A stretch of DNA of 64,000 bases from Pseudosulfitobacter sp. DSM 107133. Lineage in GTDB: Bacteria > Pseudomonadota > Alphaproteobacteria > Rhodobacterales > Rhodobacteraceae. Under the pieces are notes generated by a model. It searched no databases. It had not been told where the DNA came from and was given only the letters and a program-made list of their open reading frames with translations. The position numbers and the translations under genes were made by a program. The stretch covers positions 124,001 to 188,000 of the forward strand of contig NZ_CP085155.1 of assembly GCF_022788695.1 (NCBI RefSeq), given 5' to 3'. Below are positions 1 to 64,000 of the stretch, piece by piece (within the stretch, counting starts at the first letter, position 1; each line of letters starts with the position of its first letter).

Positions 1-34
1 CGGGATCGAGCTTAGCCGCGCCACGGGTCTGTGA
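1..34 (+). CDS. 3' end of an upstream coding sequence (partial)
   Basis: Reading from base 2, ten sense codons (GIELSRATGL) run to a TGA at 32-34. That TGA overlaps the ATG of the next gene in a TGATG arrangement, the same coupling style used throughout this locus. It is therefore probably the tail of a gene in the same operon as the caspase-like protein. Nothing can be said about its function from ten residues. Confidence 0.4.
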   Translation, partial: GIELSRATGL

Positions 35-1932
35 TGCTTCGGCTTGCGCTGCTTCTCGCGTTTTGGCTAACGGGCGCTGCGTGGGCCGAGACGCGTCTGG
101 CGTTGGTGATTGGCAATTCGACCTACACGCGGATCAGCGCGCTGGATAACCCGCGCAACGATGCGCTGGATATCTCGGTGGCGTTGGAGGGATTGGGCTT
201 TGACGTGATGCTGGAGATTGATGTCACGCGGGAACGGTTCGGGACATTGATCGAGACTTTTGGCACAAAGGCCGAAAGCGCGGATGTGGTCCTGCTGTAT
301 TATGCAGGTCACGGGTTTCAGGTGGACGGGCGCAACTATCTTGTGCCGACGGATGCCGCGATCGGGTCGGCGGCGGATGTGGCCTCGCAGACCATGCTTC
401 TGGACCGGCTTTTGCAGGTCATGGAGCGTTCGGACGGGGTAAAGCTGGTGTTTCTGGATGCCTGTCGCGACAATCCTTTTGGCACCGTCGTGGATGACCC
501 GCGTTTGGGCACCGGGCTGGCCCGTGTGGGGACGGCGGCGAATTTTCTGTTCTCCTACGCCACGCAGCCGGACAATGTGGCCTATGACGGCACCGGACGT
601 AACAGCTTTTTCACCGAAGCGGTGCTGCACCACATCTACACCCCCGGACAAGAGGTGGCGCAGATGATGATTGGCGTGCGGCGCGATGTGCTGGCGGCGA
701 CGGGGGGCAAGCAGATCCCGTGGGAAAACTCGTCGCTGACGCGCACGTTCCAGTTCAACACCAACCCCGAGACGATCTCGGAAGAGAGCATGCTTTACCA
801 GATCGCGGTGGACGAGCGTGACGGTGAACTTCTGGCGCTGTATCTTGATCGATATCCTGAGGGGGCCCATGCCCAGGAAGCACTGGCCTTTCTGGATACG
901 GGCACGCGGACGCGGGCGCTGGGGGCGGTGGACGAGGATGCCAGGGCGCAGCGCTGGTGGGAGCTTGCGCGACGCAGCCGGATGCGCCCGCTGCTTGAGC
1001 TTTATATCGAGCGCTACCCGGATGCGGACAACCGCGCAGAAGCGCAGCGGCTGCTCAGCAACCTGCCGCGTCCCGAGGATGCGGCACCGGGCAAGATTTG
1101 CGAGCGTCTGGCAACCCATCCCCGCGATGCCACGGCAGAAAATCGCGGTGTGCCCTTTTCGCGGCTGCAACAGAACGCATTTGCGGCCATTCAGGCGTGC
1201 AGTGCAGCCGCTTCGCGCCAGCCGGAGCTGCCCCATTACACGGCCCTTCTGGCGCGCGCGACTGCGGCATCGGGAGATCTGGAACGGGCGGTGGTCTTTT
1301 ACGTCAATGCGGCAGAGCGGGGTGATCTGCGTGCTATGGTCAGCCTTGCCCAATTGACCGAACGCGGCGCCGCTGTACCGCAGGACCCGGCGCGCGCGCT
1401 TGCGCTTTATGAACGTGCAGCACAGGGGGGAAGCCACGATGCGATGATCAATCTGGCGATCACCTTGCTGGAGACCGGCGCGGATCAGCCCCGCGCGCTG
1501 GCCTTGTTACAGCGCGCCTCGAACGAAGGGTCGGCCAAGGCAACCTTCAACCTTGGGGTTCTGGCGCAGGATGGCGTTGGCGCGGGCCCGGAAGAAGCAT
1601 TGGCCTATTTCCGCAAGGCGGCGCAGGACGGGGAGCCCGAGGGCTTTCGTGCGGCGGCAATCCTGCTGGACGAGGGACGCGGCGTGCCGCGTGATCCGCA
1701 GTCGGCCGCGATCATGTTGCTGCGCGGTGCAGCCGAAGACCGCGGAGAGGTTGTGCAACAGCTGAGCACAGACACAGACCAGTGGACGCCGCAGACCATC
1801 CGCGCGGTTCAGGGATTGCTTAAGGAGGCCGGATATTACACCGCGGCCATCGACGGCTTGCCCGGATCGAATTTCACCGCGGCGCTGGAGAAATGGCGCA
1901 ACGGCGGGTTCAAGCCTGCGGTTCTGCAATAG
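34..1932 (+). CDS. secreted caspase-like (peptidase C14) protein with Sel1 repeats and C-terminal peptidoglycan-binding-like domain
   Basis: An N-terminal signal peptide (hydrophobic to about residue 18, AAWAE cleavage region) is followed by a caspase-fold domain (about 20-240). The catalytic dyad is visible: His in YYAGHGF (about residue 93) and Cys in LDACRDNPF (about 144). The middle is helical with TPR-like pieces, followed by Sel1-type repeats (about 415-575, for example RGDLRAMVSLAQL and GSHDAMINLA). The last 40 residues (IRAVQGLLKEAGYY..IDGLPG) resemble a PG_binding_1 repeat. The protein is probably periplasmic and may bind the wall. It lies back to back with the T6SS kinase gene, so a role in the secretion locus is likely, but the substrate is unknown. 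ATG at 34 is preferred over GTG at 31 because it gives a TGATG overlap with the preceding frame. Confidence 0.85.
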   Translation: MLRLALLLAFWLTGAAWAETRLALVIGNSTYTRISALDNPRNDALDISVALEGLGFDVMLEIDVTRERFGTLIETFGTKAESADVVLLYYAGHGFQVDGRNYLVPTDAAIGSAADVASQTMLLDRLLQVMERSDGVKLVFLDACRDNPFGTVVDDPRLGTGLARVGTAANFLFSYATQPDNVAYDGTGRNSFFTEAVLHHIYTPGQEVAQMMIGVRRDVLAATGGKQIPWENSSLTRTFQFNTNPETISEESMLYQIAVDERDGELLALYLDRYPEGAHAQEALAFLDTGTRTRALGAVDEDARAQRWWELARRSRMRPLLELYIERYPDADNRAEAQRLLSNLPRPEDAAPGKICERLATHPRDATAENRGVPFSRLQQNAFAAIQACSAAASRQPELPHYTALLARATAASGDLERAVVFYVNAAERGDLRAMVSLAQLTERGAAVPQDPARALALYERAAQGGSHDAMINLAITLLETGADQPRALALLQRASNEGSAKATFNLGVLAQDGVGAGPEEALAYFRKAAQDGEPEGFRAAAILLDEGRGVPRDPQSAAIMLLRGAAEDRGEVVQQLSTDTDQWTPQTIRAVQGLLKEAGYYTAAIDGLPGSNFTAALEKWRNGGFKPAVLQ

Positions 1933-1942
1933 GCGCGCGGCC

Positions 1943-4018
1943 TTATTCCCGCGCGTCAATGATCCGTGCCGCAACGCCGATGATTTCCCCCTCGCGTCCC
2001 TCAAGTGTTTCCGAAAGCGCCTCGGCCAGCGATGTGACGCTTTCGGCGCGGGGCCGACGCAGGTCAAACAACGGGCTGCGCGAGAGGATCGCGAGCACTT
2101 CCGATTTGCCGTAATTGTCGGAATCCACCTCGATTGCCAGCCGCGAGGAGTCCTCGGCCAGGGCTTCGATCGGCCACAGCACACGCACCCGGCGCAGCCC
2201 GTTCGCCACCTCTCCCAGATTGTCGATCAGGTGTTCGGTCTGGTTGATGTTGGGCAGAATGTTGAACACTTTTCCGGTATTGTCGATCACCATGACCCAC
2301 AACGAAGCGCCGGTGATGGTGGCCGGCAGCTGAATGTCCACGACAGGGTTTTCGCCGGTGTGGTAGACGCCGGTCAGGGCCGCGTCGCCGCTGCTGCCCC
2401 GGCCCAGCCAGATTGACACCGCGCCCGGCGTCGACGGGGGCAGCACCGCGCGGATGGCGCAAAGGTCGGGGTTGAGCACGGTGGCTTCCAGCCGCAGATC
2501 ACGCTCGCCAATCATCGGCAGCAGGGCCGCGCGGGCGGCGTCGATGTCGCGGGCATTCGCAACATCGCCTGTGACAGTGACGGTGTCGAACATGGCAAAC
2601 TGACCGTCAGTGTCCCCCAGCACCTCCAGGGGGCCGCAGGTAGACTGCTCTCCCAATATGGCGGCCAGCGCGCCTGTGTTCAGTATCTCGGGGCCGGCAA
2701 GAACCTTTGATGTCAGCATCATGCCGCTGCGTGCGGCCCAATCGCGCAAGGCCCCGTTCATCGCGTCGCGCGTGGGCCTGTCGGGCGCCAGGGCAGTGAT
2801 CTGAACATCGGTGTCCGCAATGTCGATCTGCCAGTCGCTGAGCGGCTGCGCGAGGGTAAGCAGTTCGGCCACCTGCTCGGGCCATGCCGGATCGGGTTGA
2901 CCTGTGGCCAGGGTCACGGCGTCCGGCGGCGGGGTATTGCCCGTACTGCCGGCAAAGGCTGCACGCAGCAGATCTGCGCTGTCGGTATCGGGCGCATGGC
3001 CGGTCAGCACCTGCGGTGTCGCGGTCAACGTAAAAGGAGACACCAGCGGCAGCGCAGGTCTCATCAGGCTTTCAAACGCACCCGAGACAAAAGCGACCCC
3101 GCCCGCAACCACAAGCGCCACAGCGCCGATCACAAGGCCCTTGCCGCCCGATTTGCGCGCGCGCTTTGTCGTCGCCTTATGGCTGTCGGGCTTCAGCCAT
3201 CCATCCAGTACCTCCAGCGCGGCACGCGCTGTGGCGGGTCTGTCCTTTGGGTCCGGTGCGCTGAGCAAGGCGATCAGATCGCGCAGGGGGCTTTCGATGC
3301 CCGAGAGGTCCAGCGGTTCCTTCTTGAACCGGACGACCTCGCCGGGGTTGGTGCCTACATCCGGGACTTCGCGCCGCGCGACGGCCAGCAACGAGGCTCC
3401 AAGCGCATAAAGGTCGGTGCGAAAATCGGCGTGCCCGTCCAGTTGCTCGGGGGCGGCATATTCATATTTGCCCGCAAAATTCGTGCCCACGATGGTATGC
3501 GCCCCCGCAGCGGTATCTTTGGCGATGCCAAAGTCGATGATGGTCGCGCGCTCGGCCGCGCCGTCGCGCAGGATGATGTTGTCGGGTGACAGGTCACGGT
3601 GCACGATGCCTTGTGCATGGGTAGCCTCCAGCCCGCTCAGGACACGGTGCGCGATGATCAGCAGTTTCTGATCGCTCAGCCGCTGCTGGAACATCAGATC
3701 GCTCAGGGCGGTCCCGTCCACAAAATCCATGACCAGAAACACATGCCCCGCATCGGTCCGCGAGCATTCCGAATAGCGTACCACCGCGTCATGCACGATG
3801 TTGCGCATCTGTTCCTCGCGCTTCATCAGTTCGAGGTAATCGGCATTCCCGGAGAACCGCGCGTTAAGCGCTTTGATCGCAGAGAGCCGTTCGGTGATCT
3901 GGTTGACGGCAAGGTAGACTTCACCAGTGCCGCCTCGCCCGAGAATGGCCTTGATTTCATATGTATTATTAAGGACTTGCCCGGCTGCAAAAATGTCAGA
4001 AGGCCTTGGGTCGGTCAT
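1943..4018 (-). CDS. ppkA: PpkA-type membrane Ser/Thr protein kinase with periplasmic DUF4384-like domain
   Basis: The cytoplasmic N-terminus is a Hanks-type kinase: Gly-rich loop GRGGTGEV (27-34), Lys in SAIKAL (49), catalytic HRDLSPDN (140-147) and DFG (162-164). One transmembrane helix (about 294-314) leads to a periplasmic half of about 375 residues. This half contains a domain framed by two cysteines (C461, C520), followed by a DUF4384-like domain (about 531-640). In threonine phosphorylation pathways PpkA phosphorylates the FHA protein to switch T6SS on, opposed by PppA; both partners are encoded here. The periplasmic part is not the von Willebrand-type domain known from Pseudomonas PpkA. 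It instead resembles the TonB-like protein at 13892-15247, suggesting a common ligand or partner. The gene is divergent from clpV. Confidence 0.9.
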   Translation of the reverse strand: MTDPRPSDIFAAGQVLNNTYEIKAILGRGGTGEVYLAVNQITERLSAIKALNARFSGNADYLELMKREEQMRNIVHDAVVRYSECSRTDAGHVFLVMDFVDGTALSDLMFQQRLSDQKLLIIAHRVLSGLEATHAQGIVHRDLSPDNIILRDGAAERATIIDFGIAKDTAAGAHTIVGTNFAGKYEYAAPEQLDGHADFRTDLYALGASLLAVARREVPDVGTNPGEVVRFKKEPLDLSGIESPLRDLIALLSAPDPKDRPATARAALEVLDGWLKPDSHKATTKRARKSGGKGLVIGAVALVVAGGVAFVSGAFESLMRPALPLVSPFTLTATPQVLTGHAPDTDSADLLRAAFAGSTGNTPPPDAVTLATGQPDPAWPEQVAELLTLAQPLSDWQIDIADTDVQITALAPDRPTRDAMNGALRDWAARSGMMLTSKVLAGPEILNTGALAAILGEQSTCGPLEVLGDTDGQFAMFDTVTVTGDVANARDIDAARAALLPMIGERDLRLEATVLNPDLCAIRAVLPPSTPGAVSIWLGRGSSGDAALTGVYHTGENPVVDIQLPATITGASLWVMVIDNTGKVFNILPNINQTEHLIDNLGEVANGLRRVRVLWPIEALAEDSSRLAIEVDSDNYGKSEVLAILSRSPLFDLRRPRAESVTSLAEALSETLEGREGEIIGVAARIIDARE

Positions 4019-4041
4019 GGATAGGCCTCGCGGGGCTTAAG

Positions 4042-4070
4042 TTGCTAAAAATGTCGATTCAAATTTAAAA
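4042..4070 (+). promoter_or_regulatory. possible sigma70-type promoter for clpV
   Basis: In the AT-rich divergent gap between the kinase gene and clpV, TTGCTA (4042-4047) and TTAAAA (4065-4070) are 17 bases apart. This is a reasonable -35/-10 spacing, but the -10 match is weak. It is the only good candidate in this gap and is offered as a low-confidence site. Confidence 0.25.
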
Positions 4071-4152
4071 TCAGTCTAGCATAGGTGGTGTGTCTATTTT
4101 GACCGTTTTTGTGTTTTGTTTTTTTATCGCATTTCAAAATGGAGGTTCTGCC

Positions 4153-6885
4153 ATGGCTGCCCGCGGTTCCAACGAAACGATCAAGCGCAAGGAGCTTGTC
4201 GGCAAGCTCAACCCGACCTGCCTCAAGGGATTTTCGGAAGCGGCCCAAGCGGCAAAGCGGCGCGGGAACCCATATGTTGAGCTGGTGCATTTCGTCACCG
4301 CACTTGCCGATACGGACGGATCCGATCTGGCGCTGCTGATGGATGCGGCAGGGGTGGACAGACATACATTCGACGGTGATGTGCTGAAGGCCACCGATGC
4401 GTTGCCGCACGGGGCGGGATCGGTCGAAGAGTTCTCGGACCATATTTTCCGCGCGATTCAAGAGGCCTGGAATTACGCCACATTCGAATTTTCCGATGAC
4501 ACGGTGCGCTCGGCCTATGTGGTGCTGGCAGCGCTGAAGGTGCCGGTGCTTGAGGGATTGCTGTTCAAGATATCGCTGGAGTTTGACAAGTTCGATGCGG
4601 ATGCGATGGCGTCCGATCTGGACAATCTGCTGGCCAATTCGATCGAACGCAGCGCCGATGCGTCCGCGCCTGCCGCACCGGGTGCAAAGAAGGCACCGGG
4701 GGGCAAATCCGCTTTGGCGCTCTATGCCACCAACCTGACCGAGCGCGCGCGTCAGGGCAAAATGGACCCGGTGGTGGGCCGCGATCCGGAGATTCGCCAG
4801 ATTGTCGACATCCTGATGCGGCGCAAGCAGAACAATCCGATCCTGACCGGCGAGGCGGGCGTGGGCAAGACAGCGGTGGTCGAAGGGTTCGCGCAGCGGT
4901 TGGCAAAGGGCGATGTGCCGCCGCAAATGCGCAACGTCGATCTGCATATGCTGGACATTGGCCTGATGCAGGCCGGGGCCTCGGTAAAGGGTGAATTCGA
5001 GAAGCGCCTGAAAAGCGTGATTGAAGAGGTGCAGTCAAGCGATACACCGATCATCCTGTTCATCGACGAGGCGCACACGCTGATCGGGGCAGGGGGCTCT
5101 GCCGGAACGGGCGATGCGGCGAACTTGCTGAAACCGGCACTTGCGCGCGGCGAATTGCGCACGGTCGCAGCGACCACATGGGCGGAATACAAGCAGCACA
5201 TCGAGCCGGACCCGGCGCTGACACGCCGGTTTCAGGTGGTGAAGGTCGAAGAGCCGGACGAGGCGAAAGCGATCTTGATGTGTCGCGGCATCGCGGGCGT
5301 GCTGGAGAAGCACCATCAGGTCGAACTGCTGGACGAGGCTATCGAAGCGGCCGTAAAGCTGTCGCACCGCTATATCCCCAGCCGTCAGTTGCCCGACAAG
5401 GCGATCAGCCTGCTTGATACCGCCTGTGCGCGGGTCGCGGTCAGCCAGCACGCAACACCTGCGGAAGTCGAGGATGCACAGCGGCGGTTGGATGCTTTGC
5501 AGATCGAACAGGGCATCATCGAGCGCGAAGAGGCCATTGGCGTCGAAGTGGCCGAGCGCAAAGCGGCGGTCGAGGCGAACCTGGCCGATGCGGGTGTGGT
5601 TTTTGATGCCGCAAATGTTCGGTGGGAGGCGGAAAAGGAGATCGTGACGGAAATTCTCGATCTGCGCGCCCAATTGCGGGGGCTTGGTGCCGCCGTCGAC
5701 GAGACGGGTGATCTGGGCGACGCAGATGTGGAAGAGATGGCGGAACTGGCCGAAGCCGAGGGCGCACCTGATGACGAGGTGAAAGAGCCGATTGACCGCG
5801 AAGAGACGCTTGCCAAACTCAAGGCACGCATGGCCGACCTGACGAAAGCGCAGGGCGAGACTCCGCTGATACTGCCCTCGGTTGACCGGCTTGCTGTCGG
5901 GTCCGTGGTGCAGGACTGGACGGGCATTCCCATGGGACGGATGCTCAGCAGCCAGACCGAGCGCGCGCTGACGCTGGCCAAGACGCTGGCCGAACGAGTG
6001 GTGGGGCAGGATCATGCGATGGAAATGATCGCCAACCGCATCCAGACCTCTGCGGCGGGTCTCAAGCCGCCTGAAAAGCCGGTTGGGGTGTTCATGCTGT
6101 GCGGCCCGTCCGGTGTGGGCAAGACCGAAACAGCGCTGGCGCTGGCCGAGTTGATGTACGGCGGTGAAGACAACATTATTTCGATCAACATGAGCGAATT
6201 TCAGGAGGCGCATACGGTGTCCACCCTGAAAGGCGCGCCTCCGGGTTATGTGGGGTATGGCAAAGGCGGCATTCTGACCGAAGCCGTGCGGCGCAGGCCC
6301 TATTCGGTTGTCCTGCTGGACGAGGTCGAAAAGGCACACCCGGACGTGCATGAAATTTTCTTTCAGGTTTTTGACAAGGGCATGATGGATGACAGCGAAG
6401 GCCGGCGGATTGATTTCAAGAACACGCTGATCCTGCTGACCTCGAATGTCGGCTCTGACGAGATCATGGCCATGACCGACGACGGCACCAAGGGGGCCGA
6501 CATTGACGAGTTGAACGCCGCCTTGCGCGCGCCCCTGCTGAATGTGTTTCCGGCGGCGTTGCTGGGGCGGGTTGTGACGATCCCCTATTTCCCGCTGTCG
6601 GATGTCATGATCGAAGCGATTGCCACCCACAAGCTGCGCAGTCTCGCGAAACGTCTGGGCGAAGGCTATGGGGCGGAACTGGTGATTGGCGACGGGGCGA
6701 TGCAGGTGATCAAGGACCGCTGCACCGAGATCGAGAGCGGCGGGCGCATGATCGACGCGATCCTGACAAATACGCTTATGCCCGAGCTTTCACGCCGCAT
6801 TCTGAACTATCGGCTGGAAGGCCGTGACCTGCACAAGGTTACCGTGTCGGGCGGTGCGGATGGTTTCAGCTACAGCTTCGAGTGA
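4153..6885 (+). CDS. clpV: T6SS sheath-recycling AAA+ ATPase ClpV (TssH)
   Basis: This is a 910-residue Clp/Hsp100 ATPase with two nucleotide-binding modules: Walker A GEAGVGKTA (about 234) with Walker B ILFIDEAH, and Walker A GPSGVGKTE (about 651) with VVLLDEVEKAH. An acidic coiled-coil middle region (about 430-600) lies between them, with a Clp N-domain in front. ClpV disassembles contracted TssB/TssC sheaths in the cytoplasm so they can be reused. ATG 4153 is chosen because GGAGG (4141-4145) sits 7 bases upstream. An in-frame upstream start at 4090 would add a T-rich, hydrophobic, non-conserved stretch. It leads a run of plus-strand genes ending in the cargo module. Confidence 0.96.
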   Translation: MAARGSNETIKRKELVGKLNPTCLKGFSEAAQAAKRRGNPYVELVHFVTALADTDGSDLALLMDAAGVDRHTFDGDVLKATDALPHGAGSVEEFSDHIFRAIQEAWNYATFEFSDDTVRSAYVVLAALKVPVLEGLLFKISLEFDKFDADAMASDLDNLLANSIERSADASAPAAPGAKKAPGGKSALALYATNLTERARQGKMDPVVGRDPEIRQIVDILMRRKQNNPILTGEAGVGKTAVVEGFAQRLAKGDVPPQMRNVDLHMLDIGLMQAGASVKGEFEKRLKSVIEEVQSSDTPIILFIDEAHTLIGAGGSAGTGDAANLLKPALARGELRTVAATTWAEYKQHIEPDPALTRRFQVVKVEEPDEAKAILMCRGIAGVLEKHHQVELLDEAIEAAVKLSHRYIPSRQLPDKAISLLDTACARVAVSQHATPAEVEDAQRRLDALQIEQGIIEREEAIGVEVAERKAAVEANLADAGVVFDAANVRWEAEKEIVTEILDLRAQLRGLGAAVDETGDLGDADVEEMAELAEAEGAPDDEVKEPIDREETLAKLKARMADLTKAQGETPLILPSVDRLAVGSVVQDWTGIPMGRMLSSQTERALTLAKTLAERVVGQDHAMEMIANRIQTSAAGLKPPEKPVGVFMLCGPSGVGKTETALALAELMYGGEDNIISINMSEFQEAHTVSTLKGAPPGYVGYGKGGILTEAVRRRPYSVVLLDEVEKAHPDVHEIFFQVFDKGMMDDSEGRRIDFKNTLILLTSNVGSDEIMAMTDDGTKGADIDELNAALRAPLLNVFPAALLGRVVTIPYFPLSDVMIEAIATHKLRSLAKRLGEGYGAELVIGDGAMQVIKDRCTEIESGGRMIDAILTNTLMPELSRRILNYRLEGRDLHKVTVSGGADGFSYSFE

Positions 6886-6894
6886 GGCACCAGG

Positions 6895-7992
6895 ATGGAA
6901 GTCTACAATCGCCCCGGATACCTGCACCAACATGCGACGGGTGTCGATGTTGCCGGGCGCGAGCATTTTACCTTCACGGTCAAGGGCAGCTTTGATTTTC
7001 CAACCCGCAGCGGGGCACCGATGACCCCAGCCGAGGTACACACGCCCTTTGTCTTTGCGGATCAGGCGACGGGCGAGCCCGGATTTTCAGCAACGTTGTG
7101 GGAAACGGATTTTGCCTTTCGAAAGCCGAAATGCGATGTCGTCCTGCAAGGGGTCGCCTATGTTCCCGGTGGCAAGAAAGCGACGCGCGTGCAGGTGGGG
7201 GTGCGCGTCGGCAGGTGGCAAAAAAGCTTTCATGTTGTGGGGCACCGCGAATGGCGCGTGTTGGGGCCATCGGTCCGCGCCACCGATCCTTATCCTTTCG
7301 TGCGCCAGCCCTTTGGCTATGACACGGCCTTTGGCGGCGTTGACAGGCTGAACCCCGACGATCCCAAGCCGCCGGCCTATATGGACAATCCGCACGGGCG
7401 CGGCTTTGCCTCTTTTCGCAATCAGGCGCAACTGTCGGGCCAGCCCTTGCCGCTGACCGAAGAGGTGTCCGAACCGGTGACATCGCCCTACGAGGATTAT
7501 CGTCCTATGGCATTGGGACCCATATGGCGGGGGCGGGGCGACAGATTGGTTCATGGGGGCACCTATGACGACAACTGGCTGGACACTGTTTTTCCCTTTC
7601 TGCCTGCGGATTTCGACGACCGGTATTACCAGCAGGTTGGCACCGACCAGCAAATCGACAAGCCGCAGCGTCCACTTGAGGTGACGCTGCTGAACCTGAC
7701 ACCTTCGGGACGCGAGGCGTTTAACCTTCCCGACCCGGCGCTGCCGTTGCAGTTGTTCCGGGGGGCGCAGACCGCCTTTGACGGGGTGCTTTTTCCCGAC
7801 ACATTGCTGTTCGATACAGAGGTGCGTCGGCTGTCGATGGTCTGGCGCGTGGATGTGCCGATCAAACGGCTTATCACCGAATTCACCGAGGCCTGGATCG
7901 GCACGCCGCCGCCGGGCCTGCTTCGCGCGCGGCAAAGCGGTAAGCGTTATATCAGGCCCGCAGCCAAACGCACCGAGGAGGAGGACGCTTGA
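6895..7992 (+). CDS. DUF2169 family T6SS adaptor-like protein
   Basis: The 365-residue protein matches the DUF2169 pattern (early FTFTVKGSFDFP, then RPFGYDTAFGG-like FVRQPFGYDTAFGG near residue 140 and PFLPADFDDRYY near 240). Proteins of this family are commonly encoded next to VgrG or DUF4150 (PAAR-like) proteins and are thought to act as loading adaptors for T6SS cargo. It starts 9 bases after clpV and its stop overlaps the next start (TTGA), so it is translationally coupled to the ketoacyl-synthase-like gene. The adaptor role is inferred from family and context. No enzymatic motif was seen. Confidence 0.85.
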   Translation: MEVYNRPGYLHQHATGVDVAGREHFTFTVKGSFDFPTRSGAPMTPAEVHTPFVFADQATGEPGFSATLWETDFAFRKPKCDVVLQGVAYVPGGKKATRVQVGVRVGRWQKSFHVVGHREWRVLGPSVRATDPYPFVRQPFGYDTAFGGVDRLNPDDPKPPAYMDNPHGRGFASFRNQAQLSGQPLPLTEEVSEPVTSPYEDYRPMALGPIWRGRGDRLVHGGTYDDNWLDTVFPFLPADFDDRYYQQVGTDQQIDKPQRPLEVTLLNLTPSGREAFNLPDPALPLQLFRGAQTAFDGVLFPDTLLFDTEVRRLSMVWRVDVPIKRLITEFTEAWIGTPPPGLLRARQSGKRYIRPAAKRTEEEDA

Positions 7993-9029
7993 GCAATACT
8001 GTCAACGTCATCGGTACGGGTATGGTAACAGCCGTCGGCCTGTCGGCAGCGGCGACGGCGGCGGCACTGCGCGCGGGCGTCGACGGCTTTGCCGAGACTC
8101 TGTTTCCGGGGCCGGGGGACGACTGGCTGATCGGGGCCGCAGTGCCACTGCCCCGCGCGTGGATCGGGGCAAAGCGTCTGGCCCATCTGGCGGCGGGGGC
8201 GATTGTCGACGCATTGGACGACCATCGGCACAGGGTTGCGGACCTGCAAATCATCCTGTGTCTGGCAGAAGAGACCCATCCCGGCACGCCGGTTCGTGAC
8301 CCGCAAACCTTCGGGCAAATGGTGTTGCGCTACGCTGGGCTGGCCGCCACCACCAAGCTGCATGTTGTCCGGCACGGGCGCCCCTCGGGGATCGTTGCAT
8401 TGGAACGCGTGCGGCGGATGTTCCAGCGCGGCGAGGCAGAGCACGCCCTGATCGTGGGGGTGGACAGTCTGCTGACGGCGTCAAGCATTGCCCATTATCA
8501 GCAGAACCAGCGGCTGTTGTGCAAAGGTGTCGCTAACGGTTTCATACCGGGTGAAGCCGCTGCCGCAATCCTGTGCGAGGCAGGCCCGCCCCGCCATTTT
8601 GCCCTTGGCGGTCTGGGGCTGACGCGCGAGCAGGCCTATCTGTATAATCCCGAAGATATCCCGTTGCGGGGCGAGGCGATGGCGCAAGCCTATCGCGATG
8701 CAATGAGCGCTGCCGGCTACACCGATTTCGGCCATATGGATTTCCGCGTCACCGATCTGACGGGCGAGGCCTATTTTTTCAAACAAAGTGCGCTGGCGAT
8801 GCAGCGCACGATGCGGATGCACCGCGAGGTGACGCCCATCTGGTCGCCAACCGATTGCATCGGCAACGTCGGTGCCGCGATTGTGCCGCTGATGGTAGGC
8901 TGGGCGCTTATCGCGTTCGAGCGGGGGTATCAGCCGGGCGCCGTGGTCCTGATCGAGGCAACAGGCGACACCGGCGCCTGTGGTGCAGCCGTTTTGCAAT
9001 CGGCACGACGTGAAAGGCAGGCCGCATGA
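7989..9029 (+). CDS. ketoacyl-synthase-fold (thiolase-like) protein lacking catalytic residues, T6SS cargo module
   Basis: The overall pattern is that of a beta-ketoacyl-ACP synthase, including VNVIGTGMVTAVG at the start and GFIPGEAAAAILCE near residue 185-198. The nucleophile elbow that normally carries the active-site Cys reads HGRPSGIVAL (about 128-138) with no Cys. The region expected to hold the catalytic His residues reads SPTDCIGNVGAA (about 288-299). It is therefore probably not an active condensing enzyme. Thiolase-like proteins of this kind recur between DUF2169 and DUF4150 genes in proteobacterial T6SS loci. The TTG start at 7989 overlaps the stop of the preceding gene, and the stop overlaps the next ATG (ATGA), giving strict coupling to the effector gene. 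Confidence 0.8.
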   Translation: MSNTVNVIGTGMVTAVGLSAAATAAALRAGVDGFAETLFPGPGDDWLIGAAVPLPRAWIGAKRLAHLAAGAIVDALDDHRHRVADLQIILCLAEETHPGTPVRDPQTFGQMVLRYAGLAATTKLHVVRHGRPSGIVALERVRRMFQRGEAEHALIVGVDSLLTASSIAHYQQNQRLLCKGVANGFIPGEAAAAILCEAGPPRHFALGGLGLTREQAYLYNPEDIPLRGEAMAQAYRDAMSAAGYTDFGHMDFRVTDLTGEAYFFKQSALAMQRTMRMHREVTPIWSPTDCIGNVGAAIVPLMVGWALIAFERGYQPGAVVLIEATGDTGACGAAVLQSARRERQAA

Positions 9030-10054
9030 CCGTTTTTGCCAACAACCTCGAAGTGTCGTGCAAGGCGCAGGCCAACAAGGTCATCGCAGCCTTTCCCGAC
9101 GTCTGCATGACCCCGCCCGAAGCGCCGCCAACCCCACCCGGCGTGCCCATTCCCTATCCCAACTTCGGCTTTGACAGCGACACGGACAAGGGCACCGGCA
9201 CCGTCAAGATCGGCGGCAAGACGATCAACCAAAAGAATGTCTCCTATTTCACCAAGACCACGGGAGACGAGGCGGGTGCAGCGGCCAAAAAGGGGGTCGT
9301 GAGTTCCAAGAACACCGGAAAAAGCTATTCACAGGCGTTCTCGATGGACGTGAAGGCCGAGGGCAAGAACCTTACGCGCTTCTCTGACATCTCGACGGGC
9401 AACCACGGCACCGCGCCGAACACACCGCCAATGCCCAAAGTCGGCACGCCCGGTGGTCTTGGATTCAGCGATGATATTGATTGCCTGGTTGGTCAATATG
9501 ACACCATTCACAAAGAGTGTAACGACAGGGGCGGGCAGGCGCACCATGTCGTGCCTGACCAGATGCTTCGGGTTGAGACCAGCACACGAAAAAACGCCGA
9601 CGCACTGAGCGCGCTGGGGGACAAGAGCGACCGACGGGATAGCAGCTATCCAACGGTCGGTGAAGGGTGCTGTATCTGCGTTGGCGGGTATTCTGTCGGG
9701 TCACCGCCCCGCAACTCCACACAGGAGAAAGCGGACAAGTGGGCTGCGGACAACGGTGCTCCGTCTTTTGCGGGGCAGCGTGGACACGGCTTTCTGCACC
9801 AGTTTGAAGGTCGTGTCGGGGATGCGGAAATCACCATCAGCAAGGCGGTCGAGACATCTTCCCAACTGCTGGACGAGATCGACGCCTACGAGCATTCGAT
9901 TATCAAGAAGGACTGCGCGGACACGGCAAAGGAATGCATCGAAAACCAATTTGCCGAAGCGATGGCCAAAAAGCCCGAACCAACCTGCAAAGTTAAAAAA
10001 GCGCCATCCGAGAATGCGATTGCAAACCTCGGGACAAGACTGACCAAAGCCTAG
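9026..10054 (+). CDS. DUF4150 (PAAR-like) T6SS tip protein with predicted AHH-type nuclease toxin domain
   Basis: Residues 1 to about 115 match the DUF4150/PAAR-like pattern (MTVFANNLEVSCKAQ start, Pro-rich PPEAPPTPPGVPIPYPNFG). Such domains cap the VgrG spike. The rest (about 160-342) is a separate domain with GGQAHHVVPDQMLR near residue 169-182 and RGHGFLHQF near 251-259. AHHVVP resembles the signature of the AHH group in the HNH/EndoVII nuclease superfamily, so DNase activity is the best guess. Ten cysteines in this tip domain may form disulfides or bind metal. The gene is coupled to its two predicted adaptors upstream, and a probable immunity gene follows 57 bases downstream. Confidence 0.8.
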   Translation: MTVFANNLEVSCKAQANKVIAAFPDVCMTPPEAPPTPPGVPIPYPNFGFDSDTDKGTGTVKIGGKTINQKNVSYFTKTTGDEAGAAAKKGVVSSKNTGKSYSQAFSMDVKAEGKNLTRFSDISTGNHGTAPNTPPMPKVGTPGGLGFSDDIDCLVGQYDTIHKECNDRGGQAHHVVPDQMLRVETSTRKNADALSALGDKSDRRDSSYPTVGEGCCICVGGYSVGSPPRNSTQEKADKWAADNGAPSFAGQRGHGFLHQFEGRVGDAEITISKAVETSSQLLDEIDAYEHSIIKKDCADTAKECIENQFAEAMAKKPEPTCKVKKAPSENAIANLGTRLTKA

Positions 10055-10111
10055 CCGACGGCCCCTTTTGCGCGCACTGTCGCCCCTGACCCTAACGAGA
10101 TTGGCAATTCC

Positions 10112-11137
10112 ATGTATGCAATTCCGATAGACGACCATAGCGCCTTTGCACTGGACGACAGCGCGTTCGTTGCGGCGGACAAGGCCGAGTTTGCGAGCGG
10201 TGTGGATGAAATGGAGGCTCCCGAGCCAGGCATCTGGGGCTGCCACTATATAGATTTCGATCCATTCCAGGTGACCAGTTTCACCACACCGGGTGGCGGC
10301 ATTGCCTATTCGGCCACCATTAACCCAGATACGAACGACGCTTGGATACTTGCCAAGGACAACTTGTATATCGTTTTCCTCAAGGACCAATCCATTGGCA
10401 AGGCACCCATGCCCGAAGAGGGCATATCCATTTTCGATGTGACCCAAATAGGCGGGCGCTATTACCTGTCGTGCAGCAACGGCAAGGTCTGGTATTACGA
10501 TATGAACACTTTCGAGTGGTCAGCGCTGATCACCTCAGCGCCGCTGCCCGAACGCCAGCCGCGCGGCGAGACCGAGACAGCGGCCGATTATGTGGCCCGC
10601 ACAACGCCTGCACGCAAGGAACACATCTTCAAGTACCCGCATTTCTACAAGGCTATTGCCGTGGGGAGCGACCACTATTTTCTGGGCGCATTGGGCCGTG
10701 TCGTGAAGATCGGCGCAGACGGGCGTGAAGAGATGCGGTTGGACAGCGGCGCGCGGCTTGTGACCGGCAGCGTCGAAGGGGACCAGGCAGTTCTATGCGG
10801 GGATTCACCCATTGCCGAGATTTTCCGCGGCACATTGGACAGTGGTTTCGAACGCATCTTCCAGAACCCGGAGCGCGCGCTTCACATGACTGCACTGCAC
10901 AAGGGGCTGCGCTATATCGGGGCGGCGGAGTACCCCGGATTTTTCGGGCCGTCCCTGTACACTTGCGAAGGGGATGAGCTTACGCCGGTGGTCACGGGAT
11001 GCGCGCGCGAACCTGACAATCTGTTGCAGCTTGTTTCCACGGGCGGGGTTCTTTGGGCCATCGACCGGCGCGGCATTTTCCGTTTCACCTCTGACGGCTG
11101 GTCGCTGACCGATCTTTCAGACATCGAGAATGCCTAG
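10112..11137 (+). CDS. beta-propeller-like hypothetical protein, candidate immunity protein for the upstream effector
   Basis: The 341-residue soluble protein has no signal peptide. It shows recurring blade-like segments with G-x-x-Y/W and W-x-x-D patterns (ISIFDVTQIGGRYYLSCSNG, YKAIAVGSDHYFLGALG, HKGLRYIGAAEYPGFFG, SGGVLWAIDRRGIFRF-like end), consistent with a WD40/propeller fold. It lies directly after the DUF4150-nuclease gene on the same strand, the usual position of a cognate immunity protein. The cytoplasmic location fits neutralising a nuclease. The immunity role rests on position only. Its stop overlaps the convergent downstream gene in a CTAG. Confidence 0.6.
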   Translation: MYAIPIDDHSAFALDDSAFVAADKAEFASGVDEMEAPEPGIWGCHYIDFDPFQVTSFTTPGGGIAYSATINPDTNDAWILAKDNLYIVFLKDQSIGKAPMPEEGISIFDVTQIGGRYYLSCSNGKVWYYDMNTFEWSALITSAPLPERQPRGETETAADYVARTTPARKEHIFKYPHFYKAIAVGSDHYFLGALGRVVKIGADGREEMRLDSGARLVTGSVEGDQAVLCGDSPIAEIFRGTLDSGFERIFQNPERALHMTALHKGLRYIGAAEYPGFFGPSLYTCEGDELTPVVTGCAREPDNLLQLVSTGGVLWAIDRRGIFRFTSDGWSLTDLSDIENA

Positions 11138-11499
11138 GGGCCAGACCCGAAAGCGTTCAGGCGGCCCAATTTGTCGGTCAGATATTCGCGCACCTTGACC
11201 GGGTCGATATCCGCCATGGTCAGGTGCAGCGCCTCGGGTTGCAGCATCCGCAGTACAAACAATTCACCGGCTTCTGGAAAATCGGCAAAACGTTCCTCGG
11301 CAATGGCGCGCCCGTCGTCGCCTGCAATGCGCACCCCGTCAATGTGCGCATCCAGCCGTTCGATCAACCGTCCAAGGCGCTCGGCATCCATGTCCGGGTT
11401 GTCATCGGGGTTCAGCAGATGGAAGTCATATTGGCACCACAGATGCGCGGCCTCTTCCGCATGCTGACGCACGATATGCGTGAGGACCGGAACAGCCAT
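11134..11499 (-). CDS. short TIGR02270-like T6SS-associated protein (N-terminal part only)
   Basis: The 121 residues (VPVLTHIVRQHAEEAAHLW, then RLDAHIDGVRIAGDDGR and FPEAGELFVLRML) match the N-terminal section of the TIGR02270 family found in T6SS loci. As I recall, full members are about 400 residues and continue with HEAT-like repeats. Here translation stops soon after REYLTDKL. The stop falls inside the CTAG shared with the convergent gene, so this is either a natural short form or a truncated remnant. The ATG overlaps the stop of the DUF6484-like gene upstream (ATGA), so the pair is coupled and likely acts with VgrG or cargo. Its function is unknown. Confidence 0.65.
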   Translation of the reverse strand: MAVPVLTHIVRQHAEEAAHLWCQYDFHLLNPDDNPDMDAERLGRLIERLDAHIDGVRIAGDDGRAIAEERFADFPEAGELFVLRMLQPEALHLTMADIDPVKVREYLTDKLGRLNAFGSGP

Positions 11500-11918
11500 C
11501 AGTTCAGATTCACCGACCCGCCGCGAATGTGGTTGGCGCGCGAAGCGTGACTGACAAGGTTTTCGCCACGGATGGTGATGTGCCCGTCCTTGTCCATGAT
11601 GATCGCGGATTTTCCGACCCGCAATTCAATCCGTTTCTCGGCAAAGATCCGCACCGTTTCGCCATCGCGTTGAATGTGCGGGGTCGGCTGGCGGGCAGGT
11701 TCAACGATGCGGCCAATGATCAAGGGGCGCGTTCGGGCACCGTCTTCGAACAGCAGCGCCACTTCGCAACCGGCATCCTCGGCACTTAGCGCACAAAGCG
11801 CGCGCGCAGGCAGCGCGTGGTCCTCTGGGTTTGAGGGAAAGACGACCAGTGGTTTTTCATTCTCAAAGCCCAGAAACAGGCCGATCACAACACCGTCGAT
11901 CTGCTCGGCGACATCCAT
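11499..11918 (-). CDS. DUF6484-like T6SS spike-associated protein
   Basis: The 139-residue protein has an N-terminal OB-like segment (IDGVVIGLFLGFENEKPLV) followed by a short strand-rich tail (RIELRVGKSAIIMDKDGHIT, RGENLVSHASRANHIRGGSV). The tail resembles the C-terminal beta-helix of VgrG and gp5-type spikes. Proteins of this type occur beside T6SS spike genes and may modify or extend the tip. The start at 11918 is chosen because AGGAGA lies 5-6 bases upstream on the minus strand. The in-frame ATG at 11963 adds 15 non-conserved residues. The gene is coupled to the TIGR02270-like gene. Confidence 0.65.
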   Translation of the reverse strand: MDVAEQIDGVVIGLFLGFENEKPLVVFPSNPEDHALPARALCALSAEDAGCEVALLFEDGARTRPLIIGRIVEPARQPTPHIQRDGETVRIFAEKRIELRVGKSAIIMDKDGHITIRGENLVSHASRANHIRGGSVNLN

Positions 11919-12068
11919 GTGTTTCTCCTGAAATAAGCGCAATGAATAAACACAGTATCTCATGACTGGCGCGATTCACCAACAACGGGTTTCGCCCGAT
12001 CTCAAAAAACAGGCGGTGACGCGGCAGAATCACGCTAGGCTGACGGCGTTCAAACGAAAGGTGATTGC

Positions 12069-12485
12069 GTGAAACAACTTCTTCTTGCCGCCGCTGTGTT
12101 CTTGTTCAACCCGACCCACGTTCTTGCCCAGGATGGCACTCTGACAGTCGAGCTGAACAAGCTTGCACAGGAAGACGGAGCAGCCTGTCGCGCGTTTTTC
12201 CTGTTTCGCAATGATCTTGGGCGTTCGCTGGAAGCCTTCGAGATGTCACTGGCGATATTGGATCAGGACGGCATCATCGACCAGTTGCTGACCATTGATG
12301 CCGCACCAGTGCCCGTGGCACGCACAACGCTCAAGCTGTTCGAATTTCCCGATATTGCCTGCGCGGACATCTCTGAAATTCTGTTGCACGACATCGTAGC
12401 GTGTCGTCCTCAGAACGGCGAGGAGATGGCGTGTTTTGATGTATTGACGCTGACCAGCAAAGCCAGCGCGCGGTTGGTGAAATGA
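12069..12485 (+). CDS. small secreted protein leading the ExbB/ExbD operon
   Basis: The GTG start at 12069 follows an AAAGGTG ribosome site. The 138-residue product has a clear signal peptide (MKQLLLAAAVFLFNPTHVLAQ) and a mature domain of about 117 residues with three widely spaced cysteines (in GAACRAF, DIACAD and IVACRPQ, MACFD nearby). The pattern EAFEMSLAILDQDGII resembles Tat/Tol-pathway-associated small periplasmic proteins found before exbB-like genes, but I cannot name a family with certainty. The last bases overlap the ExbB start (ATGA), so it is the first cistron of the five-gene coupled unit ending at 15247. It probably acts with the proton-channel complex in the periplasm. Confidence 0.7.
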   Translation: MKQLLLAAAVFLFNPTHVLAQDGTLTVELNKLAQEDGAACRAFFLFRNDLGRSLEAFEMSLAILDQDGIIDQLLTIDAAPVPVARTTLKLFEFPDIACADISEILLHDIVACRPQNGEEMACFDVLTLTSKASARLVK

Positions 12486-13102
12486 GCATGTTTGCCGATC
12501 TGGGCACAGCCGGTCCCGTTCTGGCGCTGCTGGCGGTGTTGTCGGTGGTGTCGGTTGCGGTGTTTCTGGCACGCGTGCTGGCGCTGCGCCGCGTTACAGC
12601 CGGGCAAGAGGCCAGAGAGGCGTGGCTGGAGGCGATTGAGCAGGGCAGCGTCGCACCTTTTGCGGGCAATACGGCAACATATGCGGACAGGGTTGCAGCA
12701 CGCGCCAGCGCGCTGATGGCGCTGAATGCCGATCCCGAACATATGTCGTCCGACCTGATGCAGATGGGCAACCGCGCGGTTCTGGACATGGGGCGGGGCA
12801 TTCGTTTGCTTGAGCTGATCGGGATGATCGCGCCTTTGCTGGGTTTGCTTGGGACAGTGCTGGGGATGATCCAGTCATTCCACGCGCTGGAGCTTGCACA
12901 GGGTGCTGCGAATGCGTCCATTCTGGCGGGTGGCATCTGGCAGGCCTTGCTGACAACTGCGGCGGGGCTTGTTGTGGCGATACCGGCTGTCGTCGGTGCT
13001 GCGATTTTGCAGGCGCGGTCAGAGGCGGGCACGCAGGCCATGGAGCAGGTGATTGGCCGTGCGACATTGGCGCAAAGGCTGAACCGCAAGGACAAGGCCT
13101 GA
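12482..13102 (+). CDS. ExbB/TolQ/MotA-family proton channel subunit
   Basis: The 206-residue membrane protein has three predicted transmembrane helices (about 10-30, 110-135, 155-178). It carries the family core GMIAPLLGLLGTVLGMIQSF followed by GIWQALLTTAAGLVVAIPA. ExbB/TolQ proteins form the pentameric stator that conducts protons and drives the paired ExbD/TolR and an energised partner. The start overlaps the secreted-protein gene (ATGA) and the stop overlaps the first ExbD (TGATG). Its place inside a T6SS locus, with two ExbD genes and a TonB-like partner, implies a dedicated motor rather than general iron-uptake energisation. That role is inference. Confidence 0.9.
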   Translation: MSMFADLGTAGPVLALLAVLSVVSVAVFLARVLALRRVTAGQEAREAWLEAIEQGSVAPFAGNTATYADRVAARASALMALNADPEHMSSDLMQMGNRAVLDMGRGIRLLELIGMIAPLLGLLGTVLGMIQSFHALELAQGAANASILAGGIWQALLTTAAGLVVAIPAVVGAAILQARSEAGTQAMEQVIGRATLAQRLNRKDKA

Positions 13103-13494
13103 TGCTGGCCCGGACCGGATCAACCCGGCGCCGGGTAACGCTGGTGCCCTTGATCGACGTGCTTTTCATTCTGCTGGTCTATTTCATGGTGACATCCGTT
13201 TACCGCGATCTGGACATGATCCCCGTTGTGCGCGCGGCTTCGGTGGGGACGACACCGCAAGAGATTGCGGGCACGCCGCTGATGCTGCGCATTGACGCGC
13301 AAGGCAGGGTGGTGATGCGGGGGCAGAATTTCGCGGCGGCCGATCTGGCCGACATGGCGCTTGGCCCGTCGGTGCGCGTGCTTGTCCTGCCCTCCGGTGC
13401 GGCGCCGCTTTGGGCGCTGACGGATCTCATGGATGCGCTGAGTGCGTCCGGCGTCGAAGATGTCCGGCTGGTCCAGCTGGAGGGTCAGGAATGA
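13102..13494 (+). CDS. ExbD/TolR-family protein (first copy)
   Basis: The 130-residue protein has the ExbD layout: a short cytoplasmic N-terminus, one transmembrane helix (VTLVPLIDVLFILLVYFMV, about 12-32) carrying the conserved Asp of PLIDVLF that relays protons, and a periplasmic domain of about 95 residues ending in LMDALSASGVEDVRLV. It starts in a TGATG overlap with ExbB and its stop overlaps the second ExbD start (ATGA). Two successive ExbD genes suggest a heteromeric motor. Confidence 0.9.
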   Translation: MLARTGSTRRRVTLVPLIDVLFILLVYFMVTSVYRDLDMIPVVRAASVGTTPQEIAGTPLMLRIDAQGRVVMRGQNFAAADLADMALGPSVRVLVLPSGAAPLWALTDLMDALSASGVEDVRLVQLEGQE

Positions 13495-13895
13495 GACTGG
13501 CCCGTCCCGACCATCGCCCCGCCGCCGAGCCGATCATCGCGCTGATTGATGTGGTGTTTTTCCTGTTGGTGTTTTTCATGCTGGTGGCCCGTCTGGATGC
13601 GTCCGCCCCTTTTGAAGTGGTCCCTCCTGTTGCGCGCTCGGGACAGGACATGCCGGGGGGCGGCGTGACAGTATCTGTCGGGAAGGACGGCGGTTTGGCT
13701 GTGAACGGAGCCGCTGCCAGCAAGGGTCTCTGGCTGGACCTTGTGCGCCAGGCACAGGCGCGTGACCGCGCAACGCTGATCCGTATCAACGCACACCGCG
13801 ATGTGCCGTTGCACCACATTCTCCCCCTGATCAAGACATTGGAACAGGCGCGGTTGGGCGAGGTTGTACTGGTTGTCTCTCCGGATTCGTTATGA
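13491..13895 (+). CDS. ExbD/TolR-family protein (second copy)
   Basis: The 134-residue ExbD-type protein has a single helix with the proton-relay Asp (EPIIALIDVVFFLLVFFML) and a periplasmic domain with typical ExbD strands (GVTVSVGKDGGLAVNG, TLIRINAHRDVPLHHILPLI). ATG 13491 is used because it overlaps the stop of the first ExbD (ATGA). An upstream in-frame start at 13410 would lie entirely inside that gene. The stop in turn overlaps the TonB-like gene. The two ExbD copies differ strongly in their periplasmic parts, so they are probably not redundant. Confidence 0.9.
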   Translation: MRLARPDHRPAAEPIIALIDVVFFLLVFFMLVARLDASAPFEVVPPVARSGQDMPGGGVTVSVGKDGGLAVNGAAASKGLWLDLVRQAQARDRATLIRINAHRDVPLHHILPLIKTLEQARLGEVVLVVSPDSL

Positions 13896-15247
13896 AGGTC
13901 ACGGGGCTTTCTTTGCTGGGAATTGCCGGATCGATCGCGGTGCATCTTGCGGTGGCGGTGGCCGCTGTGCCGTTCCTGATGCCAAAGCCAATTCCGCAAC
14001 AACACTCCGGCGAAAGCCAACTGGCACTGGCTGCGATGCCGGTCAAACGCAGCCGCGCGGTTGAGCAGGCCCCGTCGCAAACAGTGGCCGAGGCTGCTCC
14101 AAGCGGAGGCACCCGTGCCGGTGGTCAACCGGTGCCGCGCACCCGTGCAAACCCTCAGCGGCTGTCCGGGCAGATGGCGGGGGCTATTCCTGTAGCGTCG
14201 GAACGGATGATGGCAAAGGAGCCGCAGCAAAATTTGCGCAGCGCATTGAAGCCATCGGGTGTGCGCGGTGAACCTGTAGCAGTCTTCGCAGACCCCACCG
14301 TGTCAGTGGAATTGGCAGCGCAAGCCGCGATACAGGTCCAAGACGCGCAACCCGTTGCGGCCCCGTCACCCGTCGGGACCACAACAGTTGTCCCGCGCTC
14401 GACAGAGCAGCCAGCCATCGCGCAAATGAAACCGCACCTGCCGCGGGTATCCGCTTCATTGGATTGGAGCGGTGCGGCGAATATGGCGCTGGATACGCAA
14501 AGCGTCGCGACATTGTCTGCTTTCCTCAGCCCTGGCACTGTCGCGCAACGCGACCTGCATGACCGGATGACACAGGTCATGGCCGCGCCGCCCTGCGCGC
14601 GTATCCAAACCATTTTTGATCCCGCGTCTGGTACTTTGGAATTGCGGGGTCATGTGCCGGAGCCAACACTTCGGGCACCTCTTCTGGCGGCATTGCAGGC
14701 GCAGGTGGGCACGGGTCTGCCGTTGCGTGATGCCTTGCGTATCTTGCCACATCCGCAGTGTGACCTGCTGGACGGAATCGCCACACTGGGCCTGCCACAG
14801 TCCGAGGAACAATTGACCGATCCCGATCTGGTCGGCGAGAACGCTCAGACCCGCGAATACAGTTTTGCCGAAGGCGACAGGCTGACCATCGCAATGGAAG
14901 CCCCCGACTATCCGGCCTATGTCTATGTCGATTATTTCGATGCGGCCGGGCAGGTGATCCACCTGCGGCCCAATGCGCAATCGCTTTTGCAATCCTTTGA
15001 TCCGGGACAAGCCTTCACCATCGGCGGTGCGGGGGATATCGACCTGCGCATCGCGCCCCCCTTCGGACAGGATATCGCGGTTGCATTCGCGGCCAGCGCA
15101 CCGCTTTACGAGGGTGTGCGCCCGCTGGTCGAACCTGCGGTGCCGTATCTTGATGCATTGCGTGCCATGATCGCCGAACGCCGCGCCACCGACCCCATGT
15201 TTCGGGGAGAATGGGTGTATGTGTTCGTCGAGACGCAGCCGCGCTGA
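13892..15247 (+). CDS. TonB-like single-pass protein with Cys-framed domain and DUF4384-like domain
   Basis: An N-terminal signal anchor (about 5-30, HLAVAVAAVPFLMPKP) is followed by a long Pro/Ala/Ser-rich linker (about 31-180), then a domain bounded by two cysteines (C235, C290; TLELRGHV and PLLAALQAQVG between). A DUF4384-like domain follows (about 315-430; PAYVYVDYFDAAGQVIHLRPN). Anchor plus extended linker plus terminal domain is the architecture of TonB/TolA energy transducers, and the gene closes the ExbB-ExbD-ExbD operon by ATGA coupling. The Cys-framed and DUF4384-like parts resemble the periplasmic half of the PpkA-type kinase. It may be the moving arm of the motor or a sensor partner of the kinase. 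No canonical TonB C-terminal domain was seen. Confidence 0.75.
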   Translation: MKVTGLSLLGIAGSIAVHLAVAVAAVPFLMPKPIPQQHSGESQLALAAMPVKRSRAVEQAPSQTVAEAAPSGGTRAGGQPVPRTRANPQRLSGQMAGAIPVASERMMAKEPQQNLRSALKPSGVRGEPVAVFADPTVSVELAAQAAIQVQDAQPVAAPSPVGTTTVVPRSTEQPAIAQMKPHLPRVSASLDWSGAANMALDTQSVATLSAFLSPGTVAQRDLHDRMTQVMAAPPCARIQTIFDPASGTLELRGHVPEPTLRAPLLAALQAQVGTGLPLRDALRILPHPQCDLLDGIATLGLPQSEEQLTDPDLVGENAQTREYSFAEGDRLTIAMEAPDYPAYVYVDYFDAAGQVIHLRPNAQSLLQSFDPGQAFTIGGAGDIDLRIAPPFGQDIAVAFAASAPLYEGVRPLVEPAVPYLDALRAMIAERRATDPMFRGEWVYVFVETQPR

Positions 15248-15363
15248 TATGGGCCCGATCTGACTGGAAAAGCGGTGGAATACCTTACCTGTCGCGTTGT
15301 TGCCAGAATCAAGTTGCCGTGCAACACTCGTATTCAGAGTACTGTTTATTAAAGGCATGAGGC

Positions 15364-16500
15364 ATGAATTTTGATCGCCTCCTTGAGCCGCTTTCGGAAT
15401 CTTCGCCCTCCGGTGTCGAATTGCGACACGATCTGCGATTTCACGATCTGGAGAGGTTGACTGAACCGGCGGCGCGGGAATTTCGTCTGAATGACGACGG
15501 CACGCTCGGCGATGCCGCCCCAGATGTTGACTGGGATCATATCGTCAGCGAGGGCGAAGTGCTGGCCAGCGAAGGCCGTGACTTGCGGCTGCTCGTGTTG
15601 ATGATCCGGGCTGTCTACAACATAGACGGTTTTGGTGCCGTTGCCAGTGCGCTCGGGTTTTTGTCACAGACAATTGCCACGTTCTGGGACAGCCTGCATC
15701 CGGCCCTGCGCGACCGTGACGATCCGCAGGTCGCGGCCTTGCCGCGTCTGAACGCGCTGCGTCAATTGGAAAATGACGATTTTGGCTTGCTGGGCGATAT
15801 GCGCTTTGGCGTCGTGCTGAATCCGCGCGGCATCGGTCCGATCACCGGCGACGATCTGGCCGCCGCAAGCCGAAGCGATTTTGACATGCTCAACCGGGCC
15901 GCATCCGGCCTGAGCCAGGCCGAGAAAGACGCGCTTGTCGCAGCGCATGGGCAACGTGTGAACCGCGTAACGGCCGCGACCCGCGCAATGGCGGCCGAAG
16001 ATGCCGAAACGATGGCGCAACTGATCGCAGACATTCGTGCGTGCGAAGCGGGACTGACAGGCCTGAGCACCGCGGTGGCCGAAGCCGGAGGTTTTGGCGA
16101 TGCGTCCGGGTTCACGATGAAAGAGCTGGCCGAGTTCCTTGGAGAGATCCGCAAGACGCTGGAAGCAGCCGCCGGGGCGGATGCCGCGAATGCGCCCAAG
16201 GTCGAGGATAACCCCAGCGCCCCGGCACCTGCTGCTGCGGCGCAGGGCGCACCTGCCGCCGCAGCAGCCCCGGCGGCGGTGCCCGGCGCGATTGCTTCGC
16301 GCTCAGATGTTGAAAATGCGCTGGACCGGATCATCGCGTTCTACGAACGCACCGAACCCGGCAGCCCGATGCCACATCTGGCACGACGGATGCGGCGTAT
16401 GGTGTCGATGGATTTTCTGGAGCTGATGGAAGAAATCGCGCCTTCGGGGCTCAAGGAATTCCGTAACGTGGCGGGTGTAGACGCCGGGAGTAAAAAGTAA
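15364..16500 (+). CDS. tssA: T6SS assembly protein TssA (ImpA N-terminal family)
   Basis: The 378-residue protein begins with the ImpA-type domain (FDRLLEPLSESSPSGVELRHD, then DWDHIVSEGEVLASEGRDLRL and FWDSLHPALRD). An Ala/Pro-rich linker follows (about 275-305), and a helical C-terminal region ends with SPMPHLARRMRRMVSMDFLELM. TssA organises baseplate docking and sheath-tube polymerisation in the cytoplasm. It begins the main core operon tssA-tagF, which runs on the plus strand to 31460. A 116-base gap separates it from the Exb module and probably holds a promoter. The linker is rich in direct Ala-Pro repeats typical of flexible spacers. Confidence 0.93.
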   Translation: MNFDRLLEPLSESSPSGVELRHDLRFHDLERLTEPAAREFRLNDDGTLGDAAPDVDWDHIVSEGEVLASEGRDLRLLVLMIRAVYNIDGFGAVASALGFLSQTIATFWDSLHPALRDRDDPQVAALPRLNALRQLENDDFGLLGDMRFGVVLNPRGIGPITGDDLAAASRSDFDMLNRAASGLSQAEKDALVAAHGQRVNRVTAATRAMAAEDAETMAQLIADIRACEAGLTGLSTAVAEAGGFGDASGFTMKELAEFLGEIRKTLEAAAGADAANAPKVEDNPSAPAPAAAAQGAPAAAAAPAAVPGAIASRSDVENALDRIIAFYERTEPGSPMPHLARRMRRMVSMDFLELMEEIAPSGLKEFRNVAGVDAGSKK

Positions 16501-16539
16501 ATCGACTGATTTTTCGAAACAATTACAGGAGGGCTTTTC

Positions 16540-17076
16540 ATGAGTGACAGTAAGCAGAAGGTCATCGAACGCAATCGGACACCAAGGGTGCAAATTGCCT
16601 ATGATGTCGAACATTACGGCAGCCCAACAACGATCGAGCTGCCCTTCGTTATGGGGGTGATGGCCGATCTGGCTGGCGCCTCCGAGACCAAAGAAGCATC
16701 CAAACCCATCAACGACCGCACATTTGTCGAAACGGACGCAGGCCGCTTTAACAAATTCATGGAAGCCTTGAGCCCACGGGTCAAAGCACGCGTGAAAAAT
16801 ACGCTGCCTACCGCGGATGGCGAAGAGGCGGATGAGGAGCTTTTTGTCGATCTCAGCTTTAAGAGCATGAGTGATTTCGCCCCCGACAAGGTCGCCGAAC
16901 AGGTGCCGCAGCTGAACGAGTTGCTCAAGATGCGCAAGCAGCTTGAAGAACTGCTGAGTTACATGGACGGCAAGGTGGATGCGGAAAAACGTATCGCGCA
17001 ACTTCTGACCAATGAGCCACTGTTGGCGCAAGCCGCCGAACAGGCCATGGCCGCCACATCTGACAAGGAGGGCTGA
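16540..17076 (+). CDS. tssB: T6SS contractile sheath small subunit TssB
   Basis: The 178-residue protein has the family pattern RVQIAYDVEHYGSPTTIELPFVMGVMADL and the C-terminal helix region LFVDLSFKSMSDFAPDKVAEQVPQL. TssB pairs with TssC to build the contractile sheath around the Hcp tube. A strong AGGAGGG site precedes the ATG, and tssC starts 3 bases after its stop, as in nearly all T6SS operons. Confidence 0.97.
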   Translation: MSDSKQKVIERNRTPRVQIAYDVEHYGSPTTIELPFVMGVMADLAGASETKEASKPINDRTFVETDAGRFNKFMEALSPRVKARVKNTLPTADGEEADEELFVDLSFKSMSDFAPDKVAEQVPQLNELLKMRKQLEELLSYMDGKVDAEKRIAQLLTNEPLLAQAAEQAMAATSDKEG

Positions 17077-17078
17077 GA

Positions 17079-18584
17079 ATGGCCGAGGAAAAGCAAGCCG
17101 AAGCCGGTGGCGTAGAAGCCGAAGCGATTGATCTGGGTGAATTCAGCGATCTGCTGGAGAAGGATTTTCGCGTCAAGGACAGCGAAGGCGAGAAGTTACA
17201 GGCGCTGGTGGCAAACCTTGCACTGGCAGCCAAGGAACGTGCTGGTACAGCAGCGATTTCCGGCAATGCCGTCAAGTCGATCAAATCCCTGATTGCAGGC
17301 ATCGACGGGATGCTGAGCAAGCAAATGAACGAGGTCCTGCATTCCCCCGAGGTGCGCAAGATTGAAGGCACATGGCGCGGTCTGCACTATCTTGTGAACA
17401 ACACCGAGACCGACCAGAAACTCAAGATCCGTGTCCTGAACATCTCCAAGAACGATCTGGCCGATCACCTGGAAGACTATGAAGGCCAGATGTGGGACCA
17501 GTCACCGATCTTCAAAAAGATCTACAGCGACGAATATTCCATGTTCGGCGGAGAGCCGTTTGGCGCCATCGTGGGCGACTATGAATTCTCTCACAAGCCA
17601 AAGGATGTGAGCCTGCTGCGCAATCTGTCGGGCATCTGTGCCTCGGCCCATGCGCCCTTTATCGCTGCCGCAGCACCCCAGCTTTTCCGTATGGAAAGCT
17701 GGCAGGAACTGCCCAATCCGCAGGATCTTGAACAGATCGTATCAAGCCCTGACTATGCCAGTTGGCAGTCCCTGCGCGAAAGCGAAGACGCGCGCTATAT
17801 CGGGCTTGCCATGCCGCGTGTGCTGGGGCGTCTGCCGTATGGGGCGGAAACTGTTCCTGTGAAAGGCTTTGATTTCGAAGAGGAAATCGAAGCCCAGCAT
17901 GACAATTATGTCTGGATGAACGCGGCCTATGCCATGGGCGTCAACATCAACCGCAGCCACAAGATTTCCGGCTGGGGTACACAGATCAGGGGCGTCGAAT
18001 CCGGTGGCACCGTTATGAACCTGCCGGTACACACTTTTCCCACCGACGATGGTTCCACAGCGATGAAATGCCCAACGGAAATCGCCATCGACGACCGGCG
18101 CGAGGCGGAGCTTGCCAAACTTGGCATGATGCCGATCCTGCACCGCAAGAACACCGACGTCGCCGCATTTATCGGTGCACACAGCCTGCAAGACGACGAA
18201 ACCCGTGCAGGCCGTCTGGTGGACCCGGACGCTCAGGCGAACGAGCGTTTGTCCGCAAACTTGCCGTATCTTTTCCCGGTGAGCCGTTTCGCGCATTATC
18301 TCAAGGCGATTGCGCGCGACAAGGTTGGTACATTCAAAGAGCGCGCCGATATGCAAATTTGGCTCAGCGAGTGGATCAACCGCTATGTTCTGGCCAACCC
18401 GGCCATGGCTGATGACAAGGCCAAGGCCAAACGTCCCCTTGCTGCTGCGGAGGTGCAGGTGGACAGCGTTGAGGGCCGCCCCGGCTATTACAACGCCCGT
18501 TTCTTCCTCAGGCCACATTACCAGTTGGAAGGCATCAACGCATCTTTGCGACTGGTGTCGGAATTGCCTTCCGTCAAATCGTAA
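17079..18584 (+). CDS. tssC: T6SS contractile sheath large subunit TssC
   Basis: The 501-residue protein contains diagnostic segments GTWRGLHYLVNNTETD, LKIRVLNISKNDLADHLE, GGEPFGAIVGDYEFSHKP and a C-terminal NARFFLRPHYQLEGI. It is the large sheath subunit whose C-terminal strand weaves adjacent TssB/TssC units. The length and full set of motifs indicate an intact protein. It is followed by hcp after 29 bases with its own GGAG ribosome site, which allows high Hcp expression. Confidence 0.97.
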   Translation: MAEEKQAEAGGVEAEAIDLGEFSDLLEKDFRVKDSEGEKLQALVANLALAAKERAGTAAISGNAVKSIKSLIAGIDGMLSKQMNEVLHSPEVRKIEGTWRGLHYLVNNTETDQKLKIRVLNISKNDLADHLEDYEGQMWDQSPIFKKIYSDEYSMFGGEPFGAIVGDYEFSHKPKDVSLLRNLSGICASAHAPFIAAAAPQLFRMESWQELPNPQDLEQIVSSPDYASWQSLRESEDARYIGLAMPRVLGRLPYGAETVPVKGFDFEEEIEAQHDNYVWMNAAYAMGVNINRSHKISGWGTQIRGVESGGTVMNLPVHTFPTDDGSTAMKCPTEIAIDDRREAELAKLGMMPILHRKNTDVAAFIGAHSLQDDETRAGRLVDPDAQANERLSANLPYLFPVSRFAHYLKAIARDKVGTFKERADMQIWLSEWINRYVLANPAMADDKAKAKRPLAAAEVQVDSVEGRPGYYNARFFLRPHYQLEGINASLRLVSELPSVKS

Positions 18585-18613
18585 GTTGAAAATACATAGA
18601 TTGGAGAACAGAC

Positions 18614-19102
18614 ATGCCATTAACAGCATACCTCAAAATCGGTGACATCGCCGGTGAATCACAACGTGCCGAGCACGAAGAAGAAATTGATATCCACGAC
18701 ATCATGTGGAATATCGAACAGGGATCGGCGGCACAGGTCGGCAAGGGCCGCTCGCGGGCGCGGGCACAGGTTTCCGCGATCATGCTCAAGAAATTTGTGG
18801 ATGCGTCCTCTGTGTATCTCGCGCTGGCCTGTATGCAGGGTAAATCCTTTCCCGATATGGTCCTGTCGGTGCGCAAGGACAGCGGTGAAGCGCACCTGGA
18901 CTACCTGATCATCACGATGGAGAACGTGACAATCTCCAAATACGAGATGCTCGGAGTTGGCGCAGAAGAAGACGGCCAGATGGTCGAAGAGGCCCTGGGC
19001 CTTGTGTTCGAGAACGTGACTTACAAGTACACAGTGCAGGAAGACGATCACTCTGCCGGTGGCGAACACGAGATCACCTACGACATCGCGGCAGGCGTTT
19101 AG
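18614..19102 (+). CDS. hcp: T6SS tube protein Hcp (TssD)
   Basis: The 162-residue Hcp-family protein has the start MPLTAYLKIGDIAGESQ, central VSAIMLKKFVDASSVYLALACM and strands DYLIITMENVTISKYEM near residue 97. Hcp hexamers stack into the tube expelled by sheath contraction and can carry small cargo. GGAGA lies 8 bases upstream of the ATG. No C-terminal toxin extension is present, so it is a structural Hcp. Confidence 0.96.
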   Translation: MPLTAYLKIGDIAGESQRAEHEEEIDIHDIMWNIEQGSAAQVGKGRSRARAQVSAIMLKKFVDASSVYLALACMQGKSFPDMVLSVRKDSGEAHLDYLIITMENVTISKYEMLGVGAEEDGQMVEEALGLVFENVTYKYTVQEDDHSAGGEHEITYDIAAGV

Positions 19103-19123
19103 GGCCGACCGGGCCGGACCCCC

Positions 19124-19846
19124 GTGGCAGAGCGTGATGAAGCACCTCAAGTGGCCCGGCAAGAGGCCGTTCAGCCCTCCCTTTGGGACAGGCTGGTGGA
19201 CGACTTGCCGGGCATAGATGCCGAGCGTGATGCCCTGATCCGTGATCTGACAAAAACGCTCGGCGATGCAAATCGTGTGGCCGACCTTATCGCCGGCGGC
19301 ACGCGCGCGATTGCACAGCTTGGCGACGTGGATGAAGAGACAAGCGCGCTGGCGCACCGGCTGGTTCGCCTGTCGGTGCAAAAACGTCGACTTGAAGAGG
19401 GCGGTATCATCGTCACCTCGGACGTGCTGCGCGAGGCCGTGCGGCGCGACATCGAGATGCTTTTTAACATCGAAAGGCTGGAGGCTCAGTTCTTGCTCAC
19501 CGACCGTGAATCCCTTGACCATGAAAGCCCGGCCAGCCAATTGGCGGACTTCCCCGAGATCCGTCGCAGTGTGCTGAACTATGGCGTGCCGTCCTTTTCC
19601 GGGCGCTCTGGAACGGATTTTGACAAGGACGATCTGGCGCGTGACATCAAGGCCGTTCTGAACACGTTCGAGCCACGCCTGAAAAAGGAGTCCGTGCGCG
19701 TGCGTGTTCACACCAGTGACAAGATAGGACTGCGCATTGATATTGACGGTGTGTTGCTACTCAGCCCTGTGCCCGAGCGGTTGCGTTTGTCCACCAGCAT
19801 TGATCTGGACAGTGGCCGCGCCATGACCTCGCTGGATGATCGCTGA
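19124..19846 (+). CDS. tssE: T6SS baseplate protein TssE (gp25-like), N-terminally extended
   Basis: The gp25-like lysozyme-fold domain is in the C-terminal half (VLREAVRRDIEMLFNIERL near residue 107, FPEIRRSVLNYGVPSFSG near 146, ending IDGVLLL). The 240-residue length exceeds the roughly 140-170 usual for TssE. The first 90 residues form an extra helical, charged segment (DEETSALAHRLVRLSVQKRR). The GTG start at 19124 has no clear ribosome site, so initiation may rely on coupling to hcp. The stop overlaps the tssF start (TGATG). The extension may bind a baseplate partner. Confidence 0.9.
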   Translation: MAERDEAPQVARQEAVQPSLWDRLVDDLPGIDAERDALIRDLTKTLGDANRVADLIAGGTRAIAQLGDVDEETSALAHRLVRLSVQKRRLEEGGIIVTSDVLREAVRRDIEMLFNIERLEAQFLLTDRESLDHESPASQLADFPEIRRSVLNYGVPSFSGRSGTDFDKDDLARDIKAVLNTFEPRLKKESVRVRVHTSDKIGLRIDIDGVLLLSPVPERLRLSTSIDLDSGRAMTSLDDR

Positions 19847-21723
19847 TGGATCAGGCTTTTCTGGAATATTATGAAGAAGAGCTTGGTCACATCCGCACCA
19901 TGGCCGAGGAATTTGCAGCGTTGCATCCAAACGTCGCGCGCAATCTCGCGCTCGATTCCATTCCCTGCCCTGACCCCTATGTCGAAAGGCTGCTGGAAGG
20001 CGTGGCGTTTCTGGCGGCCCGTACCCGGCTGAAGGTGGACGGTGAAAGCAGCCGCTATGTCAGGACACTGATTGACACCCTGTACCCCGATCTGGGCGGG
20101 CCTGCGCCGGCCATGACGATGGCGTCCCTGACACCCGGACCCCAGGTGCAGCGTATGCTGGACGGCCATCTGATGAAGCGCGGCACGCGGATGATGTCGG
20201 GATTGCGCGAAGGTCAACAGACGCGCTGCACCTATACCAATGCGCAGGCCGTGCATTTGTGGCCGCTTGTGATCTCGTCGGTGGAATATCTTCAGGACAA
20301 GGGCGCGCTGTCGCAGGCAGGTGTCGCCTCGGGTGCCGCGCGCGAGGCGCAGGCGGGTATCCGAATGACCATCTCGCGGGATGGCGCGGGACGTCTGAAC
20401 GAGCTGTCTCTGGACGGGCTGGATCTGTACTTTGGTGCGGGGACGCTGGGCGGTGACATCTTTGACGCCGTTTTTGGGTTTGGCGCGGGCGCGCTTGCCA
20501 GACCTGCGCAAAAATCGACGCCCTTCAAACCGATTGGCACGCCGTCGATGGTAGGTGTTGAAGAAGCCGATGCATTGTTGCCGCGGGTGCGCAGTTCCTT
20601 CGAGGGCTATCGTCTGCTGCGTGAATATTTTCTGATGCCGGCGCGGTTCTATTACATGCGGCTGTCGGGTCTTTCGCCGATCGTGCGGGCCTGTGGACAG
20701 GGTGCGCTTGAAATCATCGTGCTGCTGCGCGAGGCAAGAAGTGCACTGTCCAGTATCGACGTTAAGGATTTCAGTCTGTTCACCACGCCTGTGGTCAATC
20801 TGTTCGAACACGAGTGTAATCTGGTGGAACTGCGCCGCACCCGTGCCCAGCATATTGTCCAGGCCGACCGCACAAGGCCGCGCGACTATGAAATCTACCG
20901 TCTGCTGCGGGTCGAGGACGCCGAGGTCAACGGGCCGCAAGCACGCGTCACACCGCTGTTCTCGGTCGAGGCAGAAGCCGACAGCGGCTATGTCTATTCG
21001 GCCGACCGAAGACCGCGCAGGCCCGACACCCAGGAAGTGCGACAGGGTCAAACCCGCTCAAGCTACATCGGTGACGATTTCTATATCTCTGTGGGCAAAC
21101 CCGCACATGCGCGGGCCAGCAAACCGATCCGGCGGCTGGACGTGCGCGCGCTGTGCACCAACCGCGATCTGCCGATCCTTGACGACATGCCCCGGCTGAC
21201 ACTGGATTCCGGTGATCCGGTTCAGGGTGTCACGCTTCTTTCCCCTATGCGCAGGCCGCGTGCGTCGCTGCGGGCCAGTTTGCCATCCGGTGCCTCGGAC
21301 GAGCGCAAGATCGACGATCTGACATGGCGCTGGATTTCACAGCTCAGCCTCAATCACATTTCACTGGCCGAGGACGAAAAGGGGGCGGAACCCCTGCGCG
21401 CGCTGATCAAGCTGTATGCGGATCGCGGTGATCCGGCGCTGCGGCGTCATGGCACGGCGTTAACCGCAGTCCGTTCGCGACCCTTGATCGAGCGATTGGA
21501 AATCGCAGGGCCCCTGTGTTTTGGCCACGGGACCGAGATCACGCTGGACATCAACGATACGCTTCTAAGTGGCGGCAGCAGCCTGCTGTTGTCCGCGATC
21601 CTTGCGCAGCTTTTTGCGCGCCACACGGCGATCAATTCATTCGTGCGCACCAGGACCCGCCTAACCCATCAACAGACGGAGGTGACATGGCCGATGACGA
21701 CTGGCACACGCGCGCTGATCTGA
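19846..21723 (+). CDS. tssF: T6SS baseplate protein TssF
   Basis: The 625-residue protein has the typical start FLEYYEEELGHIRTMAEEFA and DPYVERLLEGVAFLAARTRLKVD, and C-terminal LCFGHGTEITLDINDTLLSGGSS. TssF forms the baseplate wedge with TssG, TssE and TssK. It is coupled to tssE by TGATG and overlaps tssG by 37 bases. Confidence 0.96.
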   Translation: MDQAFLEYYEEELGHIRTMAEEFAALHPNVARNLALDSIPCPDPYVERLLEGVAFLAARTRLKVDGESSRYVRTLIDTLYPDLGGPAPAMTMASLTPGPQVQRMLDGHLMKRGTRMMSGLREGQQTRCTYTNAQAVHLWPLVISSVEYLQDKGALSQAGVASGAAREAQAGIRMTISRDGAGRLNELSLDGLDLYFGAGTLGGDIFDAVFGFGAGALARPAQKSTPFKPIGTPSMVGVEEADALLPRVRSSFEGYRLLREYFLMPARFYYMRLSGLSPIVRACGQGALEIIVLLREARSALSSIDVKDFSLFTTPVVNLFEHECNLVELRRTRAQHIVQADRTRPRDYEIYRLLRVEDAEVNGPQARVTPLFSVEAEADSGYVYSADRRPRRPDTQEVRQGQTRSSYIGDDFYISVGKPAHARASKPIRRLDVRALCTNRDLPILDDMPRLTLDSGDPVQGVTLLSPMRRPRASLRASLPSGASDERKIDDLTWRWISQLSLNHISLAEDEKGAEPLRALIKLYADRGDPALRRHGTALTAVRSRPLIERLEIAGPLCFGHGTEITLDINDTLLSGGSSLLLSAILAQLFARHTAINSFVRTRTRLTHQQTEVTWPMTTGTRALI

Positions 21724-22742
21724 ACCCAGAGGATGCGGCGCGCATGGATTTCTTCGAGCTGCTGCGCCAGCTTGAAACCAAAGACCTGCGTTTTGGCCGC
21801 GCTGCGCGTGAACCTGCACGTTTGGGCCAAAGTGCGCGCCTGTCCTTTGCCGCCAGCGATGTGGCCGGCATGGTTCCCGGTGAACAGGGGCAAAAACCGC
21901 AGATCAATGTGAATGTGCTCGGGCTTGTCGGCCCGGAAGGGCCGATGCCGCTGCATATGACGCGCTGGATCATGGCGCGCCTGTCCAACCGCTGGTTTGC
22001 AGGTGACGACAGCGGGGCGACGGCGGATACATCCTTTCTGGATTTCATCAATCTGCTACAACACCGCATGATTGCGCTCTATTGGCGTGCCTGGGCCGAT
22101 GCCCGTCCCGAGATCAACATCGCCCACGGCGACGGGGGCCGCGTCACCGCCACGATGCGCGCGCTTGCCGGACAGGGTCTGCCCGGCACAACCACCGGCG
22201 ATATCCGGCTGGACGGGGCCAAGCTGCGCCATGCCACATCGCTGGTGATGGAAGCCCGCAGCCCCGAAAGACTGACGGCATTTCTGGAAACCGTGCTGGG
22301 CGTGCCTGTGACCCTGGCCGAATTTTCCGCACATTGGATGGACATCCCCGCGCATCTGCAAACCCGGCTTGGCCGGCAACACGCAGGGCTAGGCACAGGT
22401 GCCGTTGCGGGTTCGCGGGTGATTGACCGTCAAAGCCATGCGGAATTGCGGTTGGGGCCGCTGTCCCTTGCCCAGTTCCGCGCCTTTCTTGAGGACGCCG
22501 ATGCCTGGGGACGCCTGCGCCACGCGGTCGTTTTTGCAGCAGGCAAAGACATCAATTTCTCCTTGCGCCTGTTGCTCGCCAAGGGCGAGGTTCCTGCGGC
22601 GAAACTGGGGAGTTGCCAACTGGGGCGCACGACCTGGTTGGCGCCTGCCGAGGATGCAACGTCGGATGACCTGTGTTTTACAAACATCACCGAACCCTCC
22701 TCTGACCCGCTGTCCACTACACATGAAAGGGCCGCCGCATGA
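21687..22742 (+). CDS. tssG: T6SS baseplate protein TssG
   Basis: The 351-residue protein has the family pattern FFELLRQLETKDLRFGRAAREPARLG, VLGLVGPEGPMPLHMTRWIM and TLAEFSAHWMDIPA. It pairs with TssF in the baseplate wedge. ATG 21687 is selected because GGAGG (679-683 region, 5 bases upstream) precedes it. Longer in-frame starts back to 21516 lie inside tssF and add a non-conserved sequence. The stop overlaps the tagH start (ATGA). Confidence 0.95.
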   Translation: MADDDWHTRADLNPEDAARMDFFELLRQLETKDLRFGRAAREPARLGQSARLSFAASDVAGMVPGEQGQKPQINVNVLGLVGPEGPMPLHMTRWIMARLSNRWFAGDDSGATADTSFLDFINLLQHRMIALYWRAWADARPEINIAHGDGGRVTATMRALAGQGLPGTTTGDIRLDGAKLRHATSLVMEARSPERLTAFLETVLGVPVTLAEFSAHWMDIPAHLQTRLGRQHAGLGTGAVAGSRVIDRQSHAELRLGPLSLAQFRAFLEDADAWGRLRHAVVFAAGKDINFSLRLLLAKGEVPAAKLGSCQLGRTTWLAPAEDATSDDLCFTNITEPSSDPLSTTHERAAA

Positions 22743-24250
22743 GCCTGCGTTTCGTGATCGAATCCGCACCTTCACCGCAGGCTCAGACGGAATGGGTCTT
22801 TAGCGGCGGACAGCTTAGTATTGGACGCAGCACGGATGTCGACTGGCAAATTGATGACCCCAAGATGTTCATCTCGCGCAAGCATTGCGTGATCCATGAA
22901 GAGGGCGGGCAGATCGTGGTGACCGATACCTCCTCGGGCGGGCTTTATATTGATAATGCCGCAAATGCGGTCGGATTGGGCAATTCGGTGCCCATGACAC
23001 CGGGGATGCGCTTGCACATGGGGGATTTTACACTCCGCGTTGAAAATGCGACGGCGCCGACATCCGAGCCTGCGCCCCCGCAATCACCGTCCGAACGCAG
23101 CGGGTTTTTTCCGCCTCGCGAAAAGGCGGCCGAGCCGCCCGGGCCTGCGCCAGCGCGCCCTGCGGATTTGCCCGACCCGTTTGGTCTGCGCAGCGATGAT
23201 ATTCAGCCGTCACGCCAGAGAGAAGTTGAACGGCCACCAAGACCGCTGGATCAGACTGATCCATTCGGGCTCGACCTGCGCAAACCGGTTGTGGAAAAAC
23301 CGGCCACAGCGCAGCACAGCGACAAGCCATCGGGCGGGTATTTTGAACCAAGATCCCCTGCGCCAGAGTCGGCATCGCGCCCCCCACCACGGCCACCGGA
23401 AACCAAACCCGACATCTTTGGTGACTGGCGGCAGCCGCTCACCCCTGCGGCCCCGCCAGCCGAGCCGGAAAACAACGTGCCGGAGAACAACGTGCCGGAG
23501 AACACGGAGCCGGAGACTGACAGGGCGCCGCCTTCGGTTGCGCCGCGCGAGGTTGCCCAGGTGCCCGACGATGTGCCCACACCTGCGCCGACGTCCAGAG
23601 TGAACCCCGAACCTGCCGAGGCGCCCACCGACCCCGCGCCACAACAACCGGCTGCGCCGGTGTCACAGGCCGATGCGGATCTGCGGGACGCTCTTTTGCG
23701 GGGAATGGGTCTGGACCCGGCACAGATGAAAACGGACGATCCCGCCGCCGAGATGGCGCATGTGGGACGCGCAATGCGCGATCTTGTCGAAGGTGTCATG
23801 CTGCTGCTGCGCACGCGCGCGCAGGAAAAACAGAAGGTGCGTGTGGCCCAGACCATCATCGCCAGCGCCGACGTCAACCCGCTCAAGTTTCTTGCCACGC
23901 CCGAAGATGCTCTCAGCGCCCTGATCCGCCCGCGCGGCAAGGGCTATATGGCGCCCGAGGCGGCGGTACAGGGTGCATTCCGGGATCTGGCGGACCATCA
24001 GGTGCGCACCTGGAGCGCGCTTCAGGTCGCGTTGCGGCGCATGGTGGACAAGTTCGACCCTGCAGAAATCGCCAAAGAGATGGAAGATGTCGGCCTGCTG
24101 GAAAGCCTTGTCGCCGGCGGGCGCAGCGCAAAGCTCTGGCAGATTTACGAAGACAGATACCGCGATATAGCCCAAACTGCGGAGAAGCAGTTTCTTGGCG
24201 ATGTCGGGGTTGATTTCAGAGACGCATACGAAAACCAAAGGAGCGATTGA
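22739..24250 (+). CDS. tagH: FHA-domain T6SS regulator TagH/Fha1
   Basis: The N-terminal FHA domain (about 1-100) shows the phosphothreonine-binding motifs SIGRSTDVDWQI and FISRKHCVI. A very long proline-rich linker (about 105-300) contains a tandem PENNV repeat and recurring DPFGL motifs. The C-terminal TagH domain (about 310-503) includes VGRAMRDLVEGVMLLLRTRA, NPLKFLATPEDAL and KLWQIYEDRYRDI. Phosphorylated by PpkA and reset by PppA, Fha promotes assembly at the membrane complex. Both regulators are encoded at the ends of this locus. It is coupled to tssG by ATGA. Confidence 0.94.
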   Translation: MSLRFVIESAPSPQAQTEWVFSGGQLSIGRSTDVDWQIDDPKMFISRKHCVIHEEGGQIVVTDTSSGGLYIDNAANAVGLGNSVPMTPGMRLHMGDFTLRVENATAPTSEPAPPQSPSERSGFFPPREKAAEPPGPAPARPADLPDPFGLRSDDIQPSRQREVERPPRPLDQTDPFGLDLRKPVVEKPATAQHSDKPSGGYFEPRSPAPESASRPPPRPPETKPDIFGDWRQPLTPAAPPAEPENNVPENNVPENTEPETDRAPPSVAPREVAQVPDDVPTPAPTSRVNPEPAEAPTDPAPQQPAAPVSQADADLRDALLRGMGLDPAQMKTDDPAAEMAHVGRAMRDLVEGVMLLLRTRAQEKQKVRVAQTIIASADVNPLKFLATPEDALSALIRPRGKGYMAPEAAVQGAFRDLADHQVRTWSALQVALRRMVDKFDPAEIAKEMEDVGLLESLVAGGRSAKLWQIYEDRYRDIAQTAEKQFLGDVGVDFRDAYENQRSD

Positions 24251-24251
24251 A

Positions 24252-24713
24252 ATGACACAGTTTGCGAGACGAACTTTTCTGATCACATCGGCATTGGGCG
24301 GTGCTGCCCTTCTGGCGGGGTGTGGCGATCCGGCACCTGCGGTTCTGGCCGTCACCGCGCAGGGCACGGCGGGCATGAACCCCGGCCCCTCGGGAGGCGA
24401 CAGGCCGGTCACACTGACTATCGTCCAACTGGCCAGCTCCGGTGCCTTTGACAGCGCCGATTATTTCGCCCTGCAAGATCCTGCCAGCGCCCTTGGGGCC
24501 GATCTGATCCGAACAGACCAGATCGTTCTGGCGCCCGGCGGCACGGCGAACACAAGCATTACAATCGAGTCCAGAACCGCGGTGATCGGCGTGATTGGCG
24601 GATTCCGCTCGCCCGATGGGCGCACGGTACGCTCTAAAATCGCGGCACCTTCTGCAAATTCCGGGCTGATCATCAATGTCGGCGCGGGTGGGCTGTCGCT
24701 TGCAAAGGCCTGA
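24252..24713 (+). CDS. tssJ: T6SS outer-membrane lipoprotein TssJ
   Basis: The 153-residue lipoprotein has signal ARRTFLITSALGGAALLAGC with the lipobox LLAGC. The paired Arg followed by TFL resembles a twin-arginine signal, so export through Tat is possible. The mature domain is a TssJ beta-sandwich (PVTLTIVQLASSGAFDSADYFAL). TssJ anchors TssM to the outer membrane. ATG 24252 is used because AAAGGAG (24237-24243) precedes it and the signal begins there. It starts one base after the tagH stop. Confidence 0.92.
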   Translation: MTQFARRTFLITSALGGAALLAGCGDPAPAVLAVTAQGTAGMNPGPSGGDRPVTLTIVQLASSGAFDSADYFALQDPASALGADLIRTDQIVLAPGGTANTSITIESRTAVIGVIGGFRSPDGRTVRSKIAAPSANSGLIINVGAGGLSLAKA

Positions 24714-24745
24714 GGCCTTGAATTGGGCCGATACAAAGGAAGACT

Positions 24746-26080
24746 ATGACAGATAGAAACAAGGTTGTCTGGTCAGAAGGACTGTTCCTGCGCACGCAGC
24801 ACCTTCAGCAGCAGGACCGTCATACAAATTGGCTTTTGCGCCAAACGCTGGCCGCTTCCCCGCATGCGGGCTTTGGGTTTGTGAACCTGACCCTTGATCC
24901 CGTGGCGTTGGAAACGGGCCAGATTGCAATTGAAAAGGCTGCGGGTTTTATGCCCGATGGCACGTTTCTATCGGTCCCTGACGGCGCGGTCGAGGTGGCG
25001 CCGGTCACGGTGCAGGCCAAGACCGAAGCGGGGTTGGTTTATCTGGCAATTCCATCGGAAGGGGCCGGATCAGCCGAGATCGACCCGGCCCACGCAGAGC
25101 CTTCGGGGACGCGGTATCGCGGCAAGGTGATCGAGGTGCGCGATGCCATCCGGGGTGGGGCGGATGCCAGTCAGATCGAGGTTGCGCGACTGGCGCCCAA
25201 AATCCTGCTGCCGGGCGATGAGACAGCTGGCTATGTCACCCTGCCAATCGCGCGCGTCGAGGGGCTGACGGCTGAGAATGCTGTGGCATTGGACGCCGAT
25301 TTTCTGCCTCCGGCCCTCAAACTGGACGCCGTGCCCTGGTATGGCCAGTTGCTAAAAGAGCTGGTCAACGGAATGGACCGCATTGCGGATGCACATGGTG
25401 CAATGGTTCTGGGCGGCACGGGTGCGTCGATGGAGAACCTGCTGATCCTTGAGCTGGCAAATTCCGCCCGCCCCAAGCTTGCCCATCTTGCCGCGCAAAA
25501 CAACGTACATCCTGCGACACTCTATCAGGAACTGGCAGGCATTGCCGGGCGCATGGCGACCTATGGCGCCTCTGCACGTCGGCTGGGTGATTTGCCTGAA
25601 TATATGCACGCCGACCCGCAACTGAGCTTTCAGGCGCTGGCTGACACGCTGCGCTCGCTGGTGCTGTCGCTGCGCCATGTCGAGCCGAAATCGCATGTGC
25701 TTCAGGTCTCGCGCCATGCCGATAACATCTGGACGGTGCGCATCGACAACCCCGAAATCATCGCCAAATACCGCATCGTTCTGCGGGTTGGGGGCGATAT
25801 GTCTGAAGCCTTGCTGCGCAAATACTTTGTCGATCAGGCGACCGTGGGTGCGGGAGATCAGTTTGACACGCTTTGGAAATCGCGGCTCACCGGCATCCCG
25901 CTGAAACCACTTAACAGCCAGCCGCGCGAAATCCCCTATGACGGGGACCGGCTGTGTCTGGAGCTTGACAGACAGTCAGAACATTGGGCCGCCCTTCAGG
26001 ACGCGGCGGGCTTTGTCGTCGGTGTGGCGGGTGAGTTCGAGCGTGAGCCCGAGATTGACTGTTACGCGGTTAGCAGGTGA
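24746..26080 (+). CDS. tssK: T6SS baseplate-membrane connector TssK
   Basis: The 444-residue protein has the TssK start VVWSEGLFLRTQHLQQQDRH, central LPEYMHADPQLSFQALADTL and the C-terminal ELDRQSEHWAALQDAAGFVV. TssK trimers link the baseplate to the TssL/TssM membrane complex. GGAAG lies upstream of the ATG. It is followed by tssL after 4 bases. Confidence 0.96.
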   Translation: MTDRNKVVWSEGLFLRTQHLQQQDRHTNWLLRQTLAASPHAGFGFVNLTLDPVALETGQIAIEKAAGFMPDGTFLSVPDGAVEVAPVTVQAKTEAGLVYLAIPSEGAGSAEIDPAHAEPSGTRYRGKVIEVRDAIRGGADASQIEVARLAPKILLPGDETAGYVTLPIARVEGLTAENAVALDADFLPPALKLDAVPWYGQLLKELVNGMDRIADAHGAMVLGGTGASMENLLILELANSARPKLAHLAAQNNVHPATLYQELAGIAGRMATYGASARRLGDLPEYMHADPQLSFQALADTLRSLVLSLRHVEPKSHVLQVSRHADNIWTVRIDNPEIIAKYRIVLRVGGDMSEALLRKYFVDQATVGAGDQFDTLWKSRLTGIPLKPLNSQPREIPYDGDRLCLELDRQSEHWAALQDAAGFVVGVAGEFEREPEIDCYAVSR

Positions 26081-26084
26081 TGGC

Positions 26085-27422
26085 ATGAGCGCGGATGATC
26101 CATTTGGCCTTGAAAACGACGCCGGACGCACCCGCATCAGGCCGGTTCGCAGAAACGCCGGTACTGCCGCGCCCCCTCAGGCTCCGGCTTCCAGCGCCCC
26201 TGTGCGGACGAGCCGTGCAAGCGACAATCCCCTGCTCAATGCTTTTGCGGCGCTGATCGGCCTTGCACCGGAACTGGAGCGTGCGACCGCACCGGAAAAC
26301 CCCGATATCCTGCGCACGCGTCTGCATGATACGCTGACCCAATCGCGTGATGCCGCTGTCTCGGCCGGGGTGCCCCTGTCGCGGGCGGATCAGGGGGCAT
26401 GGTTCGTGGCCGCCTTGCTGGATGACATTGCGCTTAATACGCCGTGGGGTGGTAATTCGGGATGGCCGCGTATGCCGCTCTTGGTTGCCATGTACGGCAA
26501 TGTCGACGCCGGAGAGCGGTTCTATGATCTGGCCGAGGATCTGATCCGTTTTCCCGAGCGTGATCCCGAACTGCTGGAACTGGTCTTTTTGTGCCTCTCG
26601 CTGGGCTTTCGCGGCAAATACCGGCGCGATGGCGGGCAGGGCGAGGCCGCGATTGCCCGTCTGCGCGGTCAGATGAGCCGCCTGTTGCGCGACCGTGATG
26701 CGGCCAAGGCGCCCTTGGCCCCCCATTGGAAAGGGGTCGAAGCCGCCGATGAAAAGAAACGCTTCATTGTCCCGCTTTGGTCCATCGCGCTGTTGGCACT
26801 GGCCCTGGTCACCGTCATTTATGTGGGGCTGGGCATCAAGCTGTCCAATCGCGGAGAGCAGCTTTATACACTTGCAGGCGTCCTGCCGCCGCCCGTCCGC
26901 GCCGAAATCTACCGACCCGTGATTGAAACCGCAGAGACGCCGTTGCTGACAGCCGAACCCTTTGTCTTTGAACTGTTGCCATTGTTTGCCGCCGCAGTAC
27001 CCGAAGGCAAGGGTGCGGCGTTGACCGGACGGGAAGATGTCTCGATAGCCGTGATCGTGGTTCAGTCCACAACACCCGAAGTTTTCCGTTCCGCAAAAGC
27101 AGACCTGAACCCGGAATACACCGCCTTGATTGAAAGCATCGCGGGCGTGATTGTCGAAAACGCCGAATTCATCGGCTCGGTGCGGGTTGTGGGGCATACG
27201 GACAGCATTCAGGTCCGCACATCAAACCCGTTCCGCTCAAATCAGGGATTGAGCGAAGCGCGCGCCGCGACCATCGTGGAAATCCTTGTTGCGGCCGGTG
27301 TGCCTGCGGAATTGGTCACATCCGAAGGCAAGGCCGCGACGGACCCCATTGCCGACAACGGCACGCGCGAGGGCCGGGCGCGCAACCGCAGGGTGGAAAT
27401 CATCGTGCAAAAGAAAGTCTGA
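26085..27422 (+). CDS. tssL: T6SS membrane protein TssL (DotU domain with OmpA peptidoglycan-binding tail)
   Basis: The cytoplasmic DotU domain (about 45-220) has LDDIALNTPWGGNSGWPRMP and the FFYDLAEDL-like GERFYDLAEDLIRFPE. One transmembrane helix (about 228-250) follows. The periplasmic OmpA-type domain (about 325-445) shows VGHTDSIQVR, NQGLSEARAATI and the Arg pair NRRVEIIV that binds peptidoglycan, making this the extended TssL class. ATG 26085 is preceded by AGGTGA at 5 bases. An in-frame start at 25938 would fall inside tssK. Confidence 0.95.
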   Translation: MSADDPFGLENDAGRTRIRPVRRNAGTAAPPQAPASSAPVRTSRASDNPLLNAFAALIGLAPELERATAPENPDILRTRLHDTLTQSRDAAVSAGVPLSRADQGAWFVAALLDDIALNTPWGGNSGWPRMPLLVAMYGNVDAGERFYDLAEDLIRFPERDPELLELVFLCLSLGFRGKYRRDGGQGEAAIARLRGQMSRLLRDRDAAKAPLAPHWKGVEAADEKKRFIVPLWSIALLALALVTVIYVGLGIKLSNRGEQLYTLAGVLPPPVRAEIYRPVIETAETPLLTAEPFVFELLPLFAAAVPEGKGAALTGREDVSIAVIVVQSTTPEVFRSAKADLNPEYTALIESIAGVIVENAEFIGSVRVVGHTDSIQVRTSNPFRSNQGLSEARAATIVEILVAAGVPAELVTSEGKAATDPIADNGTREGRARNRRVEIIVQKKV

Positions 27423-27425
27423 TCC

Positions 27426-30400
27426 ATGGGTGTGTTGAAGAAAATCCTGGGCTTCCTGTTCTCGCGGATTTTGTGGACGCTGATCGGCATTGCGGTCCTG
27501 TGTACGTTGATCTGGTTCTATGGACCTCTGATCAGCGTCGGCAACTCCGCCCCGCTTGCGGGTGATCTGACGCGTATCGTGGTGATCGGTGTTATCATCA
27601 TCTTGTGGCTGGTCTCGATGCTGTTGCGCCAGATGCGGGCGGCGCGGGCCAACCGCGCCTTTGTGGCCGAATTGGCCGCACCCGTCCCGGATGATGTCAG
27701 CCGTCCTGGCGACGAAAACCTTGCCGAGGTTCAGGCCAAGTTCCAGGGGATCATGGAGCAAATGAAACGCTCCAAGATCGGGGGCCGCAAGTTCCTGCGC
27801 GATATGCCGTGGTATGTGATCATCGGTCCGCCGGGCACGGGCAAGACGACTGCGCTGCGCCAGTCCGGTCTGCATTTCCCGATTGATCTGTCCGATGATC
27901 TGAAAGGCATCGGCGGGACTCGCAACTGTGACTGGTTCTTTACCGAAGATGCCGTTTTGATTGATACCGCAGGCCGCTATGTCCAGCAACAAAGCGACCC
28001 GGATGTGGATTCTGCCGAATGGAAGGGCTTTATTGACCTGCTGGTCAAACATCGCGGCAGACGGGCGCTGAATGGTGTCATCCTGACGCTGTCGGTGCAG
28101 GAACTGGCGGGCGACGATGCGGCGATCCGTGAGCACGGGCGCGAAATCCGCAAGCGTCTGGCGGAACTGCGCGAGGAGACGGGGCTGAAACTGCCGGTCT
28201 ACCTGATGATCACCAAAACCGATCTGGTGCCCGGATTTGAAAGCTTTTTCGGTGACCTGAACGCCGAGGAGCGCGAGCAGGTCTGGGGGGCGACTCTTGG
28301 CACGGCTGATCGTGTCGATGTTGTGACCGTCGAGCGCGAGATGCGCGTTCTGCAAGAGGCGCTTGAAGAACGCCTGCCTGCCCGTATTGCCGAGGATCTG
28401 TCGCTGGAAGCGCGCGCCGAGGTGTTCCGCTTTCCCAGCCAGCTGGATCAATTCACCAGACCGCTCAAGGTGCTGATCGAGGCGGTGTTCGGTGAGAGCC
28501 GTTATGAAGACAGCCCGTGGATGCGCGGGGTCTACTTCACCTCTGCCACACAGGAAGGTTCTCCGATTGACCGGATGGTCGCGGGAATTTCCAGCGCGTT
28601 GGGCCTGACGGCCCCGATGCCCCAGCGCCGCGCGCACGGCAACACACGCAGCTTCTTCTTGCGCGGGATGCTGACCGATCTGATCTTTCCCGAAGCCGGA
28701 TTGGGCCAGTTCGATCCACGGGCAGAGGAACGGCGGCGCTGGATCTGGCGTGGCACGCTGGCCGGCGCAACGCTTGTCACGGCTGTCCTTGCGACGGTCT
28801 TCCTGTTTTCTTTCCTGCGCTACAACGGCGCATTGGGCGAGCAGGAACGCCAGTTGACCAATCTGTCTGCACGCCTTGCCAATGTGGCAGCGCGGCAGGC
28901 ACCGACGGACCCGCTTGATCTGAACCTTGCGCTGGATGCCGCGAACGAGACCGTCAACGCCCGCGCGCTGGTGGCGGCAAGTCCGCTGACGCTTCTTGGA
29001 CCCTCTGCCGAGCCGGAACTGGCGCAGATCCAGACGATTGCCTACGATCAGACCCTGCGCAACATTCTGGAGCCGCGCATGGTCGCACTGCTTGAGGCGA
29101 CGATGTGGCGTCATTCGCGCGACCCTGAATTCCTGTTGGGAGCGCTCAAGTCGTATCAGATGCTGACCGGCCAGGCACCCTATGATGCGGCGTTCCTGGG
29201 TCAGTGGTGGCAGGTTGTGTTGCCCGAGTTTGCGCCGATTGATCCCTTTCCCACCGAGGAATCGCTGGATCACCAGCTGGCTGCACTCAGCCGGATCGCC
29301 GGAGAGGAAGACAAGATTGCAGCCGACCCGGCGCTTGTTTCCGTCGCACTGGAAAGCATTTGTGCCATCCCGCTGGCCATCCGCGCCTATCGCACGCTGC
29401 GCTCGGACCCGGCTGTTGCGGGTCTTGATGAATGGATACCCGCGGAAAAAACCGGCCCCAACGGCGCGCGCGTCCTGACACGTCTATCCGAAAAAACACT
29501 GCGCGTGGGCCTGCCGGGTGCCTTTACCTATGACGGGTTCCATCAGGTGATCTTGCCGCTTGTGCCCGAGGTTGCAGCCCAGGCCACGCTGGACAGGGCG
29601 GTATTTGCAGGGGGCTGTGCCGAAAGCTCTGATGCCTCAGCAGAGACGCTGGAGGCGGATATTCTGAAACTTTACTACGACGATTACATCAGTCAGTGGG
29701 ACGGGTTCCTGCGCGATGTGCGGCTGACGCCGATCGGGGATCTCGTCCAGGCACGGCAGAATCTCAAGGATCTGGCTTCGGCTGATTCCGCGCTGAAAAG
29801 ATTGCTGGAGTCGGTGGTCTACGAGACCCATCTGGCCCGCGTGATCGAAGAAGGTGAGGGCAGTGGCGCAGCCGAAAAAGGCGCGCTCAAGGCCGCCTCT
29901 AAGCTGGGAAAGCTGGGCAAACTGTTCAAAACAGGTGCCAAAATTGCCCGTACCAGCGCGAAAGACGGGCCGCCCCCGGTGCCGCCGGGTCAAACGGTCT
30001 CGGATCATTTCGCGCCCATTCGTGCGACTGTGGAAGAGGTCGACGGGCAACCGCCAACTCTTAATGACGCGGTCGCCGCATTGGTCGCGCTGTCCAACGA
30101 ATTGCAAACCGTCGCGGCCAGCCCCGATCCGCAGTCCGCCCTTCTGGCGCGCGGCGGCTTGCCGCAACTGACCGGGGCCATTGCCAACGAGGCCGCGATC
30201 CTGCCCGATCCCATCGATGCATGGATTGCGGGCATTGCTGGCGATACCATCAGTGTGACGCGCGAGGCTGTGATTGCACAGCTGAACGCCCGCTGGCGCG
30301 CCGATGTTCTGCCGTTTTGCAGTTCTGCCACCGCGGGGCGCTATCCGTTCGATCAATCCAGTTCCATCGACGTCAACACATTCGATTTTGCGCGGCTCTT

Positions 30401-30965
30401 TGGCGGGGGCGGGCTGATCGACCGCTTTATCGCGGATCATTTGCAGCCCTACATTGACAATTCCGTGCGGCCCTGGAAGTGGCGCTCGGATTTCGGGCTT
30501 GATGCCGACTTGCTGATCCCATTCGAGAATGCCCGCGCGATGCGCGATGCCTTGTTTCCGGGTGGGGCAGGGCCGGTCATTGCCTTCTCGCTGGAACCGA
30601 CCGACCTGTCGGCCAACGCAAGCCGCGTCACGCTGAATGTGGACGGGCAGCAGCTGGCCTATTTCAACGCGGCGGCGCGGCCGGCCTCGATGACATGGCC
30701 CGGACCCGACGGCACCAATATGATCACGCTCAGCTTCGCGCCCGTCAACGGGACGTCCGAGCTGGTAACGTCGCAGACCGGCAGCTGGGCCATTTTGCGG
30801 CTGATACGCTCGGGCCGCCTTTCGGCCACGGCACTGCCCGAAGCGTTTGATCTGCGGCTTTCAGCTGGTGGCTATTCGGCCAACTTCAATCTGCGCGCAA
30901 ACTCGGTCGAGAACCCTTTTGATCTGAAGATGTTTTCGGGTTTTACCTGTCCGCGCGGGTTCTGA
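27426..30965 (+). CDS. tssM: T6SS membrane protein TssM (IcmF family)
   Basis: This is a full-length 1179-residue IcmF protein: two N-terminal transmembrane helices (about 15-35, 43-65), then a GTPase-like domain with Walker A GPPGTGKTTALRQ (about 137) and VLIDTAGRYV (about 179). A third helix lies near 445-465, and the large periplasmic domain ends with DVLPFCSSATAGRYPFD and the IcmF C-terminal beta domain. TssM spans the periplasm and contacts TssJ. It starts 3 bases after tssL and is followed by tagF at 6 bases. Confidence 0.96.
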   Translation: MGVLKKILGFLFSRILWTLIGIAVLCTLIWFYGPLISVGNSAPLAGDLTRIVVIGVIIILWLVSMLLRQMRAARANRAFVAELAAPVPDDVSRPGDENLAEVQAKFQGIMEQMKRSKIGGRKFLRDMPWYVIIGPPGTGKTTALRQSGLHFPIDLSDDLKGIGGTRNCDWFFTEDAVLIDTAGRYVQQQSDPDVDSAEWKGFIDLLVKHRGRRALNGVILTLSVQELAGDDAAIREHGREIRKRLAELREETGLKLPVYLMITKTDLVPGFESFFGDLNAEEREQVWGATLGTADRVDVVTVEREMRVLQEALEERLPARIAEDLSLEARAEVFRFPSQLDQFTRPLKVLIEAVFGESRYEDSPWMRGVYFTSATQEGSPIDRMVAGISSALGLTAPMPQRRAHGNTRSFFLRGMLTDLIFPEAGLGQFDPRAEERRRWIWRGTLAGATLVTAVLATVFLFSFLRYNGALGEQERQLTNLSARLANVAARQAPTDPLDLNLALDAANETVNARALVAASPLTLLGPSAEPELAQIQTIAYDQTLRNILEPRMVALLEATMWRHSRDPEFLLGALKSYQMLTGQAPYDAAFLGQWWQVVLPEFAPIDPFPTEESLDHQLAALSRIAGEEDKIAADPALVSVALESICAIPLAIRAYRTLRSDPAVAGLDEWIPAEKTGPNGARVLTRLSEKTLRVGLPGAFTYDGFHQVILPLVPEVAAQATLDRAVFAGGCAESSDASAETLEADILKLYYDDYISQWDGFLRDVRLTPIGDLVQARQNLKDLASADSALKRLLESVVYETHLARVIEEGEGSGAAEKGALKAASKLGKLGKLFKTGAKIARTSAKDGPPPVPPGQTVSDHFAPIRATVEEVDGQPPTLNDAVAALVALSNELQTVAASPDPQSALLARGGLPQLTGAIANEAAILPDPIDAWIAGIAGDTISVTREAVIAQLNARWRADVLPFCSSATAGRYPFDQSSSIDVNTFDFARLFGGGGLIDRFIADHLQPYIDNSVRPWKWRSDFGLDADLLIPFENARAMRDALFPGGAGPVIAFSLEPTDLSANASRVTLNVDGQQLAYFNAAARPASMTWPGPDGTNMITLSFAPVNGTSELVTSQTGSWAILRLIRSGRLSATALPEAFDLRLSAGGYSANFNLRANSVENPFDLKMFSGFTCPRGF

Positions 30966-30971
30966 AACCAG

Positions 30972-31460
30972 ATGGGCACCGGATTTTTTGGCAAACTGCC
31001 CGCCGCTGGGGATTTCGTGGCCCGCAACCTGCCAAGCGGCCTGCGCCCCGTGCTGGACAAGTGGCTGACAGCGCAGATCGTGCCGCTGACCAGCCGCGCG
31101 CAGGGCTGGCCACAGGGCGGTTTGCGTTGTGTGATCACATTGAACGATGCGACCTGGGTGCTTCTGATCGAACCCAGTGCGGACAGCGTCGGGCGGTGCT
31201 ATCCGCTGGTGGCTTGTGCTGCGTCAAATGGCACCGATCTGCAAGGTGCAGACCGTTGGGCGGATACGGTTGGCCCCCTCTTGCTGCGTGGCAGCGAAGG
31301 GGCGCTGGATGCCGAGACACTTGCACAGGATCTGGTCCGGATCGAGGGGCCGGCAAACGCATCTTCATCGCTCATCGCGCCGCTGATCTGGTGGCAAGGC
31401 GTGCCGCCGGATAGGCCCGCGCAACTTCTGCCCAGGCTCAGTCAGCTTAGTTCTGGTTGA
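30972..31460 (+). CDS. tagF: T6SS regulator TagF (DUF2094)
   Basis: The 162-residue protein has the TagF pattern GFFGKLPAAGDFVARNLP, FLDKWL-like VLDKWLTAQI, and DSVGRCYPLVAC near residue 70-80. TagF represses T6SS posttranslationally in Pseudomonas and Agrobacterium. It is the last gene of the core operon and overlaps the convergent vgrG by 14 bases. Confidence 0.92.
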   Translation: MGTGFFGKLPAAGDFVARNLPSGLRPVLDKWLTAQIVPLTSRAQGWPQGGLRCVITLNDATWVLLIEPSADSVGRCYPLVACAASNGTDLQGADRWADTVGPLLLRGSEGALDAETLAQDLVRIEGPANASSSLIAPLIWWQGVPPDRPAQLLPRLSQLSSG

Positions 31461-33789
31461 TCTTGCTGCCTTTCAGGGTCATGTCCCCACTGGCTTTGGC
31501 GACGATCTTGCCCTTGCCGGTGATGGAAATGTCCTTGCCTTCCAGCACGATGGTTCCGTCCTTTTTCATCTGAATACTTGCTTTGCCACAGGTGAATGTG
31601 ATGCTGTCGGCCGCCGTGACCTGCAGGTTCTTGCCGACATCCACAGTCTTGTCCTCACCAACGGATGTGCTCATATTCTTGCCCACATTCGTAGTGCTGT
31701 CCTCGGCCACTGCAAACGTGTGGTTGGCCCCCACGTTAACGGATTGATCTGCCCCGATGGTGACAGATTGGCCCGCCCCGATACTCCACGAATCCGAAAT
31801 GGCGATCTCGTGGCTTTGCGAGGCACCCACGGTCATCTGTCGAACGGCCCCGACGCTGTTGATCTGTGCCGCTCCGACGGTGCGTGTCTCTGCCGCGCCG
31901 ACGGTGTCCACGCGCGCCACACTCACGGTGATCGTCTGGTTGGCGCCTACAGATTGTGTGTGATTTGCGCCGATTGTTTCAGTCGAGTTTGCACCAATAC
32001 CAATGGTTTCGTTTGCGCCCACGGTCAAGGAGCGGTCAACGCCGACGGTTTCCGTGTCATTGTTACCAATGCTGACGGTCCGGTTCACCCCGACGTCAGT
32101 CGTCTTGTTGTTGCCGACCGTTTCATCGCGGTTGACGCCGATGTCTTGTGTGGCGTTGTTCACAACTTCTTCGGCAAAATCGTTTCCGATGTGGCGGGTT
32201 TCGTTGTTCTTGACCAGTTCATTGTGGTCTTTCTCGGCCTGGAAATACACCTCTTCAGACCCTTTCAGATCTTCGAAACGCAACTCGTTCCAACCACCGC
32301 CGCCCAATGAGGATTCCGATTTCCATCCCGACTGCGTGGCATTTCCGGGCAATTCATAGGGCGGCATCTGCTCGGCATTGTAGACGCGTCCGGTGATGAT
32401 CGGGCGATCGGGATCGCCGTCAAGGAAATCAACAATCACCTCCTGGCCGATGCGCGGAATCTGGATGAACCCAAAGCCTGCCCCCGCCCATGCCGAGCTG
32501 ACCCTGATCCAGCAAGTCGAGGTTTCGTCACCGGCGCCCAAACGGTCCCAAAAGAAGTGCACCTTCACGCGCGAATATTGATCGGTATAGATTTCTTCGC
32601 CCGCCGGTCCAACAACACGGGCGGTCTGGGGCCCGCGCATCACCGGTTTTGGTGTTCTGCGGGCCGGTCTGAACGCGCTGTCTTCGGGGACAAGTTCCAG
32701 CGTGGTCAGCACGCCTTCTTCCCTGTCAAAATCCGTGCCGGCCGAATACTGCCCGTCCAGCACATCATAGGCCACGGAAACAACAAGATATTCGCGGTTC
32801 TCCTCATCGCGCGGATGATCTTCCAGCGTCAGCAGATGGCCCGACCAAAAGCCCGCCGCAGTGCTGCGCGCGACCATTTGCCGGCGACGCGCGCGGTCTT
32901 CGTCGATGCGCACGACGGCCACACCGCTGCCGGCACCGGCATCCATGAAATGCCCCGGATAGCTGTAGCGCTCACGCGTGTCGCCGGTGTGAGCTTCGGG
33001 CTGAATGCTCTTGGACAGAAGATCGGCTGACGGGGCCTCGAAGTTGTAGTCCGTCAGCGTATGTGTCGCTGTGGCAATCGTGTCGTGGCGGCGAAACCGC
33101 GTTACAACACCAACGCCATCGGTTGTTGCGATGTCGTTGGGTTCAAAGCGGATCGTGCCATCGACGCTGCCGGGCTTGCACGCCTTGACATCATCGGTGA
33201 TGACCAAAGTGTGCTTGTCCTCCTCGAACTCGAAGAAATAGAACGCGCCTTCGTGCTCCAGCAGCCGCTGCACGAAATCAAGGTCAGTCTCGCCGTATTG
33301 GACACAGTATTCGCGCACGTCCAGTGCGGTGCCCTGAACATCGAACCGGTAGTCGCTGACGCCATGTTCATCCAGAATTTTGCTGACGATATCCTTGACG
33401 GACATGTCCTGAAATATCCGGTTGTCAGTCGATTTTGACAAAAGCCAAAGGGCAGGGCGCAGGGTCAGCCGATAGTCGAACATGTCCGAGTCGTCATTGC
33501 CCTCAAAGCGGAACTGATCGACCATCCCATGAAAAAAGCGTGGCGCGCCCTCATCCAGTAAATGTGTTGGCAGTGCCACGGTAATCATCTCGCCCAGCAG
33601 GTCTTCGGCCTTAATGTTGGGATCGAAACTTTGTGCGAGAACGTCAAATTCAAAGCAGGCGCTGACATGATCCCTCCCCTTCAATTGCGCAAACAAAAGC
33701 GCTTCTACGACCTCGCCATTGCGCAGGGTTTCAGGTGGTAGGGGGGTCACCATATGGGCAATGCGCGGTGTTCTGGTCTTTGGTGCCAT
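31447..33789 (-). CDS. vgrG: T6SS spike protein VgrG (TssI) with long octapeptide-repeat spike
   Basis: The 780-residue VgrG has gp27-like N-terminal domains (about 30-370; YCVQYGETDLDFVQRLLEHEGAFYFFEFE), a gp5-like OB fold (about 390-490; VGPAGEEIYTDQYSRVKVHFFWDR and QIPRIGQEVIVDFLDGDPDRP) and an unusually regular tail of VGxNxT-type octads (about 530-715) that would build a needle. The last 65 residues end KASGDMTLKGSKINQN. No toxin domain is appended, so it is a structural spike that must carry cargo through PAAR-like proteins. GGAG lies 7 bases upstream of the ATG on the minus strand. It is convergent with tagF. Confidence 0.96.
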   Translation of the reverse strand: MAPKTRTPRIAHMVTPLPPETLRNGEVVEALLFAQLKGRDHVSACFEFDVLAQSFDPNIKAEDLLGEMITVALPTHLLDEGAPRFFHGMVDQFRFEGNDDSDMFDYRLTLRPALWLLSKSTDNRIFQDMSVKDIVSKILDEHGVSDYRFDVQGTALDVREYCVQYGETDLDFVQRLLEHEGAFYFFEFEEDKHTLVITDDVKACKPGSVDGTIRFEPNDIATTDGVGVVTRFRRHDTIATATHTLTDYNFEAPSADLLSKSIQPEAHTGDTRERYSYPGHFMDAGAGSGVAVVRIDEDRARRRQMVARSTAAGFWSGHLLTLEDHPRDEENREYLVVSVAYDVLDGQYSAGTDFDREEGVLTTLELVPEDSAFRPARRTPKPVMRGPQTARVVGPAGEEIYTDQYSRVKVHFFWDRLGAGDETSTCWIRVSSAWAGAGFGFIQIPRIGQEVIVDFLDGDPDRPIITGRVYNAEQMPPYELPGNATQSGWKSESSLGGGGWNELRFEDLKGSEEVYFQAEKDHNELVKNNETRHIGNDFAEEVVNNATQDIGVNRDETVGNNKTTDVGVNRTVSIGNNDTETVGVDRSLTVGANETIGIGANSTETIGANHTQSVGANQTITVSVARVDTVGAAETRTVGAAQINSVGAVRQMTVGASQSHEIAISDSWSIGAGQSVTIGADQSVNVGANHTFAVAEDSTTNVGKNMSTSVGEDKTVDVGKNLQVTAADSITFTCGKASIQMKKDGTIVLEGKDISITGKGKIVAKASGDMTLKGSKINQN
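31625..32205 (-). repeat. in-frame repeat tract encoding the VgrG beta-helix needle
   Basis: Roughly 20 degenerate 24-base units encode eight-residue repeats of the form V/I-G-x-N/A-x-T/S-x-T (for example VGANETIG, IGANSTET, VGANHTQS). The repeats are coding and keep frame throughout. Copy-number variation would change needle length in three-dimensional steps without breaking the gene. Confidence 0.75.
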
Positions 33790-33881
33790 TCTAAGCTCCT
33801 TCAGGCAGAGCGGATTCCAAAATCTCTTTAAATATGGGCCTTAGTATACTGTGTTTTTGCCGCATTGGGTGGAAAAATCCG

Positions 33882-36320
33882 TCACAATGCCGGGGGACAG
33901 TCCAGCCCCTGCATTGCGCTGCGCACCGATGCGGGGTTCAAAGCGGTTTCAAAACGCATCTCCAGAAACACGCGGCCTGACTCGCTGCGCAAATCCAACA
34001 GCATCCGCTGGCCCGCGTCGCGCTGGCGTACACGCACGCCGTCCATCAGGCGCAACAAACCCCACGGGCCACCGTGAATGATGCGCGCGCTGTCGGATGC
34101 TTCGCGAAAGCTGACCTCGACGCCCAGGTCAGGCTGCGGTCCGGGCCAGCTGAGCTGGGCAGGCGCACCCGTCGCCCTGACGGCCTGCGCCGCGCCACCG
34201 ATGGCAACCATCGTCTGTCCGCGCTCGGCCAGTGCCGCAAGTGTCAGATCGAACGCAAGCTGCCCGTCCGCGCCATACAGCCCCTGGCCCACCTGCATGG
34301 CGCGCTCAAGAAAGGCAGCACTTTCCGGTGTGACACCGGCAAACCGTGCCTCGGGCTTCCACCGCCAGGGGCTCTCTGATGTGTCCAGAAACGGGGCAGC
34401 GCTTTGGAGTACAAAAAGGCTGAGCGCACCTTGGGGACCGAAGAGTGCCGCCATATCCGCAAATGCGGCGTCCGGTCCTTCAGAGAACGGATAGTGGTTC
34501 GAGACCGTTTCACGGCAGATCGGGAACACCTGCTGCTGCCAGCCACGTGTCAGCGGGTTGGATGTCTGGCCCTGGTCCGGGATCGCGGATTGCGCCAGAA
34601 CATCCTCGGCAATCTGAACGACGATGCGCGGTGCGCTTTTCAGTGCCGCAATCGAGCGCGCGCGGTCCTGAATGGTCATCAACCGCCGCGTCCCGCGCCC
34701 CGCATCAATGTCTATTGCCCCCAGTGCGACGTTCAGCTGTGAAAACAACTGTGAAATTTCGCCCATGCGGCCTTGTTCGACATACTGGATCATGGCACCG
34801 AATTCGCGCGCCAGCATCAACTGCTGGGTATGGCTGCGCGCGCGGTCTGTGCCGCCGACCTGCACCCAGACCGCGCGCAGAACATCGGTCAACGGGTTTT
34901 CGCGCTGCGCCAGCGCGCCAGAGACGACAATCGCCGTTTCCCGTTGGGCAAAGGGGCGCACACGCAGATCGGCAAGCCAGTCTTTCCAGACGGCCAGCGT
35001 TTGTGCGTGCAGCCGGTCCATCAGCAGATCGGGCGTGTTGTTTTCCGCCGCCAATGGCTTGCCGGTGATTTGCGTGCCCAGATCGCGCGCGCGCTGCACC
35101 GCGCCGCCCACGCCGAAATCGCGCGCAACCGTCCAGCCCTGCGCGGTGAAAATGCCCGGAATGCCTGTCGCGATATCCGCGCCGGACCGGCGCAAGAGGA
35201 CCGTTTCCAAATTGTTCACTTGCGCGGTCGGGAGCCATGCGGGCAAGGCGCGCATACGCTCCGAGCGTAAGAGTTCGAGCCATGCGCGCGCGGGTTCGGG
35301 CACCTCGGCGGCAAAGCTGCGCGCCTGATCCATAACCGTGGCATCGTTGATTGTGATCTGCATAGATGGCCCGTTCAGCATCGCTGCATGGACCTCCAAT
35401 CCGGCAATGTCGGCCAGGTCCCCGTTGTCCTCCAGCCAGCCGCTCAGGTAATCCACGCTCCACGCCTGCTCACCGGTCAGAACCGACCACGCCCGCAGGG
35501 CATCATAAAGCGTCAGCCCATCGCCCTGGGTGCCCAGAACCTCTTCGATCCCGTCGGCGATGGCCTTGGGCACATGCTGTTCGATGGCGTCGCGGTATCG
35601 CGCGCGGGCGTAGGTCTCTCCGTCACCAACGGGCAGCCGCACCACACGTTTCAAAGGCGCGCGCGCCGCAGCAGCGGCCACACGTTCCACGGCTGCGTGC
35701 ATGTCATCAAGCCGCCGCACCAGCGCCGCGCCCTCTTGCGCGCGATCCAGCCCGATGTTGACCGCCTCGGCGTCAAAAGCCGCGATCAGGCGCGCGTGGA
35801 AACGGTATTCCAACCAGCCCGCATAGCCCGCCAGCCCCAGCATCAGCAGCACCAGATACCCCGCGATGCGCAGGCCCCAATTGCCACTTTCGATGCGTCG
35901 ATGCGCATGGCGACCGGCCTCTGCGCGATTCAGAATATCGGTCAGGAACCGCTCAAGATCGGCAAAACCCTCGCCTTGCTTCGCCGCCGTTTCACGAAAC
36001 TCGCGGATGCGCGCGACGGGAACGTCATGGCCCTCGAACAGCTGCCGCTGTGTCAGAAGCGACCAGGTGCCAAGCGACAGCCCCTGCACCCTGCGGGCGT
36101 TCACATCCAGTAGCATTGCAAGCGCATAGCGCGCAGGCTTTACCGCCGCCGCGGGGACGCCAGCGCGGGTGATATCGCGTTCGAACTGTTTCAGAGCGGC
36201 ATCAGCGGTGTCTACCAGCCCTGCAACGCCGCCCCGCGCAAGCCGTTCCATATCTCCGGCCAGCTCGAAAACCGGGCCTGCTGCACTGTCGAAAGGAGAA
36301 GGACTGGTCGGGCGGGCCAT
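33882..36320 (-). CDS. DotU-like/TssM C-terminal hybrid protein without ATPase domain
   Basis: The 812-residue protein combines parts of TssL and TssM. The N-terminus (about 20-135) resembles a degenerate DotU domain (ARYALAMLLDVNARRVQG, LTQRQLFEGHDV). One transmembrane helix (about 150-170) is followed by a TssM-like periplasmic region. The C-terminus matches the IcmF end (VFPICRETVSNHYPFSEG, LQSAAPFLDTSESPWRWKPE), parallel to the same block in the true TssM. There is no Walker A motif or GTPase domain. It is probably a periplasm-spanning second membrane-complex component. It sits 3 bases from the M15 peptidase gene, in a minus-strand unit with the phosphatase gene. Confidence 0.8.
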   Translation of the reverse strand: MARPTSPSPFDSAAGPVFELAGDMERLARGGVAGLVDTADAALKQFERDITRAGVPAAAVKPARYALAMLLDVNARRVQGLSLGTWSLLTQRQLFEGHDVPVARIREFRETAAKQGEGFADLERFLTDILNRAEAGRHAHRRIESGNWGLRIAGYLVLLMLGLAGYAGWLEYRFHARLIAAFDAEAVNIGLDRAQEGAALVRRLDDMHAAVERVAAAAARAPLKRVVRLPVGDGETYARARYRDAIEQHVPKAIADGIEEVLGTQGDGLTLYDALRAWSVLTGEQAWSVDYLSGWLEDNGDLADIAGLEVHAAMLNGPSMQITINDATVMDQARSFAAEVPEPARAWLELLRSERMRALPAWLPTAQVNNLETVLLRRSGADIATGIPGIFTAQGWTVARDFGVGGAVQRARDLGTQITGKPLAAENNTPDLLMDRLHAQTLAVWKDWLADLRVRPFAQRETAIVVSGALAQRENPLTDVLRAVWVQVGGTDRARSHTQQLMLAREFGAMIQYVEQGRMGEISQLFSQLNVALGAIDIDAGRGTRRLMTIQDRARSIAALKSAPRIVVQIAEDVLAQSAIPDQGQTSNPLTRGWQQQVFPICRETVSNHYPFSEGPDAAFADMAALFGPQGALSLFVLQSAAPFLDTSESPWRWKPEARFAGVTPESAAFLERAMQVGQGLYGADGQLAFDLTLAALAERGQTMVAIGGAAQAVRATGAPAQLSWPGPQPDLGVEVSFREASDSARIIHGGPWGLLRLMDGVRVRQRDAGQRMLLDLRSESGRVFLEMRFETALNPASVRSAMQGLDCPPAL

Positions 36321-36323
36321 CGA

Positions 36324-37190
36324 CTATAGCAGGCCTTCGGCTTGCCATTTTCGCAATGTCTCCACGCCGACCTCAAAATGCATCGAATCCTCGCGGTTGT
36401 ACGTCGCCCCCCAGTACCACCCTTCTTCGTTGAAAAGCTCTGCCAGCAGCAGCAATCCGAATTGGGTCCCGCCATCCGCAAATCCGTCCAGACGCCCTTG
36501 CAATTTCACGTCAATCGCCGTGCCCCAGGAATGGTTCGACCAACTGGAGCTGGAACCCCGGATCAGCCGTGCGCACAGCGCGCCTGCTGTCCCCAGGGCA
36601 TCATGGATGTCGGGTTCGCTTTCGCGCAGCTTGGCAACGATACGTTCAAGGCTTTCAAGCGCCGGTTTCAGCATGGTCACCCGGATCGGACCCACCTGCC
36701 GCGTCTCAAGCAGGGATTTCAGGTGCGGTTGCGTAACGCCGCTGCAATTGACCGTCTTGGTGCTGCGCGGCGCACCGAGCAGTTCCAGCATGACCTGGTT
36801 GCGCGGCTGCGTAATCCCTTTGTTGAATCGGGTCTTGGCGAGCTTCATAACCTCTGTCATCGCCTCGGTGCCGCCATCGCCTTCTTCATGTTCCTCTTCC
36901 AGAACAGGCGAGGTCAGGATCAGAGACTCAGCCGCAGGGGGGGCCGCGCGTGCGCCCAGTGCGACCTCTTCGGCCAGTTTCTTGAGCTGCGCCTGCGTAT
37001 CGCGCAGTTCCGAGCGCAAGCTTTCCAGTTCCGTGCGCTGCTGAGCGCTTTCCGCCTCGGCCCGCTCCAGACGCAACTCTGTCGACCCATCGGCGGTTTG
37101 CAACAGCGTGCCGACAACCGCCACGGAAATGCCCGCCAGAACCAACCCGATGGCCACGATTGTCGGTCCTATCAGCGTACCTTCGCGCAT
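36324..37190 (-). CDS. membrane-anchored M15-type peptidoglycan peptidase (TagX-like role possible)
   Basis: One N-terminal transmembrane helix (about 8-30) is followed by a coiled coil (about 38-78) and a C-terminal VanY/M15-type metallopeptidase domain. The zinc-binding pattern is intact: SNHSWGTAIDVK (His and Asp, about 220-231) and EDSMHFEV (His, about 272). Family members cleave L-Ala-D-Glu or D,D bonds in peptide stems. In Acinetobacter the M15 enzyme TagX opens the wall for T6SS assembly. The location between the DotU/TssM hybrid and the phosphatase supports a similar local wall-opening job here. An exported effector is less likely because of the anchor. Confidence 0.78.
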   Translation of the reverse strand: MREGTLIGPTIVAIGLVLAGISVAVVGTLLQTADGSTELRLERAEAESAQQRTELESLRSELRDTQAQLKKLAEEVALGARAAPPAAESLILTSPVLEEEHEEGDGGTEAMTEVMKLAKTRFNKGITQPRNQVMLELLGAPRSTKTVNCSGVTQPHLKSLLETRQVGPIRVTMLKPALESLERIVAKLRESEPDIHDALGTAGALCARLIRGSSSSWSNHSWGTAIDVKLQGRLDGFADGGTQFGLLLLAELFNEEGWYWGATYNREDSMHFEVGVETLRKWQAEGLL

Positions 37191-37191
37191 A

Positions 37192-37947
37192 TCACGCGCC
37201 CTCTAGTGCAAAGACACAAACGACCGAGACATTGTCAGGCGCGCCCGCTTCCAGGCTGGCAACCACCAATGCCTCGCAAGTTGCTTCTGGCGCATCCGAC
37301 CCCGCCATGTAACCAGCAATCTCTTGATCGCTTAAACACCCCGTCAGACCATCGCTGCACAGCAACAGGCGGTCTCCTGCAACCAAAGGCACGATTGTCG
37401 TGTCAATTTCAACGTCCTGCTGAACGCCGACCGCGCGGGTGACGATATGGCGTTCGGGGTGCCGTTCCCGATCCCCATCACCCAGCAATCCCTGATCGAC
37501 CATGTCCTGAACGACCGTGTGATCGCGCGTGAGCAAACGCAGAGATCGCCCGCGCAACATATAGGCCCGGCAGTCCCCGACCCAGAGAATTGTTGCCATC
37601 GAGTTCTGCAAAAGCATGGCGACCGCCGTCGATCCCATTTGCCCCGATCCCTGTGACCGGCGCAGAATTTCGCTGTTGGCGGCATGGAGTTGCGCGCGCA
37701 AGTCTTGTGCGGCGAGCGTATCATCCATCACTTTCGAAAGCCGTTCGATCACCACATCCGAGGCAACATCGCCGTGCCCATATCCGCCCATCCCATCTGC
37801 AACCGCCCAAAGCACACCGGACGGATCGGTCAGGACTGAATCCTCGTTGCGCTCGCGCACCAAACCACGATGGGTAAGCCCCGCGCCCACGAACCTTGGG
37901 GCGGCAGCAGGGAAAATCTGCGGAACACGGGTGATGGGGGCCGACAC
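37192..37947 (-). CDS. pppA: PP2C-family protein phosphatase PppA
   Basis: The 251-residue PPM/PP2C phosphatase has the metal and catalytic motifs RERNEDS, VADGMGGYGHGD, GSTAVAMLL, GDCRAYMLRG, LCSDGLTG and APDNVSVV. PppA reverses PpkA phosphorylation of the FHA protein and turns the T6SS off. It is the first gene of the minus-strand unit with the M15 peptidase (1-base gap) and the hybrid TssM, so all three should be co-expressed. PpkA lies at the other end of the locus. Confidence 0.92.
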   Translation of the reverse strand: MSAPITRVPQIFPAAAPRFVGAGLTHRGLVRERNEDSVLTDPSGVLWAVADGMGGYGHGDVASDVVIERLSKVMDDTLAAQDLRAQLHAANSEILRRSQGSGQMGSTAVAMLLQNSMATILWVGDCRAYMLRGRSLRLLTRDHTVVQDMVDQGLLGDGDRERHPERHIVTRAVGVQQDVEIDTTIVPLVAGDRLLLCSDGLTGCLSDQEIAGYMAGSDAPEATCEALVVASLEAGAPDNVSVVCVFALEGA

Positions 37948-38106
37948 GGGGTCAGGTCCCCCGTTCAGTCAACATCTGGTTCGCTTCGGCGGGCGGGTCT
38001 GGGAAATTGCATTTACATAATCTCAAAAAACTGCTGCTTTCGAACGACTTTGATGATACCTTATGAAGTGATCACGACAAAATCATTTTTGCGATGGGTT
38101 TCAATC

Positions 38107-38748
38107 ATGCGATTTTTCATGCCTGCCACTCTTGCCTTCATCGGCTGTCTGAGCTTGCCGGCAAGCGCCCAGGAAAACCTGAGCGTTGAAGAGCTTGCAA
38201 ATCTCTTCCAAAAACAAAAGGCTGCCTTCAACGAGGCCAGCAACAACGGACTTGGCAAATCCCGCGGGCTGAAACTGGTCACCGTTTCCGATGCGGCCAC
38301 ACCACAGCCCGCCGCTGACACCACAGTCGTTTCAACGGCAACCGGAAGCACGCCAAGCGATCCCAACATGCCGCTGGAAGCAACTCCGGTTGTCTTCGGG
38401 CAGCTCGATCCCGAACTTCAGGTCAATTTGCGGATTTCCTTTGAATTCGATTCCGCAGCTTTGGCAGAGTCCGAAAAGACCAAGCTTGAAAAGATATGTC
38501 AGGTCCTGCAGCAAAGCGACATCGAGCTGATGCGGATCGTCGGCCACACCGACACATCAGGCACGGCTGAATACAACGAACGCCTGTCCACGCTGCGCGC
38601 GCAGGAAGTTGCCCGACATCTGACGGATTCCTGCGGGATCGCCGCCGAGCGGCTGGAAACCATCGGCATGGGCGAACGCTTTCCTGCCAACACGGCCGAT
38701 ACGCGTGCTGATGAAAATCGTCGGGTCGAGTTTCAGGCTCTAAGCTGA
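38107..38748 (+). CDS. OmpA-family periplasmic protein
   Basis: A signal peptide (MRFFMPATLAFIGCLSLPASA) is followed by a linker and a C-terminal OmpA-like peptidoglycan-binding domain (about 100-213; ISFEFDSAALAESEKTKLEKI, VGHTDTSGTAEYNERLS, ADENRRVEFQ). ATG 38107 is chosen because the signal peptide starts there; upstream in-frame starts add non-signal sequence. It is divergent from pppA across a 160-base AT-rich gap that probably holds both promoters. It may anchor the T6SS envelope complex to the wall, but a general envelope role is also possible. Confidence 0.8.
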   Translation: MRFFMPATLAFIGCLSLPASAQENLSVEELANLFQKQKAAFNEASNNGLGKSRGLKLVTVSDAATPQPAADTTVVSTATGSTPSDPNMPLEATPVVFGQLDPELQVNLRISFEFDSAALAESEKTKLEKICQVLQQSDIELMRIVGHTDTSGTAEYNERLSTLRAQEVARHLTDSCGIAAERLETIGMGERFPANTADTRADENRRVEFQALS

Positions 38749-38887
38749 GAACTGTTTGCGCGCGGCATCGTCAGGTCATCGGCCCTTCGGGCAGTAAAAT
38801 CCTTTGCTCTGTTTCTCGGTCCGCCTTCTGTGCGCAGACCAGACGCTGCGGGTTCCTGCCCTGAACGCAATCATGCAGGTGACGATC

Positions 38888-39304
38888 ATGCCCGAGTTTA
38901 CAGCCATTCTGGAAACCGCCCTATATGTCGACGACATGGATCGCGCGACCGCTTTTTACGAAGACATCCTGCAACTGGTCCCCCTGATGAAGGCCCAGCG
39001 TTTATGTGCCTACAACGTGAACGACGCGAATGTATTGCTGCTGTTTGTGCGGGGCGGCACATTGGCACCGGTGGATACCGGAAACGGCATCATTCCACCC
39101 CACAACGGTATCGGTCCATTGCACATGGCCTTTTCCTGTACGCATGACATGCTTGGCGAATGGAGAGAGCATCTTGAATCACAGGGTGTCGAAATCGAAA
39201 GTGAAACCCGCTGGAAACGCGGGGGGACCAGCATGTATTTCCGCGACCCTGACGGCAACCTTCTGGAGATCGCGGCAACTCCCGGACTGTGGCCCGGCTT
39301 CTGA
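38888..39304 (+). CDS. VOC-family (glyoxalase/bleomycin-resistance fold) protein
   Basis: The 138-residue protein has the VOC pairs of beta-alpha-beta modules: ETALYVDDMDRATAFYEDIL at the start, GIGPLHMAFSC in the middle and YFRDPDGNLLEIAATPG at the end, with His and Glu at typical metal positions. The substrate cannot be told from the sequence. ATG 38888 follows AGGTGA; ATG 38873 is an alternative. It is convergent with the LysR gene, and no operon partner is obvious. Confidence 0.8.
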   Translation: MPEFTAILETALYVDDMDRATAFYEDILQLVPLMKAQRLCAYNVNDANVLLLFVRGGTLAPVDTGNGIIPPHNGIGPLHMAFSCTHDMLGEWREHLESQGVEIESETRWKRGGTSMYFRDPDGNLLEIAATPGLWPGF

Positions 39305-39324
39305 GACCGGCCCGTCGTCCGGTC
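39305..39324. terminator. possible bidirectional hairpin between convergent genes
   Basis: GACCGG and CCGGTC (39305-39310, 39319-39324) form a six-base stem just after the VOC stop and before the convergent LysR end. There is no T-run, so it is a weak terminator candidate. Confidence 0.25.
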
Positions 39325-39364
39325 AGACGATCTGGCAAATGCGGCAGGTGTTTTCGAACCTTGC

Positions 39365-40210
39365 TCATAACGCGGCCAAATCCAGCGCCTGTCTGTCCAC
39401 CCGGCCATTGCACGCCAGATAGGTCACAACGCCTGAAAGACGCGCGGGCAGGGTGTCTGCCTTGCCAAGATAGACGATATGGAACTCTTCGCGGGCCACG
39501 GGGCTGTCGGGCACGATTTCCAGGGCGCCCTTTGCAAGCGCGTCATTTACCAGAAAACGCCCGACGCGGGCGGTGCCGTTGCCGTGCAGCGCCAGCGCTG
39601 CCAGCGTGTTGCCATCCGTTGCCCGCACGCGGGGCGCAGGTTCCTGCCAGATCGGATCGCGGCGGGCATAGGCAAACCCAAGGTTGCCCGTCATCCCGTC
39701 GGGCGCGCGCACGGTGACGATTTCGGATACGCCCAAAGACCGCGCCCGAAGTGTTGAATTCGGCAACGGCCCGGCCCTGACCGCCAGGTCAACAGGCTGT
39801 CCTCCCAAATCGACAATGCCGTCGCCAATCAGCAATTCGATCTCAAGCTCGGGGTGCTGGCGCAGCAGCCCCGGCAGAATGGGCGCGAGAATGTGATTGG
39901 CATAGGCCGAACTGGTCGCAATCCGCACAACGCCTGCCACCGCCCCGCAGCCTACCTCGCGCTCGGCCTGATCGAGCGCTGCAAAGATGGCGCGGGCCGA
40001 GCGGGCAAAGGCGATGCCCTCATCGGTGAAGTGAATCTTGCGTGTCGTCCGGCGCATCAGCGTGACACCCAGACGTTGTTCCAGCCGCGTCATCATCTTT
40101 GACACGCCTGACGGTGTCATTTGTCGGGTCAGCGCCGCCGCAGAAAAGCTGCCGTCGTCAACGACAGCAAGAAAGACATCCATTTCCTGTAGGCGGTTGG
40201 TTTCGCGCAT
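39365..40210 (-). CDS. LysR-family transcriptional regulator (MFS/hydrolase locus)
   Basis: The 281-residue LTTR has an N-terminal winged HTH (MDVFLAVVDDGSFSAAALTRQMTPSGVSKMM split across residues 10-40) and an effector-binding domain of the type found in DNA-binding activators (HPELEIELLIGD). It is divergent from the MFS gene across a 105-base gap that holds a strong dyad (40220-40238), so it most likely regulates that exporter and its own synthesis. The inducer is unknown. Confidence 0.9.
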   Translation of the reverse strand: MRETNRLQEMDVFLAVVDDGSFSAAALTRQMTPSGVSKMMTRLEQRLGVTLMRRTTRKIHFTDEGIAFARSARAIFAALDQAEREVGCGAVAGVVRIATSSAYANHILAPILPGLLRQHPELEIELLIGDGIVDLGGQPVDLAVRAGPLPNSTLRARSLGVSEIVTVRAPDGMTGNLGFAYARRDPIWQEPAPRVRATDGNTLAALALHGNGTARVGRFLVNDALAKGALEIVPDSPVAREEFHIVYLGKADTLPARLSGVVTYLACNGRVDRQALDLAAL

Positions 40211-40258
40211 CGGCCTGCTTTGTGAATTGAATTCACAAGTATTGTTATCCGCAGGCCG
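40211..40258. promoter_or_regulatory. nested inverted repeats, probable LysR operator for the MFS operon
   Basis: A perfect dyad TTGTGAATT-G-AATTCACAA occupies 40220-40238. Around it, CGGCCTGC (40211-40218) and GCAGGCCG (40251-40258) form a second, wider eight-base inverted repeat. The position is at the start of the LysR gene, upstream of the divergent MFS gene, as expected for autoregulation plus activation. Confidence 0.6.
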
Positions 40259-40315
40259 ATTATTTCACAATCGGGAAACGGCCATAGTCGCGGACATCAA
40301 CAAGGAGATGCCCGG

Positions 40316-41497
40316 ATGGCCAGTCTGTCAGACCACATAGTTTCACCGCCGCGCACCCGCGTGGCCCCGCTTGTCGCCCTTGGCGTTGGTGCCTTTGGCA
40401 TCGGGTTGACCGAATTTGTTATCATGGGGCTGTTGCCGCAGGTCGCGCAGGATCTGGGTGTCAGCCTGCCCCAGGCGGGGCTGCTTATCACCGGCTATGC
40501 GCTTGGCGTCACCTTTGGTGGCCCGATTTTGGCGATTGCCGCCAGCCGCCTGCCGCAGCGCACCGTTCTGGTGCTGCTGATGGCGATCTTTACCGCCGGA
40601 AATCTTATGTGCGCGGTCTCGCCCGGTTTCGGGCTGGTACTGGCGGCGCGGGTGACAACCGGCTTTGCCCACGGCACCTTTTTCGGCACCGGATCGGTCG
40701 TGGCGCAGGCCATTGTTCCGCCGCATCGCAAAGCCTCGGCCATCGCCTTAGTGTTTACCGGGTTAACGCTGGCCACGGTGCTGGGCTTGCCGTTTGGCAC
40801 ATGGCTGGGGCAGATTTTCGGCTGGCGCGCGACCTTTTGGGCGGTTGCGGGGATTGGCGCGCTGGCCTTTGTCGCCATTGCCTGTTTCGTGCCGCACACC
40901 GCTGCCGGCGCGCCGCTGAAATTGCGCCAGCTGGCGCTGTTTGTCCGGCCGGCGCCGCTGCGGGCGCTGGCGATGACAGCCTTTGGATATGCGGGCGTTT
41001 TCATGGTGTTCACCTATATCACGCCGCTGCTGACCGGTGTTGCGGGCGTGCCCGAGGGGCGTGTAGCGCTGTATCTGCTGCTGTTTGGCCTTGGCATTGT
41101 CGGTGGCAATCTGCTGGGCGGCCGGCTGGCCGATCGTTGGCCCGGCCCCGCTGTGCCGATCGTGCTTGCAGGGCTGGCCGCCGGGCTGCTGGGCTTGCGC
41201 CTTGGGCTTGCGGTGCCTGTGCTGGCGGCGCCCGCGATGTTGCTGTTGGGGATGTTGGCCTTTGCCACGCTTGCCCCGCTTCAGGCCCGCATGATGGGCC
41301 AGACGCCCCAAGGGGCGGAAACGCTGGGATCAACGCTGAACATTTCGGCCTTCAATCTGGGCAATGCCATTGGCGCGTGGCTGGGCGGGCTGGTGCTGTC
41401 TGCCGGGCTTGGCCTGACCAGTCTTGCCCCGCTTGCCGCACTTTTGCCGCTGGCCGCATTGGCCCTGGCATTATTTCCCCGAAAGGAAGCGACATGA
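40316..41497 (+). CDS. MFS efflux transporter, DHA1/AraJ-like
   Basis: The 393-residue protein has 12 predicted transmembrane helices. It carries MFS features of the sugar/drug efflux (AraJ, DHA1) type: TEFVIMGLLPQVAQDLGVSLPQAGLLITGY at the first helices and PHRKASAIALVFTGLTLATVLGLPFG in helix 5. It probably exports a small solute or drug by proton antiport. AAGGAG lies 8 bases before the ATG. The stop overlaps the next start (ATGA), so exporter and secreted hydrolase are coupled. Confidence 0.88.
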   Translation: MASLSDHIVSPPRTRVAPLVALGVGAFGIGLTEFVIMGLLPQVAQDLGVSLPQAGLLITGYALGVTFGGPILAIAASRLPQRTVLVLLMAIFTAGNLMCAVSPGFGLVLAARVTTGFAHGTFFGTGSVVAQAIVPPHRKASAIALVFTGLTLATVLGLPFGTWLGQIFGWRATFWAVAGIGALAFVAIACFVPHTAAGAPLKLRQLALFVRPAPLRALAMTAFGYAGVFMVFTYITPLLTGVAGVPEGRVALYLLLFGLGIVGGNLLGGRLADRWPGPAVPIVLAGLAAGLLGLRLGLAVPVLAAPAMLLLGMLAFATLAPLQARMMGQTPQGAETLGSTLNISAFNLGNAIGAWLGGLVLSAGLGLTSLAPLAALLPLAALALALFPRKEAT

Positions 41498-42717
41498 AAC
41501 AGACCATTTTCACCACGGCCACTTTGGTGGCCATGACCATCGCCGCACCGGTGCTGGCCGAAAGCTGGACACCGGCCTGGGCCGCCAGCCCACAGCCGGT
41601 TTGGCAAGACACCACCCTGTTCGACACCGGTTTGCCCGCGCAGATCGGTGGCGTAACAATCCGGCAGCCGCTGACGCTGGGCTTTGTCGCGGACCACCTG
41701 CGGCTGGTGCTGTCGAACGTTCACGGCACGCAACCGTTGCCGATCACGGCGGTGACGCTGGCCCGCAGTGCAGGGGATGCGGGTGTCGAAGGCACCCAAA
41801 CGGTTCTGTTCGGAGGGCGCACTGATACGGTGATTGCGCCGGGTGCGCAGGTGGTCTCTGACCCCGTCGCCTTTGCTGCCGCGTCGGGTGAGCGTATCGC
41901 CGCAACGCTGACCTATGGGGCAGGGGCCATCGCCGAAGATTTTCACTGGGATGCACGCGAAACCAGCTATCTGGTCGATGCCGACAGCCCGCGCCCCGAC
42001 ATCTTGCAAGAGATCCCGGCCCGCCTGACCCTGAGCATGGTTCTGTCAGACAGCCCCGCGCGGATGGTGGTGATTGCCATAGGCGACTCGATCACCGACG
42101 GCAACGGCGCGCCGATGGATGCGATGGCGCGCTGGCCCGATTTCCTTGCCGGTGCGCTGGCGACACAGGGGATTGCTGTGGTCAATGCCGGTATCTCTGG
42201 CGGCCGTCTGCTGAGCGATGGCATGGGCCGCAGCGTGCTGGCCCGCCTGTCCCGGGATGCGCTGGCCGTGCCGGGGGCGGATGCGCTGGTTTTGCTGATC
42301 GGCACCAATGACATCGCCTGGCCGGGCACGCCGTTTGCGCCGGATGAGGCAGCGATGACGTTGGAGCGTCTTCAGGCGGGGCTGATGCAGGTGGCAGCCC
42401 TGACCCATGCGCAGGGTATGCGCCTGATTGTCGGCACGGTGCCACCTTTCGCAGGCGCGCTGCCCGATACGCCGTTGGAAGCAACCTATTGGAGCGCAGG
42501 GAAAGACAGGCTGCGCCGCGCGCTGAACGACTGGCTGCGCGGCGCGGATTTTTACGACGGGCTGGTCGACTTTGACCGGGTGCTGAGCGCACCTGATGAC
42601 GATATTCGGCTGAATCCGGTGCATGACAGCGGTGACCACCTGCACCCCGGTGCCCATGGAAACCGCGCCATGGCGGGTGCCGTCGCGCAGACCCTTTTGA
42701 AAGAATGGCAAGATTGA
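41494..42717 (+). CDS. secreted SGNH/GDSL hydrolase
   Basis: A signal peptide (MKQTIFTTATLVAMTIAAPVLA) precedes a 385-residue mature enzyme with SGNH blocks: GDSITDGNGAP (nucleophile Ser, about residue 197), a Gly in block II, GTNDIAWPG (block III) and DHLHPGAHGN (catalytic Asp and His, about 385). It probably deacylates or deesterifies an extracellular substrate. The N-terminal 170 residues form an accessory beta domain seen in secreted SGNH lipases. The true start is 41494, coupled to the MFS stop; longer in-frame starts lie inside the MFS gene. Confidence 0.88.
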   Translation: MKQTIFTTATLVAMTIAAPVLAESWTPAWAASPQPVWQDTTLFDTGLPAQIGGVTIRQPLTLGFVADHLRLVLSNVHGTQPLPITAVTLARSAGDAGVEGTQTVLFGGRTDTVIAPGAQVVSDPVAFAAASGERIAATLTYGAGAIAEDFHWDARETSYLVDADSPRPDILQEIPARLTLSMVLSDSPARMVVIAIGDSITDGNGAPMDAMARWPDFLAGALATQGIAVVNAGISGGRLLSDGMGRSVLARLSRDALAVPGADALVLLIGTNDIAWPGTPFAPDEAAMTLERLQAGLMQVAALTHAQGMRLIVGTVPPFAGALPDTPLEATYWSAGKDRLRRALNDWLRGADFYDGLVDFDRVLSAPDDDIRLNPVHDSGDHLHPGAHGNRAMAGAVAQTLLKEWQD

Positions 42718-42744
42718 CCCAGTCGGCTGCTGGAATATGTTTGC

Positions 42745-42785
42745 CCTGTCGTGTGAGGTCGGTGATTGCTCCGACATATGACAGG
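42745..42785 (+). terminator. two-tier hairpin after the MFS/SGNH unit
   Basis: An outer stem CCTGTC (42745-42750)/GACAGG (42780-42785) encloses an inner stem GTCGG (42758-42762)/CCGAC (42771-42775) 28 bases after the hydrolase stop. It could end the operon transcript. No T-run follows. Confidence 0.35.
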
Positions 42786-42944
42786 TGGTCACGCAACGGC
42801 CGTCACCCATGGTCATCATGGGGCGGCTCGCGCATCGTCCGTGTGGATCGCAACCTCCGGTGTCGGGCCTCTAAATGTATCAATGATGTTTGAACCGGGT
42901 TAGCGTCGAAAAATCCCTGCTGTGGGGATTATGGAGGCTACGAT

Positions 42945-43365
42945 ATGTTGCGATCCCTGCTGTAGGCCGTCCTGCTCTTCTTGCCTCAGACCCTCTTTGC
43001 CGGAGAGACAATATCGGTGACGAATTTCTATGTCGTGAACTATGAAGAAAATTCAGGCCGAACCGGATGTTTTCTGGAAAGAAAGCAATTCCGGAACTTT
43101 TACCATTAACGCGGGGCCAATCGAGCCCGGTTTTGTTCGATGTGTCGGGTCGGGTTTCGGAGGCCCCGGAGCAGTCAGCGGTGGCGGAGTCTGCGTATAT
43201 GGTGACAGGGTGGATACTTTTCCATGCGATGGCAGGTTGTGAGCTTTGGTTTCAACAGATGGCACATCGTTTCCTCAACGGGTAAATATGCCGGGATGAC
43301 CAGCAGCGGAACGACAAAGACACGGGTCACATCCAGGTTCTTGAAACTCGCCCACAGGGCATCTG
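42945..43365 (+). pseudogene. decayed gene for a small secreted protein
   Basis: A GGAGG site (42933-42937) precedes ATG 42945, which opens a signal-peptide-like frame broken by TAG at codon 7 (42963-42965); beyond it the frame reads AVLLFLPQTLFAGE. Coding then continues in another frame from about 43042 (PDVFWKESNSGTFTINAG, GGGVCVYGDRVDTF) and shifts again near 43220 to read MRWQVVSFGFNRWHIVSSTG and GTTKTRVTSRFLKLAHR. Joining the three pieces gives a coherent secreted protein of about 135 residues. One nonsense change and two frameshifts make a pseudogene the best call. The family is not recognised and the 3' end is approximate. Confidence 0.6.
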
Positions 43366-43616
43366 ACCGGCAGGACGAGATCGCGTTGCCCGGACAGGAT
43401 TGGCGCCCGCCTTTTCCGCCCGGAAAGAAACGTGGCGACATCTTGCAGGAATGTGCACAGCGCTCCGCTCGACAACGTACTTGCCAGACGCAAATTGATA
43501 TATTAGTTTGAAGGTGCGGCACCCCCTTCGCCCCGATCGGCGCCAAACGCCGTCTTTGCTGGCAACCACCCCGCGTCGTCCAACAGGCGACTCCGACAGA
43601 TTTCAGGGAGTGCTCC
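43366..43616. other. non-coding gap before the RraA-like gene
   Basis: No credible coding sequence was seen between the decayed gene and 43617. A small imperfect hairpin (GAAGG/CCTTC, 43511-43530) follows an AT-rich patch (ATATATTAG-like, around 43497-43507) that could be a promoter -10 region for the RraA-like gene. Neither is strong. Confidence 0.4.
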
Positions 43617-44342
43617 ATGAGCGACTATGTTCTTTCCGACGTAACCAGGGCCAAGCTCAAGCGCATCGGGACCGCGTCAATTGCCACGCAGCTTTACAAG
43701 CGCGGCCTGCGCAACCAGTTCATTCAGGGCGTATCTCCGGTGTCACCCAAGACCGAGCGGATGGTCGGGCAGGCCTTTACCCTGCGCTATATTCCTGCGC
43801 GCGAAGATCGCAACGCGCTGGAGGTGTTCCGCAACGAAGACCACCCGCAGCGTGTCGCCGTGGAAACCTGTCCGGCGGGGCATGTTCTGGTGATGGATGC
43901 GCGTCAGGATGCCAGTGCGGCCACGGCCGGTTCGATTTTGATGACCCGCATGGCGGTGCGCGGCTGCGCCGGAGTTGTCACCGACGGCGGGCTGCGCGAT
44001 GCGGCGGGCATTGGGGCGCTGGACATGCCGGCCTTTTACGCGCGCCCCTCGGCCCCGACCAATCTGACCAAACACGAGGCGCTGGACATCAACGTGCCCA
44101 TCGGCTGCGGCGGCGTTGCGGTGTTCCCCGGTGACGTGATCGTGGGCGATGGCGACGGGGTCATGGTGATCCCTGCGCATCTGGCCGACGAGATTGCCGA
44201 GGTGTGCTCGGGCATGGAAGCCTTTGAGGATTTTGTGCTGGAACAGGTGCTGGCCGGTGCGCCGATCATCGGGCTGTACCCCTGCACCCGCGACGAGAAC
44301 CAAAAGAAGTTCGACGCCTGGCGCGCCAAAACCGGACGCTGA
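43617..44342 (+). CDS. RraA/HMG-aldolase family protein
   Basis: The 241-residue protein has the RraA-like fold motif GCAGVVTDGGLRDAAGI (about 120-136, Arg-Asp that binds metal and substrate) and PIGCGGVAVFPGDVIVGDGDGV. Members are class II 4-hydroxy-4-methyl-2-oxoglutarate or 4-carboxy-4-hydroxy-2-oxoadipate aldolases or oxaloacetate decarboxylases. The RNase E inhibitor RraA is a related but distinct branch. GGGAG lies upstream of the ATG. Convergence with the amidase gene 23 bases away, and the nearby IclR regulator, suggest a small catabolic unit. The substrate is unknown. Confidence 0.8.
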   Translation: MSDYVLSDVTRAKLKRIGTASIATQLYKRGLRNQFIQGVSPVSPKTERMVGQAFTLRYIPAREDRNALEVFRNEDHPQRVAVETCPAGHVLVMDARQDASAATAGSILMTRMAVRGCAGVVTDGGLRDAAGIGALDMPAFYARPSAPTNLTKHEALDINVPIGCGGVAVFPGDVIVGDGDGVMVIPAHLADEIAEVCSGMEAFEDFVLEQVLAGAPIIGLYPCTRDENQKKFDAWRAKTGR

Positions 44343-44364
44343 GGCGGTGCAACCCCCGCGCCGC

Positions 44365-45771
44365 CTACATCGGCCAGGGGCGCATGGCGGGGCGCATCTG
44401 TTCATAGGCCCGCGCCATGCGCAGCACGCCCAGATCGTCAAACCGTTGCCCCGCGATTTGCAGCGCCATCGGCACCCCGTTTGAATCGTAGCCACAGCAC
44501 AGCGACACGGCGGGCTGTTCGCTCATGTTATAGGGCACGGTAAAGCCGATCTGGTCATGGGCGCGGGTCACGTCGTTGTTGGCATAGCCCCATTCGGCGG
44601 GAAAGCTGGTGTTGGCCGACAGCGGCGACAGCATGAAATCATAGGCCTTGGTCGCGGCCACGGTCAGCTTGCGAATGTCCACTGTCGCCTGAAATGCGCG
44701 GTACCCTTCAAGGGCGGTAAAGCCCGGCACCGGATCGACCCATTCCAGAAAGATCGGCAGGATCTTTTCGCGGTGGCCCGGCGGCAGGTCGGCAATGTCC
44801 TTGGCCGCGCGGATGCTCCAGAACCGGTTCAGCCCTTGCAGGATCTCGTCGGTCATCCACGGCGCGACCGGCTCGACAATGGCCCCCGCCGCTTCAAAGG
44901 CTTTGGCGGCTTCCAGCACCGGCGGGATCACCTGCGGGTCTATCGCCATGCCGCAACCGGCATCCAGTTGCAGGCCGATTTTGACGCCGGTCAGGTCCAT
45001 GTCCAGATTGGTCCAGTCAAAGTCCGCAGGCGGCAGGTTCATCCAGTCGCGTTTGTCGGGGTCGGGGCGCGATACCACGGCCATCATCAGCGCGGCATCC
45101 GCAACCGTGCGGGTCATCGGGCCGGCACAGCGGCCCATGAACGGCGGGTCGATGGGCACGCGGCCAAGGCTGGGTTTCAGCCCGACCAACCCGTTCCACC
45201 CCGCGGGAAAACGGACCGATCCGCCGATGTCAGTGCCGATGTGAAAGGGACCATAGCCCGCAGCCCCCGCCGCGCCTGCCCCGGCGCTGGACCCGCCGGG
45301 GTTCATTTTCAGGTTCCACGGGTTGCGTGTCAGCGGGTGGATGCTGGACAGGCCCGACGACATCGCGCCGAATTCCGGCATCGTCGTCTTGCCCAGAATA
45401 ACCGCGCCGGCCTCGCGCAGGCGGGCAGCGGGGGGTGCGTCCCGGGCGGCGGCCACCAGCGGCGTGGCAGCTGTGCCAAAGGGCACCGGCACGCCCTTGG
45501 TGGCGATGTTTTCCTTGATGGTGGTGGGGATGCCGTCAATCGTGACCCCGTCCTGCGTGATCTGTTCCCCTTTGCGCCAGCGCACCTGCGACGCTTCGGC
45601 CATGCGCAGCGCCTCTTTCGGGTCATAGGCATAGGTGGCTTTCAGCTCGGGCTCGCGGCGTTCGATCTGCGCGATGACCGCGCGGGCGGCATCCACGGGC
45701 GACGCTTCGCCGGATGAGTACAGCGCAATCAACTGGGTCGCGGTCAGCGCGTGCAAAGGCGTGTGGGTCAT
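44365..45771 (-). CDS. amidase of the amidase-signature family
   Basis: The 468-residue enzyme has the Ser-cisSer-Lys triad: Lys in TTIKENIATKG (about 87), Ser in NPGGSSAGAGAA (about 157) and Ser in IGTDIGGSVRFPAG (about 181). AS-family enzymes hydrolyse amides ranging from indoleacetamide and biuret to 6-aminohexanoate dimers. The sequence does not fix the substrate. It is divergent from an IclR gene across 212 bases containing an operator-like dyad, so it is likely the regulator's target. Confidence 0.88.
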   Translation of the reverse strand: MTHTPLHALTATQLIALYSSGEASPVDAARAVIAQIERREPELKATYAYDPKEALRMAEASQVRWRKGEQITQDGVTIDGIPTTIKENIATKGVPVPFGTAATPLVAAARDAPPAARLREAGAVILGKTTMPEFGAMSSGLSSIHPLTRNPWNLKMNPGGSSAGAGAAGAAGYGPFHIGTDIGGSVRFPAGWNGLVGLKPSLGRVPIDPPFMGRCAGPMTRTVADAALMMAVVSRPDPDKRDWMNLPPADFDWTNLDMDLTGVKIGLQLDAGCGMAIDPQVIPPVLEAAKAFEAAGAIVEPVAPWMTDEILQGLNRFWSIRAAKDIADLPPGHREKILPIFLEWVDPVPGFTALEGYRAFQATVDIRKLTVAATKAYDFMLSPLSANTSFPAEWGYANNDVTRAHDQIGFTVPYNMSEQPAVSLCCGYDSNGVPMALQIAGQRFDDLGVLRMARAYEQMRPAMRPWPM

Positions 45772-45820
45772 CGTGGTGTCCTGGCGCGGGCATGTCCGGG
45801 TCGGCGGAAATGCAGATTAA

Positions 45821-45840
45821 TGATGCAACTGTATCAATTG
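45821..45840. promoter_or_regulatory. operator-like dyad between amidase and IclR genes
   Basis: TGATGCAACTGTATCA (45821-45836) is a 12-of-16 imperfect palindrome, followed at once by CAATTG (45835-45840) and TTGACA (45841-45846). IclR regulators bind dyads of about this size in divergent gaps, so this is a candidate operator. Confidence 0.4.
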
Positions 45841-45983
45841 TTGACATATCCATATTAAAACAACAAGGCTTTGTCGGGGAAAGCTGGTAATTTTCAGACC
45901 CCTGCCGCATATCGCGTCAAAATATCGAACCGCAGGGCCCCGCACCATTATACTGCACGGATGCGATTCAAGAGAGGCTGAGA

Positions 45984-46808
45984 ATGACCGAAGAGACGAT
46001 CCATGCCTGGAAAGGTGTCTATCCCGCCGCCCCCGAAGCGCCCGATGCCGAGGAACGCGACCCGCTGTTCGTGCGTGCCGCCGCGCGCACCATGCAGGTT
46101 CTGTCGGCCTTCCACGGCGCCGAAGGCCCGCTCAGCCTGACCGATATGTCCAAGGCCGCAGGGCTGGATCGCAGCACCACCCAGCGCATCATTCATACCC
46201 TGCGCAAGCTGGGATATATCCAGCGCGACGACCGCGACACCGGCTATGTGCCGGGCATCCGCCTGTATGACCACATCTTTGACACCATGCGCCTGAACGG
46301 CCTGATCCAGCGCGCCATTCCGGTGTTGTTGCAGCTGCGCGATACGGTGGGCGAACGGGTCGACCTGTCGCTGATCGACGACACGCGGCTGGTCTATGCG
46401 ACCCGCTTCCAGCCCAAGCGCGACACGCTTTATGCCATGATGCTGGGCCACAGCGTGCCGATCTATTGCACCTCGGCGGGCTGGGCGGTGCTGGCGCAAC
46501 TGGACGAGGCAGGCGCGCGCGACATTCTGGAGCGGTCGGAACGGGTGAAATACACCGAACACACGCTGATCGACCCCGATGCCATTATCGAGAAAACCCG
46601 GAAGCTGAAGCAGCAGGGCTATGCGGTGGCCATCGAACAATTGATGCCCGGCGAGATTGCCATCGGTGCGGCCATCACCAACCCGCAGGGCAAGGCGATT
46701 GGCGCGGTGACGATCACGGCGATGCTGTCGGACTGGTCCGAAGCGGACTTTGTACGCACCATGCGCCCCGCGCTGGTGCAGGCGGTGAACATGCTGGGGC
46801 GCGGGTAG
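45984..46808 (+). CDS. IclR-family transcriptional regulator
   Basis: The 274-residue regulator has the IclR winged HTH (about 28-90; LSLTDMSKAAGLDRSTTQRIIHTL) and effector domain (about 100-270; YAMMLGHSVPIYCTSAGWAVLA, then GYAVAIEQLMPGEIAIGAAI). It is divergent from the amidase gene and convergent with the hydroxyisourate hydrolase gene. The divergent amidase is the most likely target; control of the ureide genes is also possible because of proximity. Confidence 0.88.
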   Translation: MTEETIHAWKGVYPAAPEAPDAEERDPLFVRAAARTMQVLSAFHGAEGPLSLTDMSKAAGLDRSTTQRIIHTLRKLGYIQRDDRDTGYVPGIRLYDHIFDTMRLNGLIQRAIPVLLQLRDTVGERVDLSLIDDTRLVYATRFQPKRDTLYAMMLGHSVPIYCTSAGWAVLAQLDEAGARDILERSERVKYTEHTLIDPDAIIEKTRKLKQQGYAVAIEQLMPGEIAIGAAITNPQGKAIGAVTITAMLSDWSEADFVRTMRPALVQAVNMLGRG

Positions 46809-46861
46809 GCGGGCCGTGGCGGAGCGTGACCCGTCCACATAGGGAAGGGCCCGCCGTCACG
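46808..46861. terminator. possible hairpin between convergent iclR and uraH
   Basis: GGCGGGCC (46808-46815) pairs with GGCCCGCC (46848-46855), and CGTGAC (46824-46829) could alternatively pair with GTCACG (46856-46861). The structure lies directly at the iclR stop. It lacks a T-run. Confidence 0.3.
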
Positions 46862-46970
46862 CCAAGCGGGGGCCAGTCATGTTTGGTGCGCCTTTGTATG
46901 TCGTGCTGTATGCGCGCCTTTGGCGTGCGTTCCCAGAATCGCGATACAGCGCAGAAGCGCCCGGCGACCG

Positions 46971-47324
46971 TCAGCTTCCCCGATAGGTCGAATACCCGAA
47001 CGGCGACAGCAGCAGCGGCACATGATAATGCATCGCCTGCGACATCCCGAACCGCAGGGGGATCACGTCCAGAAAGCGCGGCGTTTCCGGCGGGGTGCCG
47101 CAGGCATCCAGATAATCGCCAGCGTGAAACACCAGCTCGTAAGTGCCGGATGCGAACTGTTCAGCGGGTAATATCTGTTCATCTGTGCGCCCGTCCGCGT
47201 TTGTCTCAAGCGTTTTCAGATGGGTGCGGACCGCGCCCTGAACGCGAAACAGATCAATGCGCAGCCCCGCCGCCGGGCAGCCGCGTGCCGTGTCCAGCAC
47301 ATGTGTTGTCAAATATCCGCTCAT
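46971..47324 (-). CDS. uraH: 5-hydroxyisourate hydrolase (transthyretin-like)
   Basis: The 117-residue protein has the family hallmarks: GYLTTHVLDTARGCPA at the N-terminus, Arg/His of the active site (including HYHVPLLLSPFGYSTY) and the C-terminal tetrapeptide YRGS that separates HIU hydrolases from transthyretins. It opens 5-hydroxyisourate, the product of urate oxidation, to OHCU. The start at 47324 is used because GGAGAG lies 6 bases upstream; 19 extra residues from 47381 are not conserved. It is divergent from the PuuE-UraD fusion, which carries out the next two steps. Confidence 0.93.
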   Translation of the reverse strand: MSGYLTTHVLDTARGCPAAGLRIDLFRVQGAVRTHLKTLETNADGRTDEQILPAEQFASGTYELVFHAGDYLDACGTPPETPRFLDVIPLRFGMSQAMHYHVPLLLSPFGYSTYRGS

Positions 47325-47406
47325 CGCATTCTCTCCGGTTGGGTCGGCCTGTTTATAGGCGCAGGACCGCACGGGCGGCAAAGCGCCGCGAGCAAGAGGC
47401 TGCTTA

Positions 47407-47455
47407 TGGTATTTTTTGAAAGTATACTGGATTGTTCTGCATTATAGCAGAGTAA
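47407..47455 (+). promoter_or_regulatory. shared upstream element of the purine genes (copy before puuE)
   Basis: TGGTATTTT (47407-47415) and ATAGCAGAGTAA (47444-47455) recur upstream of puuD (50522-50548). Here the second motif is part of a dyad CTGC-ATTATA-GCAG (47437-47450) ending 23 bases before the puuE-uraD ATG. It is a candidate binding site for one of the two LysR regulators. Confidence 0.4.
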
Positions 47456-47477
47456 AACGCACCAAAGGAGTACCGCC

Positions 47478-48890
47478 ATGACCCGATATCCCCGTGACAT
47501 GACCGGCCATGGCGCCACGCCGCCTGCTGCCAACTGGCCCAACGGGGCCAAGATCGCCGTGCAGATCGTGCTGAACTATGAAGAAGGCGGCGAGAATAAC
47601 GTGTTGCATGGCGATGCGGCGTCCGAGGCGTTCCTGTCCGAGATCACCGGCGCGCAGCCCTGGGCGGGGCAGCGGCACTGGAACATGGAAACCATCTATG
47701 AATACGGCGCACGGGCCGGATTCTGGCGGGTGCACCGGATGCTGAGCGACCTGCCGGTCACGGTCTACGGTGTTGCCACCGCATTGGCCCGCGCCCCCGA
47801 ACAGGTAAAGGCGATGAAAGACGCAGGCTGGGAAATTGCCAGCCACGGGTTGAAATGGGTGGAACACAAGGACATGCCCGAGGAGGAAGAGCGCGCGGCG
47901 ATTGCCGAGTCGATCCGCCTGCACACCGAAGTTGTCGGCACGCCGCCGCGCGGCTGGTACACGGGGCGTTGCTCGATGAACACCAACCGTCTGGCCGCCG
48001 AAACGGGGCAGTTTGCCTATCTCGCCGACAGCTATTCCGACGACCTGCCCTATTGGGAACGCTTCGCCGGACGCGACCAGCTGGTTGTGCCCTATACGAT
48101 GGATTGCAACGATATGCGCTTTGCCATCCAGGCGGGCTTTACCACCGGCGCGCAGTTCGAAAGCTATCTGAAAGACAGCTTTGACGTGCTCTATGCCGAG
48201 GGACAGGAAGGCGCGCCCAAGATGTTGTCGATCGGATTGCATTGCCGTCTGGTTGGCCGGCCCGGCCGTGCGGCGGCGCTGAAACGCGCGATTGACTATA
48301 TGCGGTCGCATGCCGATGTCTGGTTTGCCAGCCGTCTGGACATTGCCGAACATTGGGCGCGTGAACATCCTCCCGTTGCCTTCGAACGCCCGTCGGAGAT
48401 GGATCAGGCACGGTTTGTACAGGAATTTGGCGGCATCTTTGAACACAGCCCCTGGATCGCAAAGGCCGCGCACGGATTGGAGCTGGGGCGCACCCATGAC
48501 ACCGCGCAGGGCGTGCATAATGCGCTGGCGCGGGTCTTCCGCTCGGCCAGCGAACAGCAGCGGCTGGAGGTATTGACCGCTCACCCCGATCTGGCCGGCA
48601 AGCTGGCGGCGGCCAAGCGGCTGACAGCCGAGTCGACAGCCGAGCAGGCCTCGGTCGGGCTGGACGCGCTGACCGATGATGAGCGCAGAAACTTCACTGC
48701 GCTGAACGATGCCTATACCGCCAAGTTCGGCTTTCCTTTCATCATCGCCGTGCGCGACAACACCAAGGCGTCGATCATGGAGGCCTTTGCCCGTCGCATC
48801 GACAACGACCGTGACACAGAATTTGCCGAAGCCTGCGCACAGGTCGAGCGGATCGCGGAGCTGCGCCTGATCGAGAAGTTTGCCACATGA
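47478..48890 (+). CDS. puuE-uraD: PuuE-type allantoinase fused to OHCU decarboxylase
   Basis: Residues 1 to about 305 match the metal-independent PuuE allantoinase of the polysaccharide deacetylase superfamily (VLNYEEGGENNVLHGD, HWNMETIYEYGARAGFWRVH, GWEIASHGLKW). The C-terminal part (about 306-470) is an OHCU decarboxylase (VQEFGGIFEHSPWIAKAA, HPDLAGKLAAAKRL, NDAYTAKFGFPFIIAV). The fusion therefore makes S-allantoin from OHCU and opens it to allantoate. AAAGGAG precedes the ATG, and the stop overlaps allA (ATGA). Natural PuuE-UraD fusions are known in some proteobacteria. Confidence 0.93.
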   Translation: MTRYPRDMTGHGATPPAANWPNGAKIAVQIVLNYEEGGENNVLHGDAASEAFLSEITGAQPWAGQRHWNMETIYEYGARAGFWRVHRMLSDLPVTVYGVATALARAPEQVKAMKDAGWEIASHGLKWVEHKDMPEEEERAAIAESIRLHTEVVGTPPRGWYTGRCSMNTNRLAAETGQFAYLADSYSDDLPYWERFAGRDQLVVPYTMDCNDMRFAIQAGFTTGAQFESYLKDSFDVLYAEGQEGAPKMLSIGLHCRLVGRPGRAAALKRAIDYMRSHADVWFASRLDIAEHWAREHPPVAFERPSEMDQARFVQEFGGIFEHSPWIAKAAHGLELGRTHDTAQGVHNALARVFRSASEQQRLEVLTAHPDLAGKLAAAKRLTAESTAEQASVGLDALTDDERRNFTALNDAYTAKFGFPFIIAVRDNTKASIMEAFARRIDNDRDTEFAEACAQVERIAELRLIEKFAT

Positions 48891-49375
48891 GCAGGACACT
48901 GACGCTGGAACCGCTGACGGCGGCGGACTTTGCCCCGTTCGGGGATGTGCTGGACGTGTCGGGTGCGCCCGACAAGATCATCAATCAGGGGCTGTGCGGC
49001 CGCCACCACGACCGCGCGACGCTGGATTTCGGTGACGGGCGTGCGGGCATCAGCCTGTTCAACGCCGAACCGCGTCGGTTTCCGATCACACTGGATCTGG
49101 TCGAACGCCACCCCGAAGGCTCGCAAGCCTTCCTGCCGATGAGCCAGCACCCCTTTGTGGTGGTGGTGGCCCCGGACGCGGGCGGCACCCCCGGCACACC
49201 GCGCGCGTTTCTGACGGCGGCGGGGCAAGGGATCAATTTCCACCGTGGCACATGGCACGGGGTGCTGACCCCGATCCATGCGCCGGGCCTGTTTGCCGTG
49301 GTCGACCGGATCGGCGACGGCGCGAACCTTGAGGAACATTGGTTCGAGGCGGCTTACAAGATTGTGGAAGGCTGA
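48887..49375 (+). CDS. allA: ureidoglycolate lyase
   Basis: The 162-residue AllA cupin has the family pattern LTAADFAPFGDVLD, ERHPEGSQAFLPMSQHPFVVVVA and GINFHRGTWHGVL with the active-site His and Glu. It splits ureidoglycolate to glyoxylate and urea, the last ureide step. It is coupled to the puuE-uraD fusion by ATGA. The glyoxylate formed could feed the bhc pathway encoded at the right edge. Confidence 0.93.
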   Translation: MSRTLTLEPLTAADFAPFGDVLDVSGAPDKIINQGLCGRHHDRATLDFGDGRAGISLFNAEPRRFPITLDLVERHPEGSQAFLPMSQHPFVVVVAPDAGGTPGTPRAFLTAAGQGINFHRGTWHGVLTPIHAPGLFAVVDRIGDGANLEEHWFEAAYKIVEG

Positions 49376-49579
49376 TACCAGCCAAACCCGGACACAGGGT
49401 GCCTGGCCCCGTCTGGCGTTGCCCTTTGTGGCAAGGTTGCCGTGGCCCTGTCTTGACGCCGTCAGTGGCAACCAGCGCGCAGAAATAGCACTTTCGAAAA
49501 ACCTGAAACGCTGCCTGAAATAATATATTTCAACGGGTTAAGTGATGGACTGTGTATCACGTCTTTTCAAAAAGTGTTT
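49376..49579. other. convergent AT-rich gap after allA
   Basis: No gene was seen. TGAAATA-ATA-TATTTCA (49516-49532) is a perfect seven-base inverted repeat in an AT-rich patch and could act as a terminator or operator. AAAAAGTGTTTTCAAA (49569-49584) resembles one half of the bhc palindrome at 63689. The segment 49402-49431 (GCCCTTTGTG core) resembles the tail of the 190-bp repeat at 51886-52079 and may be a decayed fragment. Confidence 0.4.
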
Positions 49580-50497
49580 TCAAAGCATCTCGCTGTCGCG
49601 CACCGCTTTGCTGATGCGTTCAATCACAAAATCCATGAACAGGCGGGTCTTGGGGTCCTGACGTTTGCGGTGGGTGAACAGGCACGCCATCTGGATCGGC
49701 TCGGGCGGAGTGGCTGTGGCCACGGGCACCAGCCGGCCTGCGCGCAAATGCTCGACCACTTCAAAAATCGGTTTCAGCACGATCCCCTGTCCCGCCAGCG
49801 CCCAGTCGGTCAGCACATCGCCGTCGTCGGATTCATAGCGCCCCGTGACCGCAAAGCGTTTCGGCCCCTCGGCTGTCATCAGCCGCCACTGAAATTCCGG
49901 CGCACCGGGAAAGCGCAGGTTCAGACATTCGTGGCGGTCGGCCACCAGTGCGTCGCCCGACAGCGGATCGCCGCGCGCGGCGATATAGTCGGGTGCGGCG
50001 CACAGCACCCGTTCGACATCGGCAATCTTGCGCATTCGCAGGGTGCTGTCCTCGGGTTGACCCAGAAAAAACGCCAGATCCAGCCCTTCGGTGGTCAGGT
50101 CGACCTTGCGGTCGGTCAGGCGCAGGCGCACCGAGACTTCGGGATAGGCTTTCAGAAAGGCAGGCACCTGCGGCGCGATCAGCCGCCGGCCCACACCCAA
50201 AGGGGCGGCCACGAACAGCGCGCCCTTGGGGTTGTCGGTGATCGACACCACCTGCGCCTCGGCGCTGTCCACCGATTCCAGTATCTCGCAGGCACCGCTG
50301 TAAAACGCCTTGCCCTGCTCGGTCGGGGTCAGGCTGCGGGTGGTGCGCTGGAACAGGCGCACGCTCAGGTGATCCTCAAGCTGCGAAATACGCGATGATG
50401 TCACTGCCGGAGAAATACGCAAATCGCGCCCGGCGGCAGACATACTGCCCAATTCATAGACACGCACGAAGGTACGGATATTATCAAGATAGGACAT
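49580..50497 (-). CDS. LysR-family regulator of the purine cluster (first paralogue)
   Basis: The 305-residue LTTR has an HTH (about 3-60; YELGSMSAAGRDLRISPAVTS) and an effector domain. The true start is MSYLDN at 50497; a longer in-frame start adds 78 non-conserved residues. It is divergent from puuD and shares clear sequence with the LysR at 52113-53015 (APLGAGRRLIAP-like block, LDGRGIV/LAGQGIV, PHKKLQDPK/THRKRQDPK), so the two are paralogues around puuD. It probably controls puuD or the ureide genes. Confidence 0.88.
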   Translation of the reverse strand: MSYLDNIRTFVRVYELGSMSAAGRDLRISPAVTSSRISQLEDHLSVRLFQRTTRSLTPTEQGKAFYSGACEILESVDSAEAQVVSITDNPKGALFVAAPLGVGRRLIAPQVPAFLKAYPEVSVRLRLTDRKVDLTTEGLDLAFFLGQPEDSTLRMRKIADVERVLCAAPDYIAARGDPLSGDALVADRHECLNLRFPGAPEFQWRLMTAEGPKRFAVTGRYESDDGDVLTDWALAGQGIVLKPIFEVVEHLRAGRLVPVATATPPEPIQMACLFTHRKRQDPKTRLFMDFVIERISKAVRDSEML

Positions 50498-50521
50498 TGT
50501 TCTGATTTTTTTGATGCTGCT

Positions 50522-50548
50522 TGGTATTTTGCAACGATAGCAGAGTAA
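50522..50548 (+). promoter_or_regulatory. shared upstream element of the purine genes (copy before puuD)
   Basis: TGGTATTTT (50522-50530) and ATAGCAGAGTAA (50537-50548) repeat the pair found before puuE-uraD, here closer together and 50 bases before the puuD ATG. The position between divergent LysR and puuD genes suggests a LysR site. Confidence 0.4.
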
Positions 50549-50597
50549 TGAACCCGCGCCTAGAGTGGTGTGACATTCGAATCTAGGGAGAAGTGCC

Positions 50598-51830
50598 ATG
50601 TATGATCTGGCTGTCTTGTGGGACTGGGCCGCTTTTGCGGTCCGTTGGTTGCACGTCATCACTGCAATGGCGTGGATCGGCGCGTCGTTCTTTTTCATTG
50701 CCCTTGATCTGGGGCTGAAGAAAGCGCCCAATATGCCGGTGGGTGCGCATGGCGAGGAATGGCAGGTGCATGGCGGCGGGTTTTACCACATCCAGAAATA
50801 TCTGGTGGCCCCGGAAAACATGCCCGAGCACCTGATCTGGCACAAATGGCAAAGCTACATCACATGGGTGTCGGGAGCTGCGCTGTTGATGATCGTCTAT
50901 TGGGTCGGGGGCGAATTGTTCCTGCTGGACCCGACCAAGGCCGATCTGTCGTTGTGGCAGGGCATCCTGATCTCGGGTGGATCGCTGACCATCGGCTGGA
51001 TCCTCTACGACCTGATGTGCAAATCGAAACTGGGCGAGACGCCGACCTTTCTGATGCTGCTCTTGTTCGTGATCCTTGTGGTGATGTCCTGGGGCTATAA
51101 CCAGATTTTCACCGGCCGCGCGGCGCTGCTGCATCTGGGGGCGTTCACCGCCACGATCATGACGGCGAACGTGTTTTTCATCATCATGCCCAACCAGCGC
51201 ATTGTGGTGAATGACCTGAAAGAGGGGCGCACGCCCGATCCCAAGTACGGCAAGATCGCCAAGCTGCGGTCGACCCACAACAACTATCTGACCCTGCCGG
51301 TCGTCTTCCTGATGCTGTCGAACCATTACCCGCTGGCCTTTGCCACCGAATACAGCTGGGCCATCACCAGCCTTGTGTTCCTGACAGGTGTGACCATCCG
51401 GCATTATTTCAACACCATGCATGCCACCGGCAAGGGGCCGCACTGGACATGGGGTGTGACGGTGATCCTGTTCATCCTGATCGCCTGGCTGTCCACCGCG
51501 TCGATGCACGACACCTATGAAGAGGCCGAGGCGCGGCCCCTGACGGCGACCGAACAGCGGTTTGCGTCGGCGTCAGGGTTTGATGATGCCTATGACGCGG
51601 TGATCTCGAACTGTTCCATGTGCCATGCCCGCGAACCGGTTTGGGAGGGGCTGCTTTGGGCCCCCAAGGGCGTGCTGCTGGAAACCCAAAGCGACGTGGT
51701 GCGCCATGCGCCGCAGATCTACATGCAGGCGGGGCTAAGCCACGCGATGCCGCCGCCCAATGCGGTGCAGATGGATGATGACGCCCGCCGCCAGATCGTG
51801 GCGTGGGTGCGGGCGGCGTCGGGGGATTAA
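50598..51830 (+). CDS. puuD: membrane urate oxidase PuuD with cytochrome c domain
   Basis: The 410-residue protein has about eight transmembrane helices (about 15-310) with conserved His residues (LHVITAMAWIGASFFFIALD at the start, GYNQIFTGRAALLHLGA, RHYFNTMHATGKGPHWTWG). A C-terminal cytochrome c domain has heme motif CSMCH (339-343) and a Met-bearing axial region (LSHAMPPPNAVQM). PuuD is the membrane urate hydroxylase that sends electrons to the respiratory chain instead of making H2O2 and gives 5-hydroxyisourate. It replaces soluble uricase, which is absent here. GGGAG precedes the ATG. Confidence 0.94.
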   Translation: MYDLAVLWDWAAFAVRWLHVITAMAWIGASFFFIALDLGLKKAPNMPVGAHGEEWQVHGGGFYHIQKYLVAPENMPEHLIWHKWQSYITWVSGAALLMIVYWVGGELFLLDPTKADLSLWQGILISGGSLTIGWILYDLMCKSKLGETPTFLMLLLFVILVVMSWGYNQIFTGRAALLHLGAFTATIMTANVFFIIMPNQRIVVNDLKEGRTPDPKYGKIAKLRSTHNNYLTLPVVFLMLSNHYPLAFATEYSWAITSLVFLTGVTIRHYFNTMHATGKGPHWTWGVTVILFILIAWLSTASMHDTYEEAEARPLTATEQRFASASGFDDAYDAVISNCSMCHAREPVWEGLLWAPKGVLLETQSDVVRHAPQIYMQAGLSHAMPPPNAVQMDDDARRQIVAWVRAASGD

Positions 51831-51885
51831 GGGCGCGCGGCCATGTGTGGCATGGTCACTGAGCACCCGAAGTTGCACTTCGTCG

Positions 51886-52079
51886 CAGCACCTCAAACAC
51901 CAGCCCCACCCACCAAAGCCCGGAATCAAGGTGCAAAGCACCGCCGGGCAGCGCCCGACCGCCCCATGGGCGGGCGCTTCCTCACCGTATTGTGCCTCAT
52001 CGCCCTCACGCCAAAGATCAGAAATAAAGTGGTATGAACCGACGTGCCGATGCCCACCCGCGGTCGGGCGCTGCCCTTT
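51886..52079 (+). repeat. 190-bp structured intergenic repeat, copy 1
   Basis: This element recurs in reverse orientation at 61861-62057. Identical blocks include 51904-51934 (31 bases, equal to the complement of 62004-62034), 51938-51979 (42 bases, complement of 61959-62000) and 52005-52017. A local hairpin pairs 51950-51957 with 51971-51978. Alternatively, 17 bases at 51946-51962 pair perfectly with 52060-52076, enclosing 97 bases. It has no transposase and lies in the convergent gap between puuD and the LysR gene. Confidence 0.85.
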
Positions 52080-52112
52080 GTGTCGAGGTCATTCTGAGTA
52101 ATTTTTCGACTG

Positions 52113-53015
52113 CTAAGCAGCAGGCAACAGCCCCTCGCAGTGTTTCACCACGAAATCGACGAACAGCCGCACCTTCGGGTCCTGCAGCTTCTTGTGCGGA
52201 TACAAACACCCAAAGATCGTAGGCACCGGCGGTGTATCAGGCAGCACCTCGACCAGATCGCCGCGCGCCAGATGGCCCGCCACGTCAAAGCGTGGCTTGT
52301 TCACGATCCCGCGCCCGTCCAGCGCCCAATCGGTCAGCACATCCCCGTCATCGGCATCGTATTTCCCCGCCACCTCCAGCTTGCGCGGCCCTTGGGCGGT
52401 GTCCAGCGTCCAGAAGTATTCGGGCGAGCGGGGGTAGCGCAGCAGCAGACAGTTGTGATCCATCAGTTCATCAGGCCGCTGCGGTGCGCCCCGTTGCGCC
52501 AGATAGCGCGGCGCGGCGCACAGCACGCGGGCGCAATCGGCAATCTTGCGCAGCTTCATATTTGAATCCCCCGGCGTGCCGATGAAAAACGCGATATCCA
52601 GACCGTCTGCCAATATGTCCACCTTGCGATCCGACAGGCGCATTCGCACCCGCGTGTCGGGAAAGGCATCGACGAATCGTGGCACCAGCGGCGCTATCAG
52701 GCGGCGACCGGCCCCCAGCGGTGCAGTGATCTGGATGGTGCCACGCGGCTGGGCCGAATAATTGGCCACCTTGGCTTCGGCTGTTTCCAACGCACCCAGA
52801 ACGGACTTTGCCTCGTCATAAAACACATGGCCGACCTCGGTGGGCGACAGCGACCGCGTGGTGCGGTTGAACAGGCGCACGCCCAGATGTTTTTCCAACT
52901 CCTTGATACGTTTACTGGCCACGGCCGGGGTCAGGCGCAGGTCGCGCCCACCCGATGTGATGCTGCCCAGTTCAACCACGCGCACAAAGACTTTCAGGCT
53001 TTCGATATAGGACAT
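52113..53015 (-). CDS. LysR-family regulator of the xdh operon (second paralogue)
   Basis: The 300-residue LTTR has an HTH (about 3-60; VELGSITSGGRDLRLTPAVAS) and an effector domain. It is divergent from xdhA across 179 bases holding a CTGCA-9-TGCAG dyad, the expected arrangement for an activator of the xdh operon responding to a purine. Its close similarity to the LysR at 49580-50497 points to a duplication flanking puuD. Confidence 0.9.
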   Translation of the reverse strand: MSYIESLKVFVRVVELGSITSGGRDLRLTPAVASKRIKELEKHLGVRLFNRTTRSLSPTEVGHVFYDEAKSVLGALETAEAKVANYSAQPRGTIQITAPLGAGRRLIAPLVPRFVDAFPDTRVRMRLSDRKVDILADGLDIAFFIGTPGDSNMKLRKIADCARVLCAAPRYLAQRGAPQRPDELMDHNCLLLRYPRSPEYFWTLDTAQGPRKLEVAGKYDADDGDVLTDWALDGRGIVNKPRFDVAGHLARGDLVEVLPDTPPVPTIFGCLYPHKKLQDPKVRLFVDFVVKHCEGLLPAA

Positions 53016-53105
53016 GGCGCAGGTTTCCTTGGCTGGTGGCCCTGTCGGTATACTCGCGTTTCACGCCATAATTATCAACACTTCGTTGAAAGTCTTTGCC
53101 GAAAG

Positions 53106-53124
53106 CTGCAGTTTTTCGATGCAG
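53106..53124. promoter_or_regulatory. LysR-type dyad upstream of xdhA
   Basis: CTGCA (53106-53110) and TGCAG (53120-53124) are separated by nine bases in the LysR-xdhA gap, with the spacing of LysR T-N11-A-type sites. GTATACT-like sequence nearby (around 53047-53054) also occurs before puuE. Confidence 0.4.
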
Positions 53125-53194
53125 TGCGCTGGTGTATCCTGCCTCAAATCCCGTCTGCCGCAACAGCAGACAGGGCGACCCCGAGGAGACCCCC

Positions 53195-54658
53195 ATGACC
53201 CAACGCCACGACATCCGCTTTCTTCTGAATGGCCGCGAGGTCACTGTCCCCGACGTGGGCGCCAGCCGGACGCTGCTGGATTTCCTGCGGCTGGACCGGC
53301 GCATGACCGGCACCAAGGAGGGCTGCGCCGAGGGCGATTGCGGGGCCTGCACCGTGCTGGTCGGACGGTTGGGAGCCGACGGTCTGAGCTATGCGCCGGT
53401 CAACGCCTGTATCCGCTTTCTGGCCTCGGTCGACGGCTGCCACGTCGTCACCATTGAACATCTGTCCGGTCCCGACGGGCGGCTGCATCCGGTGCAACAG
53501 GCGATGGTGGACCATCACGGCAGCCAGTGCGGGTTCTGCACGCCGGGGTTCGTGATGTCGCTTTATGCGCTGTGGATGGCGGTGCCCGAGCCGACGGAAA
53601 CGCAGGTGGAAACTGCGCTGCAAGGCAACCTGTGCCGCTGCACCGGCTATGCGCCGATCATCCGCGCCGCCGTGGCGGTCAGCCGCTATGGCTCCCCCGC
53701 TGCCGATCATCTGAACACCGAGCGCGCCGGCATAACCGCGCAACTGACGGCGCTGCGCGACGGGGTGCGTGTGGTGACAGGGCCGGCGGATGATCTGGCG
53801 ATCCTGCCTGCGGATGTGGACGATCTGGCGGCGGCGCTGCTGGAGTATCCCGATGCCACGTTGATCGCCGGGGCCACCGATGTGGGCCTGTGGGTGACGA
53901 AATTTCTGCGGCCCATTGGGCCTGCGATTTTCCTGGGCCATCTGGATGCGCTGAAGGCGGTGCAGGTAAAGGGTGACGCGCTGCAGATCGGGGCAGGGGC
54001 CAGCTACAGCGAGTGTCAGGACGCGATTTCCGCGCATTTCCCGCATCTGGGCCCCTATTGGGACCGTATCGCGGGCTGGCAGGTGCGCAATATGGGCACC
54101 GTGGGCGGCAATATCGCCAACGGCTCGCCCATTGGCGACACGCCGCCGGTGCTGATCGCGCTGGGGGCGGACATCACCCTGCGGCGCGGCGATGCGCAGC
54201 GGGTGCTGCCGCTGGAGACGTTTTTCATCGACTACGGCAAACAGGACCGCGCAGCGGGCGAGTTTGTCGAAAGCATCCGCGTGCCGCTGGCCGCGCAGGG
54301 GCAGATCGACGCCGCCTACAAGATCTCGAAACGGCGGGACGAGGATATTTCCTCGGTCGCGGCGGGCATCAGCGTGACGCGCGACGGCGACCGGATTGCC
54401 GAGGCGCGCATCGCCTTTGGCGGTATGGCGGCCACGCCCAAACGCGCGGTGCAGGCCGAGGCGGCCCTGCGCGGCGCGACCTGGTCCGAGGCGACCTTTG
54501 AACAGGCGGCACAGGCTTTGGCGCAGGACTTCGCCCCGCTCAGCGATTGGCGCGCCTCGGCTGACTACCGGATGCTGGCGGCCCAGAACCTGCTGCGCCG
54601 GTTCTTTCTGGAACATGACGATGCAACCACCGCGCCGGTCCAACTGGCCACAGCGTAA
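53195..54658 (+). CDS. xdhA: xanthine dehydrogenase small subunit (2Fe-2S and FAD)
   Basis: The 487-residue subunit has two 2Fe-2S clusters: the plant-type CAEGDCGACTVL with a following Cys (about 45-70), and the CGFCTPG plus CRCTGY pair (about 112-150). The FAD domain follows (about 200-470; GATDVGLWVTK, NMGTVGGNIANGSPIGD). It passes electrons from the molybdenum site to NAD or O2. ATG 53195 is chosen because GAGGAG sits 7 bases upstream; 33 extra residues in frame are not conserved. It heads the xdhABC-permease-guaD-allE run. Confidence 0.95.
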   Translation: MTQRHDIRFLLNGREVTVPDVGASRTLLDFLRLDRRMTGTKEGCAEGDCGACTVLVGRLGADGLSYAPVNACIRFLASVDGCHVVTIEHLSGPDGRLHPVQQAMVDHHGSQCGFCTPGFVMSLYALWMAVPEPTETQVETALQGNLCRCTGYAPIIRAAVAVSRYGSPAADHLNTERAGITAQLTALRDGVRVVTGPADDLAILPADVDDLAAALLEYPDATLIAGATDVGLWVTKFLRPIGPAIFLGHLDALKAVQVKGDALQIGAGASYSECQDAISAHFPHLGPYWDRIAGWQVRNMGTVGGNIANGSPIGDTPPVLIALGADITLRRGDAQRVLPLETFFIDYGKQDRAAGEFVESIRVPLAAQGQIDAAYKISKRRDEDISSVAAGISVTRDGDRIAEARIAFGGMAATPKRAVQAEAALRGATWSEATFEQAAQALAQDFAPLSDWRASADYRMLAAQNLLRRFFLEHDDATTAPVQLATA

Positions 54659-54672
54659 GAGAGGGTATTGCG

Positions 54673-56991
54673 ATGAAAGACGAAGTTTCGATCCGTGGCG
54701 CGGTCCACACCGACCGTATTCACGACAGCGCCATCAAACATGTGACCGGCACGGCGGATTACACCGACGACATTCCGCAACCACAGGGCACATTGCACGC
54801 CTATCTTGGTGTGTCGAACGTGGCCCACGCCACGCTGAACGCGCTGGACCTGAGCGCCGTGCGTTCCGCCCCCGGCGTGGTCGGCGTGCTGACCGCCGCC
54901 GATGTGCCGGGATGCAATGACATCAGCCCCACGGGATTGAACGACGAGCCGGTTTTCCCCACCGACAGGATCGAATTCCACGGCCAGCCGCTGTTTGCCG
55001 TGATCGCAGAAACCCGCGATGCCGCCCGCCGCGCGGCAGAGCTGGCGCAGGTGGATTGCACCGTTCTGCCCCACGCGCTGGACCCGATTGCGGCGCAGGA
55101 TGCCGGATACCCCCATGTCACAGCCCCCTTGAAGCTGGAGCGGGGCACGGTCGATGACGGCTTTGCCGCCGCGCCCAACCGCTTGCAGGGGCGCATCGCC
55201 ATCGGCGGGCAGGATCATATGTATCTGGAGGGGCAGATCGCCTTTGCCATTCCGGGCGAGGATGACGACGTGGTGGTGCATTGCAGCACCCAGCACCCGT
55301 CGGAAGCGCAGCATATGGTGGCGCATGTGCTGGGCGTACCGTCCAATGCGGTCACGGTGAACGTGCGGCGCATGGGCGGCGGTTTTGGCGGCAAGGAAAG
55401 CCAGATGAACCTGTTTTGCGTGGTCGCCGCTATGGCCGCAAAGAAATGGAACCGCGCGGTAAAAATCCGCCCCGACCGCGATCAGGACATGACCGCGACC
55501 GGCAAGCGCCATGATTTCGTGGTGGATTACGATGTGGGCTTTGACGACGACGGGCGCATTCAGGCGGTCGAAAGCTGTTTCGCCGCGCGCTGCGGGTATT
55601 CGTCGGACCTGTCCGGGCCGGTGACCGACCGCGCGCTGTTTCACGCCGACAACGCCTATTTCTACCCGCATGTGCGGCTGACCAGCCGTCCGATGAAGAC
55701 GAATACAGTCTCGAACACGGCCTTTCGCGGCTTTGGCGGGCCGCAGGGTGTGGTCGCTGCCGAACGGATGATCGAAGAGATTGCATATGCCACGGGCCGC
55801 GATCCGCTGGACGTGCGCAAGGTCAATTTCTATGGCGATGCGGGGCGGGATCTGACGCCGTACCACCAGCAGGTGCAGGACAATATCATCGGCCGGCTGG
55901 TAGACGAGCTGGAGGAAACCGCCGCCTATCGCCAGCGGCGTGCCGAGATTGTTGAGTTCAATGCAGGGTCTAAAATCCTGAAAAAGGGCATCGCCCTGAC
56001 GCCGGTCAAATTCGGCATCTCGTTCACTGCCACCCACTACAATCAGGCCGGTGCGCTGGTGCATGTTTACTCTGACGGCTCCATCGCGCTGAACCACGGC
56101 GGGACCGAGATGGGACAGGGGCTGAACACCAAGGTGGCGCAGGTTGTGGCCGATGCGTTCCAGGTGGATTTCGACCGCATCAAGATCACCAGGACCACGA
56201 CCGAAAAGGTGCCGAACACATCCGCCACGGCGGCGTCGTCGGGGTCGGACCTGAACGGGATGGCGGCGCTGAATGCGGTCGAGCAGATCAAGGCGCGGCT
56301 GGTGGCCTTTGCCGCCGAGACATGGGGCGTGGCCCCCGAGGATGTACGGTTTCGGCCCAATCTTGTACAGATTGGCGACGACACGCTGCCCTTCGACAGT
56401 TTCATCAAACAGGCCTATATGGCGCGCGTGCAGCTTTCGGCGGCAGGCTTCTACAAAACGCCCGACATCCATTGGGACCGTGCCAGCGGCAAGGGGCGTC
56501 CGTTCTATTATTACGCCTATGGTGCGGCCTGTTCCGAGGTGACGATTGACACACTGACCGGCGAATACCGCGTCACGCGGACCGACATCCTGCATGATGT
56601 GGGCCGGTCGCTGAACCCCGTTCTGGACAAGGGACAGGTCGAGGGCGCGTTCATTCAAGGCATGGGCTGGCTGACCACTGAGGAATTGTGGTGGGACGAC
56701 AAGGGCGCGCTGCGCACCCATGCGCCGTCGACCTATAAGATCCCGCTGGCCAGCGACCGGCCGCGCGTCTTCAACGTCAATCTGGCCGACTGGTCCAAGA
56801 ATCGTGAACTGACGATCAAACGGTCCAAGGCCGTGGGCGAGCCGCCCTTCATGCTGGGCATTTCGGTGTTCGAGGCGCTGTCGATGGCGGTGGCTTCGGT
56901 GGCCGATTACACCGTCTGCCCGCGTCTGGATGCGCCTGCCACGCCCGAACGGGTGCTGATGGCGGTGGCGCGGTTGCGGGCAGGGGCGTGA
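54673..56991 (+). CDS. xdhB: xanthine dehydrogenase molybdenum subunit
   Basis: The 772-residue molybdopterin subunit has GGGFGGKESQ (about 235-246), FRGFGGPQG (about 353-361), the Arg/Glu substrate region and the C-terminal KAVGEPPFMLGISVFEAL that carries the catalytic Glu. It oxidises hypoxanthine and xanthine to urate at the Mo site. It follows xdhA after 14 bases and precedes xdhC by 4. Confidence 0.95.
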   Translation: MKDEVSIRGAVHTDRIHDSAIKHVTGTADYTDDIPQPQGTLHAYLGVSNVAHATLNALDLSAVRSAPGVVGVLTAADVPGCNDISPTGLNDEPVFPTDRIEFHGQPLFAVIAETRDAARRAAELAQVDCTVLPHALDPIAAQDAGYPHVTAPLKLERGTVDDGFAAAPNRLQGRIAIGGQDHMYLEGQIAFAIPGEDDDVVVHCSTQHPSEAQHMVAHVLGVPSNAVTVNVRRMGGGFGGKESQMNLFCVVAAMAAKKWNRAVKIRPDRDQDMTATGKRHDFVVDYDVGFDDDGRIQAVESCFAARCGYSSDLSGPVTDRALFHADNAYFYPHVRLTSRPMKTNTVSNTAFRGFGGPQGVVAAERMIEEIAYATGRDPLDVRKVNFYGDAGRDLTPYHQQVQDNIIGRLVDELEETAAYRQRRAEIVEFNAGSKILKKGIALTPVKFGISFTATHYNQAGALVHVYSDGSIALNHGGTEMGQGLNTKVAQVVADAFQVDFDRIKITRTTTEKVPNTSATAASSGSDLNGMAALNAVEQIKARLVAFAAETWGVAPEDVRFRPNLVQIGDDTLPFDSFIKQAYMARVQLSAAGFYKTPDIHWDRASGKGRPFYYYAYGAACSEVTIDTLTGEYRVTRTDILHDVGRSLNPVLDKGQVEGAFIQGMGWLTTEELWWDDKGALRTHAPSTYKIPLASDRPRVFNVNLADWSKNRELTIKRSKAVGEPPFMLGISVFEALSMAVASVADYTVCPRLDAPATPERVLMAVARLRAGA

Positions 56992-56995
56992 CGCC

Positions 56996-57865
56996 ATGAG
57001 CGCGCTTGCTGATTTCCTGTCGGCCCATGCATCGGTGATCTGCGTGACGCTGACCCGCGTGCGCGGATCGTCGCCGCGCAACGAAGGCACGGATATGTTC
57101 GTGGCCCCGCACGCGCTGTGCGGCACCATCGGTGGCGGGCAGCTGGAGCATATGGCGATTGAACGCGCCCGCGCCATGCTGACAGACGGTGCATTGAACG
57201 CAGTCATGGACGTGCCGCTGGGGCCGGAGATCGGCCAGTGCTGCGGCGGGCGGGTCGAGCTGTCGCTGGTGCGGATGCGGCAGGGGGACCGGCGCGCGGC
57301 GCTGAAAAAGGCGCAACAGGCGCAGGCGGCTTTGCCGTCTGTCTATGTCATGGGCGCGGGGCATGTGGGCCGGGCGCTGGCGGACCAGTTGCAGCACCTG
57401 CCGGTGAACTGCGTGCTGGTCGACACCCGCCCCGAGGAACTGGCGCAGTGCCGTGCGGCTGTGGACATGCGGTTCAGCATGATCCCCGAGGTCGAGATTG
57501 CGACCGCCCCTGCGGGCAGCGCCTTTGTCGTGCTGACCCACGATCACGGGCTGGATTTCCTGCTGACATCGGCGGCGCTGGAACGGGGCGATGCGGCCTA
57601 TGTGGGCATGATTGGGTCGGCCACCAAACGGGTGAAATTCCGCAACTGGCTGCGCGATCACTGCGACGGCCAGAGCATTACAGATTTGAATTGCCCCATC
57701 GGGGCAAGCGGCAGCCGCGACAAGCGGCCCAGCGTCATTGCGGCCTTTGTGGTTGCAGAAGTGATGGCTGAATTGACCTCTGAAACTGCCGCGACTGCCC
57801 CGACAGGGGAACACAATGTGCCTGCAACAGGCGCACAATCAGACCGGACAGGGAGGACCGCCTGA
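56996..57865 (+). CDS. xdhC: xanthine dehydrogenase accessory protein XdhC
   Basis: The 289-residue XdhC/CoxF-type protein has N-terminal VTLTRVRGSSPRNEGTDMFV and CGTIGGGQLEHMAIE, and a C-terminal Rossmann-like MGAGHVGRALADQL with GMIGSATKRVKFRNWL. It binds molybdenum cofactor, supports its sulfuration and inserts it into XdhB. It is coupled closely to xdhB. Confidence 0.94.
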   Translation: MSALADFLSAHASVICVTLTRVRGSSPRNEGTDMFVAPHALCGTIGGGQLEHMAIERARAMLTDGALNAVMDVPLGPEIGQCCGGRVELSLVRMRQGDRRAALKKAQQAQAALPSVYVMGAGHVGRALADQLQHLPVNCVLVDTRPEELAQCRAAVDMRFSMIPEVEIATAPAGSAFVVLTHDHGLDFLLTSAALERGDAAYVGMIGSATKRVKFRNWLRDHCDGQSITDLNCPIGASGSRDKRPSVIAAFVVAEVMAELTSETAATAPTGEHNVPATGAQSDRTGRTA

Positions 57866-57909
57866 CATCAGGCGGAAAGGGGTCCGGTCGCAGTGGAGGA
57901 GAGACCGTC

Positions 57910-59493
57910 ATGGACGGCAAAACGTATAACTACAGACTGTTTGCGCGCAGTGATTTCAGCGCATTCTGGGCGTTGTTCACCGACAACCTGATCAACCTGA
58001 TCGTGCTGGCGGGGGTGTGCCAGTTCGTGTTCGATATGCCCGCGGCCATCGTGTTCGGGCGCATCCTGCCCGGCGCGGCGGTGGCGATCATGGCGGGGGT
58101 TGCGGTCTATACTTGGCTGGCCAAACGTGCCGCCACGCGGGCGGGGCGTGATTTCACCGCACTGCCTTACGGCATTTCGACGCCGGTGATGTTTGTGTAT
58201 CTGTTTGGCGTTATAGGGCCGATTTACTGGGCCACGAATGACCCGTTGCTGGCCTGGCAGGTGGGCATCGGCGCGGGGTTCATGGGCGGCATTGTTGCGG
58301 CGATGGGGGCCATCGTTGGCCCGCTGCTGAAACGTGTGACACCGCGCGCGGGCATGCTGGGCACCCTGTGCGGCATCGCGCTGGTGTTCATCGGCACGGT
58401 GCCCTTGGCCACGGTGTTCGAAGACCCCTATGTCGGCTTTGCCTCGATGATCATCATCCTGTGGGGGCTGGTGGGGCGGTTCCGCCTGCCGTTCAACATT
58501 CCCGCCGGTCTGCTGGCACTGATTGTCGGCACGGTTGTGGCATTGGGCACGGGCAAGGCCAGCGTCAGCCTGGAAGGCGTCGCGTTCTATCCGCCGCTGC
58601 CCTATTTCGGAGACCTGATTGCCGGCATCCAGCACCTGTTTGCCAACCCAGAACTGTTTCTGGTTCTGGTGCCGGTGCAGATCTACAACTTCATCGAAAC
58701 CATGAACAACGTCGAAAGCGCCGAGGCGGCGGGGGATACCTATCCGGTGGCGACCTGTCAGGTGACCGACGGGGTGGGCACGATGGTGGGCGCGCTGTTC
58801 GGCTCGCCCTTTCCGACGACGGCCTATATCGGACATCCGGCGTACAAACGCATGGGCGCGCATTCGGGCTATATCATCGGGGTCGGGCTGGTCATTCCCT
58901 TTGCCGTGTTCTTTGGTCTGCTGGCCTTTCTGAACAACCTGATCCCCGTGGCCGCCGCCGCACCCGTGCTGGTGTTTGTCGCGCTGAGCCTGATCACCAA
59001 CACAGCCCATTCGGTCAAGACCGAGCATATGGCGGCTGTCACCATTGCGATGATGCCGCATATCTCGGCGTTCCTGATGATCAAATGGGGTGCGATGATG
59101 GGCGCGCTGGCCGCTGTCGGGGCGCAGGCGTTGCCGCAACTGGGTGATCCGGCGCTGACCGCCGCCCTGCTGCAACAAGGTGCGCATTTTGAAGGCCACC
59201 TTGCCCTGAGCCAGGGGGCGATCCTGACCGGATTGATCTGGGGTGCCATCGTGGCCAGCGTGATCGACGGTAATTTCCGCAATGCGGGTGGCTTTGCGCT
59301 GGCGGCATTCGGCATGTCGCTGGTGGGGATCATCCATTCGGCCAGCCTGCACTGGCCCGCCTTCAGCGGGGTTGCCGTGGGCTATCTGATCGCGGCGGCG
59401 TTCCTGTATATCTATCCGATTTTCCACCGCGACGATCTGGTGGAAAACCAGCCGCTGGCAGGTGACGCACCGCAGGTTACCCCAGGGGAATAA
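57910..59493 (+). CDS. NCS2/AzgA-like purine (xanthine/uracil) permease
   Basis: The 527-residue protein has about 12-14 transmembrane helices and NCS2-type signatures: TALPYGISTPVMFVYLFGV near residue 80, QIYNFIETMNNVESAEAAGD near 260 and GSPFPTTAYIGHPAYKRMGAH near 300. It is likely a proton symporter bringing in xanthine, hypoxanthine or guanine. The exact substrate is not settled by the sequence. GGAGGAGAG precedes the ATG. The location between xdhC and guaD fits purine uptake. Confidence 0.85.
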   Translation: MDGKTYNYRLFARSDFSAFWALFTDNLINLIVLAGVCQFVFDMPAAIVFGRILPGAAVAIMAGVAVYTWLAKRAATRAGRDFTALPYGISTPVMFVYLFGVIGPIYWATNDPLLAWQVGIGAGFMGGIVAAMGAIVGPLLKRVTPRAGMLGTLCGIALVFIGTVPLATVFEDPYVGFASMIIILWGLVGRFRLPFNIPAGLLALIVGTVVALGTGKASVSLEGVAFYPPLPYFGDLIAGIQHLFANPELFLVLVPVQIYNFIETMNNVESAEAAGDTYPVATCQVTDGVGTMVGALFGSPFPTTAYIGHPAYKRMGAHSGYIIGVGLVIPFAVFFGLLAFLNNLIPVAAAAPVLVFVALSLITNTAHSVKTEHMAAVTIAMMPHISAFLMIKWGAMMGALAAVGAQALPQLGDPALTAALLQQGAHFEGHLALSQGAILTGLIWGAIVASVIDGNFRNAGGFALAAFGMSLVGIIHSASLHWPAFSGVAVGYLIAAAFLYIYPIFHRDDLVENQPLAGDAPQVTPGE

Positions 59494-59504
59494 CCCGTAA
59501 AACG

Positions 59505-59529
59505 CACAGGGCGCACACCGCGCCCTGTG
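59505..59529 (+). terminator. strong hairpin between permease and guanine deaminase
   Basis: CACAGGGCGC (59505-59514) and GCGCCCTGTG (59520-59529) form a ten-base perfect stem with loop ACACC, 12 bases after the permease stop. No T-run follows. It may be an attenuator or an RNA-processing/stability element. Confidence 0.55.
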
Positions 59530-59558
59530 TCCAATCTATCAAATATGGACGTTTCCAA

Positions 59559-60890
59559 ATGACAGCCAGCCAAACCCTGTTGCGTGGCCGCACGCTGAAC
59601 TTTTCCGCCGAACCGACAGGGCCGGAAGACACCGGCGCCTATCGCTATTGCGAGGATGGCGCGGTGCTGATCGAGGGGGGCATGATCGTCGCCTCGGGCG
59701 ATTATGCATCCGTCGCGGCCCAGGCGGTGCAGCCGCAGGTGATCGACCACCGCCCGCATCTGCTGATGGCGGGGTTCATCGACACGCATATCCATTTCCC
59801 GCAGGTGCAGGTGATTGCATCCTGGGGGGCGCAGCTGCTGGACTGGTTGAACAGCTATACGTTCCCCGAGGAGACCCGTTTCGCCAGCCCCGAACATAGT
59901 GCTGCGATGGCGGGCAGGTTCTACGACCTGTTGCTGGGGCATGGCACGACGACGGCGGTGGCCTATTGTTCGGTGCACAAGACATCTGCGGACGCGTTCT
60001 TTGCCGAGGCCGCGCGGCGCGACATGCGGATGATCGGCGGCAAGGTGATGATGGACCGCAACGCCCCCGACGCGCTGATGGACACGCCGCAATCAGGCTA
60101 TGACGATACACAGGCGTTGATCCGCGACTGGCACGGCAAGGGGCGGGCGTCCTATGCGATCACGCCGCGCTTTGCCATCACCTCGACCCCCGCGCAGATG
60201 GAGATGGCGCAGGCGCTGGTGGCGGAATACCCCGATTGTTATGTGCAGACGCATCTGTCGGAGAACCACGCCGAGATTGCCCTTACCCGCGAGCTGTACC
60301 CGCAGGCGCGGGATTATCTGGATGTGTATCAGTCTTATGGTTTGCTTGGCCCCAAGGCGTTGCTGGGCCATGCCATCCACCTGACCCCGCGCGAGATTGA
60401 CGCGCTGGCCCAGACGGGAAGCCGTCCGGTGTTTTGCCCCACGTCGAACCTGTTTCTGGGCAGCGGGCTGTTCGATGACGCGGGCCTGCGCGGGCGCGGG
60501 ATCGGCAACGCGATTGCCACGGATGTGGGGGCGGGCACCAGCTATTCCATGCTGCAAACCCTGAACGAAGGCTACAAGGTGCTGCAATTGCAGGGCCAGT
60601 CGCTGCACCCCTTGCGCGCGTTCCACTGGATCACGCGGGGCAATGCGGTGACGCTGGGGATGGAGGACAGGATCGGCACGCTGGAGGCTGGCACCGAAGC
60701 CGATGTCGTGGTGCTGGACGCGCGCGCCACACCTGCGATGGACCTGCGGATGGACCGTGCGGGCAGCCTGTCGGACGAGCTGTTCATCCTGCAGATGCTG
60801 GGCGATGACCGCGCAGTCGCGCAGGTCTATGTTGCGGGGCGGGCCAGCAAGGGGGCGCAGACTGCGCCGGTGCTTGAGGCGGCCATTTAG
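59559..60890 (+). CDS. guaD: guanine deaminase
   Basis: The 443-residue amidohydrolase has zinc ligands GFIDTHIHFPQ (His 77, 79), QTHLSEN, LGHAIHLTPRE and the Asp of IATDVGAGTSYSM (about 329), plus the guanine-deaminase pattern FCPTSNLFLGSGLF. It converts guanine to xanthine, the substrate of the XdhABC encoded just upstream. Confidence 0.94.
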   Translation: MTASQTLLRGRTLNFSAEPTGPEDTGAYRYCEDGAVLIEGGMIVASGDYASVAAQAVQPQVIDHRPHLLMAGFIDTHIHFPQVQVIASWGAQLLDWLNSYTFPEETRFASPEHSAAMAGRFYDLLLGHGTTTAVAYCSVHKTSADAFFAEAARRDMRMIGGKVMMDRNAPDALMDTPQSGYDDTQALIRDWHGKGRASYAITPRFAITSTPAQMEMAQALVAEYPDCYVQTHLSENHAEIALTRELYPQARDYLDVYQSYGLLGPKALLGHAIHLTPREIDALAQTGSRPVFCPTSNLFLGSGLFDDAGLRGRGIGNAIATDVGAGTSYSMLQTLNEGYKVLQLQGQSLHPLRAFHWITRGNAVTLGMEDRIGTLEAGTEADVVVLDARATPAMDLRMDRAGSLSDELFILQMLGDDRAVAQVYVAGRASKGAQTAPVLEAAI

Positions 60891-61019
60891 TTCAAAAGCC
60901 GATAACAGGGCACCGATTATCAAATCAAACCGAAAGGTGCTGTTGCGCATTTCCGTCTGGTCGGGGGGGCTGTTCGCGCCCATATTGATCCAGATTTCAA
61001 ATCCTTGCAGGAGATACCC

Positions 61020-61847
61020 ATGTCAGCAAAATATTATGCCCCCACGGGCGGGCATCCGGGACAAGAGCAATTGCTGACCGACCGGGCGATGTTCACCGAT
61101 GCCTATGCGGTGATCCCCAAGGGCACGATGCGCGACATCGTCACCAGCTTTTTGCCATTCTGGGAGGGCACCCGCCTGTGGGTTCTGTCGCGCCCCCTCA
61201 GCGGTTTTGCCGAGACGTTTTCGCAATACATCATGGAAGTCGCCCCCGGTGGCGGGTCGGACAAGCCCGAGAGTGACGACGGCGCCGAGGGCGTGTTGTT
61301 CATCGTCGAGGGCACCGCGACCCTGCGGGTGAATGGCGAAGTGCACAAGATGGTGCCCGGTGGCTATGCGTTCCTGCCGCCGAGCTCCGGCTGGACCCTG
61401 CACAACGAAAGCGACGCGATGCTGCGGTTTCATTGGGTGCGCAAGGCCTATGAGGCGGTCGAGGGGCTGCCGATGCCCGAGGTGATCGTGACCAACGAGG
61501 CGGATATTGCACCCACGGTGATGCCGGAGACGGATGGCAAATGGGCGACCACGCGCTTTGTCGACCCCAGAGATTTGCGCCACGACATGCATGTGACCGT
61601 TGTGACCTTCGAGCCGGGGGCGGTGATCCCCTTTGCCGAGACGCATGTGATGGAGCATGGGCTCTATGTGCTTGAAGGGAAAGCGGTTTACCGGCTGAAC
61701 CAGGACTGGGTCGAGGTTGAGGCCGGCGATTACATGTGGCTGCGCGCGTTCTGCCCGCAGGCCTGTTACGCGGGTGGACCGGGGCGGTTCCGGTATCTGC
61801 TGTATAAGGACGTGAACCGGCATATGAATTTGCGGCGGACGTTTTAG
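61020..61847 (+). CDS. allE: (S)-ureidoglycine aminohydrolase
   Basis: The 275-residue bicupin has two cupin repeats: VLFIVEGTATLRVNGEVHKM with FLPPSSGWTLHN, and VMEHGLYVLEGKAVYRLNQDW with CYAGG. It converts (S)-ureidoglycine to (S)-ureidoglycolate with release of ammonia, using Mn. ATG 61020 is used because AGGAG (61007-61011) is 8 bases upstream; the preceding in-frame start is inside that site. It is the last gene of the xdh-side run. Confidence 0.94.
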   Translation: MSAKYYAPTGGHPGQEQLLTDRAMFTDAYAVIPKGTMRDIVTSFLPFWEGTRLWVLSRPLSGFAETFSQYIMEVAPGGGSDKPESDDGAEGVLFIVEGTATLRVNGEVHKMVPGGYAFLPPSSGWTLHNESDAMLRFHWVRKAYEAVEGLPMPEVIVTNEADIAPTVMPETDGKWATTRFVDPRDLRHDMHVTVVTFEPGAVIPFAETHVMEHGLYVLEGKAVYRLNQDWVEVEAGDYMWLRAFCPQACYAGGPGRFRYLLYKDVNRHMNLRRTF

Positions 61848-61860
61848 GGTCTCGCGACAT

Positions 61861-62057
61861 AAGGGCGGCGCCTGACCGGGGTGGGCATCGCCACCCTTGT
61901 AACTGGCACTTTATCTCACGTCTTTGGCGTGAGGTATTTGGATCGCAAGACGGTGAGAAAGCGCCCGCCCATGGGGCGGTCGGGCGCTGCCCGGCGGTGC
62001 TACGCACCTTGATTCCGGGCTTTGGTGGGTGGGGTTGGTGTTTGGTGATGGTTGCTG
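61861..62057 (-). repeat. 190-bp structured intergenic repeat, copy 2 (inverted)
   Basis: This is the reverse complement of the element at 51886-52079, with 31- and 42-base identical blocks (62004-62034, 61959-62000) and 61921-61933. The long-range 17-base pairing of copy 1 is degenerate here (14 of 17). It lies between allE and an AT-rich orphan gene. Confidence 0.85.
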
Positions 62058-62136
62058 GGGCCAAATGTGGGCCATTGAAAAAATTCGCATCTAGCGCTTA
62101 ACTTTGCCGCAGTGCAAAATGTCGCGGAGTTCAGTG

Positions 62137-62763
62137 ATGCATGAAAAACGATTTTACCATGAAGTATTAGGTCCGACAATAAATCTCCTAAACCGCACTG
62201 AACAAAATGTATGTGTTGAGCCAAATTTCAATGACTTAATATCCCTCGCAAAACAGGTAGCTTCTGCTGCATATCATTTTCGGGAGCCAATACTTCGTCA
62301 CAGGGGCGAAGATAGGGTTGACCTAATGGCAGATCAAACCGCAGAAGAACTTAGACAACGTCTCGGTGATGTTGTCGATAGCAGCAAGCACGGTGTGCTG
62401 CGGAACCCAGATCGAACTGTAACCTTTCGAGCAAGCCTCGCCTTTGAATATGATCAGAGGTTTGGATACCGGTTTCTGAGAACTGAAGTATTGGCGACAA
62501 ATGGCCGCTATGGATCGTATAATATTTGCGATACCATCCAAAATTTTCTTCCTTTTTTGGCAAAAGAGCTAAGCCTACCTGGGAGTGTGGAGGAGAGAAC
62601 TCTGAAATCTCATCCGTTTTTGGAGTGGGCAGAAACATATTTGATGCCAGAAAGTGGCTTTGATCTCGAAGCGGTGGGTATTCGGACCTATCAAAAAGAC
62701 GCCAATGGGATACTAACTCTTTCTAACCTGCCAGAGGTGAAGTTTCGCGTCATACAACACTAG
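62137..62763 (+). CDS. AT-rich orphan gene of unknown function
   Basis: The 208-residue soluble protein has no recognised domain. Visible blocks include EKRFYHEVLGPTINLLNRTEQ, AYHFREPILRHR and FEYDQRFGYRFLRTEVLATN. It uses A/T-ending codons (TTT, ATA, CAA, AAA) and is much lower in GC than every neighbour, a sign of acquisition. ATG 62137 is favoured because GGAG (62126-62129) is 7 bases upstream; TTG 62104 and ATG 62119 lie in the same frame. It sits next to repeat copy 2 and is convergent with the IclR gene. Confidence 0.65.
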   Translation: MHEKRFYHEVLGPTINLLNRTEQNVCVEPNFNDLISLAKQVASAAYHFREPILRHRGEDRVDLMADQTAEELRQRLGDVVDSSKHGVLRNPDRTVTFRASLAFEYDQRFGYRFLRTEVLATNGRYGSYNICDTIQNFLPFLAKELSLPGSVEERTLKSHPFLEWAETYLMPESGFDLEAVGIRTYQKDANGILTLSNLPEVKFRVIQH

Positions 62764-62773
62764 CTCTCCAACC

Positions 62774-63601
62774 CTACCCCCCCAACGTCGCTGACAAATC
62801 CCGCGCCGCCGCCCGCACCGCTTCGCTCAGCCGTTCGATATCCTCCAGACCCACGCGGCTCGTCGGGCCAGAGACCGAAATCCCCGCCACCGCCTCTTGG
62901 TGAATGTCGAACACCGGTGCCGCGATGCAGCGCATGCCGATGTTGCGTTCTTCGGCGTCCACCGCATAGCCGCGCGCCCGGACCTGTTCCAGATCGGCGC
63001 GCAGGGTGTCCAGATCGGTGATGCTGTGCGGGGTAAAGGCGGTGAGCGTCTTGCCCGCCAATGCCCGCTGCAACCGCGCGTCGTCCATTTCCGCCAGCAG
63101 CGCCTTGCCGATGCCCGAAGCGTGCATGGGCGACAGGGTGCCGGGGGGGAAGAAGGCGCGGATGGTGGCCTCGGTCTCGACCTGGCTGACGAACAGAACC
63201 TGCCCGCCGCGTTCGATGCCAAGGTTGGCCGTCTCTCCCGTCTGCTCCATCAGCCGCCGCATCACCGGGCGGGCGCGCTCGACCAGACTGGTGCGGCGCA
63301 GGAAACGCGCACCGATGACAAAGGCGCGCGGGCCGATGTGCCAAAGCTGTTCGACGGCGTCAAATTCCACCAGCCCGCGCCCTTCGAGCGTGACAAGGAT
63401 GCGGTAGACCGTCGCCGGCGACTGGTCGGTTTCGGCCGCCAGCGTGGTCAGCGCCTTGCCCTGATGTTCGCTGAGAAACTCGAACACCTCCATGGCGCGG
63501 TCCAGCGATTTGATGGTGTTTTGCGCGGTCTTGTCCGACCAGTCGCGGGGGCGACCACGGGCGCGGCGGGGTTCGGAGGGGGGATTATCTTGGGAAACCA
63601 T
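62774..63601 (-). CDS. bhcR: IclR-family regulator, BhcR-like
   Basis: The 275-residue regulator has a basic N-terminus, IclR winged HTH (about 30-90; LDRAMEVFEFLSEHQGKALT, DQSPATVYRIL) and effector domain (PPGTLSPMHASGIGKALLAE, RGYAVDAEERNIGMRCIAA). It is divergent from an aminotransferase gene with the BhcA pattern, the exact arrangement known for BhcR and the bhc operon in Paracoccus. BhcR responds to glyoxylate. The palindrome at 63689-63711 is the likely binding site. Confidence 0.85.
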   Translation of the reverse strand: MVSQDNPPSEPRRARGRPRDWSDKTAQNTIKSLDRAMEVFEFLSEHQGKALTTLAAETDQSPATVYRILVTLEGRGLVEFDAVEQLWHIGPRAFVIGARFLRRTSLVERARPVMRRLMEQTGETANLGIERGGQVLFVSQVETEATIRAFFPPGTLSPMHASGIGKALLAEMDDARLQRALAGKTLTAFTPHSITDLDTLRADLEQVRARGYAVDAEERNIGMRCIAAPVFDIHQEAVAGISVSGPTSRVGLEDIERLSEAVRAAARDLSATLGG

Positions 63602-63688
63602 ATAATGCCTTTGTATTATTGCGAAAGCCGCTTTCGCGATGTGAAAAACTCAAACCACTGACAACGCTTGATTATTCTCTTTATAGCA

Positions 63689-63711
63689 TTTTTGAAAAAC
63701 GTTTTCAAAAA
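63689..63711. promoter_or_regulatory. palindromic operator in the bhcR-bhcA gap
   Basis: TTTTTGAAAA (63689-63698) and TTTTCAAAAA (63702-63711) are perfect ten-base arms around ACG. The site lies 57 bases before the bhcA ATG and 88 bases from bhcR. It fits an IclR dimer-of-dimers operator for divergent control. Confidence 0.65.
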
Positions 63712-63768
63712 AATTGGGTTCGCGCACAGCCTGTCCTAGAGTGGGTGAGATACATCAAGGAGACGGAC

Positions 63769-64000
63769 ATGAGCTTTCAGAACCCAGTTTTCATTCCGGG
63801 GCCGACCAACATCCCCGAAGTTTTGCGCAAAGCCTGCGACATGCCGACAATCGACCACCGGTCGCCCCTGTTCGGCCAGATCCTGCACCCCGCCCGCGCC
63901 GGCGTGCGCAAGGTGCTGAAAAGCGAAAGTGCCGAGGTGTTCATCTTTCCCTCGACCGGCACCGGTGGCTGGGAAACGGCGCTGACCAATACGCTGAGCG
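63769..64000 (+). CDS. bhcA: aspartate-glyoxylate aminotransferase BhcA (5' part, runs off the window)
   Basis: The first 77 residues are visible and match the serine/aspartate-glyoxylate aminotransferase class V family (NPVFIPGPTNIPEVLRKA, MPTIDHRSPLFGQIL, VFIFPSTGTGGWETAL). With a BhcR-like regulator divergent upstream, it is most likely BhcA, which makes glycine from glyoxylate with aspartate in the beta-hydroxyaspartate cycle. Serine-glyoxylate aminotransferase is the alternative. AAGGAG lies 6 bases before the ATG. The gene is cut by the window end. Confidence 0.8.
   Translation, partial: MSFQNPVFIPGPTNIPEVLRKACDMPTIDHRSPLFGQILHPARAGVRKVLKSESAEVFIFPSTGTGGWETALTNTLS

Follow-up and report, generated by a model that had tools for sequence, protein, structure and literature searches.

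What is a predicted proton motor of the TonB type doing in a T6SS locus? Five overlapping genes at positions 12069-15247 of the window (the whole 64,000-nucleotide stretch of Pseudosulfitobacter sp. DSM 107133 DNA that was analysed) encode P1, ExbB, ExbD1, ExbD2 and P5. Our search of the open-access literature turned up no account of a module like this one.

A predicted TonB-type motor unit beside tssA

The preliminary description reported a secreted protein, ExbB, two ExbD proteins and a TonB-like protein between the effector module and tssA, and the open reading frames and Pfam matches bear this out; the five genes lie directly 5' of tssA. The relevant features are as follows.

1943..4018, minus strand: PpkA-type kinase, Ser/Thr kinase N-terminal; residues 479-691 homologous to P5
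11499..11963, minus strand: DUF6484 gene, upstream neighbour of the unit
12069..12485, plus strand: P1, GTG start, 138 aa, no Pfam family
12482..13102, plus strand: ExbB/TolQ-family channel subunit, 206 aa (Pfam MotA_ExbB, 97.7 bits)
13102..13494, plus strand: ExbD1, 130 aa (Pfam ExbD, 49.2 bits), membrane Asp19
13491..13895, plus strand: ExbD2, 134 aa (Pfam ExbD, 66.9 bits), membrane Asp20 in the alignment column of Asp19
13892..15247, plus strand: P5, TonB-like transducer arm, 451 aa
13898..13978, plus strand: predicted membrane helix of P5, residues 3-29, carrying S14-x3-H18, a motif known from TonB/TolA-type anchors
14021..14041, plus strand: D-box-like stretch in P5, residues 44-50, beta-like, at a fixed position
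14633..15241, plus strand: C-terminal region of P5, residues 248-450, with a weak BON-like part and DUF4384; homologue of the PpkA C-terminal end
15364..16500, plus strand: tssA, which opens the downstream run of T6SS core genes
22739..24250, plus strand: Fha, with FHA and T6SS_FHA_C domains

A Tox-PAAR-like gene also lies upstream of the unit. The open reading frame lister gave ExbD2 a longer form with a TTG start at 13410, which was replaced by the ATG at 13491.

The overlap first described at every junction is present in the window (4, 1, 4 and 4 bases, 5' to 3'), but in relatives it extends to the last two junctions only. Four-base overlaps are kept there in 56 of the 60 loci with fully labelled gene order (out of 80 read), and the first two junctions are mostly short gaps. 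All five genes stand in this order in 28 of the 31 relatives that have a true P5 match; in one of the 28, L066, P5 extends past the contig end. Contig ends cut the remaining three. This conservation excludes a chance assembly of the unit.

The channel components are typical of TonB-ExbB-ExbD motors. ExbB has invariant T125 and T158/T159 (22 aligned rows), and its profile recovers the ExbB structure 5sv0 (E 2.3e-17). The membrane-embedded Asp of ExbD is invariant in all 30 ExbD rows and aligns with that of solved ExbD. P1 is predicted to be a secreted beta-sandwich with four cysteines that are invariant across 25 aligned rows.

P5 consists of a membrane helix, a disordered Pro/Ala-rich linker and a folded C-terminal part. 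A TonB-type S-x3-H anchor motif is found in 25 of 26 P5 proteins; accessible parts of the literature describe the role of the SHLS motif in TonB/TolA-type anchors (PMC10907165, PMC12204202). The strict hydrophobic/hydrophilic D-box pattern occurs in 6 of the 26 and is absent from the window's own copy. The DUF4384 domain attributed to P5 by the preliminary description is present (Pfam, 39.4 bits, residues 325-402), and its place is the C-terminal end of the protein. The neighbouring BON-like match falls below its cut-off (13.7 of 24.1 bits). TonB_C models do not match P5 at E 0.1 and Pfam gives no TonB_2 match, so P5 lacks the receptor-docking C-terminal domain that is present in related operons.

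Those operons indicate where the motor came from. The evidence does not support the module as such being a T6SS invention: at five loci outside the family, P1-ExbB-ExbD-ExbD is followed by a true TonB. Outside the family P1 is not associated with T6SS (9 of 33, p=0.15), and it is frequently solitary, with no ExbB detected in the stretch at 19 of 36 class loci. The likely role of P1 is that of a periplasmic partner taken over from the parent TonB-type operon. Given this ancestry, the unit might be a specialised TonB system for taking up a metal carrier, or some other cargo, that the T6SS has released. Operons ending in TonB_C proteins would fit such a role, as would the TonB-dependent receptor that adjoins one of these relatives (L184). 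However, P5 has neither TonB_C nor TonB_2, a scan of 28 genes in the window's first 36 kb revealed no TonB-dependent receptor, and TonB_C proteins are encoded at two other places in the genome. We regard import as highly improbable.

The unit thus resembles TonB-ExbB-ExbD in its ExbB/ExbD homology, membrane Asp, S-x3-H helix, Pro-rich linker and P1-ExbB-ExbD-ExbD-TonB gene order. It differs in that P5 ends in a PpkA-type DUF4384 region in place of TonB_C, that the genes scanned include no receptor and that, in our sample, the P5 unit occurs in T6SS genomes only. Tol-Pal (TolQ-TolR-TolA) shares the motor superfamily and arm architecture, but neither TolB nor Pal is encoded in the unit or in neighbouring genes.

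Distribution among T6SS genomes

We sampled one genome per genus, which gave 72 T6SS-bearing genomes and 223 without T6SS; the family sample appears Rhodobacteraceae-like, judging from named relatives (the best 80 of 162). P5 was identified in 32 of the 72 T6SS genomes and in 0 of the 223 others (Fisher p=4e-23), the latter count following removal of one weak P5 match (G213, E 2.6e-4). Among complete units of this kind, hereafter type I, 25 of 29 (the 28 above plus the window's) adjoin other T6SS genes. The other four sit apart from T6SS core genes, and unlinked type I units, too, occurred solely in T6SS genomes of the sample. These counts uphold the original proposal of a dedicated proton-motor unit tied to T6SS; within the family, the unit is not equally frequent away from it.

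Type I units are nonetheless not found in essentially every T6SS of the lineage. In 40 of the 72 T6SS genomes, among them those of the window's nearest T6SS kin, this type is missing; it is not a core T6SS energiser. Among the five nearest T6SS kin without the unit, three genomes are 76-85% complete and two (G088 and G009) are 99% complete. G009 has just 153 bases between DUF6484 and tssA, where the window has five genes. Counting the second unit type described below, a complete unit of type I or type II was found in 48 of 72 T6SS genomes. The remaining 24 showed no complete unit of either type (a count that left P1 matches of G056, G118, G219 and G221 unread), although parts of one are present in G159, G121 and G273. 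Since these 24 genomes and the nearest kin do without a complete unit, the apparatus seems not to need it, and the unit is an accessory to T6SS.

Mapped onto a TssC tree, the distribution of P5 is patchy, with 11 changes of which no fewer than 6 are forced, yet clustered relative to shuffles. The unit could therefore be a passenger, linked to T6SS loci without a T6SS function, for which this patchiness and the empty site in G009 would speak. Against this, a transfer between distant T6SS lineages seems to have taken place, after which the unit again lies next to tssA, in the opposite orientation; unlinked units are still confined to T6SS genomes; and the arms match kinases in two unit types. 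A passenger is very unlikely.

Homology between the P5 arm and PpkA

The PpkA-type kinase encoded in the window is the likely T6SS trigger, and Fha is, by homology, its likely target; a PpkA-Fha role is described in accessible parts of PMC6082577 and PMC12607579. The C-terminal end of PpkA, presumably periplasmic, is homologous to the C-terminus of P5 (hhalign E 3e-21). This value is partly owed to the G122 kinase, which itself bears a P5-type domain (38% identity, E 2e-45); without it, hhalign gives E 1e-11 with five kinases and E 6e-12 (97.5%) with nine. The type I homology rests on profiles. Compared directly, P5 and PpkA of the window match weakly (BLASTP E 0.024 and 0.010 in two runs), and pairs from other loci give values between E 0.013 and 2e-7.

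A PpkA with a P5-like end is encoded in 32 of 32 P5 genomes and in 14 of 40 other T6SS genomes (p=1e-9), the 14 comprising 12 strong cases, G022 (a weak partial match) and G122. A clade-restricted comparison (32/32 vs 12/18, p=0.001) assumes that G122 belongs to the clade and excludes G022, and we do not rely on it. The 14 genomes that have this kinase type without P5 indicate that it does not depend on the motor.

A second unit type and its matching kinase

We identified a second P1-ExbB-ExbD-ExbD-arm unit (type II) in 16 of 39 T6SS genomes without P5. The search used P1 and covered these 39 genomes plus G122 and G213; among the 32 P5 genomes, that of the window alone was searched for further P1 copies. 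Reading of 21 loci, which left out the P1 matches of G056, G118, G219, G221 and G213, yielded the 16 full units, a four-gene version in G159, P1 and a caspase-like gene only in G121 and G273, and loci in G088 and G188 that are TonB-like by eye. A profile of the type II arm, searched against 69 of the 223 genomes without T6SS, gave a single match (G028), a contig-edge open reading frame whose neighbour is VgrG-like by eye.

A convergent PpkA-type kinase follows the type II unit in 13 of 16 cases, with a gap of at most 0.13 kb in 11. In the stretches read, three loci (L293, L295 and L297) have the type II unit and kinase apart from tss genes. A script match located the S-x3-H motif where expected in 10 of the 16 type II arms. 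The type II arm matches the adjacent kinase type at E 5e-20 (1e-21 in a second run) and P5 at E 8e-5; arms compared with kinases of the opposite type give E 0.08 and 0.005, and the ends of the two kinase types match each other at E 3e-5 (5.5e-6 in another run). For each of the 42 arms, the kinase profile of its own type gives a higher score than that of the other type. The 26 type I arms score 11.3-44.7 bits against their own kinase type and at most 3.8 against the other, and the 16 type II arms 34.8-96.2 and at most 10.7, respectively. Type I and type II motors fall on different TonB-type branches, and a quick tree rejects a single joint clade (AU p=0.004). The two unit types thus appear to have been recruited separately.

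The preliminary description had the motor move or energise the envelope complex, its wall passage or cargo loading. Arm and PpkA share a C-terminal domain in two apparently separately recruited unit types, and for this reason the evidence favours the PpkA signalling branch instead. In a mechanical alternative, P5 would pull or open the TssJLM channel or the local wall, with the P5 and PpkA heads docking on the same membrane-complex partner. Units beside tssA or near TagF/TssM are consistent with this, as are two cases in accessible parts of published accounts: the PpkA-binding TssW of Acidovorax, which binds TssM as well (PMC12607579), and GldLM, a proton motor that drives the T9SS (PMC8986121). 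But one third of T6SS genomes (24 of 72) showed no complete unit, the nearest T6SS kin lack it, and Pfam and kinase profiles link P5 to no TssJ, TssL or TssM domain; its domain match is to the kinase. Mechanical action on the complex is, in our estimation, fairly unlikely.

A general Tol-like motor for envelope maintenance is also conceivable; it would shield the cell when it fires or comes under attack, and would send no signal to PpkA. P5 and PpkA would then share a ligand-sensing domain, the BON-like and DUF4384 domains having no shown kinase-specific role, and the operon does derive from Ton-type motors. A general device would not be expected to show the 42/42 arm-kinase pairing or to have a kinase gene adjoining 13 of 16 type II units, however, and the genome seems to retain a separate TolQ-TolR-TolA-like run elsewhere (L001; judged from layout and open reading frame starts only). 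We consider such a motor unlikely.

Because the arm has no docking domain and ends in a PpkA-homologous domain, we favour, with slightly better than even confidence, a TonB-type motor, apparently diverted twice from outer-membrane receptors, that couples proton motive force to PpkA and so gates T6SS firing. ExbB and the ExbD1/ExbD2 pair would form the channel, to which P5 would be anchored by its S-x3-H helix and D-box-like strand. Proton flow would then move or tension the P5 arm across the periplasm, where the P5 head may meet the PpkA head, or the two heads may compete for one periplasmic or outer-membrane ligand, thereby altering PpkA clustering and Fha phosphorylation. We infer the contact between motor and kinase from sequence, and the common domain could instead reflect a shared ligand only.

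Parts of this arrangement have precedents, which we cite from accessible portions of the sources. GldLM likewise is a proton motor dedicated to a secretion system; likened here by description, it powers the T9SS, is needed for secretion and contacts outer-membrane-associated proteins, whereas the P5 unit is accessory (PMC8986121). AglRQS, SiiAB and vWA force transducers are also proton motors with special clients, and a new head on a transducer has a recent parallel in the vWA family (PMC12204202); in the text of that paper, 'T6SS' and 'kinase' each occur 0 times. In other bacteria the periplasmic domain of PpkA, which varies by species, is an established input site, acted on by TagQRST/TagR, by RtkS in Serratia and by TssW in Acidovorax, none of which is described as proton-powered in the portions consulted (PMC6082577, PMC12607579). 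For Acidovorax, the kinase domain of PpkA by itself is reported to bypass the need for TssW (PMC12607579). The difference here is that the proposed PpkA partner is a motor arm bearing the kinase's own domain.

More tentatively, and with somewhat less than even confidence, we propose a proton-powered T6SS trigger: a TonB nutrient-uptake motor re-aimed twice independently, its docking head swapped for the periplasmic head of the system's own kinase, with an arm that reads the energised state or envelope tension and passes it to PpkA. P5 represents a new head type for TonB/TolA force transducers, and on the PpkA-coupling reading the client would have been changed by domain swap. The finding bears on T6SS control, and in particular on the way damage or contact is sensed across the envelope by PpkA-type kinases. 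With a force-generating motor that bears the domain of the sensor itself, and with two versions of it that were apparently recruited separately, a mechanical or energetic input to T6SS firing becomes testable.

A coupled ExbB/ExbD operon in a T6SS locus

The window's genome (5.2 Mb) carries a T6SS locus that includes tssABC, hcp, tssEFG, fha, tssJKLM and tagF. The five-gene coupled operon recognized in the preliminary description was confirmed, with genes in the order P1, ExbB, ExbD1, ExbD2 and P5 and junction overlaps of 4, 1, 4 and 4 bases. Its neighbors are a minus-strand DUF6484 gene on one side and tssA on the other. The operon and other features of the window are as follows.

12069-15247: P1-ExbB-ExbD1-ExbD2-P5 operon (type I unit)
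1943-4018, minus strand: PpkA-type kinase, in the same T6SS locus as the unit
31-1932: caspase-domain (Peptidase_C14) gene
7989-9029: ketoacyl-synthase-like gene between a DUF2169 gene and a Tox-PAAR-like gene, in the effector module
33882-36320, minus strand: second DotU + IcmF gene (TssL/TssM-like hybrid), beside normal tssL and tssM

P1 is predicted to be secreted and matched no Pfam family. The TonB-like arm P5 combines one predicted membrane helix (residues 3-29) with a disordered linker rich in Pro and Ala and a folded C-terminal region (~200-451), which contains DUF4384 and weakly matches a BON-like family; this family is assigned in some relatives. The membrane Asp of ExbD (30/30 rows) and ExbB T125, T158 and T159 (22/22 rows) are invariant, and the motor-residue stretches align with solved ExbB/ExbD; judged by these alignments, the motor residues of the unit are intact. 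Two papers describe an SHLS motif by which both TonB and TolA are bound to the respective motors (PMC10907165; PMC12204202); its S-x3-H part is kept in 25 of 26 P5 proteins.

The preliminary description linked the unit to T6SS, and the distribution of P5 supports this link. P5 was matched in 34 of 295 family genomes, each representing a different genus. Two matches were dropped: one was weak and from a genome without TssC (G213), and the other protein is really a kinase (G122). P5 thus occurs in 32 of the 72 genomes with TssC versus 0 of the 223 without T6SS (p=4e-23). The complete gene order is found in 29 P5 genomes (window counted) and is broken by contig ends in the other 3. Other T6SS genes adjoin 25 of the 29 complete units; the remaining four (G094, G206, G093 and G037) are not beside such genes, and near the G037 unit are only PpkA and a caspase-like gene. 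Among the best 80 of 162 named relatives, a selection biased to close kin, 72 have a T6SS core match within the fetched stretch (in L144, a ClpV-like match only).

The type I unit is accessory to T6SS. P5 is absent from 40 of the 72 T6SS genomes: a profile run against 39 of these found 3 weak matches, all kinases, and the remaining genome is G122. Despite TssC 86-91% identical to the window's, five genomes lack P5, two of them 99% complete. In G009, 153 bases separate DUF6484 and tssA, which is an empty site.

In a TssC tree of 30 P5 genomes and 30 others, the clade holding the window's T6SS branches deeply and apart from the other; 2 of the 7 rows in this clade have P5, and a long branch nearby makes the exact place of the clade unsure. 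The window's motor unit nests within units of the other T6SS clade (SH-aLRT 96). The unit has thus apparently passed from one T6SS lineage to another, again landing next to tssA in the opposite orientation. Such a landing is not expected of a passenger, though it could happen.

Peptidase_C14 genes, sometimes carrying Sel1 or peptidoglycan-binding domains, lie near the motor unit (of either type, see below) or PpkA in many relatives (e.g., L280:2199-3707 and L052:3956-5428). Separately, weak second VipB matches were seen in 24 genomes, in open frames 981-1,781 aa long. The one such ORF scanned, at locus L246 (4202-9340, minus strand), encodes a 1712-aa giant protein that contains two stretches of VipA (TssB) and, close to its C-terminal end, a VipB (TssC) domain; it lies ~15 kb away from G092's normal tssC and is a putative fused sheath-like protein.

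The P5 arm and the PpkA kinase

P5 residues 248-450 align with PpkA 479-691 (hhalign, E 3e-21, with a profile including the G122 kinase); with nine other kinases and G122 left out, the match stays clear at 97.5% (E 6e-12). In the G122 kinase (L065:4207-6237) the domain is itself of the P5 type (38% identity, E 2e-45), with a P5-type DUF4384 replacing the usual PpkA end, which suggests domain exchange between arm and kinase. The P5 C-terminus also finds annotated serine/threonine kinases encoded on three listed plasmids of Azospirillum (E 2e-8 to 3e-8). PpkA with a P5-like end is present in 32/32 P5 genomes versus 14/40 other T6SS genomes (p=1e-9). In this sample dependence is one-way: the motor occurs only with the kinase, and the kinase also occurs without the motor.

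A P1 search of 39 T6SS genomes without P5 identified P1-ExbB-ExbD-ExbD-arm units in 16 (type II). A convergent PpkA-type kinase is next in 13 (within 0.13 kb in 11, and 0.75 and 1.8 kb away in the other two), and 11 of the 16 units share their stretch with TagF/TssM/TssL. The match of the type II arm to its own kinase is strong (E 5e-20, or 1e-21 in another comparison), and that to P5 is weak (E 8e-5). Arm-kinase comparisons across types gave E 0.08 and 0.005, and the two types of kinase end matched at E 5.5e-6 or 3e-5. Scored with kinase-end profiles built without the G122 kinase, 26/26 type I arms (six being database proteins of unseen genomic context) and 16/16 type II arms preferred their own type. 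In a tree built from P1, ExbB and both ExbDs, the unit types fall on separate TonB-type branches, and their grouping as one clade was rejected (AU p=0.004, quick tree). Own-type matching and separate branches suggest that a TonB motor was matched to a T6SS kinase apparently twice. In G026, G175 and G240 (L295, L297 and L293), the type II motor, kinase and a caspase-like gene form one block, and the stretch read contains no T6SS core gene, as would be seen with a portable motor-kinase pair.

Origin and proposed working of the motor

Across the class, 35 of 385 genomes encode a P1 relative, and only 11 of the 35 have TssC. ExbB was not detected near P1 in 19 of the 36 class loci read, and P1 therefore also exists without an ExbB/ExbD motor. 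Outside the family, five loci (L171, L172, L183, L190 and L191) have P1-ExbB-ExbD-ExbD followed by a Pfam-verified TonB; inside it, one does (L198, a second operon of G294). The arrangement at L175 and L189 is alike, but a single ExbD is called there. At L176 and L184 an ExbB-ExbD-ExbD-TonB run lies a few kb from P1, and a TonB-dependent receptor is present at L184. At L193 the ORF after ExbD2 has no Pfam match. Elsewhere in the window's genome, consecutive ORFs encode ExbB, two ExbD-like proteins and a TonB_C protein, and there is a TolQ-TolR-TolA-like run, named from gene order and ORF starts. Given the TonB-ending operons of like order, the best interpretation of the T6SS unit is a TonB operon whose arm changed.

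In the open-access literature searched, we found no description of a T6SS-tied ExbB/ExbD/TonB module and no paper on DUF4384 together with type VI secretion; the texts of two papers on T6SS in or including the family contain 0 occurrences of ExbB and TonB (PMC9113992; PMC7989816). The kind of motor is known; the arm head and the proposed client are new.

According to two studies, PpkA phosphorylates Fha and thereby starts assembly, and the PpkA periplasmic domain, which differs between Serratia and Pseudomonas, is acted on by RtkS in Serratia and TssW in Acidovorax (PMC6082577; PMC12607579). The motor arm bears the kinase's own C-terminal domain and is thus well placed as a PpkA input. A motor acting mechanically and directly on the T6SS membrane complex is an unlikely alternative to such an input. 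We lean toward P5 motors serving as an input to PpkA, with proton motive force gating T6SS firing. Beyond the domain homology, we infer that protons passing through ExbB/ExbD would set the arm in motion; the head of the arm would then contact that of the kinase or capture the kinase's ligand, and firing would depend on proton motive force and the state of the envelope.
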